Of a DNA stretch of 43,940 bases, positions 1 through 43,940 are shown piece by piece. Position 1 is the stretch's first letter; each line of letters opens with the position of its first letter. Both the position numbers and the translations under genes were made by a program. Source of the DNA: Natronorubrum thiooxidans (GTDB lineage: Archaea; Halobacteriota; Halobacteria; Halobacteriales; Natrialbaceae); contig NZ_FTNR01000018.1 in assembly GCF_900156475.1 (NCBI RefSeq), positions 1 to 43,940 on the forward strand, written 5' to 3'. Under the pieces are notes generated by a model. It was given only the letters and a program-made list of their open reading frames with translations. It was not told the DNA's origin and ran no database searches.

Positions 1-290
1 TTCGAATACACACTCACACATAAATGGGTCCACGTTCGGTGACCACAGATCGACGACCGATCAGGCGTCACCGAACTACCAAGGCTAACATCAGACCCCA
101 TCTATACGGCGGACCGCAGGTGTGGAGTCCTCATCTTCTGCGTATTACACTGATAATCGCCGGTGTATATAAAAGGCCTACGAACCGTAGCTTCAAAGAT
201 AGTCAGTACCACACCTATTTCGAGAGTGAAGAACACCGAGTTATAGTAGCCGGGAGAATGGGTTCAACCCATAATTTGAGCGACGTTTCG
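1..290. other. Left edge, no convincing gene
   Basis: I see no convincing coding sequence here. A plus-strand open frame at 24-320 has no recognisable domain and runs into the end of the minus-strand lyase gene. A TATA-like stretch (TGTATATAAAAG, about 163-174) faces right but no plus-strand gene follows it, so its meaning is unclear. Confidence 0.5.
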
Positions 291-1238
291 CTATCCGGAC
301 TCGGGATCATCCCCAAGTGATCCTTCGTATTTTTCTTGTTCGTCCTCGGGGAGATACTGTCGCTCCCACTCGACAACCTCGGGGAAGCCCGAGAACTCGT
401 GGAGGCTACCGACGGGCTGATCGTTAAAGGCGTCGTCGATGTCTCGCATCGCTTCGACGGGATCGTCGGCGAAGGTCTCGAAGTCAGCGTACACGTTCGC
501 GATAGTCGACAGCGTCGCGGCAATGGGGAACAACACGAGGTCGAATCCCCACTCTTCGAGCGACGAGAGTTCGACGTACGGAGAAGAGCCGAGATCGCCG
601 ACGAAGTTGTAGACGAGCGGGCCGTCGACTTCTCGACCGAGACGCTCGAGTTCCGCTTCGTCGGTTGGACCTTCGACGAACGCGATGTCAGCGCCGGCCT
701 CGAGAAAGGCGTTGACGCGGCTGATCGCCTCGTCGAGCGAGCCCTCACCGGTCCCACGAGCGTCAGTGCGAGCGATAAGGGTGAAGTCGGGATTGCGTTC
801 GTCGCGCACGTCGGCGGCGGCTTCAATCTTGCCAACGGCTTCCGCTTTCGGGATGACCTGTCGGCCTTTCGTGTGGCCACAGCGTTTCGGGAACGTCTGG
901 TCTTCGATGTGGATGGCTGCGACACCGGCTTTGATGTACTCCCGAACGGTCCGGACGACGTTCGTCGCGTTGCCGTAGCCGTTGTCCGAATCCGCGATCA
1001 GCGGCACGTCGATCCGCTCTTGGATGTTGCCAGCGTTTTCGATCATCTCCGGCATCGTGATGAAGCCGGCATCGGGATAGCCGGTCTTCGACAGCGAGGT
1101 TCCGTAGCCAGTCATGTAGATGGCGTCGAAGCCGACGCTGTCGGCGACGGCGGCCGTCAGTGGGTCGTGGACGCCGGGACAGGCCAGCAGTTCGTCTTGC
1201 TCGAGGCGCTCGCGAAGCGCCGTTCCGTAGTTGGTCAT
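291..1238 (-). CDS. Isocitrate lyase/PEP mutase family lyase (PrpB- or dimethylmalate-lyase-like), copy 1
   Basis: This 315-residue TIM-barrel enzyme belongs to the isocitrate lyase/phosphoenolpyruvate mutase superfamily. The metal-binding DSDNGYGN lies at residues 83-90, IEDQ at 111-114 and the lyase loop KRCGH, with its catalytic cysteine, at 118-122. A KRCGH/KKCGH loop is typical of the C-C lyases (isocitrate, 2-methylisocitrate, 2,3-dimethylmalate), whereas PEP mutases differ here, so I expect cleavage of a 2-hydroxy dicarboxylic or tricarboxylic acid to pyruvate or glyoxylate plus a second acid. I chose the ATG at 1238, not the upstream in-frame start at 1265, because homology begins directly after it. 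It is the last gene of operon A, 63 bp after the amidohydrolase. The exact substrate is unknown. Its paralogue at 18169-19035 has its motifs at the same residue numbers. Confidence 0.88.
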   Translation of the reverse strand: MTNYGTALRERLEQDELLACPGVHDPLTAAVADSVGFDAIYMTGYGTSLSKTGYPDAGFITMPEMIENAGNIQERIDVPLIADSDNGYGNATNVVRTVREYIKAGVAAIHIEDQTFPKRCGHTKGRQVIPKAEAVGKIEAAADVRDERNPDFTLIARTDARGTGEGSLDEAISRVNAFLEAGADIAFVEGPTDEAELERLGREVDGPLVYNFVGDLGSSPYVELSSLEEWGFDLVLFPIAATLSTIANVYADFETFADDPVEAMRDIDDAFNDQPVGSLHEFSGFPEVVEWERQYLPEDEQEKYEGSLGDDPESG

Positions 1239-1301
1239 AGTCGACCACAGGCCAGTCGCGGGCAAGCGGGTATCGATTCAGTTCGGCCGTGGGTAGTTTC
1301 G

Positions 1302-1931
1302 TTACTCATTAGCAGAGAGATGGTCGATGACGGCATCGGTCGTGACGACGTCGCCGTATTTCGCGTCGATGTCGAAGAGGTTCGCACGGTGTGGCCCTTC
1401 GGCGCGGTCGCCGACGGCGTCTTCGGGGACGATGGTGCGGTAGCCGTGCTGGAGGCTGTCGACAGCCGTCGCGCGGATACAGCCGCTCGTGGTGACGCCG
1501 GCGAGGACGAGCGTGTCCACGCGATCGGTCGTCAGCTCCGTCTCGAGGTCGGTCCCGAAAAAGGCACTCGCGTACTTCTTCAGAATGACCCGTTCGTCGC
1601 CGACGGGTTCGATCCGGTCGTCGACCTCGACGGCCTCGGTCCCGAGTCGCAACTCCCGCAGCGCGGGCACCTTCTCGATGAACCGGCCGGCGTCGCCGTA
1701 GGATTCCTCGAACGCGACAGTCGTGAAGTATCGCGGCAGGTCGTGTTCGCGGAAGGCCGCGAGCAGCCGCTCGGTCGCCTCGAGCACGTCATCGACGTTA
1801 GAGCCGAGGCTGGTATCGGGGTCCGTGAAGGCGTTTATCAGATCGATGACGAGCAGCGCGGGCTGCTCGCCGAGGCCGACGCTCGCGCCGAAGTCGGCCT
1901 CGTCGTAGTGGGCGTCGTGTGGTGGGTCCAT
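1302..1931 (-). CDS. Isochorismatase-family cysteine amidohydrolase (N-carbamoylsarcosine amidase-like), copy 1
   Basis: This 209-residue protein has the isochorismatase-like hydrolase fold. The catalytic triad is visible: Asp30 in LLVIDLINAF, Lys118 just before YASAF, and Cys151 in GVTTSGCIRATA. The TTSGCxRAT context is the one known from N-carbamoylsarcosine amidohydrolases and maleamate-type amidases, which release ammonia (and CO2 from carbamoyl groups) from a linear amide. It lies 36 bp downstream of hyuB and upstream of a lyase gene, so it probably hydrolyses the product of the HyuAB ring-opening step. True isochorismatase activity is unlikely in this context. The substrate cannot be read from the sequence. 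A second family member is at 24529-25200. Confidence 0.85.
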   Translation of the reverse strand: MDPPHDAHYDEADFGASVGLGEQPALLVIDLINAFTDPDTSLGSNVDDVLEATERLLAAFREHDLPRYFTTVAFEESYGDAGRFIEKVPALRELRLGTEAVEVDDRIEPVGDERVILKKYASAFFGTDLETELTTDRVDTLVLAGVTTSGCIRATAVDSLQHGYRTIVPEDAVGDRAEGPHRANLFDIDAKYGDVVTTDAVIDHLSANE

Positions 1932-1967
1932 TGTGGATCGTGTGTGAATGGTGAGTTCGCGTGTCGA

Positions 1968-3821
1968 TCAGTCGTGTCGGTCGTCGAACTCCCGGCGTTC
2001 GTCGGCGATACGTTTCGCGAGCGTGTCGTCGTCGGGAAGCGGGCCGTAATCGAACGCGGCGGGTTCGTCGCGAGTCGATCGAAGCTCGTCGCGTCGATCT
2101 TCGGTCGCCGCCTCGTCGACGGCCCCATCCTCGAGAACGACACCGTACTCCTCGCGAGCAGCCGTCTCGGAGAGCAGTCCGCGGTCGACCTCTCGAGCGA
2201 CGACCGCGGGCTCTCGCTCGAGTGGATCACCGAGGCCGCCGCCACCGGCCGTCGAGAAGACGAGTTTGTCGCCAGCGTCGACGGCGACGTTTTCGACTTT
2301 CGACGGCAGGTCTTCTTCGGTACCATCAGTTCGGAGTAGTTTCTTCTCGCTGGTCTGGGCGTGGGAGCCGCCGTCGACGCCCCACGGGTAGGTGTGGGCA
2401 CGGTCGTCCTGGAAGGTGATCGCCCCCGGCTCCTCGAAGGTGTAGACTTTCGTGATGCCGTGGCCGCCGCGGAACTCGCCGGCCCCGCCGGTGTCAGTGC
2501 GGGTGCTGTACTCGTCGATGGAAAGCGGGTAGTAGGCCTCCTGATACTCTGCGGGCACGGTTCGGAACAGTGGCCACCACGAGTGGCCGTCGAGGCCGTC
2601 GCCGCCCGGCCGGGCCGGAATCCCGCCGTAGAGGATCTCGAGCATCTGGAAGTCGTTGCCCTCCGAGTCCGTCCCCGCGTAGACGAGGTTCGGCGACGTG
2701 CCGTAACTGCCGGCGACAGAGAAGCCGTCGATGAGCTTCGAGAACGTCGCCTGTAGGACGTCGAACTGACGGGCCATCATCGGCAGTCGGTTGCCGAGTG
2801 CCGCCGGGAACTCCGGTTGGACGACGGTGCCCTCGGGAAGGGTCACCTCGAAGAGGTCGTAGTAGCCGTCGTTGAACGTCAGCAGCGGGTCGAAGGCCAT
2901 GATGAGGAAGACCCCGGTGAACATTTTGAACATCTTCTCGTTCAGCAGGAAGTTCACCGTCCCCGGCACCTGTTCGTCCGTGCCGGTCCAGTCGAGGTAG
3001 ACCGTGTCGCCCTCCCGGTAGATCTCGAGGTGGAGTTTGATCGGGCCGTTACCCATCCCGTCGTCGTCGACGTAATCTTCGAACGTGTAGCGTTCGCCCT
3101 CGGGGATGAACTCGCGGATGAGGTCGATCATCCCATCGCGGGTGCGATCGAGGATGGCGTCACACGCCTCGACGTAGATCTCCTTGCCGAAGCGGTCACA
3201 GAGTTCGTGGATGCGCGTTTCGGCGGCTTTCGTCCCCGCCGCCAGCGCCTTGATGTCGGCTTCGGCGTGGTCAGGCAGCCGGGTGTTGTGAGCGAACGTC
3301 TCGAGCAGTTCGCTGTCGATCTCACCGCTTTTATAGAGTTTGACCGGCGGCAGTCGCATCCCTTCCTCGAAGATCGTTCGCGCCTGCACGGGCATGCTGC
3401 CGGGCGTCTTCCCGCCGACGTCCATCAGGTTCCCCCACTGGCTCGAAAAGCCCACGAGGTCGCCGTCGTAGAAGATCGGTCGCAACAGGAGCATGTCCGG
3501 CGTGTGCGAGACCGCACCGGCACACATGTAGGGGTCGTTGGTCGCGATCACGTCGCCGTCCTCGAGGTCCTCTCGGTCGAACGGCGAGTTCTCGAGGATG
3601 GTATCGATCGCCGAACCGAACTGGCCCATGACCATCCGTCCCGCGGCGTCGGCGATCAGCGGGAACTGGTCGGACTGTTCGCGGATGACGGGGCTGATCG
3701 CCGTCGTCTCGACGACCCGGTCCATCTCGTAGCGGGTGTTCGAGAGCGTGCTCTCGATGATGTCGAGTGTGGTCTGGTCGATGTCGTGGTCGCCGACGAA
3801 CGCCGGTGTCGTGTCGCTCAT
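1968..3821 (-). CDS. hyuB: Hydantoinase B/oxoprolinase subunit
   Basis: This 617-residue protein is full length for the hydantoinase B/5-oxoprolinase beta family, the partner of HyuA. Characteristic segments include GRMVMGQFGSA near the N-terminus, the ATNDPYMCAG region and the glycine-rich DVGGKTPGSMPVQ loop. The family includes ATP-dependent N-methylhydantoinase, 5-oxoprolinase, and acetone and acetophenone carboxylases. With HyuA it forms a complex that opens cyclic amides or ureides, or carboxylates ketones, using ATP. The start codon overlaps the hyuA stop by 4 bp (ATGA), so translation is coupled. The amidohydrolase directly downstream argues for ring opening rather than ketone carboxylation, and no gamma subunit of a carboxylase is seen. 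The substrate is not resolved. Confidence 0.9.
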   Translation of the reverse strand: MSDTTPAFVGDHDIDQTTLDIIESTLSNTRYEMDRVVETTAISPVIREQSDQFPLIADAAGRMVMGQFGSAIDTILENSPFDREDLEDGDVIATNDPYMCAGAVSHTPDMLLLRPIFYDGDLVGFSSQWGNLMDVGGKTPGSMPVQARTIFEEGMRLPPVKLYKSGEIDSELLETFAHNTRLPDHAEADIKALAAGTKAAETRIHELCDRFGKEIYVEACDAILDRTRDGMIDLIREFIPEGERYTFEDYVDDDGMGNGPIKLHLEIYREGDTVYLDWTGTDEQVPGTVNFLLNEKMFKMFTGVFLIMAFDPLLTFNDGYYDLFEVTLPEGTVVQPEFPAALGNRLPMMARQFDVLQATFSKLIDGFSVAGSYGTSPNLVYAGTDSEGNDFQMLEILYGGIPARPGGDGLDGHSWWPLFRTVPAEYQEAYYPLSIDEYSTRTDTGGAGEFRGGHGITKVYTFEEPGAITFQDDRAHTYPWGVDGGSHAQTSEKKLLRTDGTEEDLPSKVENVAVDAGDKLVFSTAGGGGLGDPLEREPAVVAREVDRGLLSETAAREEYGVVLEDGAVDEAATEDRRDELRSTRDEPAAFDYGPLPDDDTLAKRIADERREFDDRHD

Positions 3822-5881
3822 TGTCCCTCACCTCGGATGATTTCGATGTTTCCGTAGCGGTCGATAGTCGCGGTGTGGTCCGGTTGGATAACGACCGTCG
3901 AGTCGTCGTCGGTGACGATCGCCGGCCCCTCGAGTTCGTTGCCCGGCCGGAGTTCGGTTCGGTCGTAGATCGGCGTCTCGTAGTACGACCCGTCGAAATA
4001 CACGTCACTCCAGTCGATTTCGGCGTCGCTCGGATCGGCGTCGTGCAGTTCCTGTTCGTCGATGGTGACACCCTGCAGCGTCCCTTTGCCGATGACGCGC
4101 AGCGTCGCGATCTCGAGCGGTGCGTCGAGCGAAAAGCCGAACTGGCGATCGTGGCGGGCCTCGAAGTCGTCGTTGATCTCCGCGAGACCGGCCTCGTGAC
4201 GGAGGTTCTCGATGTCGACCGGGATCGACATCTGGATGTCCTGGCGGAAGTACCGACAGTCGGCGACGTACTCGAACGTCTGGTCGGCCTCGTCGACGCC
4301 CTCGGAGGCGAGCCAGTCGCTTGCTTCCGCCTCGAGGGCCTGCAGCTCTTCGTAGACGTCCTCGCCGTCGACGTCGTCGTCCGTCTCGAGGTACGTCTCG
4401 GAGAACTCGTTTTGGATGTCGGACGTGAGAAAGCCGAAGGCGGACATGACGCCCGGCCCTGGTGGGATGACCAGTGGATAGGCGTCCATCACGTCGACGA
4501 GCGCGTTGGCGTGCATCGGCCCGGCCCCGCCGAAGGCGACGAGCCCGAACTCCCGTGGGTCGTAGCCCCGTTCGACGCTTACGACGCGGAGCGCGCCGTG
4601 CATGTTCTCGTTGACGATATCCAGGATCGCCTGTGCAGCCTCCTCAACGGTTGTATCCCGTTCGTCAGCGATCGTCGCCACGGCGTCCCGGGCGGCCTCG
4701 CGGTCGAGTTCCATGCGCCCGCCGAGCTGGACCGACGGCGGAATCCGGCCGAGGACGACGTTCGCGTCCGTGACGGTCGGCTCCTCGCCGCCTTGCCCGT
4801 AACACGCTGGTCCGGGGTCGGCACCGGCGCTCTCGGGGCCGACCTGCAGCGACCCGTTCAGTTGCACGCGAGCGATCGAGCCGCCACCAGCCCCCACCGT
4901 GTTCACGTCGACCGATCGGGATTTGAACTCCCGATAGCCGACTTTCGTCTGCCGTGTCGTCTCGGCCGAGCCACCCTCGACGAGCGAGACGTCGGTCGAG
5001 GTGCCACCCATATCGAGCGTCAGCACGTCCGGGACGCCCTTCTTCGAGGCGATGGTCGCCGCGCCGACGACGCCGCCGCTCGGTCCCGACAGGGCGAGTT
5101 CGACCGGTCGTTCCTTGGCCGCTTGCGAACTCATCAGTCCGCCGTCCGAGCGGACGACGTTCATCGTCGCCGTCGATCCAGCCTCTCCGAGCGATTCGTC
5201 GAGGTCCTCGAGATAGGAGATGACCGTCGGCCGCGCATAGTCGTTGATCGCAGTCGTCAGCGTCCGTTCGTACTCACCGTACTCAGGGACGATTTCAGCG
5301 GAGATCGAGACCGGTAGCTCCGGCGCTTCCTCGGCAACGATCTCGCGGACGCGCTCTTCGTGGGCCGGGTTCAGATAGGAGTTCAACAGCGCGACAGTCA
5401 GCGCTTCGACGCCGGCAGCTTCGAGTTCCCTGACGGCCTCCCGTACCGCGTCCTCGTCGAGTGGTTCGGTCTCCTCGCCCGCGGGGGACGTGATCGTTCC
5501 ATCGACGCCGCGGGTGTCGACCAGATCCGCGAGCGGATCCGGTTTCTCCATGTCCATCCACCCATAGAGCGGGCCGGGGGTCCACGCCCGTGCCAAATGA
5601 AGGACGTCCTCATGACCCGCCGTCGTGATGAGCCCGACTCGTGAGCCCGTCTCCTCTAAGAGCATGTTCGTGACGACTGTCGTGCCGTGAAACAGGAGTT
5701 CGAGTTCCGACACCGATGTTCCTGCCTTCTCCGTTGCCTCTTTCACGCCGTGGATCACCCCTTCGGAGGGATTGGCCGGTGTCGAGAGGACCTTGTCTAT
5801 CGTGAGTTCATGCGTCGTTTCGTCGAAAACGATGACGTCTGTGAACGTCCCACCGACGTCGACGCCGAGATTATATGTCAT
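3818..5881 (-). CDS. hyuA: Hydantoinase A/oxoprolinase subunit (ATP-binding)
   Basis: This 687-residue protein has the two actin/ASKHA-type phosphate-binding motifs of the hydantoinase A family: DVGGTFTD at about residues 8-15 and LDMGGTSTDVSLV in the middle domain. It is the ATP-using subunit that activates the ring carbonyl of the substrate (hydantoin, N-methylhydantoin, 5-oxoproline or a related lactam) for hydrolysis with HyuB. It is the first gene of operon A, and its start is 163 bp from the divergent HTH regulator. A TATA-like element and a palindrome lie 50-75 bp upstream. Ketone carboxylases share the fold and are the main alternative. Confidence 0.9.
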   Translation of the reverse strand: MTYNLGVDVGGTFTDVIVFDETTHELTIDKVLSTPANPSEGVIHGVKEATEKAGTSVSELELLFHGTTVVTNMLLEETGSRVGLITTAGHEDVLHLARAWTPGPLYGWMDMEKPDPLADLVDTRGVDGTITSPAGEETEPLDEDAVREAVRELEAAGVEALTVALLNSYLNPAHEERVREIVAEEAPELPVSISAEIVPEYGEYERTLTTAINDYARPTVISYLEDLDESLGEAGSTATMNVVRSDGGLMSSQAAKERPVELALSGPSGGVVGAATIASKKGVPDVLTLDMGGTSTDVSLVEGGSAETTRQTKVGYREFKSRSVDVNTVGAGGGSIARVQLNGSLQVGPESAGADPGPACYGQGGEEPTVTDANVVLGRIPPSVQLGGRMELDREAARDAVATIADERDTTVEEAAQAILDIVNENMHGALRVVSVERGYDPREFGLVAFGGAGPMHANALVDVMDAYPLVIPPGPGVMSAFGFLTSDIQNEFSETYLETDDDVDGEDVYEELQALEAEASDWLASEGVDEADQTFEYVADCRYFRQDIQMSIPVDIENLRHEAGLAEINDDFEARHDRQFGFSLDAPLEIATLRVIGKGTLQGVTIDEQELHDADPSDAEIDWSDVYFDGSYYETPIYDRTELRPGNELEGPAIVTDDDSTVVIQPDHTATIDRYGNIEIIRGEGQ

Positions 5882-5930
5882 ATGGTACCGTGTACTATGA
5901 GTGTCACCGTGTCGGGGAGTAAGCGTTATC

Positions 5931-5956
5931 CCAACAGCTGTTGGCTATTCATATAT
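5931..5956 (-). promoter_or_regulatory. Promoter/operator of the hyuA operon
   Basis: The intergenic region holds a perfect 14-bp palindrome CCAACAGCTGTTGG (5931-5944) directly followed, in plus coordinates, by the TATA-like ATTCATATATTAC (5947-5959). Read on the minus strand, the TATA box comes first and the palindrome lies between it and the expected transcription start, a position where a bound regulator would block or modulate initiation. The inner 10 bp AACAGCTGTT recurs upstream of iclR at 27039-27050. The assignment is inference. Confidence 0.5.
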
Positions 5957-6002
5957 TACGGGTGGTGTGGGTAGTCCCTCACAGGAGGTCGGACCACGTC
6001 GC

Positions 6003-6013
6003 GTATCTTTTTA
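6003..6013 (+). promoter_or_regulatory. Putative TATA box of the HTH_10 regulator gene
   Basis: GTATCTTTTTAG is centred about 37 bp before the ATG at 6045, which would give a short 5' leader. Weak match, placed by spacing only. Confidence 0.3.
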
Positions 6014-6044
6014 GCCATGGGACACGCCCACATACAAAAGAGAG

Positions 6045-6707
6045 ATGTTTATCGCGACAGTCCATTTCACTCAGCACCGCGAGTGTATTCTCCGACGGCT
6101 CACGGCCGACGTCGACACACCAATTCCGATCGAGATCGAAGAGATTCAGAACGGGTTCGTGACCTTCGTTCTCCGTGCCGGCCCCCATGCCGACACCTTT
6201 CAGGCAGAACTCGAGGCCGCAGACCACGTCAAGCATGTCAACCGCCTCGATGATGAGAACCTCTTGGTTACCAAACCCTCGTGTGGTGCACACTCGGCGA
6301 TCTACCAGAACCACGGGACGCTGCGTCGATCGAACACAGTATCGGGTCGCCAGCGCGAGTACAACATCCTCGTATTCCGGCGCGAAGACTTAAAGAACAT
6401 CATCGACGACTTAGGCGGGTTCGGAACGGTTACGCTCGGGAAACTCGAGGAGTTCAGGGCCTCCACCGAGTCTTCGCTCACCGAACGACAACGCGACGTC
6501 GTCACCGAGGCACTTTCGCGTGGGTACTACGACTGGCCTCGCGAGATCACGAACGAGAAACTCGCCGAAGAACTGGAGATCAGTCGAGCAACGCTTCACG
6601 AACACCTCCGCAAAGCGGAACGAACGCTCCTGTCGTCTGCACTGGCAGAGAGCCACAAGCAAACCGGCAGAGGCCAGTTCGAACGAATCGACATCGAGCA
6701 GGAGTAA
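6045..6707 (+). CDS. HTH_10 (bacterio-opsin activator/Bat-type) transcriptional regulator
   Basis: This 220-residue protein has the layout of the haloarchaeal Bat-like regulators: an N-terminal alpha/beta sensor-like part (about 1-150) and a C-terminal HTH_10 domain (about 155-215). The typical sequence LTERQRDVVTEALSRGYYDWPRE is partly visible as LTERQRDVV and ALSRGYYDWPR, followed by the recognition-helix segment LAEELEISRATLHEHLRKAE. No GAF or PAS cofactor motif stands out. It is transcribed divergently from hyuA and is a good candidate for a local activator of operon A. The effector is unknown. Confidence 0.85.
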   Translation: MFIATVHFTQHRECILRRLTADVDTPIPIEIEEIQNGFVTFVLRAGPHADTFQAELEAADHVKHVNRLDDENLLVTKPSCGAHSAIYQNHGTLRRSNTVSGRQREYNILVFRREDLKNIIDDLGGFGTVTLGKLEEFRASTESSLTERQRDVVTEALSRGYYDWPREITNEKLAEELEISRATLHEHLRKAERTLLSSALAESHKQTGRGQFERIDIEQE

Positions 6708-7714
6708 TCGGAGTGGTAGTTCCACCAGGATTTGTCCGAAGCGCTGCTAACCACAGTGCTATCCAGACTGGAACACATAGAATTCTGGTTCGAAATTGCG
6801 TCTGCAAAGCAAACAAGAACGGACCCAGTCACTGCCCAGTCGTTCTCGACGTACGACTTCCACAATTAGACGACGTGAGCGAGCGTCGTCGTGACCGGAC
6901 CACTTCACAAAATCCCACCCGAAACAGTCTCGAGTTGAGACGGTCTGCTATAGTCACGTACCGCTGAACATCAGCGGCGGGTCGGTAATCGGCGATACAT
7001 CGGTACAGCAGATCGTATGAGGCCCCAAGCCCCGTCCTCGAGGAGCGAACGGCGTCAGCCGTGAACGAATACTGCTTTATAATTTTCTCTATAGTTTTAG
7101 TATACTATAGTTCTATTGATGATATAGCGGGAGGGAAGGATCGAAAAGCAGCGTAGAGAGTAAGTGACCAGTAAAACAGGTTTACAACCCAGTATCGCCA
7201 ATTTGGATCAGATTAGATGCAGCGGTTCTGTTCGGATACAAGGACGGAAACGGGAGAGTATAACACAGAAATAAACGGACTAAAATAGTTTAGAGAGCCT
7301 ATACCAAGATTTGAGGTTGCTATATGAGGAAGAGATCCAGCAACCAGCATCTATAAATACATAATATATACAGGATAGTATAGGATCTGGTAAAAGACCA
7401 GTCAAGACCGAATAGCCACTATCAAAACACGGGAGAGAACGAACCCATCGACAAGTGGACAGCCAGACGAACGCGCTCTTTTCGCCCTACTCACACACTT
7501 CGCTCACGCCGTGAGGATAGCACGGGCGCTTCGATCCCACGGACCACGCAAACGGCGAAGCCGGAGAGAAAGGGGGCACCACACGATCGCTTCGGGCCGA
7601 CTACTCGAGGGATCGAGATCGCTCGCTGTCCGCGAAACCGACGGAGTCGCTCGTTAACAAAAGAAGTCGTCTCTCGAGGCAATTGACGGAGTGGCTGCTC
7701 TGCATCCACTTCCG
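6708..7714. other. 1-kb gene-free, partly AT-rich region
   Basis: No frame in this 1-kb stretch looks like a haloarchaeal gene. The part from about 7075 to 7400 is strikingly AT-rich compared with the rest, with runs such as CTATAGTTTTAGTATACTATAG around 7089-7110. A short degenerate repeat (6984-7020) also occurs at 30852-30888. The part from 7440 to 7710 is GC-rich but lacks a domain. It looks like eroded mobile or foreign DNA between the two catabolic operons. Confidence 0.5.
6984..7020 (-). repeat. Interspersed degenerate repeat, copy A
   Basis: These 37 bp match 30852-30888 at 33 positions by hand alignment (core ATCGGTACAGCAGA, then CGTATGA), and both copies are followed by AAGCCCCG within 15-20 bp. 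Translated on the minus strand, both give a similar ending (IRSAVPMYRR here, IRSAVPIYRR in copy B) shortly before a stop. I infer two relics of the 3' end of the same protein gene, probably from a mobile element, which I cannot name. Confidence 0.5.
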
Positions 7715-9055
7715 CTATTCGGCCGCCGATGGTGTGAGTTGTTCACACAGAGCTGAGACATCGGTCGCCGTCCTCGAGCGAGCCGTTTCCCACGCAGTGT
7801 CGACAGCGGCTGCACCGAGAACCGGACTGACGAGTGAGTCGAACTTCTCGCGAAGTCGTGGTTCGTCGAACGGACGAGTCGCCCCGCCGCGGGCGTGTTC
7901 GACCGTCGCCGACAGTGTTTCTCCACCGTGGTTCAGTGTGACGCGGGCCCCCCGACTGTCCGGGGTGGCAGCGGCGAATGCCGGTGTGGACTCGACTGTC
8001 ACACGGCTCGAGAGCTCGTAGACGTCCGCCCGGAACGCGTCCGGTTCGAACGCCGCTTTTCCCGCGTGGCCGTGGACGAGCCGTGATGCGATCGCAAATG
8101 GGATCGAAAACTTCGCTGCGAGCCTCGTTTCGGGCGTTGGCTCCGCAAGCCCGGCCGCTGCCGGATACGTTTCGACCGACACCGACGTGATGGTCTCGGG
8201 ATCGAGTTCGGTCTCGCCCGAGAGGTCGTCGATGGCATCGAGCGACGGATGCGTGTACCGACAGGCAGCATGGACCTTAAAGTAGCCCTCGAGTATCTCC
8301 CATTCATCGCCGAGTGTCGCCGTCGGAATCGGTTCGACAGCGCCGCTGGCGACCGACTCGAGGTGGAGCCTGATGCCGTCATCGACCCCTGAGAACCCGG
8401 CCTGGGCCTGGTCGACGGCGCGGATGGCAGCGGGTGCAACCATCCCTGCATACGTGTCTCTGACTGTTGCGCCTTCGAGTGCGGCCTCGAAGCGAGTGTG
8501 CTGTGCGTGATTCGCAGCCATCCGAAGCGCCTCCGCGACTGACTCGGCTGTGAGCCCGCGATAGTTTGCAACGCCTGCGGCGGCACCGACGACACCCCAC
8601 ACACCGTGTGGATGGTAGCCGTCAGCGAGCGGTTGACACGCGCGGGCAACCCGAGCGGCGGTTTCGTAGCCGGCGACGAACGCCGTCAGCATGTCCCTGG
8701 TGGTGCCGTTGTCCGCTTCGGCAACGGCGAGAACTGCTGGCAGGACGTGAATCGCCGGATGGCCGGCCGCCCGTTTGTGACCTTCGTCGAGTTCCAGGAC
8801 GGTCCCGGCGATCCCGTTGAGGGTCGCAGCGTGAGCGACCGAGACAGACGAGGGTGTTCCGAGGACGGACGCCTCGCCCGTCTCGTGAGCTGTGTACTGC
8901 GTTCGGAGCGTTCGGACCGGTTCCGTCGTTGACCCGCCGATGATCGCGCCGACCGTATCGGCGACCACGAGACCGACGCGATCACGAACGTCCGACGGGA
9001 GCGCCTCGTATGACAGGTCGGCAACGAACCGAGCGAGCGGCTGGTGTTCGGTCAT
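7715..9055 (-). CDS. MmgE/PrpD family protein, copy 1 (dehydratase/decarboxylase fold)
   Basis: This 446-residue protein is full length for the MmgE/PrpD family, which includes 2-methylcitrate dehydratase and cis-aconitate decarboxylase. Family landmarks include the N-terminal helical segment, the LDEGHKRAAGHPAIHV region (about residues 90-105), CRYTHPSLDAI and the KFSIPFAIASRLVHG segment. The start codon overlaps the end of livM by 4 bp, so it is the last gene of the ABC importer operon. That arrangement suggests the transported compound, or its first product, is the substrate: a branched or hydroxylated polycarboxylic acid. The actual reaction (dehydration, decarboxylation or isomerisation) is not determinable here. 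A second copy lies at 16679-18076. Confidence 0.85.
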   Translation of the reverse strand: MTEHQPLARFVADLSYEALPSDVRDRVGLVVADTVGAIIGGSTTEPVRTLRTQYTAHETGEASVLGTPSSVSVAHAATLNGIAGTVLELDEGHKRAAGHPAIHVLPAVLAVAEADNGTTRDMLTAFVAGYETAARVARACQPLADGYHPHGVWGVVGAAAGVANYRGLTAESVAEALRMAANHAQHTRFEAALEGATVRDTYAGMVAPAAIRAVDQAQAGFSGVDDGIRLHLESVASGAVEPIPTATLGDEWEILEGYFKVHAACRYTHPSLDAIDDLSGETELDPETITSVSVETYPAAAGLAEPTPETRLAAKFSIPFAIASRLVHGHAGKAAFEPDAFRADVYELSSRVTVESTPAFAAATPDSRGARVTLNHGGETLSATVEHARGGATRPFDEPRLREKFDSLVSPVLGAAAVDTAWETARSRTATDVSALCEQLTPSAAE

Positions 9056-10176
9056 TCGTCCGGCCTCGAGTCATCGTTGTCGATCGTGTTCTCGTAGAGT
9101 CCGCGCTGCTCGAGGATCTCGAAGAACCGTCCAGGCCACGAGACGATTCCCTGTGGACTGTAGAGGACGATCCCGATGAGGAGCAGACCGTAGACGATAC
9201 GATCGAGTCCGGGGAGATTGATGAACTGTCGGACGATTTCGCTCAGGGGGATAACGATGAACGCGCCGACGATCGGTCCGATAACGGTCCCGATCCCACC
9301 AACGATAGCTGGCAGCAAGATCTCGACGTTGATGAGGATATCGTAGACCGTTTCCGGGCGAATGGTGTCGAAGTACATGGCCCAGAACGCGCCGGCCCAC
9401 GCGGTAAAGAACGCACTCACCGTGATCCCAACGAGCTTGTACCGGTAGGTCGGGATACCAACAGCGCTTGCAGCGTCTTCGTTTTCACGAATCGCGAACA
9501 TGTACAGTCCAAGTCGGGACTGTTTGATTACGAGCGAGACGCCGGTAACGATGATCAGGAACACCAGAATGACGTAGTAGTAGGGGAGTACACTGTCGAA
9601 CTGGAACGCAGCCAATCCGAACTCATCGGCGTACTGTCTGGGGAGTGGTTTGAAGAAGCCACTCGCCCCACCGAGTTGTGGGAACGTGTTGAACGTGTAT
9701 CTGAGTAGTTCAGCGAAGGCAAGCGTCGCCAGTGCGAAATAGTGGCCACGGAGATCGTAGCGGAAACAAAGCACGCCGATCACCAGTCCATAGAGTCCGG
9801 CAATGGTTGCGCCGATGAACATGCCGAGCCATGGGTTAACGCCGGACGTGCTCAACAGCAGGATCGTCCCGTACGCGCCAAGCCCGAAGAACGCGGCGTG
9901 TCCGAACGAGAACTGACCAGTGTAACCGGACATCATGTTCCATGCCTGTCCGGTAGTTGCCCAGACGAGCGTGATGATGAGCATGTGGACGCTCACCCAG
10001 GTGCCGAGACTGAACCCGAATGCATACAGGTTCAGCGTCAGCGGTAAGACGAGCAACGTCCCGAAGATGGCCGTGAGTAACAACGGTGTCGAATACCACT
10101 GCCCGCGGAACTGTCGGTACCGCAGCCGAGCACGGTTGAGTCGTGCTGAATCGTTTTGTGTCGATATCTCACTCAT
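9052..10176 (-). CDS. livM: Branched-chain amino acid/amide type ABC transporter permease
   Basis: This is a 374-residue integral membrane protein of the LivM family with about ten hydrophobic segments. Landmarks are the SGYTGQFSFGHAAFFGLGAY region and the EAA-like loop with AIRENEDAASAVGIP. It forms the translocation pore with LivH in the cytoplasmic membrane. The ATG at 10176 is preferred over a TTG at 10191 because a strong Shine-Dalgarno, GGAGGTGAT, lies just before it. The start overlaps the livH stop by 8 bp. Cargo in this family includes amino acids, urea, short amides and dicarboxylates, so annotation as an amino-acid carrier would be premature. Confidence 0.9.
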   Translation of the reverse strand: MSEISTQNDSARLNRARLRYRQFRGQWYSTPLLLTAIFGTLLVLPLTLNLYAFGFSLGTWVSVHMLIITLVWATTGQAWNMMSGYTGQFSFGHAAFFGLGAYGTILLLSTSGVNPWLGMFIGATIAGLYGLVIGVLCFRYDLRGHYFALATLAFAELLRYTFNTFPQLGGASGFFKPLPRQYADEFGLAAFQFDSVLPYYYVILVFLIIVTGVSLVIKQSRLGLYMFAIRENEDAASAVGIPTYRYKLVGITVSAFFTAWAGAFWAMYFDTIRPETVYDILINVEILLPAIVGGIGTVIGPIVGAFIVIPLSEIVRQFINLPGLDRIVYGLLLIGIVLYSPQGIVSWPGRFFEILEQRGLYENTIDNDDSRPDE

Positions 10177-11122
10177 TACTATCACCTCCAAGTAGCCCCG
10201 ATGGCTTCAACAGCAACACGAGAATGAAGATACAGAAGATTGCGATCTGGTACCCCGACCCAGGCAGATAAAACTGCCCGAACACGTGGACGAATCCGAT
10301 GATCATGCCGCCGAGCAACGCACCGGGGAACGAGCCCAGCCCGCCCAGAACGACGATCACGAACGCGTTGATCAGGTAGGCATCACCGAGGTGTGGATTG
10401 ATCTGCTGGAACAGCGGGATGACTGCACCGGCGAGACCGGCGAGCGCCGCACCGAGACCAAAGGTCAGGTAATCAATTCGCGGAACGTTGATACCAACGT
10501 ACTGGGCTGCATCCCTGTTATCCGCGGTCCCACGAATCGCGCGTCCGAGTTGTGTGTACTGTAAGAACGCCCAGGATACGATCACGGCGAGGATCGCGAA
10601 TACGAGCGCATACAGCTGTCCCTCGGGCAGATAGATGCCAGCAATACCGACAGAGCCCAGATCGATGTCGAGACTCTGCGGATCGGCCGAAAACGCGATC
10701 TCGATCGTGCTAACGATGATTAACAGGACCCCAAACGTGACGATCAGCTGGTTCTCCTGTGACGCGTCGATGATAGGGGCAATCGTTGTGAGATGGATTA
10801 GCACGCCGAAGACGAACAGTAAGGCAACGGCGATCGGGATCGTCAAAAACGGGTTGAGACCGAGCCCGTTCGTCATCCACCACACGGCATACATCCCGAC
10901 GACCATCAACGCACCGTGTGCGAAGTTGATGACGTCCATCACCCCAAAGATCATCGTCAATCCAAGCGCGACAAGTCCGTAAATCCCGCCTAGCAGGATC
11001 GCAAACGCCAGGAGTTGTAACCCGATCGAAAGATCGATGAACAGCGGCACGGCCGCTGTCTCCGAAGAGAAACCGAATAGTTCGACGGGGACCGTCTGTC
11101 CAATAGCAAACGTGGCAAACAT
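10169..11122 (-). CDS. livH: Branched-chain amino acid/amide type ABC transporter permease
   Basis: This 317-residue polytopic membrane protein is of the LivH family, with the typical GLVALGLTMIFGVMDVINFAHGA block in its first half (GLVALGLTMIFG and INFAHGA are visible) and the GRAIRGTADNRDAAQYVGI coupling loop (RGTADNRDAA). It pairs with LivM to form the membrane channel of the importer. It lies 9 bp downstream of the substrate-binding protein gene and overlaps livM by 8 bp, so the four genes from livJ to the MmgE/PrpD gene form one unit. Confidence 0.9.
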   Translation of the reverse strand: MFATFAIGQTVPVELFGFSSETAAVPLFIDLSIGLQLLAFAILLGGIYGLVALGLTMIFGVMDVINFAHGALMVVGMYAVWWMTNGLGLNPFLTIPIAVALLFVFGVLIHLTTIAPIIDASQENQLIVTFGVLLIIVSTIEIAFSADPQSLDIDLGSVGIAGIYLPEGQLYALVFAILAVIVSWAFLQYTQLGRAIRGTADNRDAAQYVGINVPRIDYLTFGLGAALAGLAGAVIPLFQQINPHLGDAYLINAFVIVVLGGLGSFPGALLGGMIIGFVHVFGQFYLPGSGYQIAIFCIFILVLLLKPSGLLGGDSNE

Positions 11123-11131
11123 TGAGTAGCG

Positions 11132-12367
11132 TTAGAGATCAATCTCGCTTTCGGCGAACTCTGCCGGAGCAACGACACGGTCTTGAAGATCCTGTACCTG
11201 AAACAGTGGGGCCAGCGCGTTCTCGTTTTCACCGTTTTCGTCGAACGTGATCGGTGGCATAGCAGCAATGTGGTCAGTCACTTCAATCTCGGCGAGGGCA
11301 TCGTTGATCGCGTCCGGCTCGCTGGAACCAGCTTCTTCGATAGCAGCGATGATGACCTCCGTCGCCGCATACGTCATCGCGACGTTGGCATCGAACGACT
11401 GGTCGAACTCGTCTTCGAACCGTTCGCGAACCTCGCCAGCTCGGTCGTTGGTCGGATCGAGTGCGAAATTCGTTGCCAGCGCACCCTCTGTGGTGTCACC
11501 CATCTGCTCGAGCGCACGTCGGTCATTGAGCGCTTCGTTCGCACACCCGGTCAGGAACGGTGGCTGGTAGTCCTGGTCGTCCATAGCTCGAACGAGTTCG
11601 ACCGTCTCGCCCTCATAGGAGATCGCAATCACGGCATCTGGATCGGCTGCCTGAAGCTGTGTGACTTGCGTGTCTGCCGTCTCACCGAAGCCAATCCCGA
11701 CCGTTTCGACGACCTCGATATCGTGCTTTGGCAACTCCTCCTCGAGGCCATCGCGGACAGATTGACCGAAGTCGATATCGATATAGTAGATCCCAGCAGT
11801 ATCGATATCCTGCCCGGCATCACGGATCGCCTGTGGCATCAGTTCTGCGTGGTCGACCGCCATTTGTGTCGCTGGTGGCTGTGGCCGGTAGATGTACTCC
11901 ATCTCCGCCCCCTGAAGGATGGCGTCGGCGACAGACACGGAGATCACAAACGGAACCCCCGCCCGTTCGGCTGCTCGAGTAGCCGCATTGGTGACCGGCG
12001 AGGAGAAACAGCCCGTCAGCACGTCCGCGCCGTCATCAATAAGTTCGTCGGAGATCTCCCCGCCGAGTTCCTGTGCACCCTCATTGTCGCCGCTGATGAC
12101 CTCGAGTTCGGCACCGTCGAGCGACTCGATCCCGCCGGCTTCGTTTTTGAGCATCGCGGCCAGCTGGACAGCGTTGTCCATTCGCGTCCCCGTCCCACCG
12201 AGATTGCCGCTGAGCGGATGGTTCGAACCGATGACGACCGTATCGCTGTCGACGTCGTCATCCTCGCCAGGGTCGGCACCGATACAGCCTGCAAGGCCAA
12301 CGGTACCAGCTGCACCGATGTATTTGAGAAACTTGCGTCTGGGGTTCCGGTTGCTACGTGTACCCAT
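11132..12367 (-). CDS. livJ: ABC transporter substrate-binding lipoprotein (LivJ-like)
   Basis: This 411-residue periplasmic-binding-protein type I fold is typical of LivJ/AmiC-like receptors. The N-terminus combines a twin-arginine motif (RRKFLKYIG, residues 10-18) with a lipobox ending in Cys28 (VGLAGC), so it is predicted to be Tat-exported and lipid-anchored on the outer face of the membrane, followed by an acidic linker rich in Asp. Ligand-domain landmarks include SNHPLSGNLGGTG and the ITFDENGE segment near the C-terminus. It heads the livJ-livH-livM-prpD-like operon and has its own promoter. The ligand is unknown and could be an amide or a carboxylate. Confidence 0.9.
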   Translation of the reverse strand: MGTRSNRNPRRKFLKYIGAAGTVGLAGCIGADPGEDDDVDSDTVVIGSNHPLSGNLGGTGTRMDNAVQLAAMLKNEAGGIESLDGAELEVISGDNEGAQELGGEISDELIDDGADVLTGCFSSPVTNAATRAAERAGVPFVISVSVADAILQGAEMEYIYRPQPPATQMAVDHAELMPQAIRDAGQDIDTAGIYYIDIDFGQSVRDGLEEELPKHDIEVVETVGIGFGETADTQVTQLQAADPDAVIAISYEGETVELVRAMDDQDYQPPFLTGCANEALNDRRALEQMGDTTEGALATNFALDPTNDRAGEVRERFEDEFDQSFDANVAMTYAATEVIIAAIEEAGSSEPDAINDALAEIEVTDHIAAMPPITFDENGENENALAPLFQVQDLQDRVVAPAEFAESEIDL

Positions 12368-12388
12368 ACACTGGAGTGTGCAAGCAAC

Positions 12389-12400
12389 CTATATATAATT
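12389..12400 (-). promoter_or_regulatory. TATA box of the livJ operon
   Basis: On the minus strand AATTATATATAG is centred about 27 bp upstream of the livJ ATG, the spacing expected for a leaderless haloarchaeal transcript. Confidence 0.65.
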
Positions 12401-12486
12401 TTGTTACCGTTCAATTACACGTCTTCGAGAAGAGGAGAGCACGATCAAAACAGTCCGCTTTGAGTGATTATAGAACGCTAAACGAC

Positions 12487-14112
12487 TTACTCGAGTCCGA
12501 GATAGAGTTCGACGAGTTCGTCCTCGTCGAGCAGGTCGTGTGCCGGGCCTTCGAACTGGAGTTGTCCCTGTGCGACGATATAGACGTGGTTTGCGATCCG
12601 AAGCGCATCTCTGACGTTCTGTTCGACGAGAATTACTTGGGCACCCTGCTCGACGAGCGTCTCGGTCATCGAAAAGACGTCGTCGACCAGCGAGGGTGCG
12701 AGTCCGGCACTGGGCTCGTCGAGCAAGAAAATATCGGACCCCGTCATCATTGCCCGGCCGAAGCTCAGCATCATCTGCTGACCGCCCGAGAGGGATTTGC
12801 CATCGGCATCGAGTTTGTCTTCGAGGGCTGGGAACGCCTCGAGGACGGTATCGAAACGATCCGTGCGAACGGACCGATCGTCGATACGGTATCCGCCGAG
12901 CAGCAAGTTCTCCCGAACGCTCAAATTACCGAAGATGCCACCGTCCTGTGGAAGCATCACCATCCCGTGGGCTAAGTTCTGATAGGCGTTGGTCTCGGTC
13001 ACGTCAGTCTCACCGTAGTTGATCGAGCCGGACCAGATCGGAACAGCACCGACCAGAGCCTTGAGCAGCGTCGATTTGCCGCTGCCGTTCGGACCGAAAA
13101 TACACGTGATCCCGTCGTGGCTTTCGACGGAAACGCCATCGATAACGGTGTGATTTCCGTACCCAGTGACGATGTTTTCTGCGACCAGCCGTTTCGTCGG
13201 GCCATTGGTCTTCGGTGTCACCTGCGGGATCTGGGACGTCTGGGCCGTCGTTCCACCGTCTCCTGTCGCGGTCACGCTACCGGACGTGGTTGCTGTGGGA
13301 CCGTCGTCGAGACGGTCGGCAGTCGCCCCTGCTGTCGACGGTGTTTCCCCGAGGGCATCGTCAAGGCCGGCGTTGGGATCGGTTTCCTCGCCGAGATAGG
13401 CCTCCCTGACGCGGTCGTCGCTGGTGACGGTCTCGAAATCACCCTGCGTCACGATCTGGCCCTGATTGAGGACGCTGACCCGATCCGTCAACCCTGAAAT
13501 GACGCTCATGTCGTGCTCGATGATTACGAACGTCCGCCCCTCCTCGTTCAGCTCACGGAGGTGATCCAGAATGCGCTCTTGGAGTGCCGGGTTGACGCCG
13601 GCCGTCGGCTCGTCAAGCATGATACAGCTCGGATCGAGCATCAGGATCCGGCCGAGTTCGAGCAGTTGCTGTTGTCCACCGCTGATATCGCTCGCCTCGT
13701 GGTCGGCGATGTGTTCGATCTCGAGTTGTTCTAAGATTTCCTGTGCGCGGGCTCGCTTTTCTGACGAGATCCGAAGCCCGGATCTGAGACCGTCAGTATA
13801 GACGCTCAATAGGTTTTCGCGAACGGTGAGATCGGTAAACGGAGAGGCAATCTGGAACGTTCGCCCCAACCCGTTTCGAGCAATCTCGTCAGGCCCCATC
13901 TCGGTGATGTCCGTCCCCTCGAAAAACACCTGCCCACCATCTGACTCGTAGAATCCGGTGACGGTGTTGAAAAACGTTGACTTGCCGCTGCCATTCGGTC
14001 CGATGATCCCGTGGACCTCCCCTCGCTCGATACCGAGCGAGATCCCATCGTTGGCGATCAACTCGCCAAACGTTTTGGTGAGGTCCGCAGTCTCGAGTAT
14101 ATGGTCGCTCAC
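12487..14112 (-). CDS. Fused LivG-LivF ABC ATPase (two ATP-binding domains in one chain)
   Basis: This 541-residue protein carries two complete ABC ATPase domains. Domain 1 (about 1-240) has Walker A GPNGSGKST at 38-46, the signature SGGQQQL at 144-150 and Walker B IMLDEPTAG; its length and C-terminal segment match LivG. Domain 2 (about 306-541) has Walker A GPNGSGKST at 340-348, the signature SGGQQ at 442-446 and FLLDEPSAG; it matches LivF. A Ser/Thr/Asp/Gly-rich linker (about 242-305) without predicted structure joins them. In most genomes these are separate genes. A GTG start is used (14112). It lies 119 bp upstream of livJ in the same direction and energises that importer. Confidence 0.92.
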   Translation of the reverse strand: MSDHILETADLTKTFGELIANDGISLGIERGEVHGIIGPNGSGKSTFFNTVTGFYESDGGQVFFEGTDITEMGPDEIARNGLGRTFQIASPFTDLTVRENLLSVYTDGLRSGLRISSEKRARAQEILEQLEIEHIADHEASDISGGQQQLLELGRILMLDPSCIMLDEPTAGVNPALQERILDHLRELNEEGRTFVIIEHDMSVISGLTDRVSVLNQGQIVTQGDFETVTSDDRVREAYLGEETDPNAGLDDALGETPSTAGATADRLDDGPTATTSGSVTATGDGGTTAQTSQIPQVTPKTNGPTKRLVAENIVTGYGNHTVIDGVSVESHDGITCIFGPNGSGKSTLLKALVGAVPIWSGSINYGETDVTETNAYQNLAHGMVMLPQDGGIFGNLSVRENLLLGGYRIDDRSVRTDRFDTVLEAFPALEDKLDADGKSLSGGQQMMLSFGRAMMTGSDIFLLDEPSAGLAPSLVDDVFSMTETLVEQGAQVILVEQNVRDALRIANHVYIVAQGQLQFEGPAHDLLDEDELVELYLGLE

Positions 14113-14113
14113 A

Positions 14114-14130
14114 CCCGTATATCATACGGG
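14114..14130. promoter_or_regulatory. Inverted repeat immediately before the livGF start
   Basis: CCCGTAT-ATC-ATACGGG is a perfect 7-bp inverted repeat with a 3-bp spacer, 2 bp upstream of the GTG start of the fused ATPase gene. It contains a TATA-like centre. It could be an operator or a translation-control hairpin; the sequence does not say which. Confidence 0.4.
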
Positions 14131-14288
14131 GTTAGCATAAGAGTTTCCTAAACGAGAATTGGTAGCATTCATCAGGTCCATGAACGGTCGGTACAGTACC
14201 CAGAACGCATAATATGGGTCGCAACCACGTCAGACGCGATGCTCCGAGTATCAAACCCGAATCGAGCAACGTACCAGCGGGGACAGCG

Positions 14289-15035
14289 ATGACAGAACAG
14301 TGGTTTGCTGGACAGACGGCGATCGTCACCGGCGCAGCTGGCGGTATCGGTCGTGCGTGTGGGCGACTGTTCGCAGAACGCGGTGGGACAGTCATCGCTG
14401 GTGACATCGCCGACTGTTCGTCGCTGATTGACGACGTAGCAGACACGCCAGGCACGGTTCACGCGATTGAGACCGACGTCAGAAAGCCAGCCGATCTCGA
14501 GCGACTCGTCGACTGCGCGATCGAACACGGCGGCCCCGACATCCTCGTGAATAACGCAGGGATCGTCGCACGAAAACCGATCACTGAACTGTCGCCAGAG
14601 CGGTGGCACGACGTCATCGAGACGAACCTGACTGGTGCGTACAACGCGATCAAAGCGGCAACGCCGCCACTGTGTGCTACAGGCGGGACGATCGTCACCG
14701 TGTCATCGCTGCTCAGTCACATCGGCTACTCGGATCGAGTGGCCTACAGTGCTTCGAAAGGCGGTCTCGACGCAATGAAGCGGTCGCTGGCTGCAGAACT
14801 CGGGCCGGAGGGTGTTCGGGTCAACGCAGTCAATCCGGGGTTCATTCGTACCGAAATGACCCAGCCTCACCTCGAGGATGGAAACGGAGATGCGTTTCGG
14901 GCGAAGACCGCAATCGATCGGCTGGGCGAACCGGAAGACGTTGCCGAGCTGGTCGCGTTTCTCGCCAGCGATCGGGCGGCGTTTATCAGCGGCGAGACGA
15001 TTCTGATCGATGGTGGGCAGGCAGCGCGCGGATAG
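14289..15035 (+). CDS. Short-chain dehydrogenase/reductase (FabG-like)
   Basis: This 248-residue classical SDR has the nucleotide-binding glycine motif TGAAGGIG (14-21), NNAG (88-91) and the catalytic Ser139/140, Tyr153 and Lys157 (YSASK), and it ends with the typical FISGETILIDGG. It oxidises or reduces an alcohol/carbonyl with NAD(P). I chose the ATG at 14289 because the family homology starts there; an in-frame ATG at 14214 would add 25 residues without homology. It is transcribed divergently from the fused ABC ATPase gene and may act on an intermediate of the surrounding pathway. The substrate is unknown. Confidence 0.88.
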   Translation: MTEQWFAGQTAIVTGAAGGIGRACGRLFAERGGTVIAGDIADCSSLIDDVADTPGTVHAIETDVRKPADLERLVDCAIEHGGPDILVNNAGIVARKPITELSPERWHDVIETNLTGAYNAIKAATPPLCATGGTIVTVSSLLSHIGYSDRVAYSASKGGLDAMKRSLAAELGPEGVRVNAVNPGFIRTEMTQPHLEDGNGDAFRAKTAIDRLGEPEDVAELVAFLASDRAAFISGETILIDGGQAARG

Positions 15036-15057
15036 CACACCGGACGACCATCTGACG

Positions 15058-16038
15058 TTACTGCGGCTGTGTCGAACGGAGGACGGCCTCGACTGCGTCG
15101 CGGTCGGCACCGATGGGGGCTCGGACAATCGGTAAGTCGACACCCGCGGTCCGGAGTTCTTCGAGTTGTGATCTGACAACCGCTTCGTCACCAGCCACTG
15201 CAACGTGGTTCAAGAACTCGTCCGCGACGGCGTCGGCGGCTGCATCCATCGTCGGTGCAGTCTTGATTTGATCGATCATCGATTCGAATCCAGCGTCGGC
15301 AGCCACACGGTCGTAGTAGCCCGGAATGTCTCGGAAATACGTCGCAACGTGTCTTGCCGCTGCCTCTCGCGCAACCGCTGGCTCGTCGTCGACGGAGACG
15401 AGCACGTACATCGCAACGTCGATATCGTCGCGCTCGCGGTCGCCCCGCTCGAGTCCCGTCTCGAGCCACTCGCAGGCGCGGCGAAACTCCGCACGCGGGT
15501 AGAGGTTCGGGAGCCAACCGTCGGCCAGTTGGCCGGTCAACCGGACGTTCGCCGGGCCGAGTGCAGCGTTGTAGATCGGAATCTCCGATCGAACAGGCTC
15601 GAACGCCTCCCAGAACGACGTCCGCTCGGGCGTGAAAAACTCGCCGTCGAACGACGACGGATCGCCCTCGAGATAGCGTCTGACGAGTCGAATGTACTCC
15701 GCGGTCCGGGGAAGCGGGCGGTCGAACTCGCCGCCATGAAACCCCTCGACGACACCAGGGTGAGCAACGCCAAGGCCGAGAATCGCCCGGCCGTCCGAAT
15801 GGGCGTCGAGCGTCGCGATCGCCTGTGCCGTCGCTGCTGGCGTTCGCGAAAACACGTTGACGATCCCGGTCGCGAGTCCGATGTCGTCGGTGGCGCTCGC
15901 CCAGCGCTCGAGTTTGCCGAACGCGGTTTTGCCCTGTCCTTCTGCTGCCCAGACGCTCTCGAATCCCAGTTGTTCGGCCAGTCGAACGAGCTCGAGATCG
16001 TCCCGCGTCGAAAAGAGCACGCTGGTTCGCGCCGTCAT
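15058..16038 (-). CDS. LLM-class flavin/F420-dependent oxidoreductase
   Basis: This 326-residue TIM-barrel protein is of the luciferase-like monooxygenase family. Visible landmarks are the N-terminal LAEQLGFESVWAAEGQG, TGIVNVFSRTPAATAQ and the GRAILGLGVAHPGVVEGFHG block. In archaea such proteins generally use coenzyme F420 (methylenetetrahydromethanopterin reductase relatives and F420-dependent dehydrogenases) rather than FMN monooxygenation. The start overlaps the stop of the upstream NTF2-like gene by 4 bp. It converges on the SDR gene with only a 22-bp gap. The substrate is not predictable. Confidence 0.85.
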   Translation of the reverse strand: MTARTSVLFSTRDDLELVRLAEQLGFESVWAAEGQGKTAFGKLERWASATDDIGLATGIVNVFSRTPAATAQAIATLDAHSDGRAILGLGVAHPGVVEGFHGGEFDRPLPRTAEYIRLVRRYLEGDPSSFDGEFFTPERTSFWEAFEPVRSEIPIYNAALGPANVRLTGQLADGWLPNLYPRAEFRRACEWLETGLERGDRERDDIDVAMYVLVSVDDEPAVAREAAARHVATYFRDIPGYYDRVAADAGFESMIDQIKTAPTMDAAADAVADEFLNHVAVAGDEAVVRSQLEELRTAGVDLPIVRAPIGADRDAVEAVLRSTQPQ

Positions 16039-16409
16039 TTGACGACCTCCTCAGCGGCGAGATCGTTGTAGATGTCGAGGCGCGCGATGTGACCGTTTTC
16101 GATGCGATAGACGTCGACGTATCGAACGTCCTCGAACTGGTCGCCGTCGGCATCAACCCCATACAACGTGCCCTGGCTCACGACGTGTGCGCCGGCCTCG
16201 ATCCACTCGCCGAACTCCTTGTCCGCCCACTCATACCGTGGCTCGAGCCACTCGAGCATCGCCGTTGCGGCATCGTCGCCGTCGAAACGAGCGCCGGGAA
16301 GCGTGATCACGGCATCGGTCGCAAACAGTTCGTCGACCGTATCGCGCGTGTCGTCGTCGGCCATTCGGTCGAAGAACTCCTCGACGAGTTCGCGTGGTGT
16401 CTGACTCAT
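16035..16409 (-). CDS. NTF2-like/SnoaL-type small protein
   Basis: This 124-residue protein has the cone-shaped NTF2-like fold pattern: an N-terminal helix (ELVEEFFDRMADDD), a central LFATDAVITLPG strand segment and a C-terminal VDVYRIENGHIARLDIYND strand pair. The family includes polyketide cyclases, ketosteroid isomerases and dehydratases as well as non-catalytic proteins. It is translationally coupled to the LLM oxidoreductase and probably handles the same compound. A TATA-like TTTTATCA lies about 27 bp upstream of the ATG (minus strand), consistent with a leaderless transcript. Confidence 0.75.
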   Translation of the reverse strand: MSQTPRELVEEFFDRMADDDTRDTVDELFATDAVITLPGARFDGDDAATAMLEWLEPRYEWADKEFGEWIEAGAHVVSQGTLYGVDADGDQFEDVRYVDVYRIENGHIARLDIYNDLAAEEVVK

Positions 16410-16678
16410 ACGCGTTATCCGTTACCAAGCCAGTGATAAAACGTTATCCGCATGACTACTATCGGAAAATCGACAGATCGGTCCTCGAACAGCGGCCGGT
16501 GTTCGGGACCCTCAAACAAACAAGATAGCTTTAGGTCGCTGCCACCGAACTGGTTTCGTATGCGAGCTATTCACAGTGTCTCGACAGTCGGCACGTCGCA
16601 CGAAGGCGAGCGCCACGCCGCAATAGATCAGATAGTGAGCCACCGACCAGCTGATTCAGCGGCCGTCGGGTGGTCCCG

Positions 16679-18076
16679 ATGACTGCCGACAGCCCCGAAC
16701 CGACGACAGACTGGGAAGCAGCGATTTTCGAGTTCCTCGAGACACCGGTTCCGGAGCCGGTACTGAAACGCGGCGAAACGACCGTCGCGGACGTGCTCGC
16801 GGCGATGGTCGCCGGGAGCGCTGCCGAGCCGTACGCACAGGCATGGGAGACGGTCGACCTCCCGCCGGGCGAGTCGACAGTCGTCGGCTCGAGTCGAACG
16901 ACGGCACCGATCCAGGCCGCGACGCTGAACGGAACGGCGGCAATCGTCCAAGAAATCGAGGAAGGCCACAACACTGGCGGCCACGTCGGCTCCGGCATCG
17001 TCGCCGGTGGCCTTGCGATGGCAGAGCACGCCGATGCCGACGGCGAGACGCTGGTCGAAAGCTGTGTGCGAGCCTACGAACTCTGTGCGCGACTCGAGGA
17101 AGCGATCTTCGCGATGAAAGCACAGCTCAACGACGCGGTCCCGTGGCTCGTCCGAAACCCACACGCGACGTGGACAACCGTCGGCCCCGCAGTTGCGGGC
17201 ATTCTCTGTACGGATCCCGACCCGTCGACGGTCCACGAGACGTTTCGGCTCGCAGCGAACCGCGCTGTAGTGTCGATGGACGATCCCTATACGGAGGGGC
17301 CACCGTCACGGAACGTGACTGCAGGAGCCTCCGCGGGCGTCGGTGTCACAATGGCACAGCTCGCACAGGCCGGAATCCCCGGCTCTGGGACAACGGTAAA
17401 GACGGTGTACGAGCCGTTCGAGGACCTGCTCCCCGACGGGTTCACTCACCTGTTCGCCGATCTCGGAACAGACTGGGCGATCACGGAAAACTACTTCAAA
17501 CCATATCCGTCGTGTCGGTACACTCACGCACCACTCGATGCGCTCCGCGAGATCGACGCCGAACTCGAGCCCGAGGCGATCGATCGGCTACTCGTCGAAA
17601 CGTATGCGAACGCAGTCGACATGGCCCACACCTCCCCGGAAACGTTGACGGGCGCGAAGTTCTCGATACCCTACGTCCTCGCCCGCCAGCTCTACAGCGG
17701 CGACGTGACCCTCGAGCAGTTCACGCCGGACGCGATCGCCAACGAGGCCGTCCAAGCACTCGCAGAGAGAGTCGACGTCCAGGCCGCCGCCGAGTTCGAT
17801 GCCGCGTTTCCCGAGAACTGGGGTGCTCGAGTGACCGTCGAGTTCCGCGACGGGACCGCGGTCAGCGGCGAACGAGCCTATCCGCGGGGTGATTACCGCG
17901 ATCCGATCCCCGACGATGAGTTCACTGATCGGATCAGAACGCTACTGGCGTACGGCCTCGCAGACGAAACATCGGACCGAGCGATCGAAATCGTTCGTTC
18001 GACGAGCGGACACAGTGCTCGCGACGTCGGAGCCGTACTCCGAACCGGTGGCCAGTCCTCACACGACGAGTACTGA
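16679..18076 (+). CDS. MmgE/PrpD family protein, copy 2
   Basis: This 465-residue paralogue of the 7715-9055 protein shares the same blocks: EEGHNTGGHVGSGIVAGG, the CRYTHAPLDALREI motif and GAKFSIPYVLARQLYSG. The first 40 residues (Thr/Pro/Glu-rich) are not shared. I chose the ATG at 16679 over the GTG at 16670. It stands upstream of, and in the same direction as, an isocitrate-lyase family gene 92 bp away, so a dehydratase-lyase pair analogous to PrpD-PrpB of the methylcitrate cycle is plausible. No methylcitrate synthase gene is present in the window, so the true substrate may be another branched acid. Confidence 0.85.
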   Translation: MTADSPEPTTDWEAAIFEFLETPVPEPVLKRGETTVADVLAAMVAGSAAEPYAQAWETVDLPPGESTVVGSSRTTAPIQAATLNGTAAIVQEIEEGHNTGGHVGSGIVAGGLAMAEHADADGETLVESCVRAYELCARLEEAIFAMKAQLNDAVPWLVRNPHATWTTVGPAVAGILCTDPDPSTVHETFRLAANRAVVSMDDPYTEGPPSRNVTAGASAGVGVTMAQLAQAGIPGSGTTVKTVYEPFEDLLPDGFTHLFADLGTDWAITENYFKPYPSCRYTHAPLDALREIDAELEPEAIDRLLVETYANAVDMAHTSPETLTGAKFSIPYVLARQLYSGDVTLEQFTPDAIANEAVQALAERVDVQAAAEFDAAFPENWGARVTVEFRDGTAVSGERAYPRGDYRDPIPDDEFTDRIRTLLAYGLADETSDRAIEIVRSTSGHSARDVGAVLRTGGQSSHDEY

Positions 18077-18143
18077 CAGACGAACTGTCGACAGTTTGAG
18101 CAGGTTCCGCCACCGAGAAACGCGTGACAACCAGTACTCATTT

Positions 18144-18151
18144 ACAGCTGT
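18144..18151. promoter_or_regulatory. Palindrome upstream of the second lyase gene
   Basis: ACAGCTGT, within TTACAGCTGTTC, lies 17 bp before the ATG at 18169. It matches 9 of the 10 core bases of the AACAGCTGTT palindromes at 5933-5942 and 27040-27049, so it may be a weaker site for the same regulator. Confidence 0.3.
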
Positions 18152-18168
18152 TCGACACTGAGAGAGCT

Positions 18169-19035
18169 ATGGCAACGACCGACCACTCATTGCGCGAACA
18201 GCTCGACTCGGATGGTATCGTCCTCGCTCCCGGTGTCGCAGACGCCCTCGAGGGTGTGCTCGCCGAGCGAGCGGGTGCAGACGTCCTCTACGTCAGCGGG
18301 AACGCGGTCTCCTCGTCCGTTCATGGCGGTCCCGATATCGGATTGACCACGATGACCGAGATGGTCACGCGGGTCGGACAGATCGCCGGCGCAGTCGAGC
18401 GGCCAGTCATCGCCGACGCCGACGACGGGTACGGCAACGCCCTCTCCGTTCACCGGACGATACAGGAGTTCGAACGGGCTGGTGCTGCTGGCGTCCACAT
18501 CGAAGATCAGGACGCGCCGAAGAAATGCGGCCACTTCGCGGACAAGACGCTCGTCTCGACAGCCGAGATGTGTGGCAAAATTCGGGCCGCCTGTGACGCC
18601 CGAACGAACGACGAGTTCGTCGTCATCGCACGGACCGACGCGGTCGCGATCTCCGGCCTCAAGAACGCCATCGATCGCTGTCGATCCTACGCCGATGCCG
18701 GGGCAGACATGGTGTTCATCGATGCACCTGAGACCGACGCTCACCTCGAGGAGATCGGCGCGGAGCTGGCGGCGATCCCGCTCGTAATCAACGTTCCCTA
18801 CGGCGGCAAGACGCCGCTGCTCCCGGCCGACCGACTCGAGGAACTCGGCTACGATCTCATGCTGTTCGCGACGACCGCACAGAAGGCGAAACTCCAGGTG
18901 CTCGAGCGCGTGTACGAACACCTCCTCGAGACGGGAGACGAGCGTGGGTTGACGGACCAACTCGCGACGTGGGAAACGCGGGACGCAGTCACCGACCTCG
19001 AGCGATGGCGCGACCTCGAGGATCGGTACGCCTGA
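18169..19035 (+). CDS. Isocitrate lyase/PEP mutase family lyase, copy 2
   Basis: This 288-residue enzyme has the metal motif DADDGYGN at residues 83-90, IEDQ at 111-114 and the catalytic KKCGH loop at 118-122, at exactly the positions seen in the paralogue at 291-1238. The substrate-facing strand after residue 42 differs (SGNAVSSSVHGG here, TGYGTSLSKTGY there), so the two probably cleave different acids. The ATG at 18169 is preferred over a GTG at 18124. It follows the second MmgE/PrpD gene and converges on the LeuD-type gene. Candidate roles are 2-methylisocitrate or 2,3-dimethylmalate lyase. Confidence 0.87.
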   Translation: MATTDHSLREQLDSDGIVLAPGVADALEGVLAERAGADVLYVSGNAVSSSVHGGPDIGLTTMTEMVTRVGQIAGAVERPVIADADDGYGNALSVHRTIQEFERAGAAGVHIEDQDAPKKCGHFADKTLVSTAEMCGKIRAACDARTNDEFVVIARTDAVAISGLKNAIDRCRSYADAGADMVFIDAPETDAHLEEIGAELAAIPLVINVPYGGKTPLLPADRLEELGYDLMLFATTAQKAKLQVLERVYEHLLETGDERGLTDQLATWETRDAVTDLERWRDLEDRYA

Positions 19036-19095
19036 GAGAAAACGTGACTGGAGACAGTGTTCGTGCTCAAACGAACAGTACGCGAGCGGTGATCC

Positions 19096-19599
19096 TCAGT
19101 CAGCCGTTCCGAGTTTTCGCTTCGTGTACGGTTTGAGCCCGCCCTCGTCGACCAGTTCCTGCAAGAACGGTGGGAGCGGCTCTGCATCGTACGCCTCATC
19201 CGTTTCATGGTTGTGAACTACACCAGCGTCGAGATCGAGCGAGATCTCGTCGCCGTCATCGATCCGATCCGCGTCGGGACAGATCATGACCGGCAACCCG
19301 AGATTGATTGCGTTCCGGAAGAAGATCCGGGCGAACGACTGGGCGACGACACCATCGACGCCAGCACCGATCAGCGACAGTGGAGCGTGCTCTCGCGAGG
19401 AGCCGCCGCCGAAGTTCTCGCCGGCGACGAGGAACTCACCCTCGCTGACGTTCGCCGAAAACTCGGGGCGCAGATCGTTGAACGCGTGGGTCGCGAGTTC
19501 CTCGGGATCAGTGGAAACGATGAATCTCGAGGGCGTGATCTGGTCGGTGTCGATGTCGTCGCCGAAGACCCAGGCACGGCCGGGTTCGTCGAGGCTCAT
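19096..19599 (-). CDS. LeuD-type hydratase small subunit (aconitase swivel domain)
   Basis: This 167-residue protein is the stand-alone swivel domain of the isopropylmalate isomerase/homoaconitase/dimethylmaleate hydratase group. It begins with DDIDTDQITPSRFIV and has the conserved GGGSSREHAPLSL and AQSFARIFFRNAINLGLP segments. The specificity loop reads RFIVS, without the arginine used by homoaconitase for a longer tricarboxylate, which points to a smaller hydrophobic substituent on the substrate. The start overlaps the large-subunit stop by 4 bp. It catalyses hydration/dehydration of a 2- or 3-alkyl malate or maleate together with the large subunit. A role in leucine synthesis is less likely, since no other leu gene is nearby. 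Confidence 0.87.
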   Translation of the reverse strand: MSLDEPGRAWVFGDDIDTDQITPSRFIVSTDPEELATHAFNDLRPEFSANVSEGEFLVAGENFGGGSSREHAPLSLIGAGVDGVVAQSFARIFFRNAINLGLPVMICPDADRIDDGDEISLDLDAGVVHNHETDEAYDAEPLPPFLQELVDEGGLKPYTKRKLGTAD

Positions 19600-20915
19600 C
19601 GAACCACCCCCAGGTCGGCAGTGGCATGGTCGTCGTAGCGCTCGGTCTCGATCTCCCGCGGGTCGGTGATCTCGCCGTACAGTGCGGTCGCGGCTGCGGT
19701 CGCGGGACTGGCAAGGTAGACGCGGCTGTCCATCGACCCTTCCCGACCGGGGAAGTTCCGGTTCGCCGTCGCCAGACAGACGTCGTCATCGCCGAGGACG
19801 CCCTGATGGTAGCCCGCACAGGGGCCACACCCCGCACTCTGGAACGTCGCACCAGCCGCGACGAGCGCCTCGAGAACACCGGTCTCGAGGCATTTCTCGT
19901 AGACGGCACCCGAGGCAGGAACGACGATCAGCCGGGTTCCGGGGGCGACCTGCTCGCCCTCGAGGGCGTCAGCGACGACTCGGATATCCTCGTAGCGACC
20001 GTTCGTACAGGTGCCAACGAACACCTGATCGACGTCGATGCCGACCACGTCGTCGACGCCGACGGCGTTTTCGGGGTTCGACGGCTTTGCGACCTGTGGC
20101 TCGAGGTCTGCACCCTCATAGGAGTGGACAGCCTCGTAGGTCGCGTCGTCGTCGGAAGCGAGGTCAGGGTCGATCGACACCTCGAGATCGGCCTGGTGCT
20201 CGAGATAGTCGACGACCCGGTCATCGGGTTCGACGATGCCGGCTTTACCGCCCATCTCGATCGCCATGTTGGCAAGGACGAGTCGTTGGTGAATCGGGAG
20301 GTCTGCGATCGCGGACCCGGCGTACTCGGCGGTTTTGTAGGTCGCGCCGTCGAAGCCGACGTCACCAATGAACTTGAGGATCAGGTCTTTCGCGTAGACG
20401 CCCTTGGGGAGGTCGCCGTGGACCTCGAATCGAATCGTCTCGGGGACGCGAAACCACAGTTCGCCCGTCGCAAACGTCGTCCCAAGGTCGGTCGATCCGA
20501 CGCCGGTACCGAACGCGCCGAGGCCGCCGTAGGTCGTCGAGTGTGAGTCAGCGCCGACCACGAGGTCGCCGGGTTCGACGAACCCCTCCTCGATCATTAC
20601 CTGGTGGCAGATCCCGTCGTTGATCTCGTACTGGTGTGCGCCATACTTCTCAGCGAACGCTCTGACGATGTTGTGGTTGTTCGCTGCCTTGACGCCGTCG
20701 GCCGGGGCGTGGTGGTCAATCGTGAAAACGGTGCTGTCGGGGGCGGCTAACTCGCGGTCCTCACCGGTCACGTCCTCGAACGCGTCGATCGCGAGTGGTC
20801 CGGTCACGTCGTGACCGATCATCTCATCGACGCGCGCTTCGACATAGTCGCCCGCTCTGACGTCCTCGCCGGAGTGATCCGAGAGGATCTTTTCGGTTAT
20901 CGTTTTTCCTGTCAT
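19596..20915 (-). CDS. LeuC-type hydratase large subunit ([4Fe-4S] aconitase family)
   Basis: This 439-residue protein is full length for the LeuC/homoaconitase/DmdA group. The three cysteine ligands of the [4Fe-4S] cluster are visible in VGTCTNGRYED and in the CGPCAGYHQG segment. The HAPADGVKAANNHN and GADSHSTTYGGLGAFGTGVG blocks are typical. It hydrates or dehydrates a hydroxy di/tricarboxylic acid with the LeuD-type subunit. It is encoded 21 bp after the HMG-CoA-lyase-like gene in operon B. In nicotinate-fermenting bacteria the related DmdAB hydrates dimethylmaleate, the substrate for an isocitrate-lyase family lyase, and both enzyme types occur in this window. Confidence 0.88.
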   Translation of the reverse strand: MTGKTITEKILSDHSGEDVRAGDYVEARVDEMIGHDVTGPLAIDAFEDVTGEDRELAAPDSTVFTIDHHAPADGVKAANNHNIVRAFAEKYGAHQYEINDGICHQVMIEEGFVEPGDLVVGADSHSTTYGGLGAFGTGVGSTDLGTTFATGELWFRVPETIRFEVHGDLPKGVYAKDLILKFIGDVGFDGATYKTAEYAGSAIADLPIHQRLVLANMAIEMGGKAGIVEPDDRVVDYLEHQADLEVSIDPDLASDDDATYEAVHSYEGADLEPQVAKPSNPENAVGVDDVVGIDVDQVFVGTCTNGRYEDIRVVADALEGEQVAPGTRLIVVPASGAVYEKCLETGVLEALVAAGATFQSAGCGPCAGYHQGVLGDDDVCLATANRNFPGREGSMDSRVYLASPATAAATALYGEITDPREIETERYDDHATADLGVVR

Positions 20916-20936
20916 AGTGAATCGTGTGTCTGCGTG

Positions 20937-21887
20937 TTATTTTTTGGGAGCTGGTTGTGCATCCGTCGTCGCGAGCACCTGTTCGCGGGTGCCGCCCATC
21001 AGTGTTCGACTCGGCGTTCCGAGCCCGAGCTGTTCCGCGACGGTCTCGGCGACCTCGGTGAGCCGATCGAAGTCGATGTTCGTCTCGATACCCATATCGC
21101 GAAGCATATTGGCGAGGTCCTCCGTCGGCGTGTTGCCGACGTCACCGAGCCCGCCGGGGAGGATCGTCCCCCCGCCGAGCCCGCAGACGGAGGCGTCGAA
21201 CCGATCGACACCACACTGCATCGCCGCGAGCGTGTTTGCGAGGCTCATGCCGTTCGTGTCGTGGAGGTGCAAGCCGACGTCGGCATCGGGGTGGTGGTCG
21301 AACAGCGCCGTCAACATGGCTGTCACCTGTCGGGGATCGGCCATCCCCATCGTCGTCGCGAGCGTCACTTCGTCGACGCCAGCCTCGAGGACGCGATCGA
21401 CGACCGACAGCGTTCGTTCCTGTGGGATCTCGCCTTCGTACGGACAAAAGAAGCTCGTGCCGAGTCCGGCCTCGACTTCGATATCCGTGCCGTCGGCCAA
21501 CTCGACGATCGCCTCGACCTCTTTGAGGTTCTCCTCGAGGCTCATTCCCTGATTCTTCTGACGGTAGGCGTCACTGATGACGACCAGCGCGTTGACCTTG
21601 TCCACGTCGGCCTCGATCGCCCGTTCCATTCCGACGGCGTTTGGCACCAGCGCCCGATAACAGACGTCGTCGTGGCGCTCGATCCGTGCAGCAACCTCGT
21701 CGGCATCGCGCAGACTCGGAACCGCTTTCGGATGCGTAAAGGAGGTACACTCGATCTCGTCGACGCCCGTCTCGGAGAGTGCGTTGATCATCTCGACCTT
21801 CTCGTCGGTCGGAATGAAATGGGGGTAGCGCTGGAATCCATCACGTGGCAGCATCTCGACGACCGTCGCCGATTCGGGGAGCTCCAT
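20937..21887 (-). CDS. HMG-CoA lyase-like DRE-TIM barrel lyase
   Basis: This 316-residue protein is of the HMGL-like (DRE-TIM metallolyase) family. PRDGFQ at 14-19 corresponds to the catalytic Arg-Asp pair, and HLHDTNGM (His207, His209, Asp210) gives the metal ligands. The family signature around the mobile catalytic cysteine, GLGGCP in true HMG-CoA lyases, reads GLGGGT here, with a cysteine only five residues earlier (Cys235). The substrate is therefore probably not HMG-CoA itself but another 3-hydroxyacyl-CoA such as citramalyl-CoA. The start overlaps the CoA-transferase stop by one base (TGATG), so the pair is coupled: activation to the CoA ester and then C-C cleavage. Confidence 0.82.
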   Translation of the reverse strand: MELPESATVVEMLPRDGFQRYPHFIPTDEKVEMINALSETGVDEIECTSFTHPKAVPSLRDADEVAARIERHDDVCYRALVPNAVGMERAIEADVDKVNALVVISDAYRQKNQGMSLEENLKEVEAIVELADGTDIEVEAGLGTSFFCPYEGEIPQERTLSVVDRVLEAGVDEVTLATTMGMADPRQVTAMLTALFDHHPDADVGLHLHDTNGMSLANTLAAMQCGVDRFDASVCGLGGGTILPGGLGDVGNTPTEDLANMLRDMGIETNIDFDRLTEVAETVAEQLGLGTPSRTLMGGTREQVLATTDAQPAPKK

Positions 21888-23092
21888 CAGATCACCCCCT
21901 CGGACTCGAGTTCCTCGAGCACCGCATCGTCGTACTCGAGGAACTGACCGAGGACGGTCTCGGTGTGTTCACCCAGGTCGGAACCGAGGTGGTCGACGCT
22001 CCCCGGCGTCTCGCTGAACTTGGGGATCGTGTTCTGGACGGCTGCCTCGCCGAGATCTTTGTCATCGACGGTGATGACGGCATCACGGGCCTGATAGTGT
22101 TCGTCGTTCATGATGTCTTCGACGTTGTACACCGGCGCGATCGTCGCGTCGTGTTCTTCGAACGACTCGAGGATTTCCTCGCGCGTGTGCTCGATCATCC
22201 ACTCCTGGATGATCGCGTTGAGTTCATCGACGTTCTCGAGGCGGCGTTCGTTGTCCACAAATCGCGGATCGTCTTTCAGATCGGGGCGACCAATAGCGTC
22301 GAACGTCCGCATCGCGAGTGGCTGGGCGCTTGCGGAAAGTGCGACCCAGCGATCGTCGCCCGTCCGGTAGACGTTCCGGGGGGCAGACGACGTCGATCGG
22401 TTGCCGGATCGGCGAGCGATCTCGCCGGTCTGATCGTAGGTAAGCGGGAAGGGGCCGATCAGGTTGAAGATCGGCTCGATCAGGCTAACGTCGATGTACT
22501 GGCCGGTCCCGCCGTTGACGTCCCGGTGGTACAGCGCGAACATCACCGAGAACGTCGCGTAGAGGGCAGCGATGTTGTCCGCCAGCCCGGTCGGCGGGAG
22601 CAGCGGTTCGCGGTCTTCGAAGCCGTTGACGTAGGCAAAGCCGCTCATCGCCTCCGCAAGCGTCCCGAAGCCGGGCTTTTTTGCGTACGGGCCAGTCTGG
22701 CCGTAGCCGGACATCCGTAACATGACGAGGTCGGGATTGTCCTCGGCGAGTTGTTCCCAGCCGAGATTCCATCGCTCGAGTGTGCCCGGACGGAAGTTCT
22801 CGATGAGGACGTCGGCTTCCGAGACGAGATCGCGGAAGACGGTCTGGCCGCGTTCGGCGGAGACGTCGAGCGTGACCGAGCGCTTGTTCCGACTGAGGTA
22901 CTTGTGCCACATGCCGATCCCGTCTTTCTGGGTGCCGAAATTACGGATGTGGTCGCCGTGTTCTGGATGTTCGATCTTGATCACGTCAGCGCCGAAATCG
23001 GCGAGAAACCGACCGACGGTCGGTCCGGAGATCATCGACCCTGCTTCGATAACGGTGAGCCCATCGAGTGGGCCAGGTTCAGTTGTTGACAT
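21887..23092 (-). CDS. CaiB/BaiF (class III) CoA-transferase
   Basis: This 401-residue protein is of the formyl-CoA:oxalate CoA-transferase family. The N-terminal segment LDGLTVIEAGSMISGP, the ENFRPGTLERWNLG block and the SGYGQTGPY motif are clear. Asp172 in GLADNIAALYA fits the aspartate that carries the covalent acyl/CoA intermediate. It would move CoA from a donor such as succinyl- or acetyl-CoA to a carboxylic acid of the pathway. With the HMGL-like gene directly coupled downstream, the most likely acceptor is a 3-hydroxy-3-alkyl dicarboxylate. The donor and acceptor are inferred. Confidence 0.88.
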   Translation of the reverse strand: MSTTEPGPLDGLTVIEAGSMISGPTVGRFLADFGADVIKIEHPEHGDHIRNFGTQKDGIGMWHKYLSRNKRSVTLDVSAERGQTVFRDLVSEADVLIENFRPGTLERWNLGWEQLAEDNPDLVMLRMSGYGQTGPYAKKPGFGTLAEAMSGFAYVNGFEDREPLLPPTGLADNIAALYATFSVMFALYHRDVNGGTGQYIDVSLIEPIFNLIGPFPLTYDQTGEIARRSGNRSTSSAPRNVYRTGDDRWVALSASAQPLAMRTFDAIGRPDLKDDPRFVDNERRLENVDELNAIIQEWMIEHTREEILESFEEHDATIAPVYNVEDIMNDEHYQARDAVITVDDKDLGEAAVQNTIPKFSETPGSVDHLGSDLGEHTETVLGQFLEYDDAVLEELESEGVI

Positions 23093-23112
23093 GGTGTCTG
23101 AATCGTATCTGC

Positions 23113-23124
23113 GTATAATATAGT
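23113..23124 (-). promoter_or_regulatory. Internal promoter before the CoA-transferase gene
   Basis: Read on the minus strand, ACTATATTATAC stands about 26 bp upstream of the ATG at 23092, in the 48-bp gap after the dihydropyrimidinase-like gene. This spacing fits a leaderless transcript, so the lower half of operon B may be transcribed separately. Confidence 0.55.
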
Positions 23125-23140
23125 CTCGTTATTCGTTGTC

Positions 23141-24532
23141 TTAAACTGGCCGGTCGATGTGTGTTCCCGAACCTGGTTCAGCGATGACCTCGCCGTCCTC
23201 GTATGCGACCTCGCCGCCGACGATCGTCTGTGTCGGCCAGCCAGTTACGTCTCGACCCTCGTAGATCGAGTAGTCGGCGACGCTTTGCAGCAGTTCCGGT
23301 GTCACCGTCTTCGTCTCGTCCAGATCGACGACCACGAGGTCGGCATCGCTGCCGACGCGGATCGTCCCTTTCTTCGGATAGAGGTTCCACGCTTTCGCGG
23401 TGTTCGTACTGGTCACCTCGACGGCGCGCTCGAGCGAAATTCGGCCCTCGTTGACACCCTCCGAGAGGATCAACGGGAGCATCGTCGCACTCGAGGGGAA
23501 GCCGAGTTTACTCTCGCGAATCGTGTCGCCGATCTTCTCCTCGGTCGTGTTCGCACAGTGGTCGGTCCCGATACAGGAGATCGTGCCGTCCGCGAGACGG
23601 TTCCAGAGCGTCTCCTGATCGGCTGCACCGCGGACGGGTGGGTTGACCTTCATGCGGTCGTCACACTCCTCGGTCGTCAGCGTCAGATAGTGGGGACAGG
23701 TCTCTCCGGTGACGTCGTAGCCCGCCTCCTGTAGCGTTGCGAGTTCGTCCGCCGTTCGGCCGGCGCTGACGTGGACGGCGTAGAAATCGTCGTCGTAGCC
23801 GTGTTGCCGGGCGAGGCTCGCGCCGGCGACGAGGCTCTGGGCTTCCGCGTAGTCGGGGAACTCCTCGACGAACACCTCGTACCCCTCCTCGGGCGCGTCG
23901 TCGTCGGCTTCGGTCTCGATGTAGGGGTTCCCGCCCGCGAGGGCGTTCGTGATCTCGACGTTCTCGGAGTGATAGCCGAGCGTCGTCGGCACGTCCTGGT
24001 CGGCCAGCGCCTCGATGAACGCGCTGCCGAAATCGTCGCGCATCTCACAATCGACGCCGAACTTCTCGCTGGCGGCGTATTTGTAGTTCATATACCACTT
24101 GAACGTCGTGATCCCGAGTTCCTCGACGATCAGTGGAATCTCCTCGACGTGTTCGAACGAGAGCAAGCCAAGCGAGAAGAAATAATCGTGGCGGTAATTG
24201 TCCTCTGCCGCCGCGAAGTAGTCGTCCATAATTTCCTCGTAGGACCCCGCTCGTCGGAAGAAGTTCCCGGTTGCGGTCACTCCGCCGACGAGATCTGATC
24301 GGCTCTCGGTCTCTGCGTCCTCCTCGAGCGAGTTGTAGATCCCGTGGTGGGTGTGGGGGTCGATCGCGCCCGGAAGCACGTGATTGCCGTCGGCGTCGAC
24401 GACCTCGTCGCCCTCGAGTGAGCCAGAGCGGCCGATCGCAGCGATCTGGCCATCCTCGGCAGCCACGTCGGCCTCGAGCAGTCCGTCTTCGGTGACGAGT
24501 GTGCCGTTCGCGATGACGAGGTCGTAGCTCAC
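23141..24532 (-). CDS. Dihydropyrimidinase/hydantoinase-type cyclic amidohydrolase
   Basis: This 463-residue metal-dependent amidohydrolase has all the binuclear-centre residues: His60 and His62 (DPHTHHG), the carboxylated Lys145 (TTFKWYMNY), His188 (YHSEN), His254 (AVHVSAG) and Asp324 (GTDHC). It opens a cyclic amide bond in a dihydropyrimidine, hydantoin or imide ring, without ATP. The isochorismatase-family gene overlaps its start by 4 bp, which suggests the ring-opened half-amide or carbamoyl acid is handed to that enzyme. Enamidase and imidase are family alternatives. It is shorter than typical D-hydantoinases by a few tens of residues at the C-terminus. Confidence 0.88.
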   Translation of the reverse strand: MSYDLVIANGTLVTEDGLLEADVAAEDGQIAAIGRSGSLEGDEVVDADGNHVLPGAIDPHTHHGIYNSLEEDAETESRSDLVGGVTATGNFFRRAGSYEEIMDDYFAAAEDNYRHDYFFSLGLLSFEHVEEIPLIVEELGITTFKWYMNYKYAASEKFGVDCEMRDDFGSAFIEALADQDVPTTLGYHSENVEITNALAGGNPYIETEADDDAPEEGYEVFVEEFPDYAEAQSLVAGASLARQHGYDDDFYAVHVSAGRTADELATLQEAGYDVTGETCPHYLTLTTEECDDRMKVNPPVRGAADQETLWNRLADGTISCIGTDHCANTTEEKIGDTIRESKLGFPSSATMLPLILSEGVNEGRISLERAVEVTSTNTAKAWNLYPKKGTIRVGSDADLVVVDLDETKTVTPELLQSVADYSIYEGRDVTGWPTQTIVGGEVAYEDGEVIAEPGSGTHIDRPV

Positions 24533-25200
24533 GCCGTCTCACCCATGCTCTCGAGGTAGTCCTCGACCTCCTCGGTCTCGAGTACTTCCGCATACTTCAT
24601 CCACATGTCGAGGAGGCCGATCTTGTGTGAGGCTTCGATGCGATCGAAGATGCACTCCTGTGGGAGGACGACGTCGAACCCGTGTTGCTGGGCATCGACC
24701 GTCGTCGCCCGGACACAGCCGCTGGTGGAGTTGCCAACGACGACGAGCGTATCGATGTCGTTTCGGTTCAAGCGGGCGAGCAGGTCGGTGCCGTAGAACG
24801 CGCTCGCGTAACTCTTGTCGATAACGGTGTCGGCCGGTTCCGGTGCGACGGGATCGACGATCTGGAGATCCTCGTGTTCAGGATCGTCGTAGGAACTCGG
24901 CACGACACGCGTGTAGCCGACCGGGATATCGTTCTCGCGAGCGAACGACAGAAAGTCCGCGATTCGATCGACAGCCTCCCAGGCAATATCACCCATCGCA
25001 GTTCGATACTCCTCGACCGCCTCGAGAATCGGAACGTCGTCACCGACGATCAACTGCTGGACGTCGATAACAAGCACCATCGGGTTTTCGCCCGCCCCAC
25101 GCGATTCCCACGACGATGCGCCGTCCTTGTCGTATCCTGCTTTCTCGATCACTCGTTTATCCTGTTCCGAGAGCAAGTCGTCCCAGATCCGGTTCGTCAT
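24529..25200 (-). CDS. Isochorismatase-family cysteine amidohydrolase, copy 2
   Basis: This 223-residue protein has the catalytic triad Asp46 (VLVIDVQQL), Lys129 (IDKSYASAF) and Cys162 (STSGCVRAT). The TSGCVRAT block is typical of N-carbamoylsarcosine amidase relatives. A 30-residue N-terminal extension (WDDLLSEQDKRVIEKAGY) is also common in that subgroup and absent from copy 1. The ATG at 25200 is supported by a TATA box 27 bp upstream; the open frame extends further, to 25332, but without homology. It overlaps the dihydropyrimidinase-like gene by 4 bp and probably hydrolyses its ring-opened product. Confidence 0.87.
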   Translation of the reverse strand: MTNRIWDDLLSEQDKRVIEKAGYDKDGASSWESRGAGENPMVLVIDVQQLIVGDDVPILEAVEEYRTAMGDIAWEAVDRIADFLSFARENDIPVGYTRVVPSSYDDPEHEDLQIVDPVAPEPADTVIDKSYASAFYGTDLLARLNRNDIDTLVVVGNSTSGCVRATTVDAQQHGFDVVLPQECIFDRIEASHKIGLLDMWMKYAEVLETEEVEDYLESMGETA

Positions 25201-25223
25201 ACACTGACTCGTGTCGTGCGAGC

Positions 25224-25234
25224 GGTTATAAACC
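25224..25234 (-). promoter_or_regulatory. TATA box with dyad symmetry before the second amidohydrolase gene
   Basis: GGTTATAAACC (its complement on the minus strand reads GGTTTATAACC) is centred 29 bp upstream of the ATG at 25200, which fits a leaderless promoter. The flanking GGTT/AACC arms make it an inverted repeat, so a regulator could bind over the TATA box. Confidence 0.6.
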
Positions 25235-25350
25235 TGCGCACACGTACAGTTCTGTTGACAGGACAGGGGTGGACGAAGTGCAACCAAGACAACAGTTCGG
25301 ATCGAGCCCGTGTCTATCCGAAGACGACTCATGTCTGTCCGAATACTGAG

Positions 25351-26790
25351 CTAGTCGTCGATCGACGATGCGGCGTGCACGCCAGCGAGCCGGCCGAGAC
25401 CGAGGGCAGTGGTGAGTCCGTTCCCACTGAGGTAGCCACCGGCACCGTGGCCGCTAACACCAACCGCTGTTCCGCCACCGGCATAGAGATTCTCGACGAC
25501 GCCCCCCTCAGATTTGCGGACGCGGCCGTGTTCGTCGACGACCAGTCCCCCCTGCGTATGGAACAGCGACCCAGTTACTGTCGCCCCGTAGAACGGTGGC
25601 TCGAGGACGGATCGGCCGTCGCTGCGGCCGACCGAATCCGGTTTCCCGTCGCGAATAGCGTCGTTGTACGACTCGAGGGCATCAGCCGTCGCTGCCGGAT
25701 CACAGCCGAGTTCCGTCGCCAACGTTTCGATATCGGGTGCACTGAGATACGAGCCGAGTTCGACCGCTTCGTCGAAGTCGTCGAACTCACCCTCGAGTTT
25801 CTCGAAGATCCGTTCGTCGAAGATTTCGTACGCGACACTGTCGGCTTGTTCGACGACGTCAATCGCCAGCGCCGAGTATCCTTTCGCCTCGTTGCCGAAG
25901 CGGTTGCCAGCCTCGTTGACGAGGAACCCACCGTTCATGATGACGGCGTACGTCGAGAGCGCTCCCGTCCCCTGAACGACCGTCGCGTGTCCCTGGTAGG
26001 AGTCCATACAGGCCAGTTCGGCGTCGAGTGCGGCACCCCAGCGAATGCCGTCACCGGTGTTGCCGTCCGAACCGAAATACAGCGCATCAGAAATCTGCCC
26101 ACAGTGGCGCTCAACCATCCGCCGATTGCCAGCAAAGCCATCGGTTGCGAGGATGACCTTCTGTGCGCCGATCACTTCCTCGTGTGTCTCGCCGGCGACG
26201 GCACCGACGACTGTGTCACCATCGGCCACAAGTTGCCTGACGGGGGTGTGCAAAAGCAACTCGATATTGTCCGTAGCCTCGATTCTCTCGCCAAGTTCCT
26301 CGATCAGGTTCTCGCCATTGCGCCCGTCCGGCGCGTGCATCCGATACGTTGAGTGTTGTGGATACGTGAAATCGTCGACGAACTGTAACGTGATATCCCA
26401 GTCGTCGACCAGCCAGTGAATCAGGTTCGTACTCTCGGTACAGAGGTGTTCGACCATCGCCTCGTCGGCCTCGTAGTCGTTTTTCTCGAGGATATCACGA
26501 GCCATATCGGCAGGCGTCTCGTTGATTCCCGCCTCGCGCTGGAACCGAGTCCCCGCGGCGGGAATCATCCCCGTCGACAGCGACGTGTTCCCTCCCAACC
26601 GGTGTGATTTCTCGAGGACAGTGACCATCCCATCCGTTCGATCCGCCGCCGCAAGCGCAGCGACGAGTCCCGTACCGCCACCGCCAGCGATGAGCACATC
26701 CGTTTCGACGTCGACTGTGACGTCTGCGGCGTCGCGGACCTTTGGTACTGAATCGTCTATCGTCTGCTCGCCGAACTCGGGTTCTGCCAT
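25351..26790 (-). CDS. FAD-dependent fumarate-reductase/succinate-dehydrogenase-like flavoprotein
   Basis: This 479-residue flavoprotein has a Rossmann FAD motif, DVLIAGGGGTGLVAALAAAD (residues about 30-49), the LEKSHRLGGNT segment and a C-terminal GGLVVDEHGRV...AGGGTAVGVSGHGAGGY FAD region (parts named). The family includes soluble fumarate reductase, 3-ketosteroid dehydrogenase and tricarballylate dehydrogenase. It would introduce or remove a C=C bond next to a carboxylate. I chose the ATG at 26790 because the open frame upstream lacks homology. The gene stands 150 bp upstream of the amidohydrolase in operon B, so its product may supply or consume the unsaturated acid used by the LeuCD-type hydratase. 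Confidence 0.85.
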   Translation of the reverse strand: MAEPEFGEQTIDDSVPKVRDAADVTVDVETDVLIAGGGGTGLVAALAAADRTDGMVTVLEKSHRLGGNTSLSTGMIPAAGTRFQREAGINETPADMARDILEKNDYEADEAMVEHLCTESTNLIHWLVDDWDITLQFVDDFTYPQHSTYRMHAPDGRNGENLIEELGERIEATDNIELLLHTPVRQLVADGDTVVGAVAGETHEEVIGAQKVILATDGFAGNRRMVERHCGQISDALYFGSDGNTGDGIRWGAALDAELACMDSYQGHATVVQGTGALSTYAVIMNGGFLVNEAGNRFGNEAKGYSALAIDVVEQADSVAYEIFDERIFEKLEGEFDDFDEAVELGSYLSAPDIETLATELGCDPAATADALESYNDAIRDGKPDSVGRSDGRSVLEPPFYGATVTGSLFHTQGGLVVDEHGRVRKSEGGVVENLYAGGGTAVGVSGHGAGGYLSGNGLTTALGLGRLAGVHAASSIDD

Positions 26791-27091
26791 AGTACGAGAT
26801 TCGTGCGGTCTCCTATGTAAACTTATCCCGAACATCGGACGTTCGAAGCCACGGTATCTGATCGACGAACGATCCGCAGACGAACAATGTCGTTCGGCAG
26901 AAGGGAACAGCCACTCGAGAGAACGAGTATCAAGAATGGCAGATCCTACCCAGACAATAATAAACACTCACATAGGGAAGTACCCACATACACACGGCGA
27001 AACACCCGTTGCCACAGCGCCACCCGTTTGGGTACACAGAACAGCTGTTCGGCTAGAAAGAACTTAGAGCCTCGAGAACCAATCACAGCGT
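26791..27091. other. Divergent intergenic region flavoprotein/iclR
   Basis: No gene is visible in these 301 bp. A TATA-like TTTACATAGG (minus strand, about 26813-26822) fits the flavoprotein gene, and AACTTAGAG (about 27061) fits iclR. The palindrome at 27039-27050 lies just upstream of the latter. Confidence 0.5.
27039..27050. promoter_or_regulatory. Operator-like palindrome upstream of iclR
   Basis: GAACAGCTGTTC is a perfect 12-bp palindrome 41 bp before the iclR ATG. Its core AACAGCTGTT is identical to the core of the palindrome upstream of hyuA (5931-5944). IclR proteins bind palindromes and often control themselves, so this is a candidate autoregulatory site. Confidence 0.5.
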
Positions 27092-27856
27092 ATGACCGCC
27101 AGCACACCGGGTCGAGTTCAGTCGGTGGAAACGACCTTCGAGGTACTCGAGTACATCCGAGACAACGAGGGCGCAGGCGTGACTGACGTCGCAAACGCCC
27201 TCTCAGTCTCGAAGAGTACGGCCCACGGCCACCTCTCGACGCTTACATCGCTTGGCTACGTCGTCAAGACCGACGGAACGTATCGAGTCGGGCTTCAGTT
27301 TCTCGAACTCGGACATCACGCGCGCGCTCGTTACAACCTGTATGAGGCAGCAAAGTCGGAAGCCGACCAGCTCGCACAAACGACAGGCGAACGGTGTCAG
27401 GTGATGGTCGTCGAGGATTTCCGCGGCGTCTATATCTACCAGACTGCCGGCGAAAAGGCAGTCCAGACTGACTCCCACATCGGGAGCACCGTTGACCTCC
27501 ACTGTACTGCCGTCGGCAAATCCTATCTCGCATCGCTTCCCGCGGCCGACCTCGAGGCGTATCTCGAGGACGTCAGTCTATCGGCCAGAACCGAGCACAC
27601 GATCACGGACCGGGAGGCGTTTCTCGAGGAACTCGAGAAGATCCGCGACCAGGGCTACGCGCTAAACCTCGAGGAGCGAATCACCGGGATGCGTGCCGTC
27701 GGCGCGCCGATTCTCACCGAGGGAGGTGACGTTCTGGGCGCGATCAGTGTCTCGGTTCCAACGACGCGCATCGAAGACACCGTCCACGAGAGTGACCTTC
27801 CGGAACAGGTCCAACGGAGTGCTCGAGTGATTACGATCAAAACGACCTATAGCTGA
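27092..27856 (+). CDS. IclR-family transcriptional regulator
   Basis: This 254-residue protein has an N-terminal winged HTH (about 10-70, with VTDVANALSVSKSTAHGHLSTL partly shown as ANALSVSKSTAHGHL) and a C-terminal IclR effector domain (about 85-250). The latter contains GERCQVMVVEDFRGVYIY, LHCTAVGKSYLASL and GMRAVGAPI. IclR effector domains bind small organic acids and the proteins act as repressors or activators of catabolic operons. It is divergent from operon B and the most likely pathway regulator. The ATG follows an AT-rich TATA-like stretch by about 30 bp. Confidence 0.9.
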   Translation: MTASTPGRVQSVETTFEVLEYIRDNEGAGVTDVANALSVSKSTAHGHLSTLTSLGYVVKTDGTYRVGLQFLELGHHARARYNLYEAAKSEADQLAQTTGERCQVMVVEDFRGVYIYQTAGEKAVQTDSHIGSTVDLHCTAVGKSYLASLPAADLEAYLEDVSLSARTEHTITDREAFLEELEKIRDQGYALNLEERITGMRAVGAPILTEGGDVLGAISVSVPTTRIEDTVHESDLPEQVQRSARVITIKTTYS

Positions 27857-28639
27857 ACGTCTCGTTCGGGACAGCCGAACAACGGATACGGTTCCATCCG
27901 AGGAGACCAGCTCATCGCAGTATCGATACCAGACAGCGACTAACTCGTATCGACAACGATCGGATATCGGTTCGCCGTTCGGGAGTACAGAACGCAGTGT
28001 CGCTGAAACAGTGAATGCAGTGTCGCTGAAACGGTGAGTGAAACGACTCTTGTAGGGGTCGAGTCGTCTCTGAGTCGGGCCAAGCATGTTTTACACTTGT
28101 ATGGTCGTAATTCATAGTTCGTATGGGCGCAGTGCAGTCAGTTCGAATCGGCAACAAGACAGCGCTATTCCGAACACCGAGATAATTCAGGTGCCATGAA
28201 AGCGATCTTAGAAGATATTTAAGATTATAGAGAGAATAGTAGATATATAATTTAAAATATGATTGTGTCTCTGAGAGAGATTGCTGAACGAGATCAACAG
28301 AGAGACGTCGTTATTTTTCAGAGATCACTACAAAAGAAGTGAGTGAAGTGTATTTAGATGCGTTGTAACGGAGAGTGTCGACCAGTACAGTGCTGTCACT
28401 CCAAGTTCTCGATCAGCAATTGACCCGCCGTTCAGTAGTACAGTACTGGCAGAATATCGATCTGATAACGTCGATCGATGTGATATACTAGTATTAGAAA
28501 CTAACAGTATTAGAAAGTGTATGTGACAATATTAGAAATAGTGTACGAATCTAGCAGAAGCTCAAATTGACAGTGTACAGTAGAAGCTCAAATTGACGGA
28601 GGATACAGGGCCAGAGTTCGAGAGTCGGACAGCGAGCTG
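27857..28639. other. Gene-free region between iclR and orc1, with short direct repeats
   Basis: No coding frame is convincing. The part around 28200-28260 is very AT-rich (TTTAAGATTATAGAGAG and TATATAATTTAAAATATG). Direct repeats are present: GCAGTGTCGCTGAAAC at 27994-28009 and 28017-28032, and AGAAGCTCAAATTGAC at 28556-28571 and 28582-28597, plus three TATTAGAAA copies around 28490-28540. It may be part of the replication-origin region or eroded mobile DNA. Confidence 0.45.
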
Positions 28640-29854
28640 TCAACTAAATTGCGACAGTGTCGTTTCTTCGCGGACGTTAGAAAGGCGATCGACGTCGTCG
28701 AGAACTTCGTTGACTGTCTCTGGGTTTATTTCGAGGTCGTACTCCCAGTACTTCCCACCCGACTCTCCTTTGTTCTTTTCTGTAATAGAGAGAAACCCTT
28801 TCAGCGCGAGCTGGCTTAGCTTGTCGTGGATGGTCCGTTGGGCCTTGGGTGTGATCTGAATATTCTCACAAACCTGCTCGTAGACGTTATAGACTGTTTT
28901 TCTCCGTGCGGGGAGTTTTCCTCGTTCTTGTAAGAGTGCAATAGATTGTAACAGAACATGATACTGTGTCGGCAACGAGTAGAGTTCCTTTTCGACGATA
29001 ACACGTTCTAACTGCTCAGACGCCTCACGCACGTGTTCTTCAGTAACAGTTGCATCTTGATGTTTTCGAGCAAGGCGACCAGCAAGGCGAAGAATCTCGA
29101 TCGCATCTCTTGCACTACCAGTATCTTGAGCGACGATTGCAGCCATGTATTCGATAAGGCCCTCGTCGAGTACTCCGTCCTTGAAAGCGAGTTCGGCTCG
29201 CTGTGAAAGAATCTCCTGCAGTTGGGGTGCGTCGTACGTCGAAAAATGAATTTCGTCTTCCTTGAGTGTCGAGCTCGCGCGCGCAGAGATGTTTTCTCGA
29301 AAGGTGAAATTGTTCGAAATCCCGATAACGCCAACCATCGTATCGACGTGTCCGTTCGCCTTTGCTCGTGGGATCTGATATAAGAGAGAATCATCCGTCC
29401 CTAGACTGTCGACCTCGTCTAGCACGATCATGACGTGTGTCGCATCGAGTGCGTCGATCTCGCGCCAAAGCATATTCAACACGTCGGACCGAGAGTGTCC
29501 AGTCCCTTTGATCCGGTCTTCGAAGTCGAGAAGTTCATTGACAGTATCGACTGTTGCTTGATACGACGTCTTGTCCTTGCAGTTGACCCAGACGTGCTCA
29601 AACGAGACGTCGTCTTGGTCTTCGACCGCGTCGCTTAACGCACCGAGAATTCGACGGGTTGCAACAGTCTTTCCGACGCCAGTCTCGCCGTATACGAGGA
29701 TATTGTTCGGTTCGTCCCCAGTCTTGATATCCTCGAGCGCGAATCGGTAGTCGTACATCTCCTCCTCCCGGCCAGGAAGTTCATCAGGAACGTACGTCTC
29801 GCGAAGGACGCTCTTGTCCTCGAAGATTTCGTTTTTGATGTCGAAGAGTCCCAT
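28640..29854 (-). CDS. orc1: Orc1/Cdc6 replication initiator
   Basis: This 404-residue AAA+ ATPase of the archaeal Orc1/Cdc6 family recognises origins and loads MCM helicase. Walker A GETGVGKT lies at 56-63, Walker B IVLDEVDSL with Asp146 and Glu147 follows, and a sensor-1 like VIGISNNFTF and the SRASS-like SARASSTL segment complete the ATPase part. The last 110 residues carry a winged-helix DNA-binding domain (LPTQYHVLLQSIALLQERGK). The gene faces away from a cluster of repeats at 29931-30679, the usual arrangement of a haloarchaeal origin with its cognate initiator. Haloarchaea carry several paralogues; which one this is cannot be told here. Confidence 0.93.
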   Translation of the reverse strand: MGLFDIKNEIFEDKSVLRETYVPDELPGREEEMYDYRFALEDIKTGDEPNNILVYGETGVGKTVATRRILGALSDAVEDQDDVSFEHVWVNCKDKTSYQATVDTVNELLDFEDRIKGTGHSRSDVLNMLWREIDALDATHVMIVLDEVDSLGTDDSLLYQIPRAKANGHVDTMVGVIGISNNFTFRENISARASSTLKEDEIHFSTYDAPQLQEILSQRAELAFKDGVLDEGLIEYMAAIVAQDTGSARDAIEILRLAGRLARKHQDATVTEEHVREASEQLERVIVEKELYSLPTQYHVLLQSIALLQERGKLPARRKTVYNVYEQVCENIQITPKAQRTIHDKLSQLALKGFLSITEKNKGESGGKYWEYDLEINPETVNEVLDDVDRLSNVREETTLSQFS

Positions 29855-29930
29855 AGAGGGAGATATCAGTCAACCGTATTAAGCCTATTCCACCAGCTTG
29901 CGTGTGTCTCGTATGACTCATAGAGGGGGG

Positions 29931-29958
29931 ACACACAGACACCGTTTTGCAAGTGTCT
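29931..29958 (-). repeat. ORB-like repeat, inverted copy
   Basis: The reverse complement of these 28 bp is identical to 30262-30289, beginning AGACACTTGCAAAACGGTGT. The two form a perfect long-range inverted pair 303 bp apart, and this copy is flanked by GGGGGG. Confidence 0.75.
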
Positions 29959-30261
29959 CTGCTAGGAAAGAGGTGGGGTGGTAGAAGAGCGGTTAAATGA
30001 GTGGGGATACTGGAGAATATGGTGAATAAAATAGGTTCGATTTCGGAGGTATCCACCCACACGACTCTTGTAAAATCGAAGCCTTTTAGTAGTGCTGGAT
30101 TTAACCAGAACCGTATTGCAACTAGGAAGAAGCAAGGGAGGTCAAAGACCGACCGCTTCTGGTTGTTCCAAGCTTGAAACCCGCGAATTCTCGATTCGCG
30201 TAGCAGCCGGTCTTTCTGATTCTCCAGCCGCTGTTCGGATAGGGGCCACTCTCGTGAGTGA

Positions 30262-30289
30262 AGACACTTGCAAAACGGTGTCTGTGTGT
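30262..30289 (+). repeat. ORB-like repeat, direct copy 1
   Basis: 28 bp identical to the reverse complement of 29931-29958; core TTGCAAAACGGTGTCTGTGT. Confidence 0.75.
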
Positions 30290-30335
30290 TCGGAACTTAA
30301 CCTCAACACTCCAACACTTCCAATCGATTCCAACC

Positions 30336-30377
30336 AGACACATGCAAAACGGTGTCTCCGGTATCTAATTCTGGAAT
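30336..30377 (+). repeat. ORB-like repeat, direct copy 2 with extended duplication
   Basis: ACATGCAAAACGGTGTCTCC and the following bases to 30377 match 30432-30473 at 40 of 42 positions, so a longer unit around the box was duplicated. Confidence 0.7.
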
Positions 30378-30410
30378 ATCATCCATCCGCTGCTCTATTT
30401 CGACAGCCTG

Positions 30411-30429
30411 GACACATGCAAAACGGTGC
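30411..30429 (+). repeat. ORB-like repeat, direct copy 3 (partial)
   Basis: GACACATGCAAAACGGTGC ends early compared with the other copies; it directly precedes copy 4. Confidence 0.6.
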
Positions 30430-30431
30430 TA

Positions 30432-30473
30432 AGACACATGCAAAACGGTGTCTCCGGTATCCGATTCTGGAAT
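30432..30473 (+). repeat. ORB-like repeat, direct copy 4
   Basis: Nearly identical to 30336-30377 (two differences in 42 bp), 96 bp away. Confidence 0.7.
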
Positions 30474-30506
30474 TTCACGTCTCTCATGATGTCTCTCGAC
30501 CATCCA

Positions 30507-30528
30507 AGACACGTGCAAAATGGTGTCT
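30507..30528 (+). repeat. ORB-like repeat, direct copy 5
   Basis: AGACACGTGCAAAATGGTGT, one core difference (T for C) from the consensus. Confidence 0.65.
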
Positions 30529-30658
30529 GTCAGTCCGACGTGTTGAATTTTCTTCTCTCGAGGCAGTTCTCTCAGCCGCTTTCTCTCGAGGTGTTTTTCT
30601 CGGTCGCTGACAAAATCGCTAAAAGACATGAGCAGATCGGTGTGTTTTGGCTAGATAT

Positions 30659-30680
30659 GACACATGCAAAACGGTGTCTG
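30659..30680 (+). repeat. ORB-like repeat, direct copy 6
   Basis: GACACATGCAAAACGGTGTC; a strongly degenerate further copy may lie at 30623-30644. Confidence 0.65.
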
Positions 30681-30851
30681 CCTACTGAGAATCAAGGAAC
30701 GAGTCTGTTTTTCCATGTCGCCGAAACAGGGAGATTTAGGCACAGAGGAGCCACTGAACAGCAGTACACAGCCGATCGCACGACGGTTTTGTAATTAGTG
30801 CGTGATACGGACTGCTGTAATCAATCACCTCCGATCATCGACCCCATCTCT

Positions 30852-30888
30852 GGTGATCGGCGGTAAATCGGTACAGCAGACCGTATGA
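30852..30888 (-). repeat. Interspersed degenerate repeat, copy B
   Basis: 33 of 37 bases match 6984-7020. On the minus strand the longer context reads GAYEWFIRSAVPIYRRSPEM before a stop, suggesting the tail of an old protein gene with no intact upstream part. Confidence 0.5.
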
Positions 30889-30986
30889 ACCACTCGTAAG
30901 CCCCGCCGCATTTGCCTCGACAGCCTGTAAACAAAAGCGACCTGTTGGCCTCGTGTTTTTGTAGCTGGCTCTCCTGAATTGCGACT

Positions 30987-32120
30987 GTGACCGTGCGAGA
31001 CAACGGTAGGCCCTCGAGCAGTGAGGTTGACGGTATCGCACCCGGTGAAGGATCGGCTTCGAAATCCGTGGACCGTCCATCGTTTGACGACAGTGCTGTC
31101 AGTGAGGAAATCGAGCCTGTCCATGACGTTCCTGGTGGTGTCGACACCGCAACGGTAGACGATCACGACGCTGCCGTTTCTGTTACCGGTTTGAAAAAAC
31201 GCTTCGGTGATGGAACGGCTGCGATCACCGCCGTCAATGACGTCTCGTTCGAAATCGAAACCGGATCGATTGTCGGGTTGTTAGGGCCAAACGGCGCCGG
31301 AAAGACAACGCTCATCAAGTCGATCCTTGGAATGGTCCTTCCGGATGGAGGGACTGTTCGAATTCGGGGCATCGACGTCTATGACCGGCCGCGTGATGCG
31401 TACGCGTCCGTCGATGCGATGCTCGAGGGAGCGCGCAACGATTACTGGCGGTTGACCGTTCAGGAAAACCTCCGATATTTTGCTACGATCAGCGGTGTCG
31501 ATCCGGATTCAGTGCGCGAGCGCCATGAACGGCTCCTGACGCAGCTAGGACTTGCCGAAAAAGCAGATGTCCCCGTCCGCGAGTTATCACGTGGAATGAA
31601 ACAGAAAGTATCGTTGGCGAGCGTTCTCGCCGGGGGAGCGGAGGTCGTCTTTCTCGATGAGCCAACGCTGGGGTTGGATATCGAGAGTTCACGAACGCTC
31701 CAACGGGAGTTACGACGGCTCGTCGAGGAGGAGGACCTGACCGTCGTTCTCAGCAGCCACGATATGGACGTCGTCGAGACGGTCTGTGATCGTGTCCTCA
31801 TCATGTCCGACGGAGCGGTGATTGCAGATGACACTGTCGACGCGCTTCTTTCCGGGACCGATCTTCACTGCATCGAGATTACGAGTAGCGATCTCGTCGC
31901 GTCGGTCGTTTCGACCCTCGAGAATCAGTTCGAGACGATCACTGTCGAGCCACGCGACCGTGGTAGCCGGATCGAAGTGACGACCGACAGTGACGGGCTG
32001 TACGAGTTGCTGGCACACCTCCGTGCCAACGACGTCACGCTTGAGCGGGTGCGAACGATCGAACCGGACCTCGAGGACGTCTTTGTGGACTTGACGACGC
32101 TCGAACGGAGGGATGAATAA
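30987..32120 (+). CDS. ABC-2 type exporter ATP-binding protein
   Basis: This 377-residue ABC ATPase has Walker A GPNGAGKTT (about residues 99-107), the signature LSRGMKQKVSLA, Walker B VVFLDEPTLGLD and the H-loop SSHDMD. The layout, with a C-terminal extension of about 90 residues after the H-loop, is typical of ABC-2 exporters (daunorubicin/multidrug type). The N-terminus is uncertain: the first 60 residues from the GTG at 30987 are polar and acidic without homology, and no internal ATG lies before the ATPase domain. The stop overlaps the permease start (TAATG), so both are one operon. The cargo is unknown. Confidence 0.87.
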   Translation: MTVRDNGRPSSSEVDGIAPGEGSASKSVDRPSFDDSAVSEEIEPVHDVPGGVDTATVDDHDAAVSVTGLKKRFGDGTAAITAVNDVSFEIETGSIVGLLGPNGAGKTTLIKSILGMVLPDGGTVRIRGIDVYDRPRDAYASVDAMLEGARNDYWRLTVQENLRYFATISGVDPDSVRERHERLLTQLGLAEKADVPVRELSRGMKQKVSLASVLAGGAEVVFLDEPTLGLDIESSRTLQRELRRLVEEEDLTVVLSSHDMDVVETVCDRVLIMSDGAVIADDTVDALLSGTDLHCIEITSSDLVASVVSTLENQFETITVEPRDRGSRIEVTTDSDGLYELLAHLRANDVTLERVRTIEPDLEDVFVDLTTLERRDE

Positions 32121-32929
32121 TGGTTCGCCAACATGGCACCGGTGAGACGCCACGTCCCGCTGGATACTATCACCTCGCACGGGCCGTGCTCTACCGCGAA
32201 TATCTAATTTTCGTCCGCTATCCCGCCAACGCCATCGGCGGAATCATCATCTCGGTGTTCTTCTTTGGCGTCCTTTTTTACGGCGGACAGATGGTCGCTG
32301 GGCAGGCACTCACTGACTCGATCGAGGGGATTATCGTCGGCTACTTCCTGTGGACGCTATCGGTGGGCGCGTACTCCGCTATTTCGAACGATATCGCGAG
32401 TGAGGTTCAGTGGGGAACCCTCGAGCGCCACGTGATGACGCCGTTCGGGTTCGCGCCCGTTGCGCTGTTGAAAGGCGTTGCAAAGATCGTCCGGACGTTC
32501 ATCACCTCGACGATAATCCTGGCCGTAATGATTGGGATTACCGGCACCACGCTCCAGTTGAATCTGTTTACGATCGCCGTCGTCGCGACGCTCAGCATCG
32601 TCTCGGTGCTTGGACTTGGCCTCGCAGCCGGTGGCGTGACGGTGCTCTACAAGCAGATCGGGAACTGGCTCAATCTCCTCCAGTTCGGGTTCATCGTGCT
32701 CATTTCCGCACCCGCGTTCGATCTCGGATGGATGCGATTCCTCCCGCTGGCTCACGGCAGCGCACTTCTCCAGCGGGCGATGGTCGACGGCGTACGACTC
32801 TGGGAGTTCACACTGACCGACGTTGGACTGCTGATCGGCATCGCTGCTGGCTATCTGGCGTTGGGGTACGTCGTCTTTCAGTACGCGACTCGTCGGGCGC
32901 GGCGTCTCGGCGTTCTCGGCGACTACTGA
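32120..32929 (+). CDS. ABC-2 type transporter permease
   Basis: This 269-residue membrane protein has six hydrophobic segments, starting with a cytoplasmic N-terminus and a first span at about residues 33-55 (GGIIISVFFFGVLFYGG). It has the ABC-2 membrane fold with a long loop containing EVQWGTLERHVMTPFG, the typical coupling-helix region. Translation is coupled to the ATPase gene by the TAATG overlap. It would export or flip a lipid, drug or other hydrophobic compound. Nothing in the neighbourhood reveals which. Confidence 0.85.
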   Translation: MVRQHGTGETPRPAGYYHLARAVLYREYLIFVRYPANAIGGIIISVFFFGVLFYGGQMVAGQALTDSIEGIIVGYFLWTLSVGAYSAISNDIASEVQWGTLERHVMTPFGFAPVALLKGVAKIVRTFITSTIILAVMIGITGTTLQLNLFTIAVVATLSIVSVLGLGLAAGGVTVLYKQIGNWLNLLQFGFIVLISAPAFDLGWMRFLPLAHGSALLQRAMVDGVRLWEFTLTDVGLLIGIAAGYLALGYVVFQYATRRARRLGVLGDY

Positions 32930-33000
32930 CGGATGCAAACTACGACCGTCACCCATCTGATCACCCACTTGCCGTTCAGTCACCCACTTGCTATTCAGCC

Positions 33001-33255
33001 GTGACTCACAATCGAATCTACGCACGGAAATCGACACACGACCTCGAGCGCTGGTCCGTTGGCACGATCGACTCGATCACTGAACGAGATGGTCACTGCG
33101 TCTTCGAGGTACCGGTGAGCTATCGAATTTACTCGAGGCCGCTATGGAGATCCCTGCTGATCTCGAGCGGTAACCAACGAGTGCTCTCGAGTGCGGAACG
33201 TGATTCGCTGATCGACGCTCCTGGATGGGTGTGGGGTGGATCAATCGGACGCTGA
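33001..33255 (+). CDS. Possible small hypothetical protein
   Basis: A GTG-initiated frame of 84 residues has protein-like composition (segments RIYARKSTHDLERWSVG and HCVFEVPVSYRIYSRPLW), but I recognise no domain. Its end overlaps the stop of the opposite acidic-protein gene. Codon use is less G/C-ending at third positions than in the neighbours, so it could be a relic or a spurious frame. Confidence 0.3.
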   Translation: MTHNRIYARKSTHDLERWSVGTIDSITERDGHCVFEVPVSYRIYSRPLWRSLLISSGNQRVLSSAERDSLIDAPGWVWGGSIGR

Positions 33256-34113
33256 ATCCGACTCGACCCCGTTATCCTCGGTTGATGTGTCGTCTTGGTC
33301 GCCGATGTGTTCGGCTTCGCCGTCATCATCGGTCAACTCGCCAGCTCTGTCGTCAACGTATCCGGCTTCGGAGTCGTCGTTGACCGAGTTGTCGTTGACC
33401 GAGTTGTCGTTGGCCGAGTCGTCGTCCTTATCGTCAGCTTCCTCATTTTCGGCGTCATCGGCTGTTTGCTCGTCGGTCGGGTCGGTTCGGTCTGCTCTGC
33501 TACCATCTTCGTCCGACGGAGCTGTTTGGTCTGTCTCATCACTCGTGTGGGGAACGTCGGGCGCTTCCGACGTCGCTGTGCCGTCCTCGTCTCCAGTCAA
33601 TTTAGCATCTGATTCTGCTGGTTGTGGTGCGGTGTCGCTGTCTCCTGAGGGCTCGTTTCCATCTGAATTTCCGCCCTCAATCGTCATCTCGTCAGTTCCG
33701 ACCGTTTCGTCCCCGCTTATCTCATCGTCGACAGCCGTCTCGTCTCCGGCTTTGGCCTCGTCCTCGCTTGTTGTGTCGTCTCCGGCTTTGGCCTCACTTT
33801 CGACCGCTTCACCGCTGTTCTGCTGATTTCCGGGCACTGTTCCAGAATCTCCGGCTTCGACTGAGCGCGAGGTTCTATCTGGACCGTCGTTGTCGACCGA
33901 GCCGTTTTCGGAGTCGTTGGCCTGGCTGGTCGTGGGATTCTTCGGTGGAGCATCGTCGATGTCTACCACCGAGAACGAGTCCGCAGTGGCGAACGTTCCC
34001 GAGACCGATTCGGTGTCGGTGAACACCGCGACGGTGGCCGCGCCACCAGCGAAGCCGGCCGTCGCGACGAGGAGGCAGACGATACCGACGGCGAGCGTGC
34101 GCGTTCCTGTCAT
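33241..34113 (-). CDS. Secreted, highly acidic low-complexity protein with SipW-type N-terminus
   Basis: This 290-residue protein has a hydrophobic N-terminal signal segment (VGIVCLLVATAGFAGGAAT, residues about 9-27) followed by VAVFTDTESVSGTFATADSF, which resembles the start of TasA/camelysin-like proteins cut by SipW-type peptidases. The remaining 230 residues are Asp/Glu/Ser/Thr-rich without predicted globular structure, with repeated phrases such as SVNDNSVNDDS. It may be a cell-wall or matrix polymer-like protein. Its start overlaps the stop of the preceding frame by 4 bp, so it is the last gene of the surface operon. Confidence 0.75.
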   Translation of the reverse strand: MTGTRTLAVGIVCLLVATAGFAGGAATVAVFTDTESVSGTFATADSFSVVDIDDAPPKNPTTSQANDSENGSVDNDGPDRTSRSVEAGDSGTVPGNQQNSGEAVESEAKAGDDTTSEDEAKAGDETAVDDEISGDETVGTDEMTIEGGNSDGNEPSGDSDTAPQPAESDAKLTGDEDGTATSEAPDVPHTSDETDQTAPSDEDGSRADRTDPTDEQTADDAENEEADDKDDDSANDNSVNDNSVNDDSEAGYVDDRAGELTDDDGEAEHIGDQDDTSTEDNGVESDSASD

Positions 34114-35140
34114 TCGGATTCCTCTGTCGAGTCGTCCGTCGACACCGGTTCAGTCGTCTCTGCCCATTCGATTTCCGAGTCGATCTCCGTCGCTTGCGCT
34201 GGTGCGGTGTTCACCGATCCCGCCGGCTCATGCTCGGCCGTGACTGCTTTGTCCACGCTCGAGTCCGTTGCAGCCTGATCTGCGATCACCACACTCGAGC
34301 CGCCGTCTGTCGCCGGAGCCACGTCGTCGGCGACCGCTTCGGAGTCAGTAACCGGATTCACCGCCGTCTGATCGGAGCCGGGCATCCCAAAGCGAGTGGA
34401 CAGCAACAGTCCGCCGACGACGAGCACCGAGAGCGTCGCCGCGAACGCCACCGAAATCGCTAGCGTGGTCCGTAGCTCCAAGGCGACGTGGACCGCGTAG
34501 GCTGCGGTAAGTGCCAGAACCCCCGTCGACAGTTGCAGGTCGGTCGGGGTGATGGTGAGCTCGCCGGGTGTCACCTCCGTCGTCGTGGGCGACGCCGGAG
34601 CGGCGCTGTCGCTGCTATCGGCGTCGGCCGTCGAAGACTCGTTTGGCCGCCTGGCGCGCACGAGCGACCACAGTTCGGTTACGACGAGCAGCCCCATGGG
34701 GACGGCGACGAGCAGGACGAACCCGAGCGGCGTGCTCACGGCCTGAATCGCGTAGCCGAGGTACGGAATCGTAGGACGACGACGCCCAGGACGTTCGCTC
34801 CCGGGACCGGGCTTGCGTCCACGTTGCTATTCGCATCACCTCTCGTTTCGAAGGCGACCCCTGTCTCGCTTGCTTCGACACCCACGACACGGTGTGTCAC
34901 TGGCGTCTCTTCGGTGCCTCGAGTGAACGTAATCACGTCGTTCGTTTCGATCGTTGCCGGCGCTCGGTCGGCGACGATCACCACGTCACCAGGGTCAATC
35001 GCCGGTGACATGCTTCCCGAGAGCACGACGAAACTGTACTGTGCGCCGATTACACCCGGAACCGCGTAGATGACGAACGGGACGACGAGGGCGATCAGGA
35101 GGAGCAATCCGATTCCGTTTGCGAGTTTCTTGTAGTTCAT
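34110..35140 (-). pseudogene. SipW-like signal peptidase I with apparent one-base frameshift
   Basis: The first frame (35140-34736, 134 residues) is an archaeal/ER-type signal peptidase: an N-terminal membrane span, the catalytic serine in VLSGSMSPAIDPGD and the histidine in VTHRVVG. Its end, VLRFRTSATRFRP, is nonsense. Reading the other frame from about 34772 restores the conserved sequence TIPYLGYAIQAVSTPLGF and continues through the second membrane span into the frame 34739-34110 (209 residues), a long polar C-terminal extension with two further hydrophobic segments. One base therefore seems missing near 34773. Alternatives are a sequencing error or a real two-part gene: a GTG start overlaps the stop as GTGA (34736-34739). 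The enzyme would process the neighbouring surface proteins. Confidence 0.7.
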
Positions 35141-36106
35141 TTATATGTCCACCTCACAGAGGGGGTTGCCGTCGGTGTCGACCGCCTCGAGGACGGTCAG
35201 ACTGTACGTTCCGTCGGCGATCACGAGCCCCGGCCCAAACGGCTGTGAACAGCTGATGTGGAAGTCGCCGATGGTGGTCCCGTCGACGACGACGTCGAAA
35301 TCGGGACTCCCTTTGATTTCGGGCGGCTCGTGGAGGACTGCGGTGAACGTCTCTCCCGGTTCGACGGTTCGTTCGAACTCGATCGTGTCCGAACGTCGCA
35401 GCAGTTCCAGTGTCGTCTCGCCGTCCGGCCCGTCGTACGCGAAGGTTGCCTGTGCGATTCGATTCCCATTTTGTTCGGGACAGGCGACGCAGTCCGGCGG
35501 CTCCTCGCAGGGCGCAACGCTCGCGAATGGATCACTCGCACTGTCCGCATCGACGTGACGGCACTGTTCGGCGACCAGTTCGACCGTAAATTCGGTCGTC
35601 TCGCCCGCCACCGAATCCGGAACGTCGTCGGGCAGTTCCCACTCGAGTTCGAGATCGATCGCCGTTTCGGGGTCGGTACAACTCGCGAGTCGAACCCCGG
35701 TGGCAAGTGTTCGCGAGACGGCCGAGAGGCTGCCCGCAGCGATCGTGTCACCGTCGACGCGGAAGACGACTGCAAGCGCTTCCCCAAGCGCGTCGCTGAT
35801 CGGTGGACAGCGCGTCCGGAGCCAGAGTCGCGCAGGGTTTGTCTCGACGGTCAGGGAGACTGTGATGGTGTCACCGTCGCCGCGGTCGAGCCCGTCAAAC
35901 GCGAATGCCAGTCGGCCGTCGACGATCGAACACGCGTCGCAGTCGACGTCGATGGCGATCGAGCCGGTCTCGAGTGCGTTCGTCACGCGCTGGCGGTCGC
36001 TCAAATACGCGCCGGTGCCGACGCCGGCGACCGTGCCAGCGGTTCCAATGGCGCCGACTGCGGCGAGTATCTGGCGGCGGCTCAGCCCGATCGAATCCTG
36101 GCTCAT
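35141..36106 (-). CDS. Surface protein with Tat/SipW-type signal (TasA-like family)
   Basis: This 321-residue protein begins with a twin-arginine signal (SRRQILAAVGAIGTAG) that runs into GVGTGAYLSDRQRVTNALETG, the typical SipW-cognate pattern (small residues, then Y/F-x-D and a GxxxxxG stretch). The mature part is beta-rich, with a CDAC near residue 60 and CVACPEQNGN near 230, and ends with a domain containing QPFGPGLVIADGTY. It was trimmed to the ATG at 36106; the open frame extends upstream in other genes. It overlaps the previous gene by 4 bp, and the signal peptidase gene starts directly after its stop. Confidence 0.8.
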   Translation of the reverse strand: MSQDSIGLSRRQILAAVGAIGTAGTVAGVGTGAYLSDRQRVTNALETGSIAIDVDCDACSIVDGRLAFAFDGLDRGDGDTITVSLTVETNPARLWLRTRCPPISDALGEALAVVFRVDGDTIAAGSLSAVSRTLATGVRLASCTDPETAIDLELEWELPDDVPDSVAGETTEFTVELVAEQCRHVDADSASDPFASVAPCEEPPDCVACPEQNGNRIAQATFAYDGPDGETTLELLRRSDTIEFERTVEPGETFTAVLHEPPEIKGSPDFDVVVDGTTIGDFHISCSQPFGPGLVIADGTYSLTVLEAVDTDGNPLCEVDI

Positions 36107-36822
36107 CGGCCACCTCCACACTGTTCTGCGCCGACTGCGAGTTCGAACTCGAGGGACTGGCCTTGCCACTCGTTTGTGGCCGATTCGGTGACCGTCCAGG
36201 CGAATCCAAGGCAGAGCCGGTCTCCTTCGGCGAGGCAGTCGCCGAAGCCGTTTCGAAGCCGGAGCCCGTCGGTTCCGGGCCCGTACATCTCGCCGAGTTC
36301 GGCGAGGGTCAACTCCACGTCGGGATCGTCGGGTATCGCTCCCGTTCCGGTACAGCCGCCGATGCCGAATAGTCCGGTATCGTACCAGAGTGCGACGTCG
36401 ACGACCTCGCTGAGATCGCCCGAAACGGTCGGTATCAGTCTGACCCGCGCATCCATTGCCTCTGCGAAGAGTCCAAGCGCGATCGTCCCGGTGTCCCCTG
36501 GGAGCACGTTCGACGCCGCAATCAGGGGGCCGTCCGTTGCCGCGTCGTAGCCGTCGACAGTCGTCTCTGTGGATGGATCCTCCGCAGGCTGTTCGGTTTC
36601 GTTCGCCGTCGGCGTCGCGTTCACGACGTGACCGTTGTAGGTGCTGTACCAGGCGACGCGAAGTCGTGGTCCGTTGTCGTCGGTCCGAGCGTACGTGTAG
36701 TCCGTATAGTCCGGCGTGTCGCTCGTCACGGTCGCTCCTCGGAATCCGAGGGTAACGAGCCCGGTGGCGCCGACGCCGCCGAGTAGCTTTCGCCGGGTGA
36801 TAGTCGATGTGCGTTGTGTCAC
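36103..36822 (-). CDS. Secreted Tat-signal protein of the surface cluster
   Basis: This 239-residue protein has a Tat motif (TRRKLLGGVGATG, residues 9-21). The mature part contains VLPGDTGTIALGLFAEAMDA, close to the PGD-xG segment of TasA/camelysin-like proteins, and ends in LEFELAVGAEQCGGG, resembling the ends of the neighbouring vWA and 253-residue proteins (LEFDLGLYTEQCRHN). The family resemblance supports secretion to the surface or a fibre. The stop overlaps the next start by 4 bp. Confidence 0.78.
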   Translation of the reverse strand: MTQRTSTITRRKLLGGVGATGLVTLGFRGATVTSDTPDYTDYTYARTDDNGPRLRVAWYSTYNGHVVNATPTANETEQPAEDPSTETTVDGYDAATDGPLIAASNVLPGDTGTIALGLFAEAMDARVRLIPTVSGDLSEVVDVALWYDTGLFGIGGCTGTGAIPDDPDVELTLAELGEMYGPGTDGLRLRNGFGDCLAEGDRLCLGFAWTVTESATNEWQGQSLEFELAVGAEQCGGGR

Positions 36823-37277
36823 TGTCGTTCCTCAGTTTTTCAGCCGGCTCCGCCAGACTGGCCATGGTCGTCTCTCGTGATCGCTGCGGAATGCATCGAT
36901 AGCTGTCCCCCTTCGGCAGGGATATGAATGATAGTCATACCACCTGTAGACGGCTCCGGCAGGGCAATGCTACCGCCCGTCGCCGCCGTAGCAGGTCTGG
37001 CTTACCACTGCCAGTGGCGTGCGTGTCTGCCCGCAAGCGGCTCCTGTACTCGTGCCTGCGGAACCGAGATCGGCCCACAATCCTCGGGAACGTCCGAGTT
37101 CGGTTTCGTTGTTTCTCACGCCTCCTCTTAGACGACGTCCCACCGGCGGCGTCGAACCGCCGTCCCGCGGACCCGATTCGCGTCACGAGCGCTCGGCGGT
37201 GCCGAGGATATCGTACTCCAAGTGGGATCGAACCGTCAGCTGTCGGCTCGGCCACGAAGTTCGCCGTCGCCACCGCT
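36823..37277. other. Intergenic region in the surface cluster with a stem-loop
   Basis: No credible gene is present. The region carries the perfect stem-loop GGCGG-CGTCGAA-CCGCC (37146-37162); a similar stem-loop lies before the next gene at 39044-39060. A promoter for the downstream operon is expected here, but no clear TATA box is visible. Confidence 0.4.
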
Positions 37278-39017
37278 TCAGTTGGTTGCCGTCTCTGCAA
37301 CGAAGTTGTGCCGGCACTGCTCGGTGTAGAGCCCGAGATCGAACTCGAGTGAGGCGCCCTGAACGTCGTTGTTGTCCATCGTCGCCTCGGGATCGCTCGA
37401 GCGAATCGGGAACGCCCAACTGAAGCCGACACAGTGGGTCATCCCAGGTTCGAAACAGTCGATGCCGTCCTCACGCGGCACGGCATCGATGATCCGTCCG
37501 GGGTCGCTCTCGAGGACGTCGAACACCTCGGCGAGGGTTCCGCAGGCGACGACCTCTTCCGGGAGGATTTCGATCGCGACCTGTGCGAATAGGCCGGGGA
37601 TCGACGTCGGGTCGTCGATGTTGAAGAAAAACGCCGGGTCGCCGCCGTAGGCGAACGGATCACCGCTGAAGGTCGCGGCCGTCGCGCCGCTGACGTCGAT
37701 CGGCAGTCCCGCCGGCCCGGCCATCACGCGCTGGGTAAACTCGGCGCGGGAGTCGCCAGCATCGTCGCCGACGATGAAGATGCTCGTCGCGTAGTCGGGG
37801 TCCGTACGGGCCGCGTTCGCGGCGCTCAGCAGGTCCTCGAACCGATCGTTCGTCAGGCTCCCACCGAAGTATGGCTCGCCGTCCGTGAACGTGATCGACT
37901 GTGGCTTGCGGCTGTCGTCGACTCGTCCGTCGAACAGATCCATGAGTTCGCCGAACCCTTCCTCGAGGGCGGTCCCGGTCCCGTCGAACAGGTCGTCGAG
38001 TTGGTCTCGAAGGTTCCGTAACGGCGCGTCGCCGCTCCCGTCGAGCGTGATCAGGTCGGTGATGGCTGACGTGAACCCGTCGCCGTCGGGATCGCCCCAG
38101 CCCCCGATATCCACGGATGTGATGACGTTTGGGCCGGGGTTGCTCGAGTCACCGTCGTTGCTGTAGCCGTCGAAGAACACCGCACCGATGCGGAAGTCGT
38201 CGGCGTCGATGTCCGGATCGGCGTCGATTTCTCCCTGCAGGAGATCGATGAAGTCGATGACGCCTTGCTCGACGAGATCGATCTTTGCGGTCTGGCTGTA
38301 GGACGTCTCCCCGTACTCGGCGTTACCGACCGTGATCGAGTCACTGGTGACGATCCCGCCGTACTGCGAGTACAGCATCGAGCCCGAGAAGTCGATCATC
38401 AACACGAGATCGGACGGCTCGAGGTCGTCGTAGACGTTGTCACAGTCCTCGTCGCGCCAGAGCTTCGCACGGAGGTAGTCCGCAAGCTGGCCGTCGCCAG
38501 CGCCGGGCGTCTCCCCGGTAACCTCACCGTTCATCCAGACGTAGCCGGGGTTGTCACAGAGCGTGAACCCGAACGTGACCTCCCCTTCGTCGCCGGGTTT
38601 GATGTCGGCAAGCGAGATGGCCGGCCGTGGTGCCTTCCCGAGGGTCTCGAAGTCACCACACGAGAGCGGGAGGTTGCGCCCGTCCGCAGGGTCATCGTTC
38701 GGATTGTTGACGTAGGTTAGGTCGCCGAGTGACTGGATGCCGTCGCCGTCGTGATCCGGGTACGCATTGACCCAGGGGCGGCCGGCATCGCCGTAGTCGC
38801 CCGGTCGGACCGACTGGTCCGCCCCGTAGTAGAGCTGCTGCCAGCTGCCGTGCATGGTAAGCTGGCCGGCGGTGAGCGTGTTTCCGTCGAACGATTCCTG
38901 GTCGCTGAAGTAGGCGGCCGTCCCGAGTCCCGCGCCGACCGACGCGACGCCGATCGCGCCGAGTCCGCCGAGGATCTTTCGTCGGGAAAGACCGACCGTC
39001 TTGTCGTTGGTAGTCAT
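37278..39017 (-). CDS. Secreted von Willebrand A domain protein with Tat/SipW-type signal
   Basis: This 579-residue protein starts with a twin-arginine signal (LSRRKILGGLGAIG, residues 10-23) and AAYFSDQESFDGNTLTAG. The TasA-like part (40-200) is interrupted by a vWA domain (about 203-440) whose metal site reads DFSGS (209-213) with the later TFTDGEPYFGG. The C-terminal part (HCVGFSWAFPIRS to QCRHN) again matches the neighbours. vWA domains bind ligands or partner proteins, so it may be an adhesive tip of a fibre. It is the largest gene of the surface group and is exported by the Tat route. Confidence 0.88.
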   Translation of the reverse strand: MTTNDKTVGLSRRKILGGLGAIGVASVGAGLGTAAYFSDQESFDGNTLTAGQLTMHGSWQQLYYGADQSVRPGDYGDAGRPWVNAYPDHDGDGIQSLGDLTYVNNPNDDPADGRNLPLSCGDFETLGKAPRPAISLADIKPGDEGEVTFGFTLCDNPGYVWMNGEVTGETPGAGDGQLADYLRAKLWRDEDCDNVYDDLEPSDLVLMIDFSGSMLYSQYGGIVTSDSITVGNAEYGETSYSQTAKIDLVEQGVIDFIDLLQGEIDADPDIDADDFRIGAVFFDGYSNDGDSSNPGPNVITSVDIGGWGDPDGDGFTSAITDLITLDGSGDAPLRNLRDQLDDLFDGTGTALEEGFGELMDLFDGRVDDSRKPQSITFTDGEPYFGGSLTNDRFEDLLSAANAARTDPDYATSIFIVGDDAGDSRAEFTQRVMAGPAGLPIDVSGATAATFSGDPFAYGGDPAFFFNIDDPTSIPGLFAQVAIEILPEEVVACGTLAEVFDVLESDPGRIIDAVPREDGIDCFEPGMTHCVGFSWAFPIRSSDPEATMDNNDVQGASLEFDLGLYTEQCRHNFVAETATN

Positions 39018-39154
39018 GGTATGTCCCCGATGGGGAAGCCCACTTGCGGAGTCGAACCGCCCCGATAACCCGCGATCACGGTCGTACCGGCCGGTCCGCG
39101 AGCGTCCGATCGCCCGCTACCGGGTGGGTGGTCAGTCGAAAGCCGGACGGCTAC

Positions 39155-39916
39155 TCAGGGTGAGAGTCCCATCGCGTTGTCCAGGACGCTTGCTGCGTCG
39201 TTGTGGCGCGCCTGTTCGGCGTAGAACGTCATGCTCGAGGTCAGCGTCGCCCCCTGGATCTCGTTACCAACGTCCGTTGGGATCGTCACGTCCAGACAGA
39301 CGGTCACCGTCTCGCCGGGTTGGAACGTCACCGCTCCCTCGTCGTCCGAGACAATGATGCCGCTCTCGAGGCTCGCAAGGAGGTCGGCCAACGAGCCGTA
39401 GGCCTGCTCGTGTTCGACACCGTCGACGGTGGTCGTGAGCGTCGCCGTCGCCGACTCACCCAGCGTCGAGAGATCGGCCTCGTCGTCGATGTCCCAGAGA
39501 TCGTCCAGATTGACGTTCTCCGCGTCGACACCGTTTTGTTCGTCCGAATCGCCGACCACGACGACGTAGCCGGGGTTGTCACCGACGGTGATGTCCCAGC
39601 AGAATTTGTACTCGTCACCGGGCTTTGCGTCCTCGATATCGATCGGTGACTGCACCCAGATACCGTCCTCACCTGCTCCGTTCTCGTATGCAGCTTGGTC
39701 GGGACCCATGCCATCCTGGTCGAGGTGCTGGACCGATTGCTTGACCTCGAGGCTGAACGATCCTGCCGTGATCGTGTTGTCCGAGAAGGTCTCCTGGTCG
39801 CTGAAGTACGCTGTCGTTCCCAGGCCCGCCCCCGCGGAGGCGATGCCGATCGCGCCAATGCCACCGAGCACGCGTCGGCGGGACAGTCCAATGTTGCTGT
39901 TGTTGTCGTCGGTCAT
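39155..39916 (-). CDS. Secreted Tat/SipW-type signal protein (TasA/camelysin-like)
   Basis: This 253-residue protein is close to the N- and C-terminal parts of the vWA protein without the insert: LSRRRVLGGIGAIGIAS, TAYFSDQETFSDNTITAG, then IEDAKPGDEYKFCWDITVGD and finally FYAEQARHNDAAS. It is probably a structural subunit of the same fibre or surface layer. The ATG at 39916 follows a leader of unusual length; no TATA box is evident near it. It is separated from the vWA gene by 137 bp containing a stem-loop. Confidence 0.82.
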   Translation of the reverse strand: MTDDNNSNIGLSRRRVLGGIGAIGIASAGAGLGTTAYFSDQETFSDNTITAGSFSLEVKQSVQHLDQDGMGPDQAAYENGAGEDGIWVQSPIDIEDAKPGDEYKFCWDITVGDNPGYVVVVGDSDEQNGVDAENVNLDDLWDIDDEADLSTLGESATATLTTTVDGVEHEQAYGSLADLLASLESGIIVSDDEGAVTFQPGETVTVCLDVTIPTDVGNEIQGATLTSSMTFYAEQARHNDAASVLDNAMGLSP

Positions 39917-40190
39917 GGTTGTGCTCCCGAGCGATCGGCGGGAACCTCGAGGCACCTCGTGATCGATCGGGTATTTCTCCAGGGGGGAGCACCCCTCGTA
40001 GTTACAAGTTGATACGTCACTGTGGAACGACACACTTGGTCCCGAAGCGCCGAGTCAAACCACCCGTTCGGCGGCAGTAGGGTCTCCAAGCCGGGTTTCC
40101 AGCCCGATTCGTGGCTATACATGGTGACACTACCGGATCGCTCGAGCGGCGGTCAGGGTTGCGTACCGCCCGACGGATGACCGGATGGAT

Positions 40191-40224
40191 CAGCGTGTAT
40201 TGTAGCACGCTGACAGTACCGTCA
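40191..40224. promoter_or_regulatory. Inverted repeats in the divergent surface-protein/regulator region
   Basis: CAGCGTG (40191-40197) and CACGCTG (40206-40212) are perfect 7-bp arms around TATTGTAG. They are directly followed by the near-palindrome TGACAGTACCGTCA (40211-40224). The elements lie about 55-90 bp upstream of the winged-helix gene and could be its operator. Confidence 0.4.
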
Positions 40225-40278
40225 GTGGTACGCAAAACATGCTGACGTGTCTCGGTGGCTAACTATTCAGCAATCCTC

Positions 40279-40806
40279 ATGTTCCGAACGAACTCCCTCT
40301 CCGAAGGGGACATCTACGAAATTCTGTCGAACAGCCGCCGCCGCGAGACGATCCGTCACCTGTCGGCGGTACGCGACTGCTCGGTCTCGCTTCGGGAGTT
40401 GTCGGTTGCCATCGCGACGGCCGAGACCGGCCAGTCGCCGCCGCCGCAGACCGCCCGCGAGAGCGTTCGGAGTTCGCTCCACCAGACACACCTACCGAAG
40501 CTCACCGAACTAGGCGTCGTCAACTACGACTGTGACACCCGGACCGTGACCCTGCGTGACCACGCACGTGACGTAGACCGCTACATGACGGTTATCACTC
40601 CGTATGGACTCACTTGGGCAGAGCTGTACCAGGCCCTCGGCGTGTTTTCGCTCTTGACTGTCCTCGCGTCGCTCCTCGAGGCCCCGCTTGTCGGTGCGAT
40701 CGATCCGCTGTTGTGGATCAGCGGCTCACTCGTTGCCTTCGCTGTGGCGATCGCCACCCAGCTCTGGTCGAATCGCTGGACCGTACTCCGGGCACTTCAG
40801 CGCTGA
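40279..40806 (+). CDS. Winged-helix protein with two membrane segments (haloarchaeal DUF7344-like), copy 1
   Basis: This 175-residue protein has an N-terminal winged-helix domain (EGDIYEILSNSRRRETIRHL, HQTHLPKLTELGVVNYD). Two hydrophobic segments follow (about 118-137 and 142-162). The ILSNxRRR start and the HLPKL motif are shared with 41387-41695 and 43081-43662, so they form one family, probably membrane-linked regulators. An in-frame GTG at 40255 would add eight residues. It is divergent from the surface-protein gene. Confidence 0.75.
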   Translation: MFRTNSLSEGDIYEILSNSRRRETIRHLSAVRDCSVSLRELSVAIATAETGQSPPPQTARESVRSSLHQTHLPKLTELGVVNYDCDTRTVTLRDHARDVDRYMTVITPYGLTWAELYQALGVFSLLTVLASLLEAPLVGAIDPLLWISGSLVAFAVAIATQLWSNRWTVLRALQR

Positions 40807-40912
40807 GTGGGCAGACAGTGGACCGATTGTGGAACCGTCTCCGCGCTCAGCGTCGAGTTGTCACGCCGAAAAGTAGTACTGCACAGTGGGCCGACACGGG
40901 CTCCAGTCTCGG

Positions 40913-41296
40913 TCAGACGGCTGCGAACGGGTTTGCGGTCCCGTCGTTGTGACGGTACTGGTCGGCAGCGAAGCCGATCGCGAACTCAATGGCGTCGGTC
41001 TGGACCTCGTTGCCGACGTCGGTGGGAAGTTCCCACCCGAACCCGAAACACCGAGTCACGGAGTTGCTGAAGCAGACGCGCTCTTCGTCCTGCAGGTTCG
41101 CATGCAGCGGGATCCCGTCCTCGAGTGCATCTATCACTTCGCGCAGGGTCCGTTCGGCGATGACCGCCTCGCCGGTGAGCACGACCGATGCGATCTGTGC
41201 GTAGATACTGATTCGGTATCTCCAGCGGTAACTACAGGGAATACACGTACCATTATTTTCCGGGCAAACACTTCTGAGGAGAGAGGTAGTTGGCAT
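40913..41296 (-). pseudogene. Truncated relic of a vWA-type surface protein
   Basis: The last 95 residues of this frame (YAQIASVVLTGEAVIAERTL to the end, with CFGFGWELPTDVGNEVQ and QYRHNDG) align with the C-terminal part of the vWA protein (FAQVAIEILPEEVVACGTL, HCVGFSWAFP, QCRHN). There is no signal peptide, TasA-like N-terminus or vWA domain, and the first 30 residues are Cys-rich nonsense. I read it as the 3' remnant of a lost paralogue. No other piece of that gene is visible upstream. Confidence 0.7.
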
Positions 41297-41386
41297 TCGA
41301 AATTCAGCGTTTATCGTCAGAGCCGTCGGACTGAATATCAGTCGATAGCGAGAACGTCCTGATTGGCACAGTTATGCGGTCGTCGA

Positions 41387-41695
41387 TCAGGACGTGTGCG
41401 TCTCCAGTACGTATAGGAGTTCCTCACACAGATCGTTGGGATAGTATCGGATCATCTCACTTTGCGAATCCCAATCGATCAGATTCGATTCGTTCAGTTT
41501 CGGCAGATGGACGTGGAACAGTTCTGTTCGTAGCGACACCTCGTCTGCCACAGAATCAATGTATCCCACCAGCTCGTCCATCGTTGCTGTATTATCCGGT
41601 TGTCCGTCGAGAAACTGAAACGTTTGTCGACGGTACTGATGAGCGAGCAGCTGAAGCAATTCATTAGAGCCAGTTATGGGTGAAACGAGGTTCAT
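41387..41695 (-). CDS. Winged-helix protein (haloarchaeal DUF7344-like), copy 2, no membrane part
   Basis: This 102-residue protein contains only the winged-helix domain: LLQLLAHQYRRQTFQFL, then LRTELFHVHLPKLNESNLIDWD and IRYYPNDL. It is the soluble version of the family represented at 40279-40806 and 43081-43662. The ATG at 41695 is chosen since upstream residues have no homology. It is probably a DNA-binding regulator; the target is unknown. Confidence 0.72.
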   Translation of the reverse strand: MNLVSPITGSNELLQLLAHQYRRQTFQFLDGQPDNTATMDELVGYIDSVADEVSLRTELFHVHLPKLNESNLIDWDSQSEMIRYYPNDLCEELLYVLETHTS

Positions 41696-41827
41696 TGGAA
41701 TTCGTCCCTCCACTGCCGAAATGAGTAACAAAGGTATAAGCGTGTCGTGCATACAACCTTGGAGGTTGCGGATTTCACACCACAATCGTAAAAATCTGCA
41801 AATTTCAGTTGTCGGGCGCGAGGCTCA

Positions 41828-42355
41828 TTATTGTGATATGTCCTGTTTGAAATGCCCCCATGGCTGACTGTAGTTTTTCGTGATGATCTCTGAGCTATGG
41901 ACGTTGAGTCCGTATTCGTTCAACTCGTTCGTGAGCCGGATGAGATCACCCGTGCCCGTTGCGATCGTTTCGATGTAAAGATTATTTTCGCTAGTAATCA
42001 TTTCGATGACGTTGACGACACCAACGATATCGAGAACGTCGCTGGCGACGTTCGTCCGATCATTCGGGTCGGCCGTACAAATGAACAAAAGTCGGAGCGA
42101 AAAGCCCGCTTTTTCGTAGTTGATTTTGGGTTCGTAGCCTTCGATAACACCTTCCTCTTCCATGTTATCGATCCGGTTGCGGACGGTACTGGGCGAGACA
42201 TCAACGTACTCTGCAATCTCGTTGATCGTCACTTTCCGGGCATCCCTCTGGAGCGCGAATAACACGCCTTCATCGATGGAGTCGATATCGACCCCATCAT
42301 CGTTCTCTACAGCCGACTCATATTCAGTATCGGAAGCAATCTCTTCATCTGCCAT
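41828..42355 (-). CDS. Lrp/AsnC-family transcriptional regulator
   Basis: This 175-residue protein has an acidic N-terminus (about 1-30), an AsnC-type HTH (IDSIDEGVLFALQRDARKVT and NEIAEYVDVSPSTVRNRID) and a RAM/ACT-like ligand domain (from about 85, with FICTADPNDRT and VNVIEMITSENN). It likely senses a small molecule such as an amino acid and binds DNA as a dimer or octamer. The last 20 residues extend past the RAM domain. The ATG at 42355 is preferred over an upstream in-frame start at 42403. Confidence 0.85.
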   Translation of the reverse strand: MADEEIASDTEYESAVENDDGVDIDSIDEGVLFALQRDARKVTINEIAEYVDVSPSTVRNRIDNMEEEGVIEGYEPKINYEKAGFSLRLLFICTADPNDRTNVASDVLDIVGVVNVIEMITSENNLYIETIATGTGDLIRLTNELNEYGLNVHSSEIITKNYSQPWGHFKQDISQ

Positions 42356-42485
42356 AGGATGGTTAGCACAGCGAGACGAAAGAAGGTTGACTCCAACGGT
42401 CAATAGGCAGGTGTAGTGAACGGGTAGCTCATCTTAGTTGACAAAAAGAAACGTCACGCCAATTGTTCTATGTCTCCCTCGTACT

Positions 42486-42806
42486 CTACTCAACCGCTAC
42501 AACGTGCTCCTTGTGGTCGCGCGTCCAGTACGTCGTCGGGCCTCCGGGACTACAGTCCGCACACAGCTGTAGCGAGCCCTCGAGATGGCCGACTTCGACG
42601 CGGAACCGCGTGAGGGCTGCAAGTGCGTCGACGACCAATCCACAGCCATCGCAAGCATGGTGGTCACGCTTGTTAGGACCGGGCGTCTCCTGCGTCGCAC
42701 AGTCGATACAGATTGGGTGGGTAACTCGCTCGTCTTGGCCCCACGTATGCGCCTCGCCAGACTCGAGCGCGTCAGGGGCTTTCAGTGTCTGTATCTCGGT
42801 CTCACC
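42486..42806 (-). pseudogene. Zinc-ribbon protein without a usable start codon
   Basis: The minus-strand frame from the TAA at 42807-42809 down to the TAG at 42486-42488 has no ATG or GTG, yet reads as a clear haloarchaeal protein of about 100 residues. It has CIDC, CDGCG and CADC pairs, consistent with zinc binding, and runs from LKAPDALESGEAHTWG to DHKEHVVAVE. A GTG at 42805-42803, one frame off, is followed by bases that would give a start ...TEIQTLKAPD if one base were inserted. A one-base deletion near 42800 (mutation or sequencing error) or a rare CTG start at 42785 are the alternatives. The function is unknown. Confidence 0.6.
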
Positions 42807-43080
42807 TTATGGAATTCCGAATGATCATGTAGCGGTACCCGAATCACCAGAAACCGGTGTCGCCACGCAGTTCGACTGTCGATCGACTCCATCGAAACAG
42901 CGTGCTCTCGACGCTGCCAGACGAAGACGTCTTGATTAATTCGTGCATCTGTTGTGCTTTATTCCAGATCTAGTTCATGTATCTACCCAATTGGCGCAAG
43001 ATTGTTATTAACTCAAAAGTTATCTAGTAAATAATATAAAAATAATAACGTATATGTGTTTGTGGATGTTTAACGTGCTC

Positions 43081-43662
43081 ATGGGAAAACGCTCGTCGTG
43101 GGGGGCTGAGCGGGGAATCTCGAAAACTGATCAAACAGAGCGGGAGTCAGGGAACGATACGCAACTGTCGAGAGATGCGGTGTTCAAAACGCTCTCGAAT
43201 CGGCGTCGCCGCCTCACACTTCAGTATCTTTCCGAACACGGCACAACTGACGCGCCAGTTCGTCTCCGTGACCTTGCTGAGTGGATCGCAGCTGCAGAAA
43301 ACGACGTTCCCGTCGAAGCAGTTACGTACAAACAACGCAAGCGCGTCTACACGTCGCTGTACCAATCTCACCTGCCAGCGCTCCATCGAGACGGCATTGT
43401 CCAGTACGATCGAGCCCGCGGGACCATCTCGATGACACCCGTTGCCAGCACGTTCGATACATATCTCGGATTCGCTCCGCAGACCACTCCCGTCTGGCCG
43501 CTGTACTGGCTCGGACTCGGTGTCGGTTTGCTACTCATCGCGGGTCTCTCTTGGTTCGATCTTGTTTCTCTACCGATCTCCGGTCCTTTCTTTATGCTAC
43601 TGGTGTCTGTCGTGGTGTTCGTGTCTGCCGTTTTATTTGCACACAGTAAGGACCGACGCTAA
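43081..43662 (+). CDS. Winged-helix protein with two membrane segments (haloarchaeal DUF7344-like), copy 3
   Basis: This 193-residue protein has a winged-helix domain (AVFKTLSNRRRRLTLQYL, LYQSHLPALHRDGIVQYD) followed by two membrane spans (about 137-157 and 164-185) and a short basic tail. It belongs to the family of 40279-40806. An upstream in-frame ATG at 43054 is possible but adds nine unlike residues. The 110 bp before it are very AT-rich (about 42990-43050), with ATAATATAAAAATAATAACG containing the likely TATA box. Confidence 0.75.
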   Translation: MGKRSSWGAERGISKTDQTERESGNDTQLSRDAVFKTLSNRRRRLTLQYLSEHGTTDAPVRLRDLAEWIAAAENDVPVEAVTYKQRKRVYTSLYQSHLPALHRDGIVQYDRARGTISMTPVASTFDTYLGFAPQTTPVWPLYWLGLGVGLLLIAGLSWFDLVSLPISGPFFMLLVSVVVFVSAVLFAHSKDRR

Positions 43663-43858
43663 TACCGGACTCACGCCCGACGAATGCCCCACCCCTGAAA
43701 ACAATACAGCCCCTTTTTTCGAGAGTTCACACGCGGTTCGAAACTGGTCTCCGTTCGAGGCGCTCTGGCCCGTTCGCATGGTCGCCTCGGTTGGGTATAC
43801 TAAGAACGGGCCCACAAGCGGTTCTTCTGGGAACAGATCCGATTTCATTGGTCTTTAG

Positions 43859-43940
43859 CTAAGCCTCAGCAGCCGGTTGGATGGTAGTAGCGAGCTGTTC
43901 TTGCAGGATTGGTCGTTGCCTGTGGATCTTCTGAGCGTCT
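43859..43940 (-). CDS. Possible C-terminal end of a gene running off the window
   Basis: One minus-strand frame reads DAQKIHRQRPILQEQLATTI and then QPAAEA before a TAG at 43859-43861. It is protein-like but too short to identify; the rest lies outside the window. Confidence 0.25.
   Translation of the reverse strand, partial: DAQKIHRQRPILQEQLATTIQPAAEA

Follow-up and report, generated by a model that had tools for sequence, protein, structure and literature searches.

A predicted Orc1/Cdc6-dependent replication origin of the haloarchaeal extrachromosomal type with eight ORB-like boxes

In archaeal initiation, ATP-bound Orc1 sits on its boxes and MCM is recruited, with an opposed pair of boxes enclosing the melting site. 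On the plasmid PL100 of Haloquadratum walsbyi, the origins OriP1 and OriP2 have been predicted, and both cdc6 genes are reported to have ORB-like repeats upstream (PMC3119063). The origins of Haloarcula hispanica depend on their adjacent cdc6, as does the plasmid origin oriP-cdc6K, and an ORB-rich array can titrate the initiator (PMC3936714). Outward polarity of the boxes has been described for the H. hispanica oriC1, where the G-string is essential (PMC3936714). The G-string also served as a prediction criterion for haloarchaeal orc/cdc6-adjacent origins (Wu et al. 2012). Across 15 haloarchaea each Orc/Cdc6 family has one ORB type, and paralogue-specific boxes are the norm (PMC3528665). ORB type tracks the Orc/Cdc6 family, and new origins arrive with new genomic content (PMC3528665; PMC4441112). 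Two origins of Haloferax mediterranei, oriC4-cdc6H and oriP1-cdc6L, are dormant (PMC4595724).

The stretch of DNA analysed here, called the window, is one whole contig (C16) of 43,940 bp from a 4.2 Mb draft genome in 62 contigs. The replicon to which it belongs therefore has to be inferred. The window contains an orc1/cdc6 gene with an array of boxes upstream (Table 1), and we are confident in predicting that replication can start here in dependence on Orc1/Cdc6, at an origin of the kind found on haloarchaeal extrachromosomal elements.

Table 1. Features of the predicted origin, with positions counted from the first base of the window.
Feature	Position	Strand	Remarks
Origin module	27860-31160	none	3.3 kb, low GC, between two blocks each kept elsewhere without the module
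orc1/cdc6 initiator gene	28640-29854	-	404 aa; Pfam domains, translation
TATA-like TTAATA	29877-29882	-	~26 nt upstream of orc1 ATG
Degenerate box AGACACACGCAAGCTGGTGG	29890-29909	-	precedes TTAATA in box-to-orc1 direction; read from sequence
G6 run	29925-29930	+	abuts inverted box; CCCCCC downstream in box orientation
Inverted ORB-like box AGACACTTGCAAAACGGTGTCT	29937-29958	-	within 28-bp arm 29931-29958
Candidate DNA unwinding element	29993-30042	none	66% AT, nearest-neighbour stability profile
Direct box 1 AGACACTTGCAAAACGGTGTCT	30262-30283	+	
Direct box 2 AGACACATGCAAAACGGTGTCT	30336-30357	+	
Direct box 3 GGACACATGCAAAACGGTGCTA	30410-30431	+	3' end truncated
Direct box 4 AGACACATGCAAAACGGTGTCT	30432-30453	+	
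Direct box 5 AGACACGTGCAAAATGGTGTCT	30507-30528	+	
Direct box 6 AGACATGAGCAGATCGGTGTGT	30624-30645	+	degenerate
Direct box 7 TGACACATGCAAAACGGTGTCT	30658-30679	+	

The product of the gene scored above the Pfam cut-offs for an AAA+ domain, the Cdc6 lid (9.3e-23) and the Cdc6 C-terminal winged-helix domain (1.4e-18). Its ATP-binding motifs, GETGVGKT and VLDEVDS (Walker A/B), are whole in the translation. The closest solved structures are the Orc1/Cdc6 proteins 2qby of S. solfataricus and 2v1u of A. pernix, and residues 9-380 are alignable with 2qby_A. Judged from its translation, the protein is a member of the archaeal Orc1/Cdc6 initiator family and its gene is intact.

The intergenic region adjoining orc1 holds eight repeated ORB-like elements between 29937 and 30679. 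One copy of AGACACNTGCAAAACGGTGTCT is inverted and seven are direct; five of the direct copies are strong and two are degenerate. The initial annotation had counted at least five direct copies beside the inverted one, and had described the outer inverted pair as identical over 28 bp. The second statement is exact, as the 28-nt arms (29931-29958 and 30262-30289) are 100% complementary and form a perfect inverted repeat. An intact box is itself an imperfect palindrome, with AGACAC and GTGTCT arms about an asymmetric NTGCAAAACG, and the GGTGT ends of opposed boxes face outwards. With up to one mismatch allowed, the core TGCAAAACGGTG has 7 copies in the window, all of them within 29940-30676, against an expectation of 0.07; 0/100 shuffled windows reached 7 copies. 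A pattern search of the 4.2 Mb genome with GCAAAACGGTGTCT (at most one mismatch) gave 11 matches, 6 in the array and 5 scattered singly over five contigs; as a control, the reversed pattern gave 4. The box cluster is unique to this locus within the 4.2 Mb genome.

Between the opposed boxes, the least stable 50 bp rank in about the top 0.7% of the window, and this stretch is a fair candidate for the unwinding element. The enrichment in AT that the inverted pair encloses is moderate, with 60% AT over 100 bp and 49% G+C across the 303 bp between the arms. The layout is like that of haloarchaeal oriC1, with opposed boxes, G-rich ends outward, a less stable stretch between them and orc1 adjoining. 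By analogy with described origins, Orc1 encoded at 28640-29854 would bind its cognate ORB-like boxes, of which the orc1-proximal one faces the gene and the distal array faces away. ATP-bound Orc1 on the opposed boxes would then melt the AT-rich stretch (about 29990-30090), and MCM would be loaded there for the origin to fire. The extra direct copies may strengthen initiator binding or titrate the initiator.

Titration could also be the main task of the array. With seven direct copies on one side, it might chiefly control orc1 expression or titrate the initiator while initiation takes place elsewhere, as for oriC2D, an ORB-rich region of Haloarcula hispanica; oriC2D-like arrays titrate Cdc6E (PMC3936714), and the box nearest to orc1 in relatives borders on a TATA-like sequence. 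We consider this very unlikely. The window array is upstream of orc1 and its opposed pair flanks the least stable stretch between the boxes, which is the usual layout of an active origin. Moreover, oriC2D is downstream of cdc6E, whereas a matrix scan of the 43.9 kb window found no boxes downstream of its orc1. Autoregulation is conceivable as well, in which Orc1 bound near its own promoter would limit its own synthesis. The degenerate box and TATA-like sequence at 29877-29909 weakly suggest a candidate autoregulated orc1 promoter, and in several relatives an orc1-facing box stands directly before a TTTATAA-type sequence. The degenerate box was missed by a matrix of relatives' boxes at score 9.

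Downstream of orc1, 28060-28620 is non-coding, AT-rich (41% G+C) and free of boxes. It includes the 50 bp of lowest stability in the whole window (28209-28258) and two-copy repeats at 28504/28526 and 28553/28579. A second box type was considered for the repeats at 28504-28597 and 28000-28040 but dropped, as their copies are too few. On the other side, about 120 bp past the last box, lies a dispersed repeat of ~87 bp that is palindromic (about GATACGGACTGCTGTA...TACAGCAGACCGTATGA; 30800-30893; DNA fold z -5.3). It recurs at roughly 40 places in the genome and has matches in 21/81 genomes sampled from the family, in 12/29 genera. It has no Rfam match and looks like a MITE- or REP-like element.

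The draft genome encodes 21 Orc1/Cdc6-type genes, and five compared genomes, four of the same genus and one of the same family, have 15-17. In a de novo search, most of the other 20 genes had upstream repeats of their own with different sequences, so one box type per initiator is the rule in this genome. The window box is absent beside all 20; the best score was 16.5 at a single site, compared with 28-32 for intact window boxes. The probable oriC1 locus lies elsewhere, on contig C26, with inverted boxes of the CCAGTTGAAACGAAGGGGTGGGGG type. The window box ACTTGCAAAACGGTGTCTGTGTG differs from these and has no canonical G-string, and the two Orc1 proteins are 33% identical. The window locus is thus not the chromosomal oriC1, by box and by Orc1. 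This agrees with the earlier impression that the core does not resemble the best-known haloarchaeal origin box.

A G6 run had been reported to touch one copy of the box, and it does abut the inverted box. We rejected it as a halophile G-string, as its polarity is opposite and it contacts one copy only. The window boxes end in GGTGTCT, and none carries a canonical G-string. In the wider set of relatives, a C5 run follows 7/87 listed boxes and a G5 run 13/87 (some loci are listed twice); several boxes of this set end in GGTGTGT and also have no G-string. A literature search for the GGTGTGT box end returned nothing relevant. Because a canonical G-string is missing, the locus was classed among origins that adjoin orc1 and have ORB-like boxes, and not as a full match to Wu et al. 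2012.

Relatives of the window Orc1 were sought among 293 genomes of the order and in a plasmid collection. The nearest proteins from the order are about 50% identical, and the nearest relatives (about 48-52% identity) are on haloarchaeal plasmids or small contigs. Named examples from the plasmid collection include Haloarcula sp. JP-L23 unnamed5 (L091), Natronococcus occultus plasmid 2 (L092), Halorussus caseinilyticus and H. walsbyi PL100 (L133). In a maximum-likelihood tree, the window Orc1 forms one clade with L091, L092, L133 and a locus of genome G046 (L136), with support of 100/99. A matrix built from the window boxes detected the box beside several Orc1 relatives. Conversely, a matrix from relatives' boxes alone ranked the eight window boxes above every other site in 43.9 kb; these relatives' boxes had first been chosen by the window matrix, which makes the test partly circular. 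A de novo repeat search that did not use the window sequence served as the independent control. It recovered the same box upstream of the Orc1 genes of L091, L092, L136 and L108, the last from genome G239.

Within the clade, the box is present in 3/4 of the other members. JP-L23 unnamed5 (CP050019) and N. occultus plasmid 2 (NC_019976), whose Orc1 proteins are 49-52% identical to that of the window, carry opposed copies of the same box (GAACACTCGCAAAAYGGTGTGT or AAACACTTGCAAACTGGTGTCT) upstream of their orc1 genes. They differ in having 2-3 boxes, compared with eight in the window, and other neighbour genes. The fourth member, PL100 Orc1 (84892-86097), is 48% identical and has a divergent box, ACGTCCGTGAAAAACGGTGTGT, which scores 17 against 28-32 for intact window boxes. 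Adjacent clades have a variant box, either of the type CTCGTGAAAnnTGGTGTGT or with GGGGGGT. Outside the clade, oriP-cdc6K of H. hispanica pHH400 is comparable as a megaplasmid origin beside an Orc1 41% identical to that of the window; it is ARS-active and essential to its plasmid. Its Orc1 belongs to another clade, however, and it has no box of the window type.

The box type is thus common to related Orc1 proteins, with L108 as the exception. Here (G239:C18:106000-113000) the Orc1 is only 39% identical to that of the window, and seven strong boxes almost like those of the window (AAACACTTGCAAAACGGTGTGT) stand on the two sides of its gene. Unrelated Orc1 genes in G126 (L110) and G242 (L109) each have one near-identical box nearby. 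From these three loci it follows that box and clade do not correspond one to one. An alignment of winged-helix domains revealed no obvious common signature. The initial annotation had proposed a repeat family peculiar to this locus, and had suggested comparing the box with those beside related Orc1 proteins. That comparison rejects the proposal, as the same box stands beside three of the four nearest relatives and one more distant Orc1 and is not unique to the window initiator. Of the further suggestion, a distinct initiator-origin pair, the difference in box type from oriC1 holds, and a new initiator-origin system does not. It is doubtful whether (G)ACACNTGCAAAACGGTGTST defines a distinct, unnamed class of haloarchaeal plasmid origins without a G-string whose box has also been adopted by the distant G239 Orc1. 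If it did, convergence of box specificity, or its exchange between Orc1 lineages, could be the reason. A viral origin was discarded, as no exact box was found in viral contigs and phage Orc1 matches are just 26-28% identical. At the DNA level, relatives of the module in plasmids gave short matches only, and among the matches listed all fall within orc1; a related-locus search of genome contigs gave one irrelevant distant match.

G+C per kb is 44-52% from 28 to 31 kb and mostly 54-67% elsewhere in the window, except at 41-43 kb. The window is collinear with a 357-kb Natronorubrum aibiense plasmid over 296-6710 (91% identity) and from 31173 to 39 kb (81-91%). There, 3.7 kb of unrelated DNA replaces the 24.4 kb of the window between 6.7 and 31.2 kb. 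The part from 19.1 to 27.86 kb matches a 508-kb Natrinema zhouii plasmid, and the flanking blocks are also found on an N. bangense plasmid. The module itself (27.86-31.16 kb) is absent from the sites of these blocks on the N. aibiense, N. bangense and Natrinema zhouii plasmids. The initial annotation had suggested a megaplasmid or an acquired secondary origin, and plasmid blocks on the flanks make both plasmid DNA and an acquired module probable. On the simplest reading of this synteny, a Natronorubrum-type megaplasmid acquired a catabolic island with an origin, which perhaps replaced the resident one. The module most likely entered together with the adjoining catabolic cluster, and the origin probably serves that megaplasmid.

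Two catabolic clusters occupy 291-27856. They encode hydantoinase A/B, two isochorismatase-like, two PEP-mutase/isocitrate-lyase-like and two MmgE/PrpD proteins, an aconitase-like pair, an HMG-CoA-lyase-like protein, CoA transferase III, an amidohydrolase, an FAD oxidoreductase, an ABC transporter of the branched-chain amino-acid type and an IclR regulator. A block without Pfam matches spans 33241-40033. On Natronorubrum plasmids, its relatives bear the annotation of signal peptidase I and of repeated proteins with SipW-dependent-type signal peptides, which marks the block by annotation as a cluster for the cell surface or secretion. Scans of the window for Rfam families and tRNAs gave no match.

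A junction between two blocks is also where the remnant of a mobile element or plasmid might lie, left by a past integration, with the module in disuse and the contig chromosomal. The matching catabolic block of N. zhouii ends beside a tyrosine integrase gene. Two relatives have the ABC transporter block on a large contig (G297:C1, 4.06 Mb; G189:C2, 1.3 Mb), and a chromosomal location is therefore possible. We nevertheless judge a remnant unlikely. The gene and five strong boxes are intact, and collinearity with the 357-kb plasmid extends over 0.3-6.7 and 31.2-39 kb. No transposase or integrase was found among the scanned window proteins, and no direct repeat of at least 10 bp at the module edges.

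The predicted origin may be a dormant or backup one, a competent orc1-box pair that stays silent in the wild type because replication of the replicon starts at another origin. Haloarchaeal origins gained recently, in variable regions, are in some cases dormant (PMC4595724). The window origin is like oriC4-cdc6H of H. mediterranei in its strain-variable context and its absence from relatives, but a plasmid context, not a chromosomal one, is likely for it. With 21 Orc1-type genes in the genome and a different Orc1 on the syntenic N. aibiense plasmid (34% identical to the window Orc1), dormancy is a tentative but real possibility. Against it, the boxes and orc1 gene are intact. In addition, the N. 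aibiense plasmid Orc1 has no close counterpart in the genome of the window (best 53% identity), and the module may therefore be the replicon's own origin. Dormancy is compatible with the identification as an Orc1/Cdc6-dependent origin, as it concerns use and not kind.

With this locus, the list of haloarchaeal origins gains one more pair of initiator and box, and the general picture stays as it was. The locus might serve haloarchaeal vectors as an orthogonal plasmid origin. The position of the origin module at a junction of plasmid blocks is as predicted by the proposed model of origin gain.
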